Part shown: positions 1 through 64,000 of the stretch, one piece after another
Numbering within the stretch: the stretch's first letter is position 1
Layout: every line of letters begins with the position of its first letter
Assembly: GCF_032854445.1 (NCBI RefSeq)
Contig: NC_088299.1
Coordinates: 4,251,001-4,315,000, forward strand
Source: Liolophura sinensis
Taxonomy: Eukaryota > Mollusca > Polyplacophora > Chitonida > Chitonidae
DNA length: 64,000 nucleotides
Direction: 5' to 3'
Position numbers and translations under genes: made by a program
The notes under the pieces: generated by a model
Seen by the model: the letters and a program-made list of their open reading frames with translations, nothing else
Told to the model about the DNA's origin: nothing
Database searches by the model: none

Positions 1-3000
1 CGGTTGTAAACTATTTCTACATATTGCTCCACTGAATAGTTCAGAATGCCACGTAATAGGCATTCGTGTAAATTTTGTTCCAGTGACCTTATGATCAGAT
101 CACTTCTCTGTACTTGCAGTCAGTTCTCATCAAACGAGAGACAGAATTATGCAATACCCAACTGACATTTTAAGGTACCATGGACCTATAAGTCAAAGCA
201 GAATATAGCATTCTTCGTGGCACGGTGTGATTTGCCAGAGCATTGTTTGTTTCCATTTTCCAGGAAAACCTCGAAATAAATCTCTGTTGTATAGCAGAGG
301 TCGGTGTGTTGGAAGGGGTCCAGCATGTTTGGTTGTTCGGTTGAGTTCTGCGCAGGCCTATACAGCATATGTGGTCTCCAAGCGTTCAAAGAATTCTGGG
401 GCTCTGATTAACCCATGGGTATAGAAACTGGGAAAATGTGGGTGAAAACTCCGTGTCCTCAAAACATTCATGTGTTTTTGTCAAGGTACAAATTCCACAC
501 AGATCTAGAGAACTGCGGGATATATAGGAACAGTGAGAGCACTTTCCAAAATTACGAGGATCTGCTAAACAGAGGCATTTATTAGTTGCCTCTTGTTTGA
601 CACAGCACTTGGCGACTTTACGTTCCTTGTTAATTGTTGTTAATACTTTGCAACGGATTCGAAGACCCACGAACCAAGAACAGTGCTATTTCTGTCTCTT
701 CTTTACTTTTCCTTTCTGAGTAGAGAGTTTGTTACATTTGTCAGCCGCACATCTTAGAAGCCTACAGCTAATAATCGTCACGGTATGGCTGGAATACTCT
801 CGAAAGTGGCGTTAAGCCACATTAATCATTTGTGCAAAGCCAACCTGAGTTCAGTGCGTCCACACTTTAACAATCTTTTATATGTTTCGGTATCAGGACA
901 TGTATGTGCTGGCCGTTATAACCATTGGAGTCCATATTTCAGCTGAATATAAGTCACGTAGATATCACATTGATAACTCAGTCCTGAACCACGACATGCG
1001 TGTAAAGTACCAGGTCTTATCTCTGTACATGAAAACGTTGTCGATGTGATGCATATTATATGGCAGGCCTGTAGACTAATACGACCTTGTATGTATTATA
1101 AACACCCTTATAAAAATTAGTTGAGAGCAAAGTATAGTAGATTCAACAAGGAACCTGGTCTGACAATCTCCTGTGGAAAGGTTCTAAATAGACCTAACAG
1201 ATCTGAGGACGTGGTTTTCATGTGTAGTAGGCACCTTCTTTTTTTAATGTAACACAAATGAAGTCAGACCATGATGCGTCCAAACGGGAAGCGCGTACTA
1301 AAGAGTATGTTATATGTGTGTGAGAGAGACGCCAACACTTGCATCCCGCAATAGCATCTCCATGTCGATATTATACCAGACGGAGCTATTGTAGACAGTT
1401 ATACATTTACCTTTTTGAGATCTACAGCAGGTATGTGGGAGCCCATATAGCTGACACTGTATCCAAACTATTGAAATGAAAAGGCCGCAGTAAGATCCAA
1501 GCAAATATTATTACAATATTAATGTCTTAATCCAGAACGACATCTCATTTCTGCAGTATTAGTGATTCATTGTAATTGATAGGTATTTTTGATGTCTGTT
1601 GTTGATTGTGTATTTTCCACCTCAGAGTATAAGTTAACAATTAAGGCCTTGTGCTCTCGAAAATGTCGACTGATTGCTCTGTACCATATAATTGGTTTAG
1701 ACAACATCAGCTAAAATAGCTATATACAGACAACTCCAGGGCAGCTGAACAACAACCAGTCGTCGATGTCGTGGGATTCCCTTTGTAACAGGATATTTGT
1801 CAAGTCTATATAGCCTTTTTTGAAAGGTGCAAAATATTTGGAAATATATCTGGCAGTGTTTGTGGGTTGTAAGCACACTTTAAGCTAAATGGAGCGTTTA
1901 TATTTACGGGAACAACCACATCCTATTCTACATCCTACACAACCCGTGACTTCTCTCAACAATACATCCTCTTGAGTTGGCACAAGACAAACGAAAAGGG
2001 GATAGAGGCCGAAAGTCCGCTTATGTCGGCCAATGGCTGCGGCGTAATCCACGCTTCGCCACCGACCCCAGGTGTGTTTGCTGTAGGGCGAGAAGGGGAG
2101 TTCGTAGAAAGGGCAGGCAGCACGATGTGGAGGTCGGGAAAATAGAGCTTTGATGGCCACTGTCTGGTCACGCGCGTTTAGGCCGAAGGCTTTTCTGCCT
2201 CTCCACTGGTCATCTTTGATGAATCTAGGAAACAGAAATGGCGGACGTGCGAACTGGTCTTTGCTTCATACCAATCCCAAACCTAACGTGAGCTGTCATG
2301 CAACGACGAATGGTATGTGCTGGCGCCTATAATTATACTATTCGTTATTGTGATGTGCTTGGTCTACATACGTGCATCGGAAGTATGCAGAGCAAACACG
2401 AAACTCCCTTGTCGAAAAACGGAAAAAAAGTTCGCGAGACATAAAATGTTGGGGAATGTAAATATGTTTTGTTTTTTTTTTAATTTGCAGTATGCCTATA
2501 ACGGGAGATTTTGGTTGCGCTTAATGTTACTTAACTCCACATCAGCATATATAGCTTACGTGTCGTTTACATAGTGAAAAGATGTAACAGCATTCCCTGG
2601 TGTCTGCGTGGGCTCAACAAATGTGGCCCATATCTCTCATTGGTATATGAAGATGCAAGCAGGAAGTGCCTCTGGACAAAATCTTCACGGTTCTTAAATT
2701 ATTCAGTCTAGGTATTTTCTTGCAGGCCATTAGTTGTCTGGTTATATATGCTAACTTTGGTAAGTGGCGCCTAAGAGTCACCTATAACCAATCATTTCAT
2801 TCCGGTAGACGACGGAAACAGCTGTTGTAGACTCGTATACCTGCTCTAATAGGGAAAGATTGTATTAGGACCGAAGCTGTAATTTCGACCAAGACGCAGC
2901 ATCTGTTGGCGCATGTTGTTTCATCAAAAACAGAAGGTAACAGTGCGAAGTCAGTAGAAAACACCCTTATTAAAACTCCCACGCTTCGTATATTAAAATT

Positions 3001-3190
3001 TTTTTCGTAGTTATATTTACACTTTTACCGGGAAGAGATATGGTACAATAACAACTCTGAAATAACAAATGTGAAACCAGGCTTTACATATTGATTCTTT
3101 GTTTCGGGTTTTAATTATAAAGCTATTACAAAAAAAAAACTAATATCAGTGTGTAACGCCTTTATACGTTTTTGTTAAATATTTCGCTTT
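1..3190. other. Non-coding stretch, no gene recognised
   Basis: I see no splice-consistent coding exon or recognisable protein motif here. Open frames are short (up to about 90 codons) and do not resemble known proteins. At about 778-835 there is a decayed SINE-like tail (a 'tggctggaatactc' block followed by 'gcgttaagccac'), a pattern seen again near 12940 and 51400. Confidence 0.5.
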
Positions 3191-3191
3191 A

Positions 3192-3960
3192 CACACAAGC
3201 CATTTTTCAGCCAAGCGTCGAGTTCTACATTCATTTACCACTCGTAAACGAGGTTTTTTCCTCGTTTTCAGAAATGTTTTTAAAAATTATACGGGAACTT
3301 GAGATAATAATAATAATATGAATGAGTAAATACTAACCATTTATTGTCTAACCGTTTACTAACCGTTTATTGTCAGCCATTTTTCAACCAAGCGTCGGGC
3401 TTTGGGATACTACCCATTAACGAAATCTCTTTCCTCACACTGTTCTAAAGGGTTTTAAAATTTCAGAAATATTTAAGAAAAAATGTACGGAAACTTAGGA
3501 TCGGTCAATTTGGGGAAGAAAAGATGACATTTCCTGTTCCGGGTTGCGAGTGTACGTCAGTAGCCAAAAAAAAAAAAAAGGACGATACGAAGGTTTAGAG
3601 ATTCGATGTAATGTCTTGTTGACCTTTGTGTCCTGAAGTCGTCGCTTTAATTCGTCGATATTTGTGTCATGAGTAAATTAGTTTAGTAGATTTGTGTAGG
3701 TAATTTAATGAATTAATGTTAGAACACACTGATCTGCTCTCGTGTGCCGTACAGCGACGACGTCATGGCCCACAGGAACGCTATCATGATGTTCATGTAT
3801 GTCGAAACTGTCTTTTTTTTGGTACTATATCGTACTCGTAACCCGGAACAGAAAATGTCGCCTGCTGTCGTATAACGTCGAAACTCTAATCTCCCGTACA
3901 TGGATCCCATTAAGATGTTTGTTCCAACTACATGTACAAGAGAGTGCTGTGTTTCAGCCA
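3192..3960. repeat. Cluster of direct and inverted copies of a ~120-bp unit
   Basis: Two direct copies start near 3198 and 3374. Both begin with a 'ccaagcgtcg' block and reach 'cagaaat..tt' and 'acggraact' blocks. The second runs on through 'tgttccgggtt', and that outer part recurs inverted at about 3806-3905, so 3484-3585 and 3806-3905 form a long imperfect inverted repeat. The arrangement suggests a foldback or MITE-like element, but I cannot name a family. Confidence 0.5.
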
Positions 3961-5228
3961 AGTCGAGTAGTTTGACCTGAACGAAACTTCTAGTAAGTAA
4001 ACTTCGTTAGGAATAGTTAGTTAGCATGAGAACAGTTGTCTTCTGTAAACAATCTATTTTTGTATGAGGGAAGTTGTGGTTGTCATTAAAGCATGCCAAC
4101 GGCAGAGCAACTTTGGACAGCCTGACGGGTTGCTCGCGTTACCATGGCGACTGAGGATTTTCTTCTCTGTTGGCCTGAGGAGAGGATCTGCTAATAAAGA
4201 TTGTAGTGAAACATCTGTGTATAAGCCACTCCTTCCCTGCTTGGTTTAGAAGAACCCACTTAACGAGGCGTAAATACGTTATGTATGGATTTGTGTATGC
4301 ACAGGAAGAGATGCGCTAGTTACCGTACACCCATACAGAACAGAGCTGTATAATGATAAACACATATACTCCAGAGCGGCCATCAATTTACTTCCCTGCA
4401 CATTAAGCCGATCATACACAATAATACCTCCACGTTCATCCCTTTTCACATTCAACTTGAAAGCCGTTCAACTCGCAGATGTAGCCTTGAGTTTTTTTTT
4501 TTATGAGCACGTTATCTTGATCCTGCACATATCATACATTCCTCATGCACTCAGTTGTCAGTCTAACGACTCTCCGCTCTTTTCTTTTTGTGTCTTTTTC
4601 TCTTTTTTATTGGATCATATAAAAACAATTATTTACGTAAAGGATCACCTTCAGACAGAAAAAAGACCACATAATTAAAACGAGGTCAACTTCACGAACG
4701 TTGCTTTTCAGCTATTTTGAAACATTATCGTTCTGACAAAACATTAAGTGTTAAAAACAGACATATTACAGCTGTCATGCGCAGATGGCTAAACCTAAAC
4801 GTATATTCAGTGAGGATATATGGCGACCTCTAAGACGTGACGTTCGTTTCATTTGCAGCGTCCGTGCATGGCTTTTTGCTATGAAAGTGTGCGAACTGCA
4901 GCCTCTCATCTGTTAGGTTAGCAAATCAAATCCAATTTCAGAATTTTCATCTGACCCAAGCCCACCAGGAGCTGCACTATACAGTAGGATGAGATGGTTC
5001 GTCATGGTTGTAAACTCACATTCCCAAAACTTTTGAAATCGGCTCTGTCTGAATGAACAAGTAAGTGAACGTCATTCGTGAAGGGACATCTCCGAGTGAG
5101 GTTTGGTTAATATAGATGACTCCTTCAGAGAGTGACTTTGTGAATTCTTCTTGTACAGTTAAAGTAAAAGCGGGCTTTATTATACCATTAAAGTAAATGG
5201 ATGGTATTCCAATCAATAGAAATGCATT
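3961..5228. other. Non-coding stretch
   Basis: No gene is supported. The only notable sequence is a near-palindromic 14-bp RFX X-box-like motif at 4138-4151. Confidence 0.4.
4138..4151. promoter_or_regulatory. X-box-like RFX motif
   Basis: The 14 bases gttaccatggcgac resemble the palindromic X-box bound by RFX factors, which often control cilium genes. No transcript start or gene can be tied to it, so it may be chance. Confidence 0.2.
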
Positions 5229-5386
5229 ATATTACAACATGGCTATTTATTTATTTGCTTCGCGTTTTACGCCATACTCAAGAATATTTGACTTATACGA
5301 CGGGGGCCAGCATTATGGTGGAAAGAAACGGAGCAGAGCCCGGAGGAAAGCCATGACCATCTGCAAATTGCTGACAGACCTTCTCA
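5229..5386 (-). repeat. SINE-1 copy, 5' truncated
   Basis: Matches the body and AAATA-type tail of the SINE-1 family (full copies near 37.65 and 45.15 kb), including the 'cgccatactcaagaatattt' block. The tRNA-like head is absent. Confidence 0.75.
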
Positions 5387-6340
5387 TGTACATTATAATA
5401 TATAGGATGTAACTAAAATACACTTGCACTGACTTACTCAAATAAAGGCAGCAAAAAAAACAACTCGGGCTTTACATGGCGCTCATCCAATGTATCGAAC
5501 TTGGGCCTGAGGAAGATTATATACTTTCTGTTAAAGAAAACTTTAATAATTACTAAATAATTAAGTTTTCAAAGGGTATTCCCATATATATTTCCTATAT
5601 ATACATATATACAATAGGCATTATACTGACATCAATAAAACAGTCAGTCAAACTGACCGACTCAAATAAAGGAAGCAATGAAATAACCCAGGCTTTCTAA
5701 GGCGCTCTTCCCACATTGGAAACTAGGAGCATAGCGTGCTGAACTGTAACTGGTTTTCAGCTGTCTCAGGAGACAAAAGAATCTCGGAATCTCGGTTCCC
5801 TAAAGTCGTGTCCTCTCATTCGTCCTCCAGTTAGCCATCGATCCGGCCTGGAATGGTCTACACCAACATCGTAATCACATCAGTATCCAAGGCGACGAAG
5901 CCCATAAACTCGCAGGCGTTGGTTTGCGGAAACCTAATTTCTGTCAATAATTACTTCGCGCGGAAGTGAAAACGCCATTACTTTCGCACCAACAGGAACG
6001 CTCTTCAGCTCTCATTGAAATGCAACGGCTCACTCAGGCTTGATTATCGGAAGTCGTGACTGTAGCTTTAGTGTGCCGTATTCATTGCACGGACTATATA
6101 CGGGTTGGGAGATGGCTTTAGCTGTCATGGGACTGCGTTAAGAAAACCAAACGTCAAATGACGAGATACAGACCTTGAGCTTGCCTGCATTTGTGCCTTA
6201 TCCCAGCTATTATTGGGATTCTTGAGATCCAAAACGAATATTGGCGGTGTCTGGTGGTATTTGTTTTCGGTGTACAAGTAATCACGCCTTTTAATCTGTA
6301 CGGAACAATATTTCGAATATATCAAATACAGGGTTTACAT
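5387..6340. other. Non-coding stretch with short duplicated block
   Basis: Two related ~90-bp blocks each contain 'caaataaaggcagcaa'- or 'caaataaaggaagcaa'-like sequence followed by 'ggctttacatggcgctcatcc'-like sequence. They lie near 5435-5500 and 5650-5720. No gene is seen. Confidence 0.4.
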
Positions 6341-6344
6341 ATCT

Positions 6345-7150
6345 GGCGTTGAAGCATTTGTTAGATTCAGTTGTGTTGTGTGACGATTTTAATCAACGTC
6401 ACAAGTTATCAAAGCATCAAGTAGTGTGTCAACGATATTCCATCAGACGTCTTCATTGACAGTTCCTTTAGTAAATAATACATTCAGTACAGTTATATGG
6501 ATGGCGTCTCTGGCACTGGGCTTCATAACTGTGTCTAATTCCGGTTGAACGTGGTTAGAGGCTGTATTTGCATCGTCATGGTAGCTGTATAAACAGTTGC
6601 ATTCGATGACCAACTGAGCTACACCAGTGTATTTTGATTAAATATACCTTACATGAACTAGGATGGTTTGCAATTTGAGTACAGATTAAATTCATTCGTC
6701 TAGAACATTCCTTACGACATCTCGTCATCAGAGAGAACTGTTGATTGCTTCTCTTTCTCCGTCCCAGTTGTTTTACTTTAGATAATTTTTAGTTCTTTGA
6801 TAGTTTGTGTTGAACGTTGTTTTGAAAATGGGTCTTGCAATTAGTGGTCCATGAACACCCATTAAGGCCGTCAACGGCTGGTACACGTTTACACAGTAAG
6901 TCTTCGTTGACGACTATATCCGCGCCATGTATGATACAAGTAGTTAGCCTGACAAAAGAGTCATCCTTACCGACGATACGTTGATTCATTTTCATATCTC
7001 ATTGGCTCTGTACTCATACTTATTGCCCGGAGAATGGTCTCACACGTTCTCTTTCAATTGCTGCTTAATGGAGAAACTCGGGTTTTCTTTAAAGCTATGT
7101 TGACCTTGCGATTATTGACCTGGAACGTCCATTTTCATTGAAGGCTCTAT
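6345..7150 (+). repeat. Tail of an unclassified retroelement (family R)
   Basis: About 800 bp share blocks with 17380-17885, 41290-41900 and, inverted, 30690-31257. The shared blocks include 'gtgtgacgattttaatcaacg', 'gtgtctaattccg' and, near the end, 'ttattgacctggaacgtcc'. In the 30.7-31.3 kb copy the 5' part encodes the end of a reverse-transcriptase-like protein, so this is probably the element's 3' end. It is broken by stops and small deletions. Confidence 0.55.
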
Positions 7151-8215
7151 TATGAATATCTGTTCCGATCTGATAGATCCGTTAATTGGTTTATTTAGTG
7201 GATTGTTGTTTATCGCCGTGTTCAATAATATTTAGCTTTTGCGACGGCGGTCCCTGATATGGGTAGAGGAAACAGGGTTGTCCAGAGTAACCCGCCGGCC
7301 TATAGGCAAGCTACTGACGAAATTTCCAACATGTGATTCATCCGCAGCTCGAGCTCAATGCTGGCTGCCGTATTGGAGGAAGCTCCCCAACGCTGATAAA
7401 ATTTTTACCAACGTGTAATACAAAGTATGCAATAAATAGAAAAGACTTTTTCATGTACAGCAAAATCATACCTTTCACATTCGGGTTTGTTTACAAAGGA
7501 AATATCTGTTTGTCATGCGCAAGCCCCGTCTCGTATAACTGATCCAGGTGAAAGGAAACGCAAGATGGCGCTTGAGCTAAAAGGGCTAAAAGTCTGGGGA
7601 TGTTTATTCTCCATTAACCACGTTTACGAAGATCTTCCTCTATGCTAAGGGATAATATATTTATGTGTATTTTTAACGAAGGATGCTTGATCTAGTCTCC
7701 TAAGGCCTTCCAGATAGATGTCTTCATTATAATTCATTATGACAGATACTATAAATATGTTAATCCAGAAGTCTGTGATTGGCCAACACTTATAGCCAGT
7801 CACGTGCTTTGGTTTATAGTTGTTTAATTTTAAATACTTCCAAAGAATGCCAAAGCTACAAAACCGAATGAGACAAAAAATCACTCACATGCACATGTAT
7901 GTATGTATAGTACATAGATAGACGGCAAATTAAGAAGAACTCATGCATGCAGGCAGATACATCTTACGTGCAACGGTTGCATCCAAAGGGAAACAAACAC
8001 ATCAAAATTGCATGGCTTTATTGCGTGGTATTAACGTGGCATGCACTATCCGGGCCTCAAGCCGATTCTGAAATTTCATTCGAACCTCAGGCATGTATAT
8101 ACACGCATACAGACGAGAAGGGCAGTAAAGACATGTAGGCTATACATAGGCTATACAACCGTTATTCTTCATAGTCATACATGCAATGTACAAAATTAGC
8201 AAAGTTGAAGTCTTT
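7151..8215. other. Non-coding stretch
   Basis: No gene is recognised. Near 7245-7350 a degenerate repeat block ('gcaagctactgacgaaatttcc') is related to one near 23740-23800. Confidence 0.4.
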
Positions 8216-8365
8216 GGGAAAGTCTTCCAGCAACCAGTGGATAGCCATGGGTTTCCCCTGGCTCTTCCCGGTTTCCTCCCACCATAATGCTGGCTGCTGT
8301 AGTATAAGTGAAATATTCTTGAGTACAGCGTAAAATACTAATCACATAAATAAATAAATAAACAG
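8216..8365 (+). repeat. SINE-1 copy, 5' truncated
   Basis: Contains the SINE-1 body, the 'cctcccaccataatgctggc' block and an (AAATA)n tail. The head is missing. Confidence 0.75.
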
Positions 8366-9539
8366 CAACGGTTTAAATAACAATGAAGGTGGTACTGTAT
8401 GAACACTGAAGTCCCAGTTACACCAGCACTATCCATTAAGCTGATTGCGATCTTCCAATAGCCTTTGAGCCATAATACTTTAATGTGGATTTTGATATTA
8501 TAACTGGTGTACACTATGCCATGTAGAAGCCGATACTGCAGGATATAGTGTGTCAGAACAAATCCTGGCGCTGATTGTTGGGTTTACATGTTACATTTAT
8601 TTATTTGTTTGGTGGTTAACCAAGATATAAATAAATAAATGATATTTGTTTGTCACGAAGAATGTGAAAGAAAGAGCATGATATCAATGTTGAGTAGGTA
8701 AACATTTTTTTGTCAAATTGCCTGTATATCAGTATCACAACTCTTCTCGAATCAGTTCTTATACTGTAACTTGATTCAAGTAGCTGCATCAGAAAAAAAA
8801 AAGAAACATTGAATAATTCTCCGCCCAAAATAGCTGGAGGAGTTGTTCCAGTTTGCATCAGGGAGGTTAGAGGTTTCAGCGCTGACCGCAAAACCCTTCA
8901 ATGTTATATTGGGGTGTATGACGTCATTGCGCCCTTTAAAATACACCGTTACTGGGGTGAATCAAAGCAGAGATCCTCGTCACGGAAGTTGGGAAGATGA
9001 TATCTACTCTACATTCATGCTCTCCCCCACTCCCCCCACCCTCTCCTTCCTTACCCCAAACCGCCGCTAACCGACCCCATTTTCTCGTTAACAGTCGCAT
9101 AGGCAAACTTTGTGCTGACTATCACGCCAGCTATAGGCTTATTTCTCAATGCGCCTGCGGTTATCAGTCTGGCAGATTGCCAGCATCCGGGAACACGATT
9201 TTTAAATAAAGGACAATGATAAACGGGTTTCTCCAGTAGACCGGTAAATGACACGCTGTTCTAATCGGCAAATCTCGCGCTGTTGGAATCGGGAACTGCG
9301 TGGATTATTCAGGTGAGCACATTCTGCTGACAGCCGATAAGGGTATGGGAGGTCAGAAAGCAGTAAATGAGAACAACACTAAGGAGTATAAACACTGTAT
9401 GTTCCTACATATGCATGTAGATATCATATATCACAACTGAACCCCCCCCCCCCCTCTCCCTTTTCTCTACGCACACACACACACATACATATACATATGC
9501 ATACCAAACCAGCGTAATAATTACAGCGTAATAGACTTT
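8366..9539. other. Non-coding stretch with C-rich tracts
   Basis: No gene is seen. C-rich and CA-rich simple sequence occurs at about 9018-9060 and 9440-9495. Confidence 0.4.
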
Positions 9540-9662
9540 GAAATCAATGAATGAATGTTTAGGGCATAATGACGTACTTAACAATTTTTCAGTCATATGA
9601 CGACGAGGAGTCATGAGATGTGTGTAGATATACTGTGTCTGCTTGTGGCAGGGCGAGTCCAT
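9540..9662 (-). repeat. SINE-2 copy, partial
   Basis: Shows the inverted SINE-2 tail and body, with 'aacaatttttcagtcatatg' followed by 'cttgtggcagggcgagtcca'. It is closest to the copy at 22908-23098. Confidence 0.65.
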
Positions 9663-12600
9663 GCCGTCAGATTGCAGCCGTTACTGAAGTATCATACCGA
9701 AGACACCAGACATGATACCCCACCCAGTCACATCACTCTCACACACAGCTAACCAGTCAAGTTTCCTTGCTCTAGCATTTCCGTCATTTATTGTAGCTAT
9801 ATATAGTGAAATATAATACCAACTAATCTCAAAGGGGACTAATTCTACTTCCCGCGCCGGGCCTATATAACTATACGTCATTACATCAGTTAGCTTAGTC
9901 TCATCACAGCCAGGGTAATTTGTATATACATATGTGCATATGTACGTTTCGACGTGCATTCTAACATCGTTGTCAAGTAAGAGATGTTACTCTCAAATTG
10001 TAGATGACTCCTAGAGTTAAGATTTGTCTCATCTAGAGGAGCTCTCGCGAGAATGCCCTTGCGCACCGTCTCAGCAATCATCTATTTTGTCATAACTGTC
10101 GAGAAGGGGTTATAAACTTTTTGTTAAGCACATTTTGGTTTGGTGATTCTTTTGGTTATAACGTTTTCGGTAAATTTACGACGTATGTACAGACCATCCT
10201 GATGTGTTTTTTTATGACAGACACACTTTTTGTTTGACCTGAGCAAAGGATCGGAGTTCAGTCAAACAGTACACGACAAGAAAACTTTTGTGTGCGCACT
10301 GTCAACCGGTTACAAGGCCTCTGGGGTGTATAATCGGGTGAGCTCGGTACACAGGACACATGCAGGCCTGTAGGCCCTATCTCCTGCCTACAGGTGAAGG
10401 ATACAGTACTGATGTTTGTTCCCACAGCGTAATGCGACGTGGAATGCGGATCTAGCAACCACAACTCCCCCTCCCTCCCCCCCCTCCCCCCCCCCCCCGC
10501 TCCCTTCATTGGTGAAATTGTAGGTCTAGATAAAAAAAAGCTGTAGAGCGGAATCTGCCTAAGCTGCCTGAAGATGCTTGGTGCATGACGGACATGCGCA
10601 GAAAGTCAGGCCGGATCTCGGGCTCACATCTCCACACGGTCGCTTAACCAGACAAGTCATAAATAAATCCCGTAAATTTTCTTGTTTTTAGGACAGATAG
10701 CGGCAGTGTGGAAAACAAAAAATTGCAGTTCTCTCTGTTGCTTTTGGAAAGCAAAGATATGTATACAGGTTCGGGAATTCAGACAGCATATCACAACATA
10801 TTTAAAACTAAACCAGTCCCTGTATCTCCGAAACTATATTGTATGTTGATATTAAAGTTTCTTATGCTGTTTAATATGGGATAATCCGTGAATTTGACGC
10901 CCAAAACATCCATTAGGCCTATCATATAATTTGAACCATAAGCCTAAATACGGTAACGATGGTACTGTAAACGCTAAGACAATTGTACTTTAACACGTGA
11001 AGATATATGGAGAGGCCTATTGATGCCTAAATACACCTATCACCCGGTATACCCACATATATGTACAATCGTAATTAGCCCAAGACTGGCGAATGTAGGC
11101 CTAAAAGCTCCATGCAAGATTTGCGCATATCTAATGTCGACTTTCGTCTCGTGATAGCCTCAAGCAGTGAAAGTGTTTTCCTTTTCCTTTTCAAATGCTC
11201 CTGGTCGATGTAAATTTATCTCTGAGTCTCACGCCAGTCAATTGTTAATTTGACGTTTCTTGTTTTCCACTGCTTTTCTTAAGTGTATGTCTGAAATATT
11301 AATGATGCATTTCCTAGAAACACATAGGGGCCTACAGACATGCTCAGACAATGATCAAAATCTTTACTGATGGATATTATTGTGACTCCAAGGCGGTTAA
11401 ACACCTAGGCCCGTGTTTTGTTCCGCTGCATCTTGAACCTTTGACCCGTTTGTTAAATTCAGAAGCGATTCTATGTTATATATAAGGATCCCTAACGAGA
11501 AGATTCGCTCAAACCGAAACACACTTGTCATAAAGAATGTCGCTTTTTCCTGACACTCGATCACAACAGACTTGGTCCATACGAAAAACCCGCCTCCATG
11601 ATGTTGTTTACTCCGGGGTGAGCCTCTCATGAGCATGCACACAAATCTCAAAGCAGCCGAATCACGAGTGGATTTATCGCGCCAGGGTATTGAGTTTGAC
11701 GAACAATTACGCGCAGAAATCCATTATATGCCGCTATTATCTGCATATAAAAATGCTTTTATCGAGCTGGTCCCAGCCGGCGGCCGGGGTGTTATTAGCG
11801 GTATTTGACAGCCGCAAATCCTGCCGGACGTAATCGCAGCCATGGAAACCACTTCGACCTTCTCCAGCAAGAAGCTTAGAGCGAGCGGTCAGCGAGGTGA
11901 AAAGTTCACATACGTTGAGGAAAAACATGGCGTTGAGTGCACAGACCACAGCGCGCGGACATTTTTTGTCTGCCCTCAGGCGCAGGGTTTGATTTTTTTT
12001 TATACAGCCTTTGCTGAAATTACTCCTGGTGGAACACAGCTTGTTAAGTCTCACGTGACGTGGTCTTCACTTATCCTTCAAATACCGTCAATTTTGATTA
12101 CCTGCCAGATTGGAGGGTGTAGAGGATGGACAGGATCGCTGAGCGCTCCACGTACATGTATAGTCTACATGTAGCCAGCCGGCATGCAGCTTCCCAGCCA
12201 GTAATCTCCATGGTCAAATGGCTCATATCTTATCTTAGGCTTTTCTTATTTGTACGATACCATACATTATTCCAACATATCCACCAACTTCGGCCCATAT
12301 TGGCTTGGATCTCTTGAGGCCTGTTTGTCATTCGCGGAGCAAAAACCGAGAGGCTGAGTCTAATTCCTCTGGGATGATTTTATGTTCAGTACTCGGCGTG
12401 CCGCTGTACTCAACAGAGCTAACTCGGTGACGGCTCACTGCGCATGTATTATAGCGCGTGGGTTGAATTTTTGCCTTAAGTTTTATGTGTTGGTTTTTTT
12501 TCTGTTGTGCGAAGGCTGATATTGGACTGACGGGTCTCCGAAACGAGGTCGTTGTGTAAAATGTTGAAATCATTGTTGTAGTCACGACATTTAATTTTTT

Positions 12601-13088
12601 TTTGAAACGACTTCTGTCTAACTACTTTTCCTAAGCGAAAGAGGGTCATTTTTCCACACGGGTGATCATTGTACATAGCTTAATTTTGTCTTGTTTTCAA
12701 AGGCATGGATGTATGGAAGGAGGAACAAGGGGCATACGCGATGATCTATCATAATGCAGACAAATTAATCCAATGTTGAAACAAAGTTCGAGTCCTTCTG
12801 TGTTGGTATCGCACACTGGACACTTTAAACAGCGCGAGTTGTTGCTCCTTCCATATATATGTCCTAGCGTAACAACGTAAAAGAGAAACATTTTGATAGT
12901 TTGAAGTTCTTTATTTGGCTGGTCACATAACTGAAATATTTCCGACGTGGTGTTAAGCCACAATCATTCACTGATTCTTTTTTGTGGCTTAAAATATATA
13001 GTTTTGATTTACTGGCCATGTACTGTGCTCTTATAACGCATATGTTCTTGAGTTCATGGAATAAAACCAATGCTTCAGTGAAATGGTG
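9663..13088. other. Non-coding stretch, no gene recognised
   Basis: Overlapping opposite-strand open frames at 11737-12174 are the longest here, but they resemble no family and show no splice signals. A long C-rich tract lies at 10462-10501. A SINE-like 'gtggtgttaagccac' fragment lies at about 12938-12980. Confidence 0.4.
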
Positions 13089-13238
13089 AAGAAAACACTA
13101 ACATGAAGTAAATGTCAGATGAAAGACCATTTAACACTGTTGAACATATAACCCCATGAAAATAAATCGAACTATTTTCCTGGACATTCTTCTTGATGGT
13201 CTTTCATCTGACGTATACTTCGTTTTCATGTTTTCTTT
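13089..13238. repeat. Foldback repeat, 42-bp arms
   Basis: The arm at 13089-13130 is the near-perfect reverse complement of 13196-13238 (shared core 'gtcagatgaaagaccat'), with about 65 bp of spacer. This is the form of a small MITE or foldback element, with no coding capacity. Confidence 0.7.
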
Positions 13239-13795
13239 GCCTTTAAACGGCAAGTTATGTGTGACCATATATGATTTGGGCTACTGATTAGAAACACTGT
13301 CCATATTTGACAAGAGGTACTTGTTATCAATTTCTCACTGAAAAAATTTCGAAACTGAAGGCGTTCGATGGAGTTTCACTGACACACTAATTTTGGAATC
13401 AACAGCTTGTGACGTTCACTGAAATCACTTGAATGGATTATTGCACTGCGCAAACGTCTATTTTTTTTTTTAATTTCGTTAGCTACGGTACAGGATAATA
13501 ATATTTGTGTATGCGTTTGAATATTGAACCCTGTAAAACCAGAAAATAGAGATGGCAAAGAAGAAAATCTTTGATTAATATCTGTGTTTGTTAACTCCGC
13601 ATGTAATATTTCAGCGCGTCCATGGTGAACTATGGTTTCCCGTGTAATTAAACCGTCTAACGTGCTAGAAATGAGACATACAATTCCGTGATAGAAACAC
13701 CGGTGTGCCATCCATGATGAGTGCTAATTGTTAGCGAAACCAGGCATAAAGACTCTTCGACGAATAAAAGGCACTGTTATTGACGTGTTTGCGCT

Positions 13796-13809
13796 GTTGC
13801 CATGGCGAC
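13796..13809. promoter_or_regulatory. X-box-like RFX motif
   Basis: gttgccatggcgac differs by one base from a perfect palindromic RFX X-box. The ATG inside it opens a 17-codon frame that ends at a GTGCGT donor-like site at 13853, so the same bases might instead be a first-exon start. Neither reading is proven. Confidence 0.25.
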
Positions 13810-14070
13810 GCTGATTGAGGCATTGGCTAGTACAGCATTCACCGCTGCACAGGTGCGTGTTTTAATGGCCATGGACTTAACAACTATTCGGAACGGCTTT
13901 CAACAATGTGTTACATAGAGGCGAGCTGCCATACGGCAAACAAGTCCAGGACGCAGATCTCTGCAAACACATGGTAGGCTGAGGGAACAATTTACTGGGC
14001 TAAGCTCTTGTTATAGTGAACTAGGGTTGGTGTCCTGATTTGGAACCGGTTATTGAACCCGTTATATGCC

Positions 14071-14262
14071 CCCCCCCCCCCCAACCACCACCCCACTACC
14101 CTCTTAACTCTCATTCCCCGCCCAGCTTCACCCTTCATCAATTTTGGGGCGGAGAAGAAGCCCTGATATCAACAAGAACATTAAAGTATCGTATGTTGCC
14201 TTCCTTAGATTGATAGGCTGTACCAGTGGGACGAGGGGCGGAGGGGCAAGGGGGGGTAGGGG
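14071..14262 (+). other. C-run and G-quadruplex-prone tract
   Basis: A run of about 13 C lies at 14071-14083. Four G-runs lie within 14235-14262 (GGGG, GGGG, a run of seven, GGGG), which meets the usual G-quadruplex pattern on the plus strand. A CpG-rich stretch follows at about 14315-14460. No gene is attached. Confidence 0.5.
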
Positions 14263-14499
14263 CAGGAGTCTCTCTGTGAATCATGAATGTCTATAGTATC
14301 ACCGTAACTTTAGACCATGCCCGAGACGGCCAGACACGGCTCGGCAATAAGTCGCAATTCGGCAATACGGCGTTTCACCATCAACATGGCCGCTCGGCCG
14401 TCGCCTGAACTCGCCATCAGGCTGCGCTGCGCTCGACGTGCAGCTAGCTACCAGCGTTTTAGAGCCACCACATCACACCACCCCGACCCAACGAGAATC

Positions 14500-16798
14500 T
14501 AATTTTATCTTGCAGATAACAAACATAGCTGAGAAATAGGTCGTCAACCAAAGGAAGAAAGTTCTCAGCATGGGTGTTCCGGACATTTTCTGCGCCTTAA
14601 TTTATACATATACCCCATGATGAGAGTTCACCAGATGTGTCTGTGTGAAGATGGGGTTTACGATAATGGCACGTGGAAAACGCCATTAATTATTTGACAA
14701 TGAATGGGTCATATAGTTTGTGCTCTTCGTATATGTGCATGTATGCACGTAGTTCATACTTCAGCGCATTTGTGGCAGTTAATTTATACTTTTGGATATA
14801 GTCATACATGCGTGCAGTTTATGCTCCATTTGATTGTGTGTTGTACACTTATGAACAATGGGTTGCAGAATATAGTTTCTTTAAGAACAATTAGACCTAC
14901 GTAGGCTGCTATATAAATGTTCCACATTATAGTTCCCCATTTCTGGCGAGCCATACATATGTGTATCGTTGGGCATGCCTAAGCAGGCAATATAAAACGT
15001 TGTTGTATGCTTAGGACGTTATCAATAATATCGCTATCGAGTCCACACAAGTCTTGATAAATTGCGACGCCGAATTTGATACTCCATGGGCGTATAGGCT
15101 TTCGCGGACTGAGGCTCTCAAGACAGCTTTTTTCACTTGTATTGATTCGGGGCACGTCTGGAAAGATCGATATAAAGGGAAAGTGTGGTCCGCACCTTGG
15201 CAAGGTGTCATGGCGGACTCAAAGGACTTTATCATGCCTAGGCATATTTTGCGTGGCGCAGCTAGCGATGAATTCTACCTCCTACACGGTGGCCCTGCAG
15301 CATGACACGAGCACTAATGCAGACAATATGCGTTCTACTTTTAAAAGATTTATTTCTTTTCTTTCTTGTCAGCCTATTTATTCATGATGTACAAAGCTAA
15401 ATATACACCTGTGTATAGAGAAAAGAATGAGGAATGGAGAGCCTATGCTCAGTGACATATCTTAAGGCTAGACGTGACCTGGCAAGTCGGCTTTAGATTC
15501 TTGCCACAATGCAACCTGCATGTGGCGAGGCAGTTTACGTGACAAGCGACGTGGCCCAGCCTATCTAGACCAGGCTAAGGCTTGCTGGCTCGAAAAACAC
15601 TCTGTACATATTGCCGACAGGACGTGTTGAAGTATGTTTTTTTGTTATTTTTATACTCAGCCCACATGAAGATCGTTAGCACATATATTAGCCTTGAAAT
15701 TAGCCTATTTGGTCCAGCGACAGATATAAAACAAGCCTATGACGCTGCCATGGATAGCCGTTGCTTATAAGCGAATTCCCGGCGTAAACACACAGGGAAG
15801 CCCAACACAAATCCCCAAACAAAAAGTGTGAAATATTTATAAAACCGGAGTCCTATATTACAGCCGTTCACAAGTGCCTGTCGTCCATCGATCAGTATTG
15901 TGTGTAAGCTGTGTTGTTACATTGACAGGTGGAAAGGATCAAGTTTTCCGCGATAACCTTAAAATGATTCTGTCCCTGAGCCTGTTTGCAAGCAGGATAT
16001 GTGGATTCCTCAGGCCATATATCATATTTTATTTTGTGCGTGTGAAAATAGGGCTAATTTACATTCCCAGTTTTCAAGCTTCTCGTGTTTTCATAACTAG
16101 CATTACCGCCCCCTGATAAGCCATCTCAGTCGGTGTCTCATAAATATTTATACTATGTAATCTCTTCAGCGATCCCCGCTGGCTCCCTCACTGGACGCTT
16201 TATATTACGACCCGTAAGTCCGCGGCGAAGTATCGATCGGCAATTCGTCAGCGACAGGCTGGCCGGCGTAATTACAACTGCGTGTAATGTATATATAACA
16301 CACGATTTATGCAGACTGTGTGAGAGTAATGTCACCTAGCTGCTGGAAATGTTAATTATTCGGTTTCAGATGTCCTTATACAGCTCAGCGAACCCATAAT
16401 TCATGGTGGAAAAAGCAATGTTAGCCAACCATATGATCTCGTGCAATTCCGTAGCTATGAAAACAGTATAGCTTTCCCTTGCAGACCATCTCCACATTCG
16501 AATTCACCCAAGCTCCCATAACACCGCCCAGTGCTGTTCTGTTCGTCTTACGGAGTTCGTGCGTAAGACAGGTTATAATGGTTGAGCGAATTCGAATATT
16601 CCTTCAAGAGTGGCCTCCCTTGTTTCTAGTTTTTCATCATTTATCAGCCATCAATTTCGGGATTCCAAAGCGTACAAATACATTTATTGTTATGCTTCCC
16701 GGTATCGATTAATATGTACAGAATTGTTCTGTTGGATAATGGAAACAAATGCCATTCTTGGGACGAATTAAACCAAGAACGCAGAGGAATCTTTTAAA
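14500..16798. other. Non-coding stretch
   Basis: No recognisable exon is seen. The missing 5' exons of the deacetylase gene were searched for here and not found. The open frames at 15054-15387 resemble no known protein and have no supporting splice context. Confidence 0.35.
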
Positions 16799-17052
16799 TT
16801 TATTTATTTCATTGGTGCTTTACGCTGTACCGGTACTTAAGAATATTTCACCTGTACGATGACGGTCAGCATTATGGTGGAAGGAAACCGGACAGAGCCC
16901 GGGGGAAACCCACGATCATCTGTAGGTTGTTGGCAGACCGTTTTCACGTACGGCCGGAGAAGAATCCAGCATGAGCTGGGCTTGAACTCACAGCGACCGC
17001 ATTGGTGAGAGGCTCCTGGGTCAGTCTGCCGCGCTGGCGTGCTAACCACCTC
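16799..17052 (-). repeat. SINE-1 copy, nearly full length
   Basis: Contains the tail, body and tRNA-like head in reverse orientation, including 'actcacagcgaccgcattgg'. The head end is degenerate ('gcgctggcgtgctaaccacc'). Confidence 0.8.
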
Positions 17053-17214
17053 GACCTATTCTAAAATAGACATGTACCTGCTGCCCCCGATCACGTAGAA
17101 AGGCGTCTGATCTCGAATGCACCTCGACCACGGTTCCCAATCCTTTAAATATTTTCATATATATCAACAGATCCATATATGTGTGCGCATGCTTTATTTT
17201 GATTCATGTCGAAA

Positions 17215-17365
17215 GGCGATGGGTCGTGACTCAGTGAGTAAGGCGCTACTTCTGACCATAAGGCACACGATGTACGCGAGTTCAATCCTGGGCTGAGGCA
17301 GGGGACTTGTAGATTCCCCTATTTTCGCTGTTCGGGCAGCCTTGTTGGAAAATAAACGGCTGAAG
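17215..17365 (+). repeat. Third tRNA-headed SINE (SINE-3)
   Basis: The sequence 'tgactcagtgag' matches a Pol III A box, and 'gagttcaatcctg' about 50 bp later matches a B box. A non-tRNA body follows ('ctgttcgggcagccttgttgg'). Without acceptor-stem pairing it is a SINE head, not a working tRNA gene. It abuts a family-R retroelement tail. Confidence 0.5.
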
Positions 17366-17369
17366 ATGT

Positions 17370-17885
17370 CGGTTTGCGCAGTCTTAAATTAGTCGACGAC
17401 CGCTTTACATCCATTCACAATTTCACAAGATACTACTTCAAAATCTGGAGTGCCAATAAATATCATTCAATCAAACGCCTTCACTCTTTGTTTCTTCAGT
17501 TTTACAATGACTACAATTCTCTTGTAAGTAAACATGGACACATCATGATTGCGTCTAATTCCGCTTAACCCAAGGATAGAGGCCGTACATTCATCGTTTT
17601 GAACTAGCACGCCACGTTGGATATATGAACACTTGCAATCAAAGCGCAACTCATACATATTTTATCAACGATAACTTATATACTAGCATAGTACACGATT
17701 TGAATACTGAATTCACTCATTCGCCTACAACATTCCTTGCGTATTTTCCAACATCATGACATAATTTTCGTACTTTATACACTTTCTTAGTTCTTTAATA
17801 ATTTGTGTTAAACGTCGTTTTGGGAATTCGCCTTGCGATTATTGACCTGGAACGTCCATTTTGATTGGCGACCGGTAGGCCTATA
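17370..17885 (+). repeat. Family R retroelement tail
   Basis: The frame near 17460-17560 still encodes a phrase with FYNDYNSLVSKHG, matching FYNEYNSLVRKYG in the inverted copy at 30.8 kb. Shared non-coding 3' sequence follows, ending in 'ttattgacctggaacgtcc'. It is decayed. Confidence 0.6.
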
Positions 17886-18001
17886 CGAATGTTTGTTTGA
17901 CGCATAAATCCGATGACTTTCGTCTCTTGATGCCGTCTTAAAAACATCCAGCAAACCCGCTTTTGATCTGGTCTCTTGTATCGTGTTGATTTTTTTTCCA
18001 G

Positions 18002-21000
18002 GAGCGAGCACATTTCTGGGACTAAAGAAGTTCATAGCTGATCGTAGTCACACGCGACTGCTCGCCTTTCTCCACATCGCCTCTCATGGGCTGGCCGCCG
18101 CCGGGTGTTCAGGGGGAGGTAAGTCATTCATGCTGATCCATTCATACCAGACATCTTTAACCGTTTCCGAGTTAATAACGGCGGTACTACCAAGAAAAAA
18201 CATTTGACACGTAGTTAAATTTAATGTTTTTTGGTACGGTTCCTACATCGAATACGTTCGGGGGATGATACTGTGAACTGTAGATAGGCCTATATTTATG
18301 AGTATAGCTCAAGGATACTAGCACCCTCTATTAAGTAAACTTCCGCATTTTCCTCGTGTAGCCCAAAACATTGAACAAATAGGCGTATGTATATGTATTC
18401 TAAAAGCGAAAACAGTTCTGATTTCAAAAATGCTGAAATTATTTTTTAACTTTTTGTATTAGTGAAAATAAAGAGAAAATTGTGAAGAAAATCAGAGCCG
18501 TTTTTCAAAACGATAGTTTTTCGCCAGTTTTTAACATTTTCATAACTTTATTGTCCGAGTACAAGGTTTACCATTAAAAATAAAAAATGGTACCATAGAT
18601 TTAAAGTAATGTTATATTTTTCTGAGTGTCCATTTAAAGTTAAAGTCCTCAAAAAATGTGAAATTTTTGTATTCGTTTTCTACTATGGTATGACCATTTC
18701 CAAATTACCATACGTTCGTCATTGGTCTGATTGTACTGTCTATGCTCTGGTCTTTTGCAATGCTGTCAGTTAACTTATTCACCGGTGCACATATCAATCG
18801 CCATTCATGAATCGTATACAGAAATTCAGCCAATGATATTCATTATTATTGGCATGTCTATGTTCCACATGCACCAATCAAATCTCTTCTCTCAATACAC
18901 AACCTATCCAGCCAGTGGTGGAGAGTCCGAGTCGCTGCACGTGGTGGATATCGACGACTGTGTGAGATGTATCGAGGAGAATCGCGATGTACTGGTAGGG
19001 GTCAAGGTCAGACTCTCCAAAGAGGTCACCAACAAAGGACAACATGAGGCGGAAGTGTTCAGGTAGGAAATGCCGCATGTCATATTCTCTTTTTGTGCAT
19101 GTCGTGTTTTAGCTCATATTTAGCTTTACATTTCTTTTCTAATGTAAGTAATCATTCCTTGTTTAGGAATTTGATTTTTTATTATCCTTTGGGGTTTTAC
19201 GCCGTACTTAAGAATATTTCACTTACTGAGTTATAGCCCATTTCCTGTCTGGGAGAAGATGCACAAAAGCAGCCACTGGATTTCTCTGTGGAGTATTACA
19301 GTAATTGGTTCGTTACTTCAACGAGAACAGGCAGAGTTCAGAATAAGCTTGATCTTTAATCCTGGATGTTAAAAGAAATATATAAAAAATTTGACTGTGT
19401 TTTTAATTTCTTTGTAAGTAGACAATTTAATAGGTTTTTTATTTCATTGTCTCATTGTTTATTGCAAATAATTTCATTGTCTCTCATGTAGTGTGATTTT
19501 TCCACTTTGTGCACTGGACCATGTAATTGTCTTGCTACAGATCGAACATGGTCACCGGTAAAATCATTTATACAATAAAATATTCCAAGTTTGCATGACA
19601 CTCATGTATGTGCCTGTACCGTTATCTCGACGTTTCAGACGTGCGCTAGAAGCTTCAAGTCGGGCTCAGGTTCCTCTGATGACTCACCATTCCTCTTCAT
19701 CCATTCCAGTCCAAAGATCAAGTGAGTTCAGAAACTTTTTTTCGGCAGATAAGTGATGAAAACGATCAAAATGCATTTAAAAATTACTTAAGAAATTTTC
19801 GCTAATGCGATAACGACAAGTCTTATGATTAGAAGTAAGCGGAGTGGCCGGCATAAACCCCCGACCTTTGTCAAGTTAACTTTTCCACATCAAACGACGT
19901 TACTCCGAATTTCTGAAAGTCTATACAACGATTACTAATTACACTATAGTTGGCAAATATGTACAGAGCCTCGGAATCTCTGGCTGTCTAAATCATGGTT
20001 GTGTCTAATTTGGCTGAACCTGTAGGGTTAGAAGCTGTATAAACATCCATGTGTATTGCATGTACATCAGTATGGTTCTTCTATGAACAGTTGCAACCAC
20101 AGTTGCAACCATCAAGAAATTCCAAACTACTCCATGAACAACGAGACATGCCATGAATGGTAATCTTTGCATTTAACGGATTATGTGGCAAGGTGTGACA
20201 GCAACCTGCGGATGGTGGTGGCTTTTCCGCTGGCTCTACCCGGTTTCTTCTCACCATAATGCTGGCTGCCGTCGTATAGATGAAGTATTCTTGATTAACG
20301 GGTACGGCGTAAAACACAATCCAATCAAATAGCGAAATAAATACTTGGCGGAACTGAAGAAGAAATGCGGCTGAAAACGGGCAGTACAATATCCACCTAG
20401 TAATAGTAAAAGCTGTGGAATGGGATATTTCGAGTTTATCCAGCTCAGTGGCATGTCGGGTCCACGCTCAACTGATCATTGTCAAAGACAGTAAAGATGA
20501 TGATCTTAAGAACCCATGAGTGGAACAGAACAAGCCTTAGTCTAGATTACACACATGTCTTACGGCACTGAAATTTGAAGTTCATTACACTGTTGTTGTT
20601 TTTTTTTCAGATTCTGAAGACTTGGGTTGTCCAGGAAGCTTGCGACCCGGAGACATCTACACCCACACCTACCACGGCTTTCCCTCCTCCATCATCGACC
20701 CGTCCAGTCAGGCTGTCTGGTCGGACGTTTGGGAAGCCCGCCGTCGAGGGGTGTTGTTTGATGTTGGCCACGGTCAAGGATCCTTCAGCTGGCCAGTTGC
20801 AGAGCTAGCCGCTAAAGAAGGTTTCTGGCCTGACATTATCAGCACGGACCTGCACACAGGGAATTTCAAGGGACCTGCTTACGACCTCCCGACTGTCATG
20901 ACAAAGTTCCTGGCTATCGGCATGCCCCTTGAAGACGTCGTACGCGCCACAACATGCACGCCGGCCAAAGCTATTGGAAGAGCACACGACATCGGTTCTC

Positions 21001-21197
21001 TAGCCATAGGACACGTGGCAGACATCACAGCTTTAAAGCTTGAAGACTGTGACGTGGCTTTAGAAGACTGTCACGGGCAGCAGAGGAGGGTAAAGCGCAA
21101 CCTATATCCGGTGTCGGTATGGAGGGCTGGGAAACAGTTCCACACGATCAAGTCTTTTCCCTGGCACAGTGCTCTCAAAGAAACCCCCAATCAGTGA
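18002..21197 (+). CDS. Amidohydrolase-family deacetylase (Atu3266/EF_0837-like), C-terminal four exons
   Basis: The readable exons are 18002-18118, 18912-19062, 19639-19721 and 20611-21197 (stop TGA). All have GT-AG borders and matching phases (1, 2, 1), and together they give 312 residues. The fold is a metal-dependent TIM-barrel amidohydrolase. Expected ligands are visible: the lysine in VGVKVRLS (19004-19006, normally carboxylated), His in LMTHH (19685-19687), His in IYTHTYHGF (20664-20666) and Asp in ISTDLHTG (20847-20849). C-terminal motifs such as KFLAIGMPLEDV and GSLAIGHVADIT are typical. Bacterial relatives remove acyl groups from small N- or O-acyl compounds; the animal substrate is unknown. 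About 80-100 N-terminal residues, with the metal-binding HxH, are missing: the first exon starts mid-codon after an acceptor, so upstream exons must exist, but I could not find them. A D-aminoacylase or dihydroorotase-like annotation is less likely. Confidence 0.85.
19190..19223 (-). repeat. SINE-1 fragment in deacetylase intron
   Basis: Only the 'acgccgtacttaagaatat' block of the SINE-1 3' body remains. Confidence 0.5.
19955..20090 (+). repeat. Family R fragment in deacetylase intron
   Basis: Shares 'gtgtctaatttggctgaacc' and 'gttagaagctgtat' with the other family-R tails. It is immediately followed by a SINE-1 copy. Confidence 0.45.
20183..20338 (+). repeat. SINE-1 copy in deacetylase intron
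   Basis: Contains the SINE-1 body with 'caccataatgctggctgccg' and a tail near 20330. It is head-truncated and lies about 270 bp upstream of the last exon. Confidence 0.75.
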
Positions 21198-21550
21198 AAA
21201 GCATTGATAAATATTTGTCTTACATTGGTTTATTCCGAGACTGTATAACTGCTCAATTAGATAAACCACTCTGATCGCCTGATTTTGTGATTTCAAATTT
21301 ATTCATTTAAAAATGGTAATATACGATAAGCGTCACATAACATTACATGGTTTAAGTGTCATAATCGATGCACATTATTAGCGCACGATAAGACGATTAA
21401 AACTATCAAAGTTCCATTAACCAGAATCAACACATTGCCTGTCCAAGACCGGTTTTTAACCCGCACGTCGTATACCCTAGCGATTGAAAGGCATGCACCT
21501 TTAATCACTAGCCTTGAGCACTGGCCGCTCCTCCGTGAGAGATAGGCCTA

Positions 21551-21851
21551 CAAGTAGAGCTGGACCTCGCGTAGGCCTAACGTAAAGGCCTACATGTAGA
21601 GCTGGATCTCACGTAGGCCTAACGTAAAGGCATACATGTAGAGCTGGATCTCACGTAGGCCTAACGTAAAGGCATACATGTAGAGCTGGATCTCACGTAG
21701 GCCTAACGTAAAGGCATACATGTAAAGTTGGATCTCACGCAGGCCTAACGTAAAGGCATACATGTAGAGCTGGATCTCACGTAGCCCTAACGTAATGGCA
21801 TACATGTAGAGCTGGATCTCACGTAGGCCTAACGTAAAGGCATACATGTAC
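21551..21851. repeat. 42-bp minisatellite, about 7 copies
   Basis: The unit includes 'tagagctggatctcacgtag' and 'gcctaacgtaaaggcatacat'. Copies are nearly identical apart from the first and a few base changes. The array lies between the convergent stop codons of the deacetylase (21197) and the sulfotransferase (22031). Because 42 is divisible by 3, the minus strand stays open and encodes a 14-residue period, which is best explained as a by-product of the repeat. Confidence 0.9.
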
Positions 21852-22030
21852 ATCATGCGTTTTCTGAGAGCGAATACGAATGCGCCCCGGCAACACTTTA
21901 ACAAGTCTTATCGGACTTCTTTTATCTGCATTTTCATTATATATTCAGGAGTATTATTAGATTCAGGAGTAATTGGTTACAAAACCGATAAAGGGGACGT
22001 CACTCTAATTTAACAATGACAAAGTAACAG

Positions 22031-24307
22031 CTATCTCCCTTGGTTTTTGCTTGCCTCAAATCGAATGCTCAATTTGGAATCCTTCATTTTGTGAGCAAAC
22101 ATGGCGTCTAACCGCTCCAACTGGCTAACTGTGAACACATTCTTCCAATCTCCGATAATTCCTGAAAATCATAAGACAGTAAAATATCAAACCTATTGAC
22201 AATGATTCTTCCTTATACTTTCTTAATTTCTCACTCATAAATGTAACGGTACACGTATTTAGATTATTGTATTGTACTCGTATTTATTCAACATTAGTGT
22301 AATTAGAAAACCTGTTTACAGAAAATAAAGCATGGCGGGAATAAAGTCACAAAGGGCTTGATCTATCCCGGGAAAGCCCTTATTATTATTATTATTATTT
22401 ATTATTTGACATCGCAGAGTATTTAACCTGTCTAATGACTCAATGTTACCATTTTATTTCAAAAGTCATAGCATCTAGAGCGAAATCGAGATAAGTCCAG
22501 ACAATTTTTTTTTTTTTTTTGGTAATCATAAGAAATGGTTTAAATGTCTCCAACGGAGATGTGGTTTCCTCCCATCATAATGCTGACCGTTGTCGTATAA
22601 GTGACATATTCTTCAGGATGGCGCAAACACCAATGAAATAAACAAATAATAATGGAGATTAGATGTGTGGCAAACGGGAGTCCTTTAATACAACAGTTAT
22701 ACATCTGTTTGATTACCTTTACGGAACATTGTCAGATCTCCATTCCTGTATAATTGTTTTAATTCTTTCTTGGCATGATTATCGTGGTTCTTTTTCATAG
22801 CTGGGAACACAGATCGCTTACAGAGCTGTTCGTAGAAACTTTGGTCTCTGTTCTCGTCAAGAAAATTGCCTAGTCTACGGATTTCTCCCATAAGATCCTG
22901 TAAATGAATGAATGAATGCTTCTGTTTAACGTCGTACTGAACAATTTTTTAAAAACATATGACGACAAGGAGTCATTAGGTGTGTGTACATATACTGCGT
23001 TTTCTTGTGGCAGGGCGAGTCCAATTTTAAAAACTGGTATGACCCGACCCGGCTTTGATCCCGGGCCTCCCGACTTCGGGACGGACGCTCTAACCGTGAG
23101 ATCCTGTAAATGACATTTATACAGTTAATAGAGTTCCAAGTAACACCTCTAAGGGACGTAGAAAGATGATCGATGTATTCAAGGTTTTTTTTTTCAAATC
23201 CACCAACATTTACTGTTACAGTTTTCTTTATAAACCACATAAGAGAAAGAGAAGCATGGTGTGTACCTAGCGGGTGGCTATTGTTGCATGGTTACGTGGA
23301 TGTTGAAAGGCCGCCACGCTCTACATGGCGTGGCATCCATGTAGGCCCCTATCATTCTTCAGGGCGAAATTTGCAATCAGCTGTGAGTTCAAGTCTATCT
23401 CATGCTGGCTTCCTCTCAAGTCATACGTTGGAAGGTCTTCCAGCAATCTGCGGATGGCTGTAGCTCTCCTCCCATCATAATGCTGGCCGCCGTCGTATAA
23501 GTGAAATTTTCTTGAGTGCGGCATAAAACACCAATCAAATAAATAAATAAATAAATATTTTCCCGTGTGCCACAAGTCAGGGAATTAACAATATTGAAAT
23601 GTTATGGTAATTAAAGACATGACCCCCATCCTGGATCCGAGTTTCCCGTGTGATTTATTGTTGTTGTTTCAATACTCATTTACCTAAACAATACCAGTCA
23701 GCTTTATGGGTGGAGGAGACCAAAGTATTCAGGGTTAAACCATCGAGATTTGGCAAGTTACTGACGAACTCTGCCACGTGGAAAGTAAAGATATGCACAT
23801 CATATTGGTGGAAAATCTTTCTCACGAGACAGACGCTGTAATCACTCGGCCCCCGTAGCACGGTCAGGTATGGGTAAAATTTAGACATTGGTGTCATTGA
23901 GGCCTTTTACGATTTTTTTTGTCTCGCGTAAGCAAAAGCTCCATTCGAAATGCTTAAGTCGATCTACCAACCCTGGAACAGTGTTGAAATATAAAATCTG
24001 TGTCACATAAAGCATGATACACGCCTAGAATGGGGTGTTTCAAAGGTTCTTCATGACCGATATGGTTCTTCAAAGAAACTTTTCCTAAAAACAAAGCACT
24101 TTTCCATTGCTATCAACAAGAATATTGCGCTAAGATAAATGTAGCGTAATGTCTTGGTTGATACCCTAACTCATCTAACATTTGGGACAGATATTTTTTT
24201 GTGTTGAAAGTAGAATATTACATTTTTTACCAGTGAAGATATGTGTATGTTGTTCATTGGATGGTATAACCGTGTGAGAAAAGAAGAAACTCGATGCTCC
24301 TGCTACC

Positions 24308-24343
<36 letters not shown>

Positions 24344-27300
24344 TTTAAATGAGCACACCAGGTATCCCAAAAATTAGAAGAAATAGGGTAGCTTTACATA
24401 TGAAAAGGATGGTACGAAGTCAGTCCCGTTCAAAACGCCTTGTAAATGTGTTCTCAAAACTGCTCTAATTTATTTTTTTAAACAATTTTTGCTTAACCAT
24501 AAAACGCATTTGAAATTAGCTAAAATAACGTGACCCCTTCGCATCACATCTAAGTGATGTGACGTCTTAAAGTTTGTCTACGAATGTAAAGAATATAGGT
24601 ACCTTTTGTGAGATCATCTCTGATGAATTACTGTAGGGTTATTCAAGTAATTCTTCATGGATTTTCAGGATCTTAGAATAATATGAAAAACATTTGGAAA
24701 ATTTGGTCTAAAAAAGAAAACCACCCCAGAAAACAATTATTTTAGCGACGTTTCTCAATAAGGAAATAATATGTAAAAATAAAAGAACATTCGTCGTGAT
24801 ACAGTTTTTGTACTGCCTTCCATTTGAGGCACAAACTGTTTTTTTTTTTTACTTTATCTTTTAATTTAACTCTTTAATTTTTTTCTGTAAAAATGAGATT
24901 TTGTGGAAAGTTACTTTACCTCTTTAAGGTCTTCATAATACACAAAGTGGATGGGAATCTCAGGGTGGTCTTCTTTGTACTTTTCCCACATGAGCACGTG
25001 ATCAAACCAACTCCCGCAGTCAACTGAAAAGAAACATTTAATATATATATGGGCCGAGGACGACATTGTGTTTCCGGTTGCTCTAATATGGGGCTCCCCA
25101 TGGCCTCCTGTAAGAATTCCTTATTACAAGTTGATTTATTGAGTTACCAAGCACGTCAGCAAAAATGTCTCTGACCGGTTATGATTAAAGTAAAATCACC
25201 TGCCGTTGGACTGTAGCTGATGGACTTTCTCAAGAGTGACACACAGAATATTTACCCGCAGTGCGAGCTTAGTGAATATGTTAACAGTTCTTTGGATGAC
25301 AGATAAGGTTTCATGAAGTTCACGTAGCTAAGTTTCCTCTTAACTACCATGACACCGTATGTTGTAGAGATATAATAAAGCGCACTTAGCTAAAGGCTAC
25401 TTAACACTAAGTATGCTTGATGAAAACTGCCCAAGTTCCCGAGGATACCGTATATACTAGCGCTCTCACAAGAATCGTCGACCAGCAACAGTTACTGAAA
25501 ACAGGGTAAAAAGAGAATCTGACAAAAATTACTGTCCAGTATATACTGGGATTGAACCAACATACGTATATGTCCGAGCGATAGAGTGAGTGACTGAGGG
25601 CTTAACGTCATACTTTACAATTTTTAAGTCATATAACGACGAGGGTGTCCTTAGAATACCTGTAATGTGCAGGCAGCTTTCCATCGCTCCTTCATATAGT
25701 GCTGCTTCACAGAGACGACTAATGGAAGGCTCAATGATGTTAAACAAGGCAGTGCCTTTACTGATAATAATGAACTTGAATTTGCACTTTAATGCAGCCC
25801 AGTCCTCTTATTTCTCACAATTGTCTTTCGTAAAAGAACCTCTTCTCCTTTATTTTAACTGACCAAATATCCTTTTTACACTTCAATGCAAGAAGCTTTC
25901 GTAAGCACTTTACAGGAGGTTCAGGATTCCTGTATGGCCTAAACTATCTTTTTTCTGTCCTTGGCTTCTCTGAATGCTGGTTTTTCCATGATACTGACAC
26001 TATTTATAACTTTCCCGGCTATGAAAAATTTTCTCTGCAACGTTGTACGCGAAAAGATAGGGATCTAGCACTGTTTATATTCTCTCACACTTAGCCTTGT
26101 CGTCTTAGACATGCTCTATGTTTTATCCATGACTCTGGTTGCTGTGAATATCTGTTTGTCGAGGCCCTGTATGGTGGGAAAACATACCTCCTCGGTTTTT
26201 TTTAACGCTCCCCTGGTAACAATGTTAATGATTTCAACACTAGGCTATTGTCTATCCTAAAAACATGTCAAAGCGAACGGGAAATTGTGTAATTCTGGGA
26301 GATTTCAACATAGATCTGCCAAAATTAGATAACCATCATCCGACAAAATATTTTTTCGAAGTCTTGACCTCACACTACTTTTTTTCTCAAATAATGAAAC
26401 CAACCAGGGTTCAGTCCCGTTGGGCAAATCTAAGAGATAACATTTTTGCAAATTTCCACAACGATCATTTGCTCTCTCGAATTTTATTCACTGATATAAC
26501 GGATCACTTTCCAATCTTTCATATTACAAAGTCAAGCCACACCAAACACTTTGCAAGTAAGCCCATTACATACAAAAATGATAATGAAAAACATAATTGT
26601 ATTACAGTGGTCCAGAACACTGACTGGTCTCCCGTAACAAATGAACAAATTGACGTTGAAACAGCAGCAAGTCTCTTTATTAATAAACTTGATGACATTC
26701 ATAATGAATGTTTCCCTACAAAGAACTAATTAACTAATAAACTAAAAATAGTCTGCACTCCTCACTTCCATTCGTGAAAAAAATCGTCTCTATCTTATGC
26801 AACTTAAGATTAACAGCTACGAGCAGTATCGAACATAGAGGAACAAGCTAAAAAAAAAACGTTGCGCAACTCAAGGAAAAATTATTTTGAGGAATACTTC
26901 AATAAACATAATAATAATATAGAAAACATGGTAACCTCTGAACCAACTAACGGGTAGGGACGAAAAATATAAATTCCCCTCCTCCATCAGCATAAATGGC
27001 ACTGATAAAGACGACACCGAACACATTGCCCAACTATTCAACAAGTACTAGAGTATTTTAATTCTGTAGAATTGACCTCGATTCCCACATCCCAATCACT
27101 GACGGTAATTTTTCATATCACCCTGAGGCTCCTTTAGAAAGTGATTTTAATTTCGCTCCTGTAACACGGACAGATGTTGAACATATCATCCAGATTCTTA
27201 AACCTGCTGCACGTGGACTTGATGGCATTCGGATGTCTATTCTCAAGCTTGTATCCAATTACATCTCTGTAATTGGCTTAGCTTTCAGAAACACGGATTT

Positions 27301-30300
27301 CTACTAGCTCTTCCATTCATTAACTTGGAACTCGGTCTTTTCGACTGTACTGTCCCCAATATGTTAAAGATGAATTCCACACAGCATGTTTCCTTTAATT
27401 CTACAGTAATTATGACTTCATATCACCGAGCTACCCGTGAATAATAATAACTATTGCATCGCAATGATCACAAATCTACCCGGCGCATCGACAGACAACC
27501 ATAGTTCGCTAAACGCCATTTTCAATTCAAGAAAAATTTTGGGTTGAAACATGGAGATGTTCACCATTAAAAAGTCCACTGACAACTAGTATGGAATCAA
27601 CTTTAACTAATGTTTTAATGGGAGGAACAATAAGCATCTATTGCGATAAAAAATGATTTAATTTTGGAAAGAGCAGCCAAGTCCACCCTATAGCTACAGA
27701 ATCACGTAATTCGAAAATTGCGGTCAGAGTGAACACGTCGGTTATGTTGCAATGTAAATGGTAGACCCTCCATAATTTTTGTTGTTCATGTTACGTTCGG
27801 TTTAAAAGACTATACCTGTAAAGTCCGTTTCCGTTGCCTTTATAAGTGACGTAATTCCATTTTCACCGTTGAACCAAGCTCTTGTGACGATTATTGCGAA
27901 CTACAAGCGTGCGTGTGTTAATCGGTGAAGTGTGGTTTATTTACAGGTATGTAGACTGTTAGAAGAGTAATTAGTGTTGGTACGTGACATGAGTGTCTAA
28001 GTTATCGAAACTGTTCAGTCACGATGAAAGATACTTATGAACACATTTTGGTAACTTCGCTCGAGCGCATCGGGCCGCTAGAGGCCATGTGATTGAGTAA
28101 CTTGCGCTAAGCCGATCGATTCTTACTTGTATGAATATTTTAGGGAATAACCTTTTGTTTGACTGTTTCTAAATGAGTTCCATGGGTGAAATGATATGTC
28201 TAAATAACTTCTGTCTGTGGTACGAACTACATCAAGTTGTAAATAGTGTAGAAATGTTGAGCAGATAAAAGTACTTCATCAGTGAAATCCGAGTGTTGTC
28301 ATGGTAAGGAGGACGGAAAGGTCAAATTAGTGCGCATGTCAGTGAATATCGGCTGAAGTGGAAAGGTGGAATATTCAAACACAGGCTAAATTTGTACACA
28401 GGATTAATACCTTGTAGTTTAGCAGTGAACTGAAGCTTTTGTAACAAGCCAAGGTAAATGTATTTCTGTATGTGAACACTGACAATGTTACTTACAATGA
28501 ATACGCTGTTGTGACGAGTATTGCGAGGGACAAGCGTGTGTTTGTTAATCGGTCAACTGTCGTTTTTTTACACTCGATCCTGGGTGCAGTAGTTACATAA
28601 GCTTTATTATTCCTCAAAATATGGTGATATGAATTCAGAATTACTCTCAGATCAAACTGATCTCATAACTAGAATATATATAAGCTCACCCATTCCGTTT
28701 AAGAAAAGCTCCAAAAAGCCGCTCCACTTGCCGTCGTAACCATATAAAGACCGGAAGTTGTAGGTTTGCGTGTAGTAAGACACTGCCACATCTTTAGGGT
28801 TACGAATAATATAGATGATTTTGTGTTTTCCGTCAAAAAGTTTTTTAGATTTTGACAGTATGAAAGGGGGTAAGTGAGTGATAAACACTCGTGGAGAGGC
28901 CTGCGCATTCAGGATATCATCCGCTCTCGCCTCAATCATGTGATCTGGGAGATACAACGAGAAATCGACAGCAGCATCGTTTCTTTTGATTCTGTTTGCC
29001 AGCTCCCAAACCCAGTGATTACCTGCAAATGAAGAGTGTTCAGTAATTAGCCACACTAATTATAATTATACTATATACCTGTTTATGCAGGTACAATTTG
29101 AGTAAAAACTGAAGATTAATATGTTGTTGCTCCAGTGTAGGAAATTCAATTGCTATTGACGTATTCCCAATTTCCAACACGTTAAAATAAGTTTTTCAAG
29201 CAGACATGTGTAAACTGTGCGTAAATATATATATTTTTTAAGGGGTTCAAATGCTGCATTTCTATTGTGAGCTCTAAATCCCACACTGATGGTGTTATAT
29301 ACTCGATTTGTCATTACATCACCTTTTCACGATGTTAACCAGTAGGTAGAAATTTTTGAGACATTCAGTACAAGGAAAAAACTAAAAAAAAGGTCAGCTT
29401 TGAATTTAAACGTTTGAGTGAAATGAAATTATATCTGTTTTAAGTGGTCTATCTGTAGTAATGCTGAGGTCTTTTCCCCTTACGTGCAATTGAATTGGAT
29501 TACTTTTGCCCTTGTAGGTGTCCACGATCTGATTTAATATTGGCTCCACTATGAACGCCAACACTGGTATCAGTGTTCTGAAAGAATATTTTAAGGTCTA
29601 GCTCAAATCTGAGTTCAACGTCTTCATCCTCAGTAACTGAGTATGGATTTTGGTCCTTGAGTTATGTTTAGAGCAGAGACTTAGGAGAGCGTCGATTTTT
29701 ATTTATTTATTTGACGCCGTACTGCCTCAATTTTGGGTGTCACTACAGTTTATTCGCGACGCTGAAGCCTGATAGAGAGTCCCTTTGCATTATTTTAATA
29801 TGATTGTATATAAAATGTGATGATAACACAGATTTCGAGTAATTCTAGTTTAGTGATGTCTAATCACTAACATCAGTGGGTCATTGATTTGCCTAATTCT
29901 GCTTAAGCCATGGTGCCAGGGGACGTATGCGTTTCTGCTTTTTAAGTCCATACATGAACAGTCGTAATAAAGCCGTAAATGAAATAAACTGACTTCAGAG
30001 GTAATACGTGTCACCATTTGCCAACTTTCACTCTGTCGCTGCTCTGGTTTTACTCTCTTTGTCTTACACTGTATTCCTGCATAAACCAGGATTCTGCTGG
30101 TGGTCTAAGCATCCCCGAGGACTGGCGCTTTTTGCATTGTTTTAGTGTAAATTACAACTGACATATTGCTTCGTGATTTCGGGGCCAGTCCATCAGCAGA
30201 AGCCCAATATATGTACGTATACGACTGGCAGGCTTACCGGATTTAGGAAAACCGACGACAACAGCGTCGTCAGGGTGTACCGTTAGATTGGGCAGTGCGT

Positions 30301-30403
30301 CAAAACGGTCGCCGATTCCTGGGAAAGGCTGGGTTAGGTGACCATGATAATCCATGACCTTGAGAATGGCGCCATCTGGATCTGTGATAAACTTCTCCGT
30401 CAT
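22031..30403 (-). CDS. Cytosolic sulfotransferase (SULT family), complete
   Basis: Transfers sulfate from PAPS to small acceptors in the cytosol. The five minus-strand exons are 30403-30238, 29022-28690, 25023-24920, 22897-22717 and 22161-22031 (stop TAG). Phases agree at every junction (1,1,0,1), giving 304 residues, a normal SULT length. Visible motifs: PAPS loop FPKSGNHW (residues ~53-59; SGNHW replaces the vertebrate SGTTW), likely catalytic His105 in ITHLPP, 3'-phosphate site RNPKDVAVSYY with Arg129 and Ser137, GSWFDHVL, YYEDL, and the C-terminal PAPS motif RKGIIGDWKN (~260-269). The chosen ATG (30403) is 17 nt inside an exon that starts at an acceptor (30420), so at least one further upstream exon exists; it may be 5' UTR or coding (see 31725-31984). 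The subfamily and substrate cannot be told from sequence. Confidence 0.92.
22556..22652 (+). repeat. SINE-1 3' fragment in sulfotransferase intron 4
   Basis: Contains the 'cctcccatcataatgctgac' block and a short AAATA-type tail. It lies just 3' of exon 4 on the transcribed (minus) strand. Confidence 0.65.
22908..23098 (-). mobile_element. SINE-2 insertion at sulfotransferase exon 4 acceptor
   Basis: A SINE-2 copy with its tRNA-like head at the 23098 end and an (ATTC)n tail at the 22908 end. It is flanked by a perfect 15-bp target-site duplication, agatcctgtaaatga at 22893-22907 and 23099-23113. Read on the minus strand, that duplication contains the 3' splice site and first five exon bases (ttacag/gatct). 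The SINE tail therefore now supplies the pyrimidine-rich sequence just upstream of the exon 4 acceptor at 22898. Confidence 0.85.
23381..23556 (+). repeat. SINE-1 copy in sulfotransferase intron 3
   Basis: Retains a B box-like 'gagttcaagtct', the body and an (AAATA)n tail at 23538-23558. The A box end is lost. Confidence 0.75.
23690..23870 (-). repeat. Degenerate interspersed repeat
   Basis: The 'tttggcaagttactgacgaa' block resembles one near 7310, and the right end reads like an inverted tRNA-type head. The family is unresolved. Confidence 0.35.
24308..24340. repeat. (TA)n microsatellite
   Basis: A pure TA run of about 16 units in sulfotransferase intron 3. Confidence 0.95.
25580..25745 (-). 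repeat. SINE-2 copy in sulfotransferase intron 2
   Basis: Contains the inverted tail and body: 'gagtgagtgactgagggctt', 'gtcatataacgacgag' and 'agtgctgcttcacagagacg'. The head is truncated. Confidence 0.7.
25880..27330 (+). mobile_element. Decayed non-LTR retrotransposon (LINE), endonuclease to start of RT
   Basis: A 154-codon open stretch at 26265-26729 carries apurinic-endonuclease signatures: VILGDFNIDL, a DNIF block and TDITDHFPIF. Upstream in other frames is the expected VNDFNTRLL.IL phrase. Downstream, with frame breaks, comes a pre-RT block containing PVTRTDVEHI and AARGLDGI. The RT palm is absent and many stops are present, so it cannot be active. Jockey/CR1/L2-type ORF2 is the likely source. 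It lies in sulfotransferase intron 2 on the opposite strand. Confidence 0.75.
27885..28570. repeat. Pair of ~65-bp direct repeats
   Basis: 27885-27947 and 28505-28570 share 'tgacga.tattgcga' and 'caagcgtg.gtgtgttaatcgg'-like sequence about 620 bp apart, inside sulfotransferase intron 2. They could be the ends of a lost element or a local duplication. Confidence 0.5.
29697..29735 (-). repeat. SINE-1 tail fragment
   Basis: Contains 'atttatttatttgacgccgtactg' cut into blocks of the SINE-1 tail. The rest is lost. It lies in sulfotransferase intron 1. Confidence 0.4.
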
Positions 30404-30420
30404 TATACAGGCTGGTTTAT

Positions 30421-31724
30421 CTGCATGAAAAAGGGTTGTATCTGTATCAGTTATGCACGTGCTTACACTATACTACCATCTCGTAACTGTGAGTTTTGAG
30501 CAACAATTAAATTATATAAATAAACATAGCTCCTCGAGCCCTGGTTACCCGGAGTCAGCCACAAAATTAAGCAAATCTATAATATACAACATTGGGCTCG
30601 TAGATTTACAAAAACTGTCGGCCAGTATTTTGGGGAATTTTTGTATCTTTCCGTCGAAACAGACATTCGTATACGAGCCGTTAACCAAAAAGGAGGTTCC
30701 AGGTCAATAACCACTAGGCCAATAATCGCAAGGGCAATTCCCAAAACGACGTTTAACACATCAAAGAACTAAGAAAGTAGCCCCTTGCCCCGGGATAAGC
30801 GGAATTAGATACCGTCATGAAGCAGAGTGCCAGAGATTCTCGACGCTCTGTCCATATTTACGTACAAGAGAGTTATACTCATTGTAAAAGTTAAGAAACT
30901 TGGAGTGAAGGCTATTGATGGTAAAACCTTGACACACTGGTTTTTGCAGTAATAACATGAGACGTTGATTTAAATCGTCACACAACAGACAAGTTGTAAC
31001 AAATGCTACAAGGCGAGATATGTACACGCCTTCGATATATTACTGTCCAGATCAGGATAATTTACAATGTCAATCTTGAAACCTTCCCTCTCGTTGTTAA
31101 GTCTGCGAGAGAGAAAACCGTTTTGGTCTTTGTACAGATATAGGTCCTGAAAAGATGTACCATCTGGAAAGTCTGTGGTTTCCTTTAAATCCAGCGAAGG
31201 TGAGTAAATATCTTTCCCAGCCTTTGCTATATATATGGATTGCCAGCAGATCACCAATATACCGTTTAGTCGATTAGAAAGATCAGGCCTGGTGAGGATT
31301 TCTCTTTAATAGTTTCTCCATATAGTCGTAATCGTATTCATATGAGAACAGGTATAGTTGTAACAACGCCTAGTTGTTTTGCATTTGCACAACAGTACTT
31401 GTTCTAAAATGACTGTACTCCTTGTAATGGTTTCGTTAAGAGAGTGGATACGAGCGTTTTGACCCACAATAAAGCCAGCTATGTATGGGGATTAGGGCAT
31501 TATTGGAATCCAGTAAATTTGTGGTATGGATATACTCCTCTGTTCGAGAAGAGCTGATGTGTTTTAAATAGTTTCCACAGAGTATAGGTCGTTATGGAAT
31601 ACGTTGATGTTGCGGAAGTTGTGATATTAAGTTCTTCCACAAGAACCTGATAGTAATAATTCTTGCAGACAAATATAATATTATTAGGAACAATAACTTA
31701 TTTTCTCTGAAGGTCAACAGGTAC
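30421..31724. other. Intron-like region upstream of sulfotransferase coding start
   Basis: The minus-strand acceptor ends at 30421 with a 'ttttttcatgcag'-type tract. The stretch is mostly taken up by a family-R reverse-transcriptase remnant at 30690-31300. Confidence 0.5.
30690..31300 (-). mobile_element. Reverse-transcriptase C-terminal remnant (family R)
   Basis: Read on the minus strand, two overlapping frames give KETTDFPDGTSFQDLYLY, then FKIDIVNYPDLDSNIS, then after a frame break VYISRLVAF and FLNFYNEYNSLVRKYG. This order (end of RT palm, then a conserved FKIDIVNYP segment and a YIS-LV segment) is typical of a widespread animal retroelement RT. I cannot assign its class. It is the most coding-intact copy of the family whose 3' tail recurs at 6.3, 17.4, 33.7 and 41.3 kb. 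Confidence 0.55.
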
Positions 31725-31984
31725 CTTTCGCAGGGCAGGATCCTTCAGAATCGATCAGAAGACCGATGTCTTTGACCATTGTCTTAGGATTGCACTACAT
31801 TATTAGATTATCTGTCTCATAAGAGGGAGTTGGGAAAGGAAAAGGATCATTTCGCATTTACGCCAATATTTTACCATGATGGCGTTTTTACAAAGAGCTT
31901 GACGTGGAGCAGCTTTACTTCAAGCCATTCCACTGACCTTACATCTTTGCCTGGAAGAGCCGATATGTGTATAAGTCTCAGATC
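31725..31984 (-). CDS. Candidate upstream exons of the sulfotransferase gene
   Basis: Two short minus-strand open segments have good borders. 31984-31943 (14 codons, phase 0 both ends, donor GTAAGG) reads with ...RLIHISALPGKD. 31782-31725 (19 codons plus 1 base, donor GTACCT) begins TMVKDIGLLI. They join in phase, and the second joins in phase to the acceptor at 30420, continuing without a stop into the sulfotransferase ATG (…DKPACIMTEK…). If real, the protein has an N-terminal extension of unknown fold. If not, they are chance, or they are 5' UTR exons. No homologue is recognised. Confidence 0.35.
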
Positions 31985-33146
31985 CTGAAAACACAAAGAT
32001 ATCTAAAGTTTAGCACAACCTTGGTCCTAGTTTCTGGTCATGACGGTACACATCACGTATTCTTTGTCGGTGTTAAATAAAAATTCCAATAGTTACTCAA
32101 AAATTTGATTCGCAAGACTCCGCATTTGATTGGTCACTTCCAAACCTCACAGACAGCATATATATCTAATGAAAAGGGCGCTCTAGTTTTTATTCACTTG
32201 TCATGACTTCTCGTTCTACATCATGCTTCAAAAAACCTGACTTTGTGACCTATAAATCAAGAAAATTATACCTGTATAAGCTTAAGGCCTTGAAAGTTTC
32301 TATGTCACCAAAAACGTGAGAGGTAAATAGCAAAGAAGGCAGTCTGACCAAAACAGCGATATGTACGTCTCAGCTGCGCACGTGTCACAAATCAATGTTG
32401 GCGCACCTCTAAGGAGGGTGTTCGAAAGGGTGGAGATCAGTCTTTAGGAATCTTGGATGTCCCTGTGTAGAAGTTCTGTAGAGTCATGGATGGCCTCGCC
32501 TATTGCCACCTATTCTGTGCTGGTTTTTGGTATGTAGAATATATTAAATCTCTTAGACAAAACTTTGATTGGCAATGGTTGCCGAACAACGAAAAAGGTA
32601 GTTGGCAGTTGGCAAGTCCGAGCCAGATCCCTCTTAACGGAACTGTAGATGAGAAAAACAAGAAAATGGGAGCTCAACAAGATTAAGTAGCCCTGATGTG
32701 CGGAGAAAGCGTAGACTTTAATAGGGAAGTTAAGGACAAAGAAAGCATATCCGTGGTAATCGCCTGAAGCTGTGGGTGTTGTCACATATGTTGGCGCATT
32801 TAAGGTCAAAGAACTACAGGTCAGGGCTCGCAATTATCAAGCAACTTAAGACGTAAGTCGTAAATTGTATGAAATGTAAACTTCCTAGAGCAAAATATTA
32901 TAGTCGTAGATAGGTTTGAATTTTTGACTTCAGTCTTTAGACTAAAAACACGCACCCTAATGTAAAAATCTTGTTGCTCGATACAGAACTGAAGATCACC
33001 GGACAGCGCACAAAGGCGCATCTAAAATCACAGTCACGTTTGATTGGGGTAAATAAAAAATGCCTAAGGTCCTCACAGTTTTGAGCAGTTGTCGTGGGAC
33101 ATCACTCCGGTTTACCCATAAGACACCTGGTGCACGCAAAAATTTA

Positions 33147-33366
33147 TCTGTTAAATTTAACAGAAAGTTAAGTGATGCTAGAATGTATTTAGTTATTAGA
33201 ACACAATGTTATCACATTCAACATAATATCCTGTTAGTCTAATAGAATGGTTTTGTTGAATTATCAGAATATGTGTGTTATATTTAACAGAATGATCTGC
33301 TGCAATAACACAATATATTCTGGCATCATTCAGAGAACTCACATAATTTCTGTTAAATTTAACAGA
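33147..33366. mobile_element. Foldback MITE-like element with palindromic ends
   Basis: The 18-bp self-complementary sequence tctgttaaatttaacaga occurs at 33147-33164 and again at 33349-33366. Beyond it the two ends stay imperfectly inverted-complementary (for example 'gatgctagaat' versus 'attctggcatc'). The element is 220 bp, AT-rich and non-coding. The class is unknown. Confidence 0.7.
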
Positions 33367-33494
33367 AATTAAATTTCTTTGTGTGTTACTTCTTTTCAGG
33401 AAGTGCAGCAAAATATTTTGTCTCGTGAAGATAGAATCATCTAAGGGCAAAGAGAAATCCTTGACAAAGACTGGTCTTTACATTGATATAACTT

Positions 33495-33575
33495 TGATCT
33501 GATTGGTGTTTTAAGCCGCACCCAAGAAAATTTCGCTTATACGACGGCGGTCACCATTATGGTGGCAGGAAACCT
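33495..33575 (-). repeat. SINE-1 fragment
   Basis: Contains 'tcgcttatacgacggcgg' and 'accattatggtgg' blocks of the SINE-1 body only. Confidence 0.6.
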
Positions 33576-33639
33576 TTACAATGAGAAATTTAGGCGTCGT
33601 AACACACATTAATATACCAATCGCCAACCACGTAAATCA

Positions 33640-33830
33640 TCTTTAAAGGTCATTAATCGCAAGACAAATTTCCAAGACAACGCTCAACATAAGCTGACCA
33701 AATGACTAAGAAAGTGCATGTAAAGAAAGAAAATAGGACGACTCAATGCAAAGAGAATCTGTCGTCAGCCGAAAAGCACAAATTATATAATATCCAAGGC
33801 GTGGTAGTTGACATGTGGTCACACGCATTA
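33640..33830 (-). repeat. Family R fragment
   Basis: Shares 'aaaggtcattaatcgcaag' and 'aatgactaagaaagtgcatg'-like blocks with the inverted 30.7-kb tail. Confidence 0.4.
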
Positions 33831-33834
33831 ATGG

Positions 33835-36300
33835 TGAGATCCGTTCTCTTGTCAAGTTACCACAATTAGGGCTTTATTCATAGTTTCCAGGACCCGGGGT
33901 TTCTCACAAGAAGCAGGAGGTGATAACATGGAGCTACATGGGAGAAATGCTGATTTTTGTTGATACCTAAAGTTTAAAGTTCTACAGAACACTGAAACTA
34001 TCATATTTGTCGACTAAACACGTTCTGATTGCTTTTCCCGAAAGAATGTCTTACCTAAAGCCTATATTTACATTTTTTTATGGTAAAATTTCATATAAGG
34101 CCTATCTTCCCTGGGTTAATTTGCTTTGTTTTCACCTCGAGTACTCTAGTCACGTGACCAAATAGTGCCCTGATGATTGGGTCAGAGCAGCTAGGACGTC
34201 ACTGCAAAACTATGAATTACATCTTTTAATGCATCTGTATGCTTTAAAAGCAGCAAACATACGCGCCCCCTAGCCTAGTGCTTAGAAGCATGCAGAATTA
34301 CTTCTTAACTTGGACTAATATAACAGAGGGATAGGCGACGGGACGAAATCACGTAATTCCACGGCCTCGGCGAGACATTTTGTGAATCTTACAGTGCATG
34401 GCAAGGAGAGATCCAGTACCAGATTCTACCCGTTAGTTTTTAAGGCTTTTTTGTCAACAACATACGTAGTGATTCCTTTCCTTTATAAAAAAAATACACA
34501 CTGTGGTGGAAGGCGTGGTATACGGGTTGTTGCTATAGGGTGACAAGTTACATGGAAAAATACGGTCATAAATAACATATTTTCAGGGTAAATTCGGTAT
34601 GAAGTCCTCTCTAGCGGACTCTTCTGACATTGTTATGTAATAGCTTACTGTGTCATTATTGTCCAACTGATTTTAACACAAATAACCAACTCAAGCAGAA
34701 ATACCTTTACGACCAATTATTATGTTGTTGAATATATAAATATTAATTATTGTTTATAAACGTAGTGTGTTGTAGTGGTAAATAGGTGATATTTGTTGTT
34801 AATCCACAAACCTGTATATTTGATTTCATATATGTTTAGTACATAGTTAAACCTGTGCTGTAAAGCAAAAAAGAAAAAGAAAAAAGAAAAATGATCAATT
34901 TCAAGTGTCACAAATATATTAATATTTTACACTCGCCTAAGACCTAAGTTGTTGAGAATTAGCTTAACCCTATCTCTCTGTTGTGATTTACACAGGATAA
35001 ATTATTCTAGACATCATGAAGCTTCAACTTCAGCTTAAACTAACATTCATATAGTGCGGATCAACCCAAATTCATTCATCTAGATGGTATATACCTGATT
35101 TTATTTCAAAAACGATAGAACACTATGTGACAACTGAACTGGATTCAGAGGGATTCCTCACAGACGAGTTCTGTATATTAGAATCAGTATCTGGCCAGCA
35201 TTGTTTTGGATGAGTTTGTGAAATCTGTCAAAAACCTTGAACTACCAAAACCTGCACAGACCTTGCTGCACGTTGGAAATTAAATAAAAGTTTCATAACC
35301 AGTATCTCCAAAAGCGTTCCTTATAGTGTTCTTTAAATACACGTATTTATATCAGATTTGTCTCCTGTTAAAATGTCTGGTATAGGTATTAAAAAAGCAA
35401 TGGTGAATTAAAGTGTCTTTTTTCACCAACAGGCGAGTCCTCAGCATTGATTATTGAAGCACTCTTAACATTTGCAGTCTTATCGTCTAACATTATAGGG
35501 TGCAACTCTGCATGTCTCATGTTGGATCTAGTTCAAGATTGGTGAATTACCCACGAGCTCATGTGTTTACTGCACCCATATGACAAGACCCAAGTGTACA
35601 AGTGAAATATTCTTGAGCATTGCTGTCAACAATAACCAGTGTTTTTGTTTTCGTTTCAGTGAACTACATGATCATGTTTCAATACGATTCGGTGCCAATG
35701 TCGAGTCATCAGTTACTGGGTAGTTCACATGTAGTTTAACTTTTTTCACTTATAATAATGTGGAAACACCAGTGTCGCTAGGCCGTAAGGACCATTCATG
35801 TAACATTCATTCATTCATGGGCCAGACATGATATTCGTACCACCTTGGGTGGCCAAACTTAATGGCTACTAACATGTTTATAGGGCCAGTAGGGGTAAAT
35901 TAAGACATCATAGCCCTCCTGCAATGATAGCTTTATCACACATTTTAATAAAATGAAAAGTCACCTTATAAGGCGGTGCGCAAATTACAAAAAGCAAGAG
36001 AAACATCAATATATCGTGGACTCTCAGTTAATAAGATAATAAGACCAACTTGAAAGGGTGGTTTGTATTGTTTATGAAGCAAAGAAAATTTAGCAGTCCA
36101 CATTTTGTCTATATTTCATGTACGCTATTAGCAAAATATTCAGTTGACCTGTACATTTATATGTACATGTAAGATTTGCAAGGTTTTTAGCTTTTTTGAT
36201 AACAGTTTATATGTCCAGCAGTGTAGGTCTTTGATTTACACCCATTATTACGGTGAGTTAAGGTACATTACTTCAGGTAATTAAAAATCCGTGACATTTC
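33835..36300. other. Non-coding, AT-rich stretch
   Basis: No exon or repeat family is confidently recognised. Simple A/G-rich sequence lies at 34865-34895. Confidence 0.4.
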
Positions 36301-36305
36301 CTTAC

Positions 36306-36386
36306 CTAATTTACAAGTCTGAAAACCACCATGTTCGAGCAAATCTTTGATCAGATTTTTTGACTTTCCATCAAGAATACTGGTAA
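36306..36386 (-). CDS. Candidate exon, unidentified
   Basis: A minus-strand segment follows a 'cttttcag'-type acceptor (gatctttcag) and ends at donor AG/GTAAGG. Only one frame is open, with phase 1 in and out, and it contains LDGKSKNLIKDLLEHGG. It could belong to the N-terminal extension of the sulfotransferase or to a separate gene, but its outgoing phase does not match the next candidate exon at 31984 directly. I recognise no family. Confidence 0.3.
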
Positions 36387-36905
36387 CTGAAAGATCTGCC
36401 AAACACCCAAAACAACACTCTTATGAAATGTATGTCAGACGAAATGTTTTTTTGTTTTTCTTCAAACTTTTACAACCTATTAAATTGCCTTTTAATAGGC
36501 AATTTACATAAGGTTTTCTTCACTTGATAAAAGCGGTGTGCTAAACAACTATATTAAAATACAAAGATATACTTGCATAGAGCCATAAATGCATTAACTG
36601 AATAGACCGTAAAGCACATACCTGTCCTGATAGCACAGTAGCGAATGTTTCTCAACAAAATTTAAAATGTACAGTATTTAATAGTTGGCACTTAAATAGC
36701 AGTGAATGCGTTCAATATTTAGCAGACAGGACAAACTGAAGGCGCAGTAGGTATCATGATATCTCATATCCCCTCACAGCCGAGATTTTCAAGTACAGAG
36801 AACCTTTAAACAGATGTTTTATTGTTGGTAATGGGAAGATCTTTAGTGGTATATTGCATTACCAATCCAACAACATATCATTTTAGAACGTATACCTAAA
36901 TTCTC

Positions 36906-37205
36906 ACAGGTTCCGATAGCACAGTTGAAGGAGCGTCCGCTTTGGGAGGCGGTAGATACAAGGTCAGTCCTGGATCGAGTCGTACCTAAGACCTTAAAAA
37001 GGGATGTTGTAACTTCCTCACTTGGCGTTCAACATAAAGGGGATAGTGCAACGACTGGTTGACCCGTATCAGTATGATGGCTGGGGTGGGGCGGCTTACT
37101 TGCCTTTGGTAAGGTGTCTCCGTGAAGCAGCACTAGATAAAAGAGAGGTCGTCATGTGAGTGAAAAATTGTTACGCACGACGTTAAGCCCCAAGCACTCA
37201 CTCCC
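36906..37205 (+). repeat. SINE-2 copy, full length
   Basis: The tRNA-like head starts near 36908 (A box-like 'tagcacagttga', B box-like 'ggatcgagtcg'). The body contains 'gggatagtgcaacgactggt', and the tail ends in 'ccccaagcactcactccc'. It is the reference copy for the family in this window. Confidence 0.85.
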
Positions 37206-37646
37206 TAAAGCACACACACTCCCTATTATCATTCGTTGATGAATTCACTACTATGCAAATGGAGCAGCTAGGCATAAGTCATTGTTTTTATGATGAGGAG
37301 GGGGTAGTTCCCTAGTATAACAAACTACTACTCAGATTATTATTGCATACATTAGTCTACACTCTTGATTTATAACCTGTATGTTAAATGTTCGAAAGAG
37401 TAATTTAGGAATGTTATGCTAATTTGGTTGGAAGTAAAGGTCAGCTTGCAGAGACCAGCATGCCTTGTTTTATATGAGATACGAGCTCGCATCATAAAAT
37501 GTATTTGTACCCATCATGTGGATACACTAGGTCATGGTCTGAGTGTCAGACTGACATCTCAACTCCAACCTACCTTAACCGGCATGTATGTATACAGGGC
37601 GTGTATGCACGCAGGCACATATGTAACATATCTATTACGTAACTGG

Positions 37647-37896
37647 GGTTAGGGTGCTAGCGCAGTGTACTGACCTCTGGATCCTCTCACCAATGCCGTC
37701 GCTGTGAGTTCAAATCCTGCCCATGCTCGCCTCTCCGGCCATACGCGGGAATGTCTTTCAGCAACCTGCGGATGGTCGTGGGTTTTCCCAGGGCTCTGGG
37801 TGGTTTCCTCCCACCATAATGCTGGCCGCCGTCGTATAAGTGAAATATTCATGAGCACGGCGTAAAACACCAATCAAATAAATAAATAAATAAATA
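37647..37896 (+). repeat. SINE-1 copy, full length
   Basis: Has a tRNA-like head with B box-like 'gagttcaaatcctg', then the body with 'caacctgcggatggtcgtgg' and 'cctcccaccataatgctggc', and an (AAATA)n tail at 37877-37895. It is the reference copy for the family. Confidence 0.88.
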
Positions 37897-38238
37897 TATG
37901 TAATTGGTTTAAACACCTTGTTTAACTTACCTTTTATAATTTATACAGCATTTCTATTTGAAAAGTTCTAAACTCTTTACTCATTAATACTTGAAAGCTG
38001 CAGTAGCTCCGCCCTTTTCCTCCTAGACAGCCGAGCAGTCAAGACGTGTTTTACCAAGATCACAGCCAGTCTGTGTTGATACATTTTATCCAGGTACTGA
38101 ACCGTCTTGACTGCCAGCCTTTACCCTTTAGGCTGCTTCTCTTTGTTCCTTGGCGGAACACTTTCCAAACTCAGAAGGAAGAAACATTTACTTACTTATA
38201 TACATATCCATAGATGCTCCTATATTTATACCGCTTAC

Positions 38239-38303
38239 CTCTGTGATACGTAATAAAATCTCAGCAGAGTATTTGCGTTTCTTTGTCCCGCATACATTTA
38301 ATA
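38239..38303 (-). CDS. Candidate exon, unidentified
   Basis: A 65-bp minus-strand segment with acceptor 'ggggacaccag' and donor GAG/GTAAGC. The only open frame needs phase 1 in and gives phase 0 out, with GTKKRKYSAEILLRI. An upstream open segment ending at donor CAG/GTAGGT (38732) leaves phase 1, so the two could join. This is splice-pattern evidence only; no homology is recognised. Confidence 0.3.
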
Positions 38304-38416
38304 CTGGTGTCCCCAAAGGATAGTCACGTGTCCACTGGACAACGTAAGATAGTCTCGCAGGTGATGAAACCGCAGACAAACAGGTCTTACACTGATAATA
38401 ATGAATCCAATCATAA

Positions 38417-38454
38417 ATGCCGGGATCATTATAACTTGATAAAGATCCCGGCAT
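38417..38454. repeat. Perfect 11-bp hairpin
   Basis: atgccgggatc at 38417-38427 pairs exactly with gatccggcat-type sequence at 38444-38454 (gatcccggcat) across a 16-nt loop. It could be part of a decayed element end. Confidence 0.6.
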
Positions 38455-38759
38455 GTGGATCGAAAACTTGTGAAACCTTTGTTACATTTACGTGGTGTTA
38501 CCTTGACCTCATTGTTATTATTGAACCCATAAACTATGAGTTTTAAGCAGCGCATAAGGTCTTACATTGGCCTAGCGTCGTTGGAATCTCGACGCTTACA
38601 ATGTTAATTTCGTACTCAACGAAAATCAAGGCCTGTCGTCTCTGTTATCCACTATGAAGCTACAGTATACAGGCCTATATCAAGTAGGCGGCCATGCATG
38701 TCATATAATTCATACCTAGCTTCTTACCTACCTGTATATGGGGGCACTTTCACGATCCG

Positions 38760-39310
38760 GTCAGGGATGATCGACGAACAGCACAAGGTCAGATTTCAAT
38801 GTATAAACTACGACAGCACGAGAGGTGAACTGACGTATACTGTCCACGTCAACAGATGATGCCAAATAGTAACTTGGGCTATTCAGTACCTGCTAAGACT
38901 ATTATGTATAATAATTCAAAGTTCAAAGTTTAAGTCTGACCGTCTGACCTCCAGATAGAGTATGGCGTGTGTTAAAGAAAACCCCCAATGCTGTGCCTTC
39001 CAAACAGCATGAAGTGGTTTGATGTTCCGTAAATCTATTCCTATTACTTAAAACGTCGAAAACGAAGGAAAACGACAGAATCTGGTAATCAAACATAAGA
39101 AAATCTACTCCACTTTGATCGAGCCACACAGAGAGCAGGAAACAGTCTCTATAATTTTACTGTTATTTTCGAGACTATACTATGCCCAAGTGTGGCAAGA
39201 TGCTGAAAATGCCACAGATTGAGAAAAATATGTTCCAGATCTGATTAGAATCGCCCTTTGATTTACGGGGGACTAGATCGTAGTCGTATGAGCCATACCT
39301 TCTAAAAGAA
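38760..39310. other. Non-coding stretch
   Basis: No supported gene or repeat. It includes the open segment feeding the possible exon that ends at 38732. Confidence 0.35.
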
Positions 39311-39600
39311 AGGCCGAAGGAGGAACCATTCTACATATATTTCTATATAAATAGAAAAGACGCCAAGATTTTCACTCCCGGAATGCAGAAGTTGTTTCGC
39401 TACTTGCTTCTTTGTAACAACAGGATGTGAAATGTAGGACGCCGCTAGCCGTTGTTCAGCAACGGCCATGTGGCTACATCGCGGCCCTTCAGCTCAGTTC
39501 ACACAGGCTAACATAGCATAAAAATTGTGTGTAGCGAACACTTACTTTTATAATACAGTTCTTGGGGATCTCCTCTAAATGTCAGTGACAACAAAAAATA
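39310..39600. repeat. Interspersed repeat, copy 1 of family S
   Basis: Blocks such as 'ttcactcccggaatgcagaag', 'gccgctagccgttg' and 'ctaacatagcataaa' recur in the same order at about 55730-56395 in a DIS3L2 intron. Non-coding; class unknown. Confidence 0.55.
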
Positions 39601-39747
39601 CACGTATCACTTGTAACGTAAGGAAATGATAGGTTTTCCTTCTGTTTAGGGCTGTGCATATCTACCAACTGTAATTCTTAAGTCGTGTATGATCTATCCA
39701 TGCAGAACTATGAACTGTGTGTGACCTGTGACAAGCTTCGTCAGATC

Positions 39748-39751
<4 letters not shown>

Positions 39752-39820
<69 letters not shown>
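39752..39820. repeat. (TA)n microsatellite
   Basis: An uninterrupted TA tract of about 34 units. Confidence 0.97.
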
Positions 39821-39822
<2 letters not shown>

Positions 39823-40184
39823 GCCATGGTCAGATTAAAGGCTTTTAAAGTTCAAGGTATACTATTAATACCTTAATCTAAAGACTAAAATAGAGCATTG
39901 AAATTGTTAGGGTGTTAAATAGTAGCAACTTATACGGCCACTAGCACCACGGCTTAAGCAGAATTAGGCGAAGAGGTGCAGTGATGTTAATTGATATATA
40001 TTTCAGATATGACACTGCATGGTCTAGAGACACTCAAAATGCTGTGTAGTTACCACATGAAAACAGTTCAAAGGCAAAAAGCCTGAGGGATGCTCAGTCC
40101 ACTAGTGTAACCCTGGTTTATATGCATAAATACGGTATAAAAGACTACAGCATAGAAAGTACAAGCAGAGCAGTGACGACAGTA

Positions 40185-40977
40185 ACGCCATTTTGCCATG
40201 TTATAGCTATCTAGAGCGAAGTCACAAAACGTAGGAGCTCTCCCGTACCATCAGTATTAAACAATGTGACAGTGAGGAAATACAAACAAAAACGCCTGAT
40301 ACCCAACCAAAGAGTATCAGTTCTGTTCCGTGCTCAAAGGGTTGATGTTTTTTTTTAGCTTGACGCTCGGCCAGGGAGACGTTCGTGGACACAACCATCG
40401 TGTTTTAGCGGCCCTGCTCGTCCTCGTTCTGCATGAGTGTAAGCATTTGGCCTTGCAGGCTGACTTTGCTAAAAGGAAAAAAAAATGCAAAGTCACAATA
40501 TTTTTCTTCAAGCAATGACTCTCCCGAGGCGGTTTTCTTGCCAGCTCACCCTGCAGTATACTGCAAAACATGTGAGTATTGCGACACGGGCAGTCATTCT
40601 CAGTTCCCTGCTCATAAATGCACGGTTCGAAATACATCAGTTTAAAACTTCTATCCGCAAAATCCAATTTATTGCATCGACATCTGTCTAACAACTATAA
40701 GAAACCACACTGACAATCTTGAACAAATAGGTTTTTTGACACGACTGCCTATTATCACGTGACGCTTTCATGATTGACCAAGCTCATTCGGGCTTCTACA
40801 ACATGGCTGCTCGTATTGAATTGTCCGTCAGTGCCATATCCCCAATGCTGAACTTCATCTTCTCGGCTTTCAAAAATTTATAGAAATTTTTACATATTTT
40901 TCTGTGATAACTGTGTCGTATATCATTTTTCGTTGTATATATAGTGGCAGATTTTATGTTCACTTCAACGTTTCACT
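40185..40977 (+). mobile_element. Copy of the TTAA inverted-repeat element, left end lost
   Basis: Matches 59930-60690 over most of its length: 'cattttgccatgtt', 'accaaag.gtatcagttctgtt', 'cacgtgacgctttca' and 'cttcatcttctcggctttca'. The right end is mutated ('gttcacttcaacg'), and I see no left terminal repeat. Open frames inside (40317-40694 and its complements) are by-products. Confidence 0.7.
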
Positions 40978-41194
40978 GGTAGCAACATATGCAGGCACAC
41001 TAACACCATAAATTAGGTAAAAAACTACATTCATGTTTGGTTCAATTTATCAGGCGTCACTGTGTTAGAATTGCTCAAAATGCTGTGATTTTGTCATATT
41101 TAAAGTACTTTCTATTCTAGTACCTCACGGAGACATGATTGATACAATTTCATAACTAATTGTTTCATACACTTCTAATTGTTCTAAGTCACTC

Positions 41195-41252
41195 CTAGTC
41201 ATATGACTGAAAAATTGCTTAGTATGACATTAAACCCCAAGTATATATTTAA
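41195..41252 (+). repeat. SINE-2 tail fragment
   Basis: Contains 'gtcatatgactgaaaaattg' and 'cattaaaccccaag' only. Confidence 0.55.
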
Positions 41253-41289
41253 TAATTGCTTCGGTGTTCAATAAAACTGGTATCCACTA

Positions 41290-41900
41290 CCATGGTCACA
41301 AACTGTCTTGAAGCATTTGTTAGAATCTGTGTGTTGTGTGACGATTTTAATCAACGTCACAAGTTATTAGTGAAAAAACAAAACTAGTGTGACAGGGGTA
41401 TTCCATCAAACGCCTTCACTTGAAGTTTCTTAAATTTTGCAGAAGCACAGTGCTCTTGTAAGTAAAATTGGATACAGAGCGTACAGAGTCTCTGGCACCG
41501 TTTCATAATTGTGTCAAATTCTGCTTAACCCGTCGTTTTAGAGGCTGTATAGTCATCGTGTTGAATTATATCATTACCGGTACGTTTGAAATATCGACAC
41601 TTGCAATCAAAACGCAACTGAGATACATCATGTAATTGCTGATAACTTATGTACTAGCATGGTACACAATTCGGACACTGATTTAATTTAATGGCCAAGA
41701 ACATTACATGCGCCTTCCCATCAATACTGAAAAAAGGAGACTGATTCTCTTTACATTAACCCGTGCAAATTTCTTACTTCACATACTTTTAAAAGTTCTG
41801 TGATGGTTTGTTTTGAATGTTACTGTGCAAATTGGTCTGAGAGATCTTGACCCGTAAAGCCCATTTTGGTTGACGCCTGGCATACGAATGTCGGATTTGA
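41290..41900 (+). repeat. Family R retroelement tail
   Basis: Contains the same ordered blocks as the 6.3-kb and 17.4-kb copies: 'gtgtgacgattttaatcaacg', 'cttgcaatcaaaacgcaactg' and 'tactagcatggtacacaatt'. It has decayed past any coding use. Confidence 0.6.
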
Positions 41901-44900
41901 CCCCTATAAATTTGTAGGAATTACCCGCCGAACTGAATACTGGCCTCAATGCGTTTGAGACATGGTTCCAGAAGTTCAAATTTAAGCACGTTTGTATTAA
42001 AACTTATGTGCCCCCAATTTCATCTATTTAATTTGATTGTTGTTTAACCATGGTGCCAATTTTAAATCCTAGATCTAAATGTATGCGATTTAATCGCATT
42101 TCAAATTTTGACTTTTTTTGTCAAAAATGTTTTTGTAAGATCGGCCCAATAAAATACAATTGGCACAGCACTGAGTAAAAGCTAAACTTTACACATATAT
42201 GTAAGGATTGTCCAATTCAAATGACAGTAGAGATAGAAAGCTTTTGATTTTACATGCACTGGTCCGCGAGTAGCTCACGTCTGTTGTGATACACGTTCAT
42301 GTGCTAACATATCTACTGTCAAGGCGGTGTTACTTGATAAACATTTATTGTACCCAGCTCTGACATACACTGTTCACGTCCGCATGGCTACTCGAAGGTA
42401 CCAGCCATATAACTTAGTGCGCATGCTCATTACACGGTAAAGATAAAATCTGAAAAATCTTAATATGGAACCAATTGCATATCGTGACATCCCCTTTTCT
42501 CTGAAAAGTAAAATGATCTTCAGCATAATGTCTTTGCCATTATGATCAATTACAATACGTTTAACTTTCTGGGACGGTAGTATTTAATTCCGGAACTTGG
42601 AACAAATGTAGCATATTGTAAATAAACTTAATAAAAAAAATTAACTTTCTGTTCAGGGACAAAAGGTTTATCAGGTATTGTCCAACTGTAAGAGTGAGAG
42701 TTTCATAATTTTTCTAATATTTTTAGAAAATTTCTGGAATACTACTTTATTAATTAATTCCGCTTTAGTGGGTGGCTTTGTGTTCACTTTAACGAGTGCC
42801 CGTTTAACAATCTTGACTTGGCTTTTTATGAATCCATTACTTCTTGGGTAATGTGATGAGTTGGTTTCGTGTTAAAAGCCGTAAGCAGATGCACACTCCT
42901 TGAACAGGTAGGAGTCATAATGAGCACTATCGTCGGATCTAAGGTATTCCCATGTTAGTTTGAGGTATTCTTTGTTTACAAAAGATCTGTTTGAGTACGA
43001 TGACATGCTTGCTGGTACTCTAGCTTGGGTATATCTTTCTGACAAACAGGAATTTGAAGTAGTACTCGGCCAAGAAGAGATTTTCCTCTTCTTCGAAATG
43101 GAACAGATCAGTCCCTGTCGTATGCCAGGCACGCCCATTGTTTCTTCTGGAGAAAGAGGTTAGAGCGCGTCTGCAAGGAGCATCTCTTTGCCAGGTTTGT
43201 ACTTGGTTGTGAAATTGTAAGCTTGTAATCTCAGGCGTTGTAGCCTTGCAGGTGCTGTTCTAGTCGTTGTAGTCTTGTAGGTGCTGCGGTGAGGTGTTTT
43301 AGGTGGATGGACTCTGTTTGTGGTCTGACTTGACTGTGAAATGACTGCCATAAAGGTAAGTGTGGAATCGTTCACATCCATACACACCAGCTAAGAGCTC
43401 ACGTCCGATGTTGGCATGCCTTGTCCCTGGGTCTGTCAATGCTTTGCTAGCGAAGGCTATTGGTCTCCCTTCCTGAATGAGGGCAACGCCTCGTCCCTAT
43501 GTGGAAGCATCTACTTGGAGCGGAATTGTCCCCTTTGACGCGTCGAAGAAGGCCAGGGTGATTTGAGCACTGATGAGTTGTTTGATGTTCTCAAACGATT
43601 TTTGGTGGAAGGCAGTCCATTCAGTCTTTCCTCTAGATTTCTCTCAGAGCTGCTGACTCCGTGCTAAGGTTTCGCATAAAGGGCCCCATGTATGTGGCCA
43701 GTTCAAGGAATGTTTGAAGTTCCTTGATGTCTTGTGGCGGCTTCATCTATCGGATTGCAGATACTTCTGCAGAATTTGGCTTGGCTCTGTTTTGAAAACT
43801 TAATGTTGTCCTGTCTCACGCTTGTTTTCTTGGGGTTGAGCTTAAGGCCTGTGTCCTTACATCTTTGCATGACATTATGAAAGTGGCGGACATGGTCTTC
43901 TGATAAAGATCCGTAGATAATGATGTCGTCCGAGATGCTGATTGCTCCTTCAAAATCTTGGTCAGTTTTTGACTGGAAGACATACTGCTCGACATTCCAA
44001 TATCCACATTTGGCATCTTTTATAGTGAAGAATTTTGCTCCATTTAGTTTTGGTAGAATTTCTGCAAGTGTTGGCGTCACGTGAGAGTTTATCTTCATGG
44101 CTCTGGTAAGATCCCTGGGATCGCTGGACACGTATTTCTTGGCTTTTCAGGAAGATTCATACCACAATACTTATATGTAATATCATTATGTGGCTTTGAA
44201 TATTTCATGGAGAGCACATTTTGGTTGTCGGCGAGGCGATCCATGTGAGATATTGTTGCTTCATAAGTTCATGCAATATCCATTTGTTTAAACTGGTGCA
44301 GTTGATGTCTGGCCAGGCGATGAATTACTTTCGGTGCGAGGTGCGTTACAAATTTTTCCCACATTTCTTCCAGGTCTGTTTTATCTTCTTCAGATTTCCA
44401 GGTGAAACGGTTATACAGGTCTAATCCAGTTCTGCCTATCCATAACAGTGTGCATGAAACCTTTTTATCACCAGATTTCTCCGCGTACGAGCCTTTGGAA
44501 ATTAATTCACAGAACTGTTTATATCTTGCTAGTTCATCCGGTAAATCATCGGTTTCCCAGTTCACTGGTGGAGGTGTAAGCCCTATTGCTGTAGCCATAC
44601 TTTCTCTCAATTTTCCGTACTGAATTTCTGGGCTGTTGTTTTTTTTCCGAATTGACAGAGATTTTTCTCCCGACCTTCTCCAATGTACACAAAATGCTGC
44701 AATGCGAGGAGTTCGTATCTGCACCCTCTATAATATAGGGCAACAGACATTTTACTCCGCCAGTAACATTGTGCAACAGTTAGGAGATTATGCCTACGCA
44801 TTACGTCACACTTGGCTGTTGCAGTTCGGCTGATACTGCGCCTGTCAGAAGATTGTCTCTGTACGTGATGCCCTGGAACTCATTACACATCGTTGCACAA

Positions 44901-44931
44901 TTGTTTCCATCAATGAATTATCTCTTTCAGT

Positions 44932-45122
44932 GAGTGAGTGAGTGAGTGAGTGCTTGGGGTTTAACGTCGTAGTTAACAATTTTTCAGTCATATGACGAGG
45001 GAGGAGTCCTTATAGTGTATGTAATATGCCCCCTTAATTGTTGCCGGACGGATTTCCACCGCTTTTTTTATCTAGTGCTGCTTCACTGAGACGGCTTACC
45101 GAAGGCAAGTAAGGCGCCCCGT
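44932..45122 (-). repeat. SINE-2 copy nested in the LTR element
   Basis: The inverted tail (gtgagtgagtgagtgagtg) is followed by 'gtcatatgacgagggagga' and 'agtgctgcttcactgagacg'. It is inserted between the gag-side sequence and the 5' LTR remnant. Confidence 0.8.
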
Positions 45123-45149
45123 TTCCGTCAAAACCATGTGTTTGAAGAG

Positions 45150-45404
45150 GGCGAGTTGTTTACGCCGTACTCAAGAATATTTCACTTATACGACGGCGGC
45201 CAGCATTATGGTGGGTGGAAACCGGGCACAGCCCGGCGGAAACCCACGACCATCCGCAGGTTTCTGCCAGACCTTCCCACTTACGGCCGGAGAGGAAGCC
45301 AGCATGAGCTGGACTTGAACTCACAGCGACCGCATTGGTGAGAGGCTTCTGGGTCATTACGCTGCGCTAGCGCGCTAACCGACTGAGCCACGGAGGCCCC
45401 TCGC
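45150..45404 (-). repeat. SINE-1 copy, full length, nested in the LTR element
   Basis: Complete in reverse orientation. It ends in a well-preserved head that on the minus strand reads 'cgtggctcagtcggttagcg' (A box) and 'gagttcaagtcc' (B box). The head is close to tRNA in both boxes but the sequence continues into the SINE body, so it is not a tRNA gene. Confidence 0.88.
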
Positions 45405-45759
45405 ACCATGTTAACATATCGACTTTCAAGGCGATGTTACCTGATGAACGACATTTATTATACCCTGCTCTGACATATACTGTTCACGTCTGCATGGCTA
45501 CTCGACGGTACTGGCAATATGACTTAGTACGTGTGCTCATTACAGGGTAACCGTAAAATCTGAACTTAATATGGAACCCATTACATATCGTAACAGCAGG
45601 TATCTGAATACACATGGGTTGTACAAATTTAATTTAATATAAATTTCTGATTTATAGTTTTCATAGTTTTCCAATGACAGGGCATCTAAATTATTTAACT
45701 GAACCTATTTTTGTCTATACATCAAAAATTTACACTGACGGACAAAAAATGAAACCAGA

Positions 45760-45988
45760 TTTGCTTACGGAGAACATCTAACCAATATGAGTAATTTTTT
45801 TTTTTTAACTTTATGGCCCCATTAGGTGTTCTCATGCATATCAAATTGCAAGACAAAAGGATTATCGCTTCTGGAGTGCATACGGTGAACATCTAACCAA
45901 TATGAGTATTTTTTTTTAAACTTTATGGCCCCATTAGGTGTTTCCATGCATATCAAATTGCAAGACAAAAGGATTATCGCTTCTGCAG
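45760..45988. repeat. Two-copy tandem duplication, ~115-bp unit
   Basis: The unit 'gaacatctaaccaatatgag ... ggattatcgcttctg' occurs twice, ending at about 45872 and 45985. Copies differ in a T-run and few other bases. Confidence 0.8.
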
Positions 45989-45989
45989 T

Positions 45990-47511
45990 TTCTTATATTT
46001 CTTGTATGTATCGCCATTATGGCGGTTATGTAGGCATATTTTATATTAAACAGCACAAGTGAGTAACAGCTGTGATTTGCACTATTGTTGAAACATGCCA
46101 CAGTAAATCCCGAAAAGAATAAACCGCGAGCAAATAATAAAGCCTGAACAAAATATGATAGCATAGCCCCTGAAGGCTTTTAGCTTTCGGCTTTCAGCAT
46201 GGAAGGCTAAAAATATATTCGATACAAAGTGGATGCCCACAAATACTCCGACAATTCGCATCTCACACTTCAGAGCTGTCTTTTTCTTTGTTTAATTGGG
46301 TGGGATTAATTCGTATGTATGTAGGAAAACATTGGTCGAAGATGTACAATAAGACAGGACTACTTTCCAGATAAAAAGCGACTCTCAGGAAGAGTGGTGT
46401 CCCTTGTAGAGCACTCTTCAGAATATGTGTACAGACGTCTGCCTCTTTAATTTGCCGACATGAAAATCTTCTAGTCTGCTGAAACATGTGACTGAGAACA
46501 AACGGGTAAACCACTATGCGCCTTCGTGTGAAATGTTTCAGATATTTAATTTACGATAAAGCAAAGTGTTAGTTAAATACTTGAACGCATCGACTTCCAT
46601 CTGATGTGATGCTGGTGCGGCTGTTGTTGTATCACCCAGCTGCAATCTTTGACATACAATGTAACGGCATGACAGAATGTTGTGCAACGGAACGTGAACC
46701 GAAATTTGTCAGCAGAAACGCAGTTGTCTCTTAATTTACTGTTAAGCCTTTTGGAAGACGTGTCAGTTTTTTTTTTATCTTCTGATTTTTGGGACTGTCC
46801 ATGATTGGCTTTATTAGAATTTCAACAAATTCAAGGAAAGTAAAGCCTAAAGGTAAGTGCGCTTGAACTGGTAGTTAGGCCTAACTAGAGGACTGAGACG
46901 TATTAACCGCCCATAACGTTCTAAGAAGTTTGGCTAAGAAACGCCACTTGTTAACCAGAAATACGTTTTAACACCCAGGGTAAGAATATTTTGGAAAATT
47001 CATGTGTCTTAGAGAACAGCATAGTTTTCATATTTCATTATTATCGTTATTCTGTTTATAGTAATCTCACCTTTTGTGACATTTTCTGGCAAAAAAAAAC
47101 GAAACAAAAAAACCCAAAACAAAACAATATTGTGAAGGTGATGAAGAGAATGCATGTGAGTGTGATTGGTTTTGTGGGTAGTCCTATATAATTGGTACCC
47201 TGTTTATAATGGGCTGGTGGAGGGCTCATATCCCAAGTGGAAGCAAATGGCAAACCATACACCGTTTCACTGATAAAATCCCCCCTCCGTCCAAAACACA
47301 TTTTAACTCTGGCTTTTACCTTTCAGCATGGCTGCACATTGAATCCAAATTCCCACAACACATCTAAAGCAGTTAAATTTACACTTACTCTTTGTATTTT
47401 CAGAGTAAGTACTTCTGTCACCATTGAGAACGCATGTGAGTCATTTTTGTATCTACATTTTACCTGTGGGATAAGTGAACAGCTAACACTAAAAGACAAC
47501 GCTTTTCCATA
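45990..47511. other. Region upstream of DIS3L2
   Basis: No gene is recognised. It should contain the DIS3L2 promoter and 5' UTR if the start at 47512 is right. I see no convincing TATA box or CpG-rich block. Confidence 0.4.
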
Positions 47512-47521
47512 ATGGAAGCAG
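47512..47521 (+). CDS. DIS3L2: DIS3L2 putative first coding exon with GC donor
   Basis: ATGGAAGCAG is followed by gcaagt, the usual form of a GC-AG intron donor. It joins in phase to exon 2 at 48093 ([11 protein letters not shown]...). No other in-phase ATG with a good donor was found nearby, but an exon this short is hard to prove without a transcript. Confidence 0.45.
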
Positions 47522-50500
47522 GCAAGTATCTGACTTTCACTCTGTGTTATTTTATGTTTGGTCTTTCATTTACTAGGACAAATGAGATGTGAGAGTGGGT
47601 TAAAATTTAGGCCTTGGGTAGGCTGGGAATTTATGGATTTCCCTTGCTCTCCCAAAGCTCTTGTGGCCATTGCATAGCCTATTGTGTGAGTCTTCAACCA
47701 ATAGGGTGTACACATATATATCTGTACTTCACATATGGGGAAAGTTGTTTGGTTGTTCGTGTGATATGTTATGGTTAAGGGGTGTTGAGAACTGACTTGA
47801 AAAGGGTTACAGTATGTACATCTACAGTCTTGTCCTGTGTTGTAGCTTATTGGCAAAACAATTATTTTTGTATGCATGTATGTAATATAATTTAAATTCT
47901 CCAGTACCTTGTACTCTATCAAATAAATAATTAAATGATGTCAGTCAGCAATGAGGGCCTAGAACAACAACTGGTTGGCCTTTTGTGAATATGTAAGAAT
48001 TCCCGTACTTTCTCTTATTACTTGTGTTTGAAGATTTGTGGTGATATAAATTTATATTTGGTCTCGCCATATTTTAATGTTGTTGTTTCTAGCTGCATCA
48101 TCAGATCCCATAGCACCAGCAGCTGATAAAATATGTGTAGCTTCTGAAGGAACTCCTGGCAGTGGCAAAAAGAGACACCGCAATAGGAAGAGATCTGGGA
48201 AATCCAAGAAATCAGCTGAAAGCAGTAATTCCAAGATCAATCTTAAAGTGAGTACTTAATTAAAGTTCAAGATATAAGATTGAGAATTTATTCTCATACA
48301 CATAATATCCTCATGAGTGCTGACTTCCTCTCCGATAGTACTTAAAGAGTCTACCAGAAACCTACAGATGGTCGGGGGTATCCCCTGATTTTGAGGACAT
48401 AATAAGGATTCTTGAGTACGACGTAGAATTCCAATAAAATATATAAATAATTGATTTACAATATATCTCTTATTTACCACATGTATTTATGCTGTGCATC
48501 AAAATTAATTCTGTGATTTTTCTGTTCAGATTCACCCCAGAGGAAGTAAAACTGTTAGCTGTTTTTATGAGAGTTAAAATTTTTGCGAATTCTTTGATGA
48601 CATATTGATGAAAGTATGTATTACATATATTCAGCTGAAAGTGTCAGTTGGTTGATCTAAATATGGGTGCATTTGTGTACACTAGAAGCGAAATTTTCAC
48701 GCCTGATGTGAGGAGAGATTTTGCGTACCAAAATGTGACCTTCTCAGGTCATTTCCATGCCATCTGTCACTAAAGTTGAAGGGGAACATGCAGTTGCTGC
48801 TACTCTTTGTGAGTGTCCATCTGACCTTCCATTTGTCCCATTTGCACTGTGAATGTGATATTTAAAGAGCAATTCAAGACATGTCTGTCAAAATTGGGAA
48901 ATTCCTGGCCTGGCCATAGTCGAGACAGTGGACTGGGTTACTTTTCGCTACATGTATGTGCTGTGATCCAAGATGTCTTCTGTTGGCCATGTTAACTTCT
49001 CTTCGTCTGTTTGTGATGTAAAGATCCATGCTGTGAATCAGCAGTGTGTTAAGCTACGTTCACACTGTACTAGATCTCGGTACAGAGTCCAAACTGACTT
49101 TCCTTTGAATTACATGGGAAAAGGATCAAGTGCTGAAACATATCTATCCGTTCACATGCACTGTGACCAATTTCATCCTTGATACAAATTGGGGCAGATG
49201 GCTGGCAGACCCATTTTTGCCAGTCCGAGAAAGAAAATTATGATTTTTAAAATTTTGATCATTCAGCATCGACAATGTTGACCCACAAAAAAAATTCACT
49301 GGAGACTTGGCATTTTGCAAGGAGTGAGTTGAACTTCCGGTTGCTGAAGCTGAGAAGAATAATTTACTGTATAATAGGACCTGTTTGAGAAGCTCTAACT
49401 TGATGTTAGTTTTAGCAGGCTAGCATACTTCCAGCTGGTTAAATTAAACTTTGAGGTCTATTTTCAACAATTTCTGATATTTAACTGCTTCAGCATTGAA
49501 TTGTTGAATTCAAAAACCTGGTAAGTCCATTCTGCAAGGCACCATGCGGAACGAAGTTGGCCATTAAATCCACTCCAAAACGGCGACAGACGGAGATTTT
49601 TGGTGTGGACTGAGATTAAATGGGTCTTTTTGAATCACTCCTGCAATCTTCAATCAATTCCTCTCTTCAAAATCACATGTGCATGCGCGATCCTGCGGGT
49701 GCATACAAAATTCGGATTGGAAACCTGGATAATGAAGCAGAAGCTCACATGTTAGTGGCAAGCCTCGACTGGAGCCTTTAGAATTAATTTGTCTCGCACA
49801 GTCAGAGATTGATTTCAGTGTCTGGATTTGGTGAATGGTGTAATACAATCCCAGCCATCATATACCCCAAGCGGCTGTATCCCTCAGATCATAACTCTGT
49901 TAGACAAGGGGAGGTCAGTCTCAGCTTACAGTGAAACACATAGAATAGCTGTTCAGGATACTACGCATAAAGTAGCAAGACAGTTCAAAAGTAACAGTAG
50001 TAAGTTCAAAAGTAACAGTAGTAACATCTATACATGTAAATATATGTATTGTTTTTATTACTTATTTTCCTTTTTATAATTAATTTTTCTCCAGGCAGAG
50101 CATGGCTCAGTGCCAAACTGTTCTATCAACCAATCAAGGGAGCAAACAGATGATGTTCACGCAGGTTAGTAATGAATTACTGTAATAATAATATTGCAGT
50201 ATAACTTATAGGAATAAAACCTCATTGGGAGCATTACGGTATAGGATATGATATTCATATTTAAGACTTGGTTTCCCCCTCCCATAAATTGGCAAGGGGA
50301 TAACGTGAAGTGCATGTCTTGTTGAGAGAGAGAAAAAAACAATAATGCAAAAAACAAACAATACAGAACAGTATGCTGATAGAAAGTTGTCAAAAACATG
50401 ATCGGTTTTTTTCCATTAACTTCCACTTATTTGCTCCTCTCATATTTGCACATACATAAACGAAACCTCACTGAGATGGCTATGGTTTAAGATGTGATAT

Positions 50501-51746
50501 TCATACTTTAGGCTTGGTTTTCCTCGCCCATATACAAAAAAAAAGCAAATAAAAACAACAAGAAAAGTGTGATAAATGTATTCCATTAGCTGTCACTGAG
50601 TTGCTCCTCATCTGGGAATTGTCGTAGGTATCCCCTGAAGTATGCCTGATTGCCTTCCACAATAATGCTGGGGGCCATCGTATAAGTGAAATATTCTTGA
50701 GTATGGTGTAAAACACCAGTCAAATAAATAAATAAATAAATAAATAGCTGCTCTGATTCTGTGCAGGATGTTGTGAACTACCCAATGCGCACAGTGCAAC
50801 CCCCACAAGTCAGCCCCAGAATAAGGGGCAGCAACCTTCTAGCCGTCGACAGAAAGCCAATCACAAACCGAGAGAAAAGGTACACCATTGTTAACTGTCT
50901 ACTCTATGTGTTTGGTTTCAACTGACTTTTGTATAAGTACTCATCTGGATTGTAACTTTGTATTTTGGGCCATCCTTAAAATATGTTTGTTGGGTGTAAA
51001 ATTGCCCTGCTCTAAAGTTTTTTTATTGGGAGGTTGATAGAAGTTATTTTAGTAAGCAGTATTTATTTTTGATTGGCCTTATACTTCGTGATGGTAGAGT
51101 TACACTCTACAAAGAATTTTTGTACAAAGGATGGCTTTATGCTAAATTATGGACGAATAATGAATATGTAAATTTCGTTATTATTTGAGACTTGTATTTA
51201 ATTGGTGTGCATGAATAACACAGGTAACCACATAATACACACTTTAAACAGTAGTCGCTAGCATATTCAATGTAGTTTTGATATTTCAACTGTTTTGGTT
51301 GTTATTTGGTTTTTATTTCGTTCTAAAAGCATCCATCTTGTTGGGCGTTGAATGTTGACGTTTCAGTGGTTTCATGTTTTTTATGTGCTCTCTCCACAGT
51401 ATGGCTGAAATACTGCCAACGTGGCATTTTTCAACCTTTTTCCATGTAAAAGAGCAACTTTCAGTACAATTTAGGGACATTTTAAATTTGATTTTGGAGA
51501 CCAAAAAAAACTACATTGGTTGGATTTGCCAGTTTCAGGGCTTCACAAGAAATATGACTTTATCAATCGCCACAGAATAATGCCTTCAAAATACACTTGA
51601 ATAATCACTTTGCAAACATGCGAAAAGGGTGAAGAAGTACAGTATCAACAATGTGAAGAGCAAGTTCTGTTGTGAATAATTTCATGCTACATAATTTGTT
51701 AAAACTTGTTCATAAACAAATGATGTTAGACAATTTTTTTTATTAC

Positions 51747-51793
<47 letters not shown>

Positions 51794-54700
51794 CAAATGA
51801 CATCAAACAAAATATGTTAACATTAAAAAGTACCCTGTTTACAGCCCTCTGTTTGTAGATGTGATGATTTAATGACAGTGTATCTCTTTGATCTCAGGTT
51901 GGCTCAGATGTTGTGAGACCAGGTTCTGGCAAACAACACAAGGCACACTCTGCACCAAAGACCACAGGTAACATGCTACACTTAGCTGCAATGTTAAGTA
52001 TGAATAATTTAAATAAATTAAATTTCAATTATATTTATTCAGATTTTTTCAGAAAGTATTCAGGTTTAAATGTTGTCATTGCCAATACATGTTTGCCAGT
52101 GCATTTATAAACCTCCATCAGAATACTTCAGGAAATGGTTCTTGTCACTATGTGTAGAGCATTGTGAGCAGCCTAGACAACAGCACTCTGGTAAAGATGA
52201 GCGAAACCGACAAACCCCTGGTCAGAGAGAGCAGCAGACACCTGGTCAGAGAGAGCAGCAGACACCTGGTCATAGAGAACAGCAGACACCTGGTCAGAGA
52301 GAGCAGCAGACACCTGGTCAGAGAGAACAGCAGACACCTAGTCAGAGAGAACAGCAGACACCTAGTCAACAAGACAGACAGACGTCTAGTCACCGAGAAC
52401 AGCAAACCCCTGGTCAACAAGACCGACAAATGCCTGGTCACCGCAGACGGAAGAATCATAACAAGAATGAGAGGAAGGTGGGTACCATAATTAGTCCCCT
52501 ATAATGTCCGGAGAGGACTATAGGTTAACGTCTGTCAGTACATCAGTCTGTCATGAATCATTTTTTCGCCCTGTGTGTATGTATGCTTACGTTCCAAACT
52601 TAGAGAATTCATGACATTTTTACTGTTGTGTTATTGCCAGCAACTTGCAGATGGTTGTGGGTTCCCCTGGGCTCTGCGTGATTTCCTCCCACCATAATGC
52701 TGGCCGTTGTTGTATAAGTGAAATATTCTTGAGTACGGCATAAAACACTAATCAAGTAAATAAATAAATAAATAAATACTGTTGTGTTATTAAAGTTAGA
52801 TGTATATTTTGACATGACACTGAAGTTTGTTTGTTTCCTGTATGTTGTTTTTATGTGTGAAGGCATTGGGGAAGTACAATTTCATTGTAAATTGACTAGA
52901 GTTACCTTCAATAAATAAAGATATTACTATATGAGGTAGAATACATTGAAATGTGAGTCTGTGAAGTAACAAAAGTATAAATATGCCCAATCACCTGTTG
53001 ATTTCTGATTTCAGCAAATGTTCACACCACACTGGACCAGGGAAATGGTGTCTGAGGGGCTTAAGAAAGGATTTCTTGTGGAGGTTTGCTGTTTGGAAAT
53101 TTGTCATTTGTTTTTCTCATAACATCTCCAGAGACTTGAGTAAGAATTTTTGAATTAAATCTGTTGGTTTAAAACCCATGACATCCGTAGGTTGCTGGCA
53201 GACCTTCCCATGTACAGCCGAAGAGGACTGTTTGTATTGATAGAGAATAGATCTTAATGGAAATGACCTCTAAAAATTGAAGGAGCCATCACTAAATAGA
53301 CCACTTAAAACTATGCGTAAATATACTTTGAGTTATTTTTTTAGATTTTTGTGAAAAGGGTTAAAAGAGTTCTGAATTGTAAGGTGGGCTTTAAGGAGTA
53401 TACTATCAAAGGTTAGGAACTCTGATGTCACAGGAAGTTTTTCCAACTCTAATCAAGACACTGAATGTTGGAATAACTCTTTTTACCCGTAAGTAAAAGA
53501 TTACTGAAATAATGTTCCCAAAAATTCCTTCCTTTTGCTGAACGTCAAGAAAAAAAGGTGATGTGACATCAGAGTTGCTAGATACCGTCAGTATGGCTTA
53601 TAAAGCCCACCATAGTATTCAAATATTTGAATGCCTTTTAACACTCTTTAAAAAAATCTTGAGAAATAAATGAAAGTATTTTTACACGTAATTTTCAGTT
53701 GTCTGTATGATGAACCTTACATCATATTTTAGCTCCCTTTTATTTTACCATGGTATTAATACATGAATATCAAAATCATTCTGTGAAATATAACTGTAAA
53801 ATGACACCAAAAAATTTTTTAAGATCAAACATTCTCATAAAATCTTACTTTTGGTGCTGAAACAATTTTTCACAATTGGATATCATACTACCTTACAAAC
53901 AAACCTCAATACACCTTTTAAGATTGATAGAAAGGTCAGACTTTATTTAAGTAATTAACCCATAGTAAGAGGTTTAAAACTGTACTTGTGTCCAGTGATC
54001 AGTTGATCAGTGTGTGGTATTTATTTATTTTATTGGTGTTTTATGCCGTAATTAATATTTCACTTACATGACGGTGTCCAGCATTATTGTGGGAGGAAAC
54101 GGGGCAGGTCCTGAGGGGAAACCCATGATCATCCGCAGGTTGCTGACTGACCTTCCCATTTATGGACAGAGAAGAAGCCACCATGAGCTGGACTTGAACT
54201 TGCATTATTCTTTGACTGAGTTAACAAGATTAAACCTAGGATTTAAACATCAGATAATTTTAATGTGAAATTCAGTATACTGAATATTCCATATATTTGG
54301 ATTCTGTTATTTATTCAGATTCTACATTATTATACAGTGTACATGTTTTTATATTTTCAGGGTACGATTCGGATCAATCCCAAAAACTATGAGGATGCAT
54401 ATATCCCAGGCCCTGTGAGTTGTTTTAAAGTCTAGACGATGTCATTTATACAGTAGTTTTAGTAGCAATACAAGTATTAGTTAGTACTACTGTTGCAGTC
54501 CTAGATATTGACGATAGTCATTTAATCAATATAGATGAACTATGAAACTCAAAAACATAATATAGCTCAAATATGTCCATAGACTGAATTCATACTAACA
54601 TTTTTATAGGAAGTTGGAAAACATCCACTTTCATGTGGAAAGTTAAAGTGTGTATTAATTGAAGTACATGTTAAGGGTCATTAACAGAATTTCAGTCTCC

Positions 54701-57700
54701 GGCCGTGCATGGGAAAGTTTTCCAGCTACCTGCGGATGGTCGTGGGTTTCCCCCCAGGCACTGCCTGCTTTCCACCCACCATAATGCTGGCCACTGTCGT
54801 ATAAGTGAAATATTCTAGAGTACGGCGTAAAACACCAATCAAATAAATAAATATAGAATTTCAGACTTTTCATGCCAGATACATAGATGTTCATTCTCTA
54901 TCAAAGATTCTTGTGTTTGGCTTTCTTTACGTGTGATTTTTTTGTACATTCATTGATGCTTTCAGGATGGAATTTCAGACATCTACATCAGTGGTTTTGC
55001 CAACAGAAACCGGGCAATGAATGGAGACACTGTGGCAGTGTTGGTGAATGGTAGACAAGACTGGAGGGTAACAACAGCTACAGTATTTTTACACCCTTTG
55101 ATGATGATGATGACAAAATATAAACTCGTTAAGCATGAAGGGGATAGTGCAACGACTGGTTGACCTGTATCGGTATAATGGCTTGGGTGTGACAGCTTAT
55201 TTGCCTTCAGTAAGGCATCTCAGTGAAGCAGCACTAGATAAAAGAACGATGGAAATCTGTCCTGCAACAAGGAGGCCCATTCTAAGGATTCCTTCGTTGT
55301 CATATGACTGAAAAATTGTTAAGTACAATGTTAAACCCCAAGCACTCACTCACTCAAAATATAAACACGACTAGATGTATTTTGTTGAAAACCTCATACA
55401 GTAATTCTTCGACCTTTTAGCACTTTTATTCAGTGGAAATTATGTATGCAGTTGTTCTTAAAATGATGCTAAACTAATACATTTGTGTCTCTAAAGATGC
55501 AAGCTTCATTAAACTGTGCTAAGTATTTCTCTACACCTCATAGTTGTCAGAATGTTTCAAAACATTGGTTGTAGAAGTGGTTTATAAGGTTGAAGATTTA
55601 GGTAGTCTTCATCTTTGGCTTTGTCTTGATGTTTAATCTTTGTTAAATTCTTGATTACAGCACCAATCAAGTAAATCAGCCTTTATGGCCGTTATGTAAA
55701 TCTTTATACCCACAAATTATCTGGGGTAAAATATGGATGTTCACTCCCAGATTGCAGAAGTTTAACTTCTTACTTGTTTGAAACAGAAGCTTGTGACACT
55801 AACTATAGGGAACCGCTAGCCTTTGCCCTACAACGGCCACAAGGCTGCAGGGCTCAGCTTGGTTCACACATTGTCACACACCACAGCATGTCATACCTGG
55901 AACCGTGTAACGGGAACCCAGACAATTTTTAAATTGGCATTTTAAATTGTTACCAACCGTTGTTACCATTCAGTATAATTCAAGCGCTTTTTCTTGTTGC
56001 CGGTGATACTTTTTTAAAACACCGAAGATTAGCTTGATTGTTAGTGTCACTGACGTTGAGTGACAGACTGTTGTCACCAGTGCAAACACGCAATTGACTG
56101 GCCCGACGGCATAGATCCTTGTGTTGTAGCTGGTGTCGCTCAATTTGGCTATAAAAATTTATAGTCTGTTAACTGCGAAACTCTACCAAAACTGTGCAGG
56201 GCTTTTCAATACATGATCCCAGCAGGGATTCATGGCATGACGTCACAAGGCCAGGGCTGCGTGGTCGACGAGATAGGCAGAAGGTCCAACTTTAATGGGT
56301 TTTTTTAAATGGAACTATTCAACATAGTATTTTTGTAAATGCAGTTTACAGACTAACATAGCATAAATATTGTCTTTAGGGAACATTTAGTTTGAAAATA
56401 AAGTCTTCAAGGTTCTGCTATAAGCAGTATGTAATTCTTACTTTGTTGTTTGGATGTTTACAGGTGTTTCTTGACAGCTTTGAGGAATATGAAGCCCAGT
56501 TAGAGGCACAGATGAAGACTCTCAGTCTAGCACAGACAGACCTAAATTCTGCCAAAAATGCTTCAGTGCTACCAGAGAGTATGGATTATAAATTACTATG
56601 TGATTCAAGAGAAGAATCCATTCAGCATTCAAGTAGCCAGTCTAAAACTGCCTGCTCTGGAACTTCCCAGTCTGAAAAAACATCACAGAGAAATCCATTA
56701 GTACAACTTACTAGTGATGAAATGACAACGAAATTAAGTGCAGATCAAGCAGACTTGTCACCAATCCCTAACTGTCATGATAAGCAGGATTCTGCGCAGG
56801 CAGCTGGATCCAAACAGAAACAGGGAACTCATCGTAAAGGAAACAAAACTCCCATCAAAGTACATCAGAGTAAGACACCAGGGTCCAAAGGAAGGTACAC
56901 ATCCGTCAAGGATCTGTTGTCAGCAAACGGCTGCAGTCCTGTCGCTAAGAAACTCTTCAGTGAGAGCAAGAATGAAGGAGAGAAAGCACAAGGAGAGTCT
57001 GAAATGTCGCAGTTCGTACAGAAAACTGGAACGGTGAAGAAAACATTTTTGTCACAGGAAGTCATGTTTAAATTTAAATTTCCAAGGGCTCCTTTACAAA
57101 ATGATCTCTTTAGTGTGTCTCATTCCTGGGGATTTGTGTAACTTGCAAGTAGTCCTATAATAAAGGTGCCCTGTGTGTGTAGCTGTCAAAACGATTGTGA
57201 TTGTATTTTTCCTTGTGTGGTAGCATGTGCATACAGAATCCCTGGCAATAGGGTTTTTTTTACAACAGCAAAGCCCCATTGAGGTTTGATGTTGCCACTT
57301 TATGGGAGGGCAGGGTGAAAACTCAAAAGGCACGCCATGAATTGGGGTACACGTAAGAGGTTTGAATCCGTCTCTCGTGTCATTTAAACATTTTACTGTA
57401 AAGCTGGACAAATGGTGTGTTGTTGAAACTCGTTCCATTGACGGAGGCATGTTTGTTGATTTTCATTTCTTTATTATTCCATTCTAATGGTAAAACATCT
57501 GGGCTGCACTGTTTCTTGGTTTCATTTTTCTCATTTCATATGGTAGAAATCATAATTTGTTTAAAATTGTTCACAAAATTTATACCTGTAAATATTTTGT
57601 TTTGAATTCTCTGTGGCACATACTCTATTTCAGGTGGTGGCTGTGACAGAGTACAAGCATTCGCGGGCGTGTTCCGGCCATATCAAGCCTATGTCAGATA

Positions 57701-60700
57701 AGAACCAGACCAATGCCCTGTTCTCTCCTACTGACCACCGCTGCCCACGTATCATGGTCCCACTCTCAGACTGTCCACCAGGTACGAATGACATCTTCTT
57801 AATTCCTGTTTTGTTCTGCAAGACCTGACATTCGGCGCTGTCATCACTTCAGAAACGTCACGTTTGTTGCATCACATGTGTGATGACGCTTCACTCTTTT
57901 TCACATCACCTTGCACCAACATTTCAATGTAATGGGTTCAGACTGCATGAGTGCATATTATTTACGCACCTTAAGGATGTGTTGGGTCTGCACAAATGGA
58001 GAAAGCCTATATACTCATGAGTTTGAAACTTTGGGCCGATTTGGAACATTACATCAGGGAGAGATCATTTATTTTGTGCGTCTCTTTACCATATTTAGCT
58101 GAGCACTAGTGAATAAAGCTTATTTACGTATAAGTTGGCTTTAAGCATTCATAATCATGACAAGATAGCACTTTCTGTACTCTACAGTATATAGTTTACA
58201 TGTATGACATGTTCTAACATGTATGCGTACAAACACACTTTCAGCTTTCATCTGGCGGCAAAAAGGGCTTGAATGGTGAAACTTTCTCTTCTCCCAGCAG
58301 CAGCAAAAGTTGATGAGCTACATCTATGAATGCCCTAGTTGCCCTAGTCACCCCAATCCGCATATCACTTCCAAGAAATCACAATCTCGTGGAAAGTATG
58401 CATAAAAGAGCATGGCAAATATACAAGAATGAAAAATAGCTGTGATCAACTCTTCTTTCGCATCTGTACTAGTAGCTTGAACACTGAACATTTCCTCCCG
58501 CCATAAATCTGGCCACCACAATATGCATGCACATCTGTATTAGACGAAACAGCAATCTAATAAATAATGCAAAGAATGATTGGATCTTTGTTTGATTTGG
58601 TTAACAGACCTCTTGAAGCGACCAGAAGACCATGCCAACACTCTGTTCATCGCCCGCATAACAGACTGGCCAGACACATCACAGTTTGCTCACGGGTAAA
58701 CCTTTCAGTGTACAGTGAGGTGTTGTAATGTGGGACAGGCGCATCCATTATTACATATCCTTCTCACTGTTATTCTTTGAAAACAGTTTTTAAATGGAGG
58801 TAATTTTTACCTCCTGCCACAAAGTCAGGGGAGAGGGGAAGGGAATGAAACTGTCTGTCCATCTGTCTGTGGACATCATCTTGTCTGTGCAGTGCTTACG
58901 AAATTACTCAACCGATTAGATGAAAATTACCATAGATCTTGCCTATCAATTTACATGTATCCCCCATCCATTAATGTAACCATAGTCATGAAGGAAAGTG
59001 AAAATTGCGTGAGGAATAGATTGAACTCTAGCCAGATAAATAAATAAATTGAATATGTCATTCTGCTAAAACGTAAAATAATTAAATTAAAGATAAAAGA
59101 CTATTGTGTTAAATGTAAGTAACACCTTTGTTCATGCAGGTTTGCTGCTAGATTGAATAATTGACCGTCATTAAATTGATGGAAAAGAAAAAGAATCAGT
59201 TCTCTCAACACAATATTGAGCCTGACCTCAAAGTATCAAAAGCCATAATAATAACTATAATGTTATTGTCATTACTGAGTGGTAATATGTTATTTTCAGG
59301 AACATTGCCCGCAGCCTGGGAGAGGCAGGTCTCATAGAGCCAGAGACAGAAGGGATGCTTATTGAATATGACATTGACTACAGTGAATTCTCACCTCAGG
59401 TGAACTAGTATGAAGTTAACTTCTTCATGGCAAACTTTAATTAGCAGTAGATATTCATAGTGCAAATTAGAGTAGTTTTTAGATGGTCATTATGAAGTAA
59501 GGTGGAGTATTGTAAGTGGGGGGGGCGGGGGTGGAAGTGGCATTCTTGGTTTTGGTTATTGGTTACACCTTTTTCTACGAGTACATAGATATGTACATGT
59601 ACATATATCTCTTACAGCTGATGGCATCTGCTTGATTGAAGTTGTAAAACTTCAGCTCCTAAACTTCTCTTGTATCTATTGAAATAGCCTTGAGTAGGTG
59701 GCCAAGAAGCTACAGACCACATGATCTCCTTAGTAACAAACTGAGTGGGGGAAGAAAATGGTCCACCTAATGTTTTAGCATAGGAAAATGCCTATTTTGA
59801 GATGTTATTAGTGACAGTGATTTGTATAATTTTAAAGTGAACATAAAATAGTATTCCAGAAATGTTCTAAAAATTTCAACAAAATTAATAAAACAATCAT
59901 TAGTACCTAGCCACTCATTTGGTGACACCATTTTGCCATGTTCTAGCTGTCTTGAGTGACGTCACAAAACCTAGGCGCTCTCCAGTACCATCAGTATTTA
60001 ACAATGTGATAATGAGAAAATACAAACCAAAACGCCTGGTACCCAACCAAAAGTATCAGTTCTGTTCAAAGGCCGGACGTTTCTTTTAGTTTCGCTCAGT
60101 GAGGGCGATATTCATGGACACAAGTGACATATTTCAGCAGTCCTGCTCGTCCTCGTCCTGCATGGGTGTAAGCATTAAGTCTAGCTGGCAGTACCAACGC
60201 AAAGTCACAATATTTTTCTTCAAGCAGTGACTCTCCCGAGGTGGTTTTTTGCTAGCTTACCCTGACAAGTTGCTGCAGTCTCCTGCCCAACATGTGCAAA
60301 AATGTACCATTTTAACACTAAAATTAACCGCAAAATCCATTTTATTGCATCATTATCTGTCTATCCACTATAAGAATCCACACTGACAATCGAGAGCTAA
60401 TACGTTTTTTGATGTGACAGCCTATTGTCACGTGACGCTTTCAGCGCTATTGATTGGCCAAGTTCATAAGGGCTTCTTCAACATGGCTACTCTGAGTGAA
60501 TTGTCCGTCAGTGCCATTTCCCCATGAACTTCATCTTCTCGGCTTTCAAAACATTATTGAATATTTTAAATATTTTTCCGTGATAATTGTGTCCTAAATC
60601 CTTTTCCCTGTGTATATATAGTGGCAGAGTTAATGTTCACTTTAAGCTTTTCCCTGTGTATATATAGTGGCAGACTTAATGTTCACTTTAAGCTTTCCAG

Positions 60701-62917
60701 ATAGTCAGAGTACCATGCGGTCTTTTCTTGTGCAACCTGCGCTTACTGGTCCCTCACAGAGTGGCAAACATAGGCATTTTCCCTTATGCTTTAGCTTGTA
60801 GATTTTACCTTTGCTGGCAAAATCATGTGATCTCCAACTCCCTTGCTGTTGTAAATTCAAGAATTGTATTAATAAATTCTTTTCTTTTATTTTGTAGGTT
60901 CTAACCTCTCTTCCAACTGCCTCACCGTGGGCTATTCCCCCTGAGGAGCTGGCCAAGAGGAAGGACTTCAGGCAGCATTGTATCTTCACAATTGATCCTG
61001 CCACAGCCAGGGATCTGGATGATGCCCTGTCCTGTGAAGATTTGGGCAATGGTCAGTGTCTGCTGTCCTGAATTACAATAACATTTCAGAAGCCATCAGT
61101 ATTGTAGATCAGACCTTGTGGAAACCTTGTGTTTATTCCAAATTCTCTCTGATGGTAGGCTTTGGCGTTCAAAGAGGAAAGTGCTTTAGCCACTTTTATG
61201 ATACCCATGATAAACATAATGAACAGTATGGGAGTTTGCGAGTTCGAACTCTTTTGTCAGTTAAATTAAGAAGAGTCCTACTGTATTATGTGATTCTGTA
61301 ATATGGAAAATGTAAGGTAAGTTTCAATGACAGTAATATGCCAATCACCAGTTTTGCTGTAGTCTGGAGTCTTAAATGACACCTCTTTCTTTCCGGAATT
61401 TCTTAAGTTCAGAAATATTCAGCTTCCCAGTTTTCTCCATTGTTGGTGTACTCTAAGTAAAATTTTGTGAAACTTTTTGTGTTTCAGATGCCCATGTAAA
61501 TGTAATCAAAAATGCTTGCATAACATTTGTCAGGCCACATGGTTACAGTAGGATTGTTTTTTTTTTTTTTTACCTTCAGCGATTAAGACCTTGAACTCGA
61601 AACTCCCAGTTTGTTTATTTCTCATGTGAAAAGGGTCAGGAAGAACAAAAAAAGTTCAACCATGACTGTTGTTTGATTTTGACGTTAAAATATTTTCTGT
61701 CTGTGTTTTGCAGGTTTGTTTGAGGTCGGAGTTCATATTGCTGATGTAACATACTTTCTCCAGGAAGATACTGACTTGGATGAATTAGCATCTCGTAGAG
61801 CCACTAGTGTATATCTTGTTCAGAAGGTGTGTAGTTTACATTTTTCAGTCATATGAGAATGGTTGTATTCAGTTTTCACACTGTTTACAATTTGTGAATA
61901 ATATTTTTAGACTTTAATACAGGATAGAAATGTATTGTGGATGCACTAATGATTTTTTATCCCAACTGAGCATAAAGTCACTTGGCCCCCTGTTTACGCT
62001 TTAGGCTGTTTCTTTCAATACGTATTTCAACTTGTGGTAATAAAATTTTAATTGTTTTATACCATGTCCCCTTCCATTATTTTAGCTGAAATTTGTTCTA
62101 CACTAACTGATCCAGGATTTACATTGTGAAGCAATATTTTGACCATGTCACATCATAAATAACAATTTTAAAGACATTTAAATTTTATTTAATTTTACTT
62201 GTCACCTGACGCTTTCAGCGCCAGTGATTGGCCAAGTTTATAAGGGCTTCTTCAACATGGCTACTTGGAGTGAATTGTCCGTCAGTGCCATTTCCCCAGT
62301 ACTGAACTTCATCTTCTCGGCTTTCAAAACTTTATGGAATAGTTTAAATATTTCTCTGTGATAACTGTGTCCTTAATCCTTTTTTCTATTTATATATAGT
62401 GGCAGACTTAATGTTCACTTTAAGATCGCATTATGATCCAAGAACCAACATCACAAAGCTGTCTCAGACTTGTGGTATTATTTCAGACCGTGAGTTTAAT
62501 ATTTAACACCAATTTTCAAATTTATCACGTTTACCAAGACAATCTTGCAGCATTGAACTAAAAATTCCTGAGGTAGGTCACAATTTTAGCACAGTAAACT
62601 ATTTTGAAGTTAAGACTAAGTTACCAGCGGGGAGATGTTAAGATGTAAGTCTAAGACAGCTTCATGGGGGCCTGAACTTCCTACTGGTGGAAATGCATTG
62701 TACGTGTACTTATAAATCTGAGCAGATTCAAGTTGATCAGTCACCCAGCCACAGGGTGCGGTAATCGTTATCTCCCTTGTGAAGATATCTCCCCTCGACT
62801 ATATTGCAGGTTGTGCCAATGTTACCTCGCCTGCTGTGTGAGGAACTGTGTAGTCTTAATCCAGACCAGGATCGCCTGACTTTCTCAGTCATCTGGCACA
62901 TGAATGAAAATGCTGAG
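47512..62917 (+). CDS. DIS3L2: DIS3-like exonuclease 2, exons 1-16 (3' part outside window)
   Basis: Cytoplasmic 3'-5' exoribonuclease that in animals degrades oligouridylated RNAs such as pre-let-7. Exons: 47512-47521, 48093-48247, 50095-50164, 50767-50879, 51898-51967, 52158-52477, 53015-53083, 54361-54414, 54966-55067, 56464-57033, 57634-57781, 58608-58695, 59300-59399, 60898-61051, 61714-61826, 62810-62917; phases agree throughout, giving about 748 codons. Exons 7-9 match the first cold-shock domain ([38 protein letters not shown]), exons 11-13 the second ([35 protein letters not shown]), and exons 14-16 the start of RNB. Catalytic aspartates lie in [14 protein letters not shown] (656, 662, 664, 665), followed by [12 protein letters not shown] and [24 protein letters not shown]. 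There is no PIN domain, which fits DIS3L2 rather than DIS3. The N-terminus before the first cold-shock domain is about 250 residues, far longer than in vertebrates. The rest of RNB and S1 lie beyond 64000. Confidence 0.93.
48305..48452 (+). repeat. SINE-1 copy in DIS3L2 intron 2, degenerate
   Basis: Contains weak body matches ('cctacagatggtcgggggta', 'gattcttgagtacgacgta') and an AT-rich tail. Confidence 0.5.
50608..50748 (+). repeat. SINE-1 3' part in DIS3L2 intron 3
   Basis: Contains the 'cataatgctgggggccatcg' block and a long (AAATA)n tail, ending only about 20 bp before exon 4. Confidence 0.75.
51745..51795. repeat. (TA)n/(TATG) microsatellite in DIS3L2 intron 4
   Basis: A TA run interrupted by two G bases. 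Confidence 0.9.
52158..52477 (+). CDS. DIS3L2: DIS3L2 exon 6, 8-residue coding minisatellite
   Basis: About ten 24-bp units encode an 8-residue period near QTPGQREQ, drifting to QTPSQQDR and QTSSHREQ towards the 3' end. The exon opens at a tgtgtag acceptor (phase 1) and ends AAG/GTGGGT (phase 0). The segment is polar, rich in Gln, Arg, Pro and Thr, and expected to be disordered. It precedes the cold-shock domains and has no counterpart in vertebrate DIS3L2 that I know of. Exon start is less certain than exon end. Confidence 0.75.
52634..52780 (+). repeat. SINE-1 3' part in DIS3L2 intron 6
   Basis: Contains 'ttgccagcaacttgcagatgg', the 'cctcccaccataatgctggc' block and an (AAATA)n tail near 52755-52779. 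Confidence 0.8.
53166..53226 (-). repeat. SINE-1 fragment in DIS3L2 intron 7
   Basis: The 'ggttgctggcagaccttccc' block only. Confidence 0.6.
54017..54210 (-). repeat. SINE-1 copy in DIS3L2 intron 7
   Basis: The inverted tail 'tatttatttattttattgg' leads into the body and 'catgagctggacttgaact'. The head is truncated. Confidence 0.8.
54688..54854 (+). repeat. SINE-1 copy in DIS3L2 intron 8
   Basis: Contains 'gcggatggtcgtgggtttcc', the 'ccaccataatgctggccac' block and an AAATA tail. Confidence 0.8.
55125..55362 (+). repeat. SINE-2 copy in DIS3L2 intron 9
   Basis: Contains 'gggatagtgcaacgactggt', 'agtgaagcagcactagataa' and a CACTCACTCA tail. The tRNA-like head is missing. Confidence 0.8.
55730..56395. 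repeat. Interspersed repeat, copy 2 of family S
   Basis: Shares ordered blocks with 39310-39600 ('ttcactcccagattgcagaag', 'gctagcctttgccctacaacgg', 'ctaacatagcataaat') but is longer. It lies in DIS3L2 intron 9 just before exon 10. Confidence 0.5.
56464..57033 (+). CDS. DIS3L2: DIS3L2 exon 10, long linker between cold-shock halves
   Basis: 190 codons follow a 'ggatgtttacag' acceptor. The sequence starts [12 protein letters not shown] and is Ser/Lys/Gln-rich and low in hydrophobic residues, with [15 protein letters not shown] and [10 protein letters not shown] near the end. It occupies the place of the variable linker in vertebrate DIS3L2. The donor at ACG/GTGAAG (57033) is the best in-phase choice; 57060 (GAA/GTCATG) is a weaker alternative adding nine residues. 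The frame stays open to a stop at 57141, so retention of the intron would truncate the protein. Confidence 0.75.
58496..58565 (+). repeat. SINE-1 remnant in DIS3L2 intron 11
   Basis: Degenerate 'cctcccgccataaatctggcc' and 'caatctaataaataatg' blocks remain, close to the exon 12 acceptor. Confidence 0.4.
59832..60691 (+). mobile_element. TTAA-flanked inverted-repeat element in DIS3L2 intron 13
   Basis: The element starts TTAA-agtgaacataa (59832) and ends ttaatgttcact-TTAA (60688-60691). The short terminal inverted repeats lie just inside TTAA tetramers, the target duplicated by piggyBac-type transposases. About 850 bp long with no long open frame, so non-autonomous. Its last ~50 bp are duplicated in tandem (60605-60690, 'gtatatatagtggcagacttaatg' twice with one change). 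It ends about 200 bp before the catalytic exon. Confidence 0.7.
62196..62423 (+). mobile_element. Second TTAA element copy in DIS3L2 intron 15, left-truncated
   Basis: Matches the last ~230 bp of the 59.8-kb element, from 'cacctgacgctttcagcg' to 'atgttcact' followed by TTAA at 62420-62423. The left end is missing. Confidence 0.7.
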
Positions 62918-63610
62918 GTACAGTACAGCTGAATCCTAACCTCAAATCCTCATATTGTCTTGGCTGGATGGTCAGTGCGCTGTCCCTGTATCATACGCCG
63001 ACCATGGGCTGACCTGGTTTACATGATATTTATTTTACTCTCCTGTAAGACTGTAAGGACCTTTCCTAATAAAACCTGTCTTCAGAATGCACCTCTGACA
63101 TGAAATGTATGCATTTGAGATATTATTGTTCATTAACTTTTGCTAAAATTCAAGATATCACAGCACAGCAACATAAAACTCATTCATAGCAAATGTTTGT
63201 GGAGGAACCAGTGGACAAAATTTTCAGCTGATAGTACATTTTGTGCAAAACAAAAACTGCTTCACACTACTGCCACCTCATGGGGTTAAATTTAGTACAT
63301 CACCTCTCCATTAAATTTAGTCTACAGAAGCTAGATGCCATAAAAAACATGGGAGACAAATGAGTCTGAAAATCAATGCTGAAATCAATAAGGGTCGCCA
63401 GTATTCTTTTGAGTTGGCTGTACTGCCATGTTATGCCAAGAGTGCGAAGGGGCCTCGTCAAGCACACCATTTTATCATTGTTATATGTTCTTTCCCAGCT
63501 CATCATAATGATGCCACACTGAAAATGTTACTAGAAACTGGTACATTGTAATGTTGCAGACCCTGTAGACATTGCAGACATTACATTACAGTTAATTTTT
63601 GTCTTGGCAA

Positions 63611-64000
63611 TGATTCAAGGTTCTGCTTTGCACTAGTGCCATGTCATAGAATTAAATTTACACATACATGTAGAACATCTCTGTTGTATTAGCAGTGATT
63701 CAAGGTTCTGCTTTGCACTAGTGCCATGTCACAGAATTAAATTTACGCATACATGTAGTACATCTCTGTTGTATTAGCAGTGATTCAAGGTTCTGCTTTG
63801 CACTAGTGCCATGTCATAGAATTAAATTTACGCATACATGTAGTACATCTCTGTTGTATTAGCATTGATTCAAGGTTCTGCTTCGCACTAGTGCCATGTC
63901 ACAGAATTAAATTTACACATACATGTAGTACATCTCTGTTGTATTAGCAGTGATTCAAGGTTCTGCTTCGCACTAGTGCCATGTCACAGAATTAAATTTA
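63611..64000. repeat. 85-bp tandem repeat, at least 4.6 copies
   Basis: Units begin 'tgattcaaggttctgc' at 63611, 63696, 63781, 63866 and 63951, with few differences between copies. The array continues past the window edge within the DIS3L2 intron after exon 16. Confidence 0.95.

Follow-up and report, generated by a model that had tools for sequence, protein, structure and literature searches.

Which of two identical splice acceptors serves an exon after a retrotransposed element has copied one of them? The question is raised by a sulfotransferase gene in the 64,000-nucleotide stretch of Liolophura sinensis DNA analysed here (the window), in which a SINE landed 10 bp upstream of the exon 4 acceptor. 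Five minus-strand exons join to an open frame of 915 nt (304 amino acids), and the four introns are all GT-AG:

30238..30403, minus strand: sulfotransferase exon 1 (from the ATG), gene model
28690..29022, minus strand: sulfotransferase exon 2, gene model
24920..25023, minus strand: sulfotransferase exon 3, gene model
22717..22897, minus strand: sulfotransferase exon 4 (181 nt), gene model
22031..22161, minus strand: sulfotransferase exon 5 (to the stop), gene model

The spliced protein matched Pfam Sulfotransfer_1 (PF00685) with an E value of 2.6e-54 over profile positions 1-254 of 255, that is, over the full length of the domain, and 37 distinct solved sequences (chains) at E 1e-20 or better (best E 3.2e-43). 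Aligned to two solved SULTs, it contained the PKSG loop, the THLP histidine, RKGxxGDWK and KxxxTVxxxE, the motifs of cytosolic sulfotransferases (SULT), the histidine being the catalytic one. In the two alignments shown, of the 37 solved sequences, the exon 3/4 junction was gap-free (EDLKE/DLMGEI versus EDMKE/DLRREI). An exon length of 181 nt, as in human SULT1, may be a family-wide constant. Given the gap-free junction and the open frame, the gene model requires the acceptor next to the exon, with exon 4 starting at 22897; a true acceptor elsewhere is opposed by the same two alignments. That the gene is already broken was ruled out at the level of the sequence by the open frame, the Pfam match and the solved relatives. 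A tblastn search of the window for paralogues yielded, beyond the gene's own exons, three weak matches only (E 0.26, 7.1 and 7.2), and paralogues in the window were therefore dropped as stand-ins for an empty site. A 21-base motif of the SINE family had 0 exact matches in viral contigs and 0 in bacterial and archaeal genome contigs, and of 35 stretches fitting peptide patterns from exons 4-5, none coded for a relative; collections of viruses, bacteria and archaea have no bearing on an empty site in this species.

Other repeat-like sequences lie in the gene and elsewhere in the window. Intron 2 contains a plus-strand open frame (26244-26729) resembling, by eye, a piece of a LINE endonuclease, and an open frame at 43703-44146 on the minus strand resembles a piece of a reverse transcriptase, also by eye. 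Fragments of another repeat, which ends in (AAAT/TTTA)n, flank exon 4 (22550-22645 in intron 4 and 23300-23560 in intron 3, minus strand, by eye), and related strings recur across the window.

The features at the intron 3/exon 4 boundary are the following:

22893..22907, minus strand: exon-side copy of a 15-bp target-site duplication, made up of 10 intron bases TCATTTACAG and the first five exon bases GATCT
22898..22899, minus strand: exon-side acceptor AG, predicted to be the productive one (exon 4 start 22897)
22908..23098, minus strand: SINE between the duplications, 191 nt, in sense to the gene, with a tRNA-like head (by eye), a conserved 3' part and a CATTC tail, five tail bases overlapping the duplication
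23099..23113, minus strand: upstream copy of the 15-bp duplication, carrying the other, identical acceptor (AG 23105-23104)
23104..23105, minus strand: upstream acceptor AG, the putative decoy (exon from 23103; use adds 206 nt)

The 15-nt sequence AGATCCTGTAAATGA (plus-strand letters) was the longest run common to the two compared stretches, at 22893-22907 and 23099-23113. Read on the minus strand, both copies are TCATTTACAGGATCT, with 10 intron bases ending in CAG followed by five exon bases. They are spaced by 206 nt with 191 nt between them. The two acceptors thus have the same letters from -10 to +5, and their differences are confined to the context further upstream and downstream. Five bases of the duplication (TCATT) can be assigned equally well to the SINE tail, so that the boundary is ambiguous by five bases. 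The duplication is identical at 15 of 15 positions, its length lies within the range of about 7-20 bp expected for SINEs, and the acceptor lies inside it, as in the merle allele of dogs discussed below. The preliminary description had claimed a SINE flanked by a perfect 15-bp duplication that holds the exon 4 acceptor and the first exon bases, and hence two copies of the acceptor 206 bp apart with the SINE between them. All of this was borne out by the letters, the computed spacing and the gene model. Removing the SINE and one duplication copy in silico, so that the flanks meet, leaves one canonical acceptor with the exon behind it, which would represent the ancestral empty site.

The window was scanned for exact direct repeats of at least 13 nt, 80-450 bp apart, under a simple low-complexity filter. 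This gave 47 repeats, or 33 after omission of those starting in the tandem arrays at 21500-21920 and 52100-52500. Of the 33, 27 fell into two other tandem arrays, at 45.8 kb and at 63.6-64 kb, leaving six elsewhere, including the pair at 22893/23099. Random pairs of 30-bp stretches at the same spacing, with the window's tandem arrays left unmasked, had a common run of at least 15 nt in 6 of 5000 cases. The scan and the random-pair test together ruled out a chance or low-complexity repeat as the source of the 15-bp pair. It is likewise hardly credible that the repeat is a product of chance or of assembly: the sequence comes from a single assembly, but the perfect 15-bp repeat is situated exactly at both ends of the SINE, and the tail is correctly placed.

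The tandem arrays of the window have features of their own. The array at 21560-21900 consists of 42-bp units, a multiple of three, and is open over 105 codons on the minus strand; the tandem-repeat stretch at 52070-52504 has several frames open on both strands (144, 116 and 110 amino acids); and the array at 63611-64000, with units of ~85 bp, reaches the end of the window. At 33147-33368, a nearly palindromic 20-bp exact repeat TCTGTTAAATTTAACAGAAA occurs twice, 202 bp apart, perhaps as the ends of a small DNA element.

The 3' part of the SINE recurs at four other places in the window (BLAST; 76.6 to 82.2% alike). The aligned copies share their 3' end and carry tails of CATTC or CACTC units; a CATT-type tail is also found in the copy at 9.6 kb. 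The family thus has repeated copies with a common 3' part and a simple-repeat tail. The closest sister copy in the window is 82% alike over 118 positions, a value that compares two copies and not a copy with a consensus, and dating of the insertion by sister copies was dropped. The tail at exon 4 is short, about four units. The head resembles, by eye, a tRNA-derived promoter region with box A/B likeness. ARAGORN found 0 tRNAs, Rfam gave 0 matches at the gathering score, and with up to three mismatches allowed the head motif has a single occurrence in the window. The name SINE is therefore based on three features: the duplication, the tail and a 3' part that recurs. Upstream of the common 3' part, the exon 4 copy matches none of the other copies in the window, and it may therefore be an internally shortened copy or belong to a different subfamily.

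The duplication and the tail point to movement by target-primed reverse transcription, a process that is described in PMC3219598. By this route, the SINE would have inserted in sense orientation just upstream of the acceptor of exon 4, so that the 15 bp carrying this acceptor were duplicated. The duplicated target begins with TCATT, letters that are also in the tail, which matches the expectation that the cut strand primes on the tail RNA and may have done so here. At six other 3' ends of the family in the window, exact duplications of at least 9 nt were sought up to 520 bases upstream and up to 60 bases downstream. A recognisable one was present at one of them, a 12-bp exact duplication CAAAATATAAAC (55114-55125 and 55355-55366) around a copy ~230 bp long, and no such duplication was found at the other five. 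With one duplication in six, the match between tail and target at exon 4 is not extendable to a rule for the family.

We computed the product of each splice choice, for which two further features are needed:

22870..22872, minus strand: premature stop on use of the upstream acceptor, 153 nt before the last junction (end of exon 4)
22918..22921, minus strand: two additional AGs at the end of the SINE that might act as acceptors, with exon starts at 22921 and 22918, and would add 24 or 21 nt in frame

Splicing to the exon-side acceptor (22897) gives the 181-base exon 4 and the normal protein. Splicing to the upstream acceptor (23103) gives an exon of 387 bases, a frameshift and a stop at residue 279 (22872-22870), so that the earlier claim of 206 added nucleotides and a shifted frame is correct. 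In the decoy product, the residues normally encoded by exons 4 and 5 would be missing, including RKGxxGDWK. In vertebrates, the rule for nonsense-mediated decay is a distance of 50-55 bases from the last junction, and 153 is far enough. Skipping of exon 4 leads to a frameshift with a stop at residue 219.

Three computed choices other than the exon-side acceptor keep the frame and reach the normal stop. Exon starts at 22921 or 22918 would add eight or seven residues. A 9-base microexon (23103-23095) that uses GTTAGA in the SINE head as its donor and is joined to 22897 would add three. The donor of the microexon, ACGGTTAGA, fits the donor consensus at six of nine positions, but it has a T at +3, comparable matches are common by chance, and the acceptor context TTAAACAG is pyrimidine-poor. 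We regard an in-frame compromise of any of these kinds as very improbable. If the microexon were real, the body of the SINE would be an intron-like unit.

The choice between the two duplicated acceptors depends on what lies upstream of each:

23124..23130, minus strand: candidate ancestral branch site TATTAAC, its A (23125) lying 22 nt ahead of the exon start of the upstream acceptor (from the sequence and a yUnAy scan)
22913..22927, minus strand: SINE-derived branch-site candidates for the exon-side acceptor, TNA at -30/-29 (22927/22926) and TTCAT with its A at -16 (22913)

TATTAAC, one letter off the textbook branch site TACTAAC, is the only near-consensus branch site at the usual distance, and it sits before the upstream acceptor. 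The upstream AG is the first AG past it, and a first-AG rule from TATTAAC therefore favours the decoy. The 206-nt insert contains 12 AGs, the exon-side AG counted. Upstream of the exon-side acceptor, TNA motifs occur between -14 and -50 at -41, -30, -29 and -16, and in a scan of 60 bases yUnAy matches were confined to -16 and positions closer to the acceptor. The candidates lent by the SINE are weak, those at -30/-29 not being yUnAy and TTCAT at -16 being close to the acceptor. Use of a SINE-lent branch point is nevertheless possible, because the AGs at -25 and -22, which follow the -30/-29 candidates by only 4-8 bases, might be skipped.

The pyrimidine share at -20 to -4 is 0.71 for the exon-side acceptor and 0.53 for the upstream one, compared with 0.65, 0.71 and 0.71 for the other three acceptors of the gene. 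Among the 208 YAG sites of the gene's introns, a set that contains the gene's own acceptors, a share of at least 0.70 is found at 7.2% and one of at least 0.52 at 45%. The tract of the exon-side acceptor is interrupted by an A at every fourth base, and no pyrimidine run in it exceeds 3, less than at any of the other four acceptors (upstream acceptor 4; others 6, 9 and 5). The preliminary description had assigned the (ATTC)n tail to the proximal acceptor as its pyrimidine tract, which holds. It had put this acceptor at 22898 and omitted the branch point; the AG occupies 22899-22898, and the first exon base is 22897.

Since TATTAAC stays with the upstream decoy, productive splicing at the exon side has to rely on the SINE for its branch point as well as its pyrimidine tract, and the sequence does not make it evident that the gene is still spliced productively. 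We nevertheless favour the reading, at a probability of about 0.6, that the SINE duplicated the acceptor and that the exon-side site is the main one, because the coding sequence is intact. The upstream acceptor would have kept the ancestral branch site, and the exon-side acceptor would have kept the exon and gained the 3' end of the SINE as its new upstream context. The latter acceptor would mainly be used, with branch point and pyrimidine tract provided by the SINE, and the upstream acceptor would act as a decoy with an early-stop product.

The weight of the open frame was estimated by a rough neutral simulation with indels, for which indel rate and effect were assumed. A frame of the gene's length stayed open with a probability of 0.31, 0.10 and 0.004 at 1%, 2% and 5% substitutions, and a free 15-base copy remained unchanged with a probability of 0.86, 0.74 and 0.46. 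The open frame is moderate evidence, short of proof, that the gene is probably still used. It is no more than moderate because the insertion may be young, and a young insertion leaves the frame intact anyway.

A mainly unproductive allele is a serious rival to exon-side use, although we consider it clearly the less probable of the two. The insertion would be recent, the sequenced haplotype would happen to carry it, and the allele would be largely unproductive or hypomorphic, with the ancestral branch site joined to the upstream AG, or exon 4 skipped, to give early-stop messages. The TATTAAC candidate at -22 does remain with the upstream AG, and the 15 of 15 identical positions of the duplication are consistent with youth. 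Moreover, insertions in NF1 and dog FAM161A caused exon skipping. In NF1, four of 14 Alu insertions hit a 3' splice site and made the exon skip, and one of these four was in sense and sat at the AG (PMC3219598); the dog FAM161A SINE lay 15 bp upstream of an acceptor, where the authors blamed a displaced branch point. These cases and the dog HCRTR2 SINE are likewise retrotransposed elements that lie at an acceptor or no more than tens of bases away. Unlike NF1 and FAM161A, where skipping was seen in RNA, the predicted gene model here is intact and the sense-strand tail is pyrimidine-rich. The intact frame with its recognisable active-site motifs and the higher pyrimidine share at the exon-side acceptor speak against an unproductive allele and for mainly exon-side use.

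The event type is already known, and dog merle PMEL is a close precedent. According to PMC7349775, the merle SINE is located at the PMEL intron 10/exon 11 boundary with a 15-bp duplication in which the original acceptor lies; whether this acceptor or a cryptic one is chosen depends on how long the tail of the SINE is. PMC3976383 places the insertion nine bp upstream of the acceptor. Both loci thus combine a boundary SINE, an acceptor-holding 15-bp duplication and two acceptors, the insertion lying nine bp upstream there and ten here. As described, however, the merle SINE is in reverse orientation, its poly(T) lies away from the exon-side acceptor, and its cryptic acceptor is inside the element, whereas the SINE here, on the evidence of its sequence, is in sense and its short (ATTC)n tail immediately precedes the exon-side acceptor.

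By analogy with the merle tail-length effect, both acceptors might be used, with their ratio setting the amount of enzyme. The upstream acceptor combines a good branch site with a weak tract and the downstream one a weak branch site with a higher pyrimidine share, as such dual use would predict, but the tail here is short, at about four units. We find dual use rather unlikely and retain predominantly exon-side splicing.

Introners, which are introns made by elements, offer a further parallel: according to PMC9860276, a target duplication can supply a splice site to a new intron, as happens in some of them. The splice site comes from the target-site duplication in both cases; here, however, an existing intron is lengthened and no new intron is seen. 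Judged from its sequence, the locus adds as its own points the sense orientation, a pyrimidine-rich tail against the putatively productive acceptor and two acceptors that are equal over 15 bases. We found no earlier report from a mollusc in the open-licence literature searched.

Because the two acceptors match from -10 to +5 and differ only further up and down, the locus offers a natural experiment that sets branch site against pyrimidine tract when an acceptor is chosen. Should the exon-side site be the one in use, the SINE would have supplied a full working splice-acceptor context. As a speculation that we consider doubtful, the 3' end of this SINE might be a ready-made acceptor module, its (ATTC)n tail combining a pyrimidine tract with repeated yUnAy branch sites (TTCAT). 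Priming on tail-like, pyrimidine-rich targets would then direct sense insertions of these SINEs, and of relatives with (ACTC)n tails, to acceptors, and the insertions would restore what they had destroyed. Were this true, the lineage would tolerate sense insertions at acceptors, in contrast to insertions of Alu or L1 with their poly(A) tails, and intron ends would repeatedly turn over through acceptor duplications, events that can be counted. If there are many such sites in genomes with pyrimidine-tailed SINEs, intron ends would turn over by a simple, readable process.
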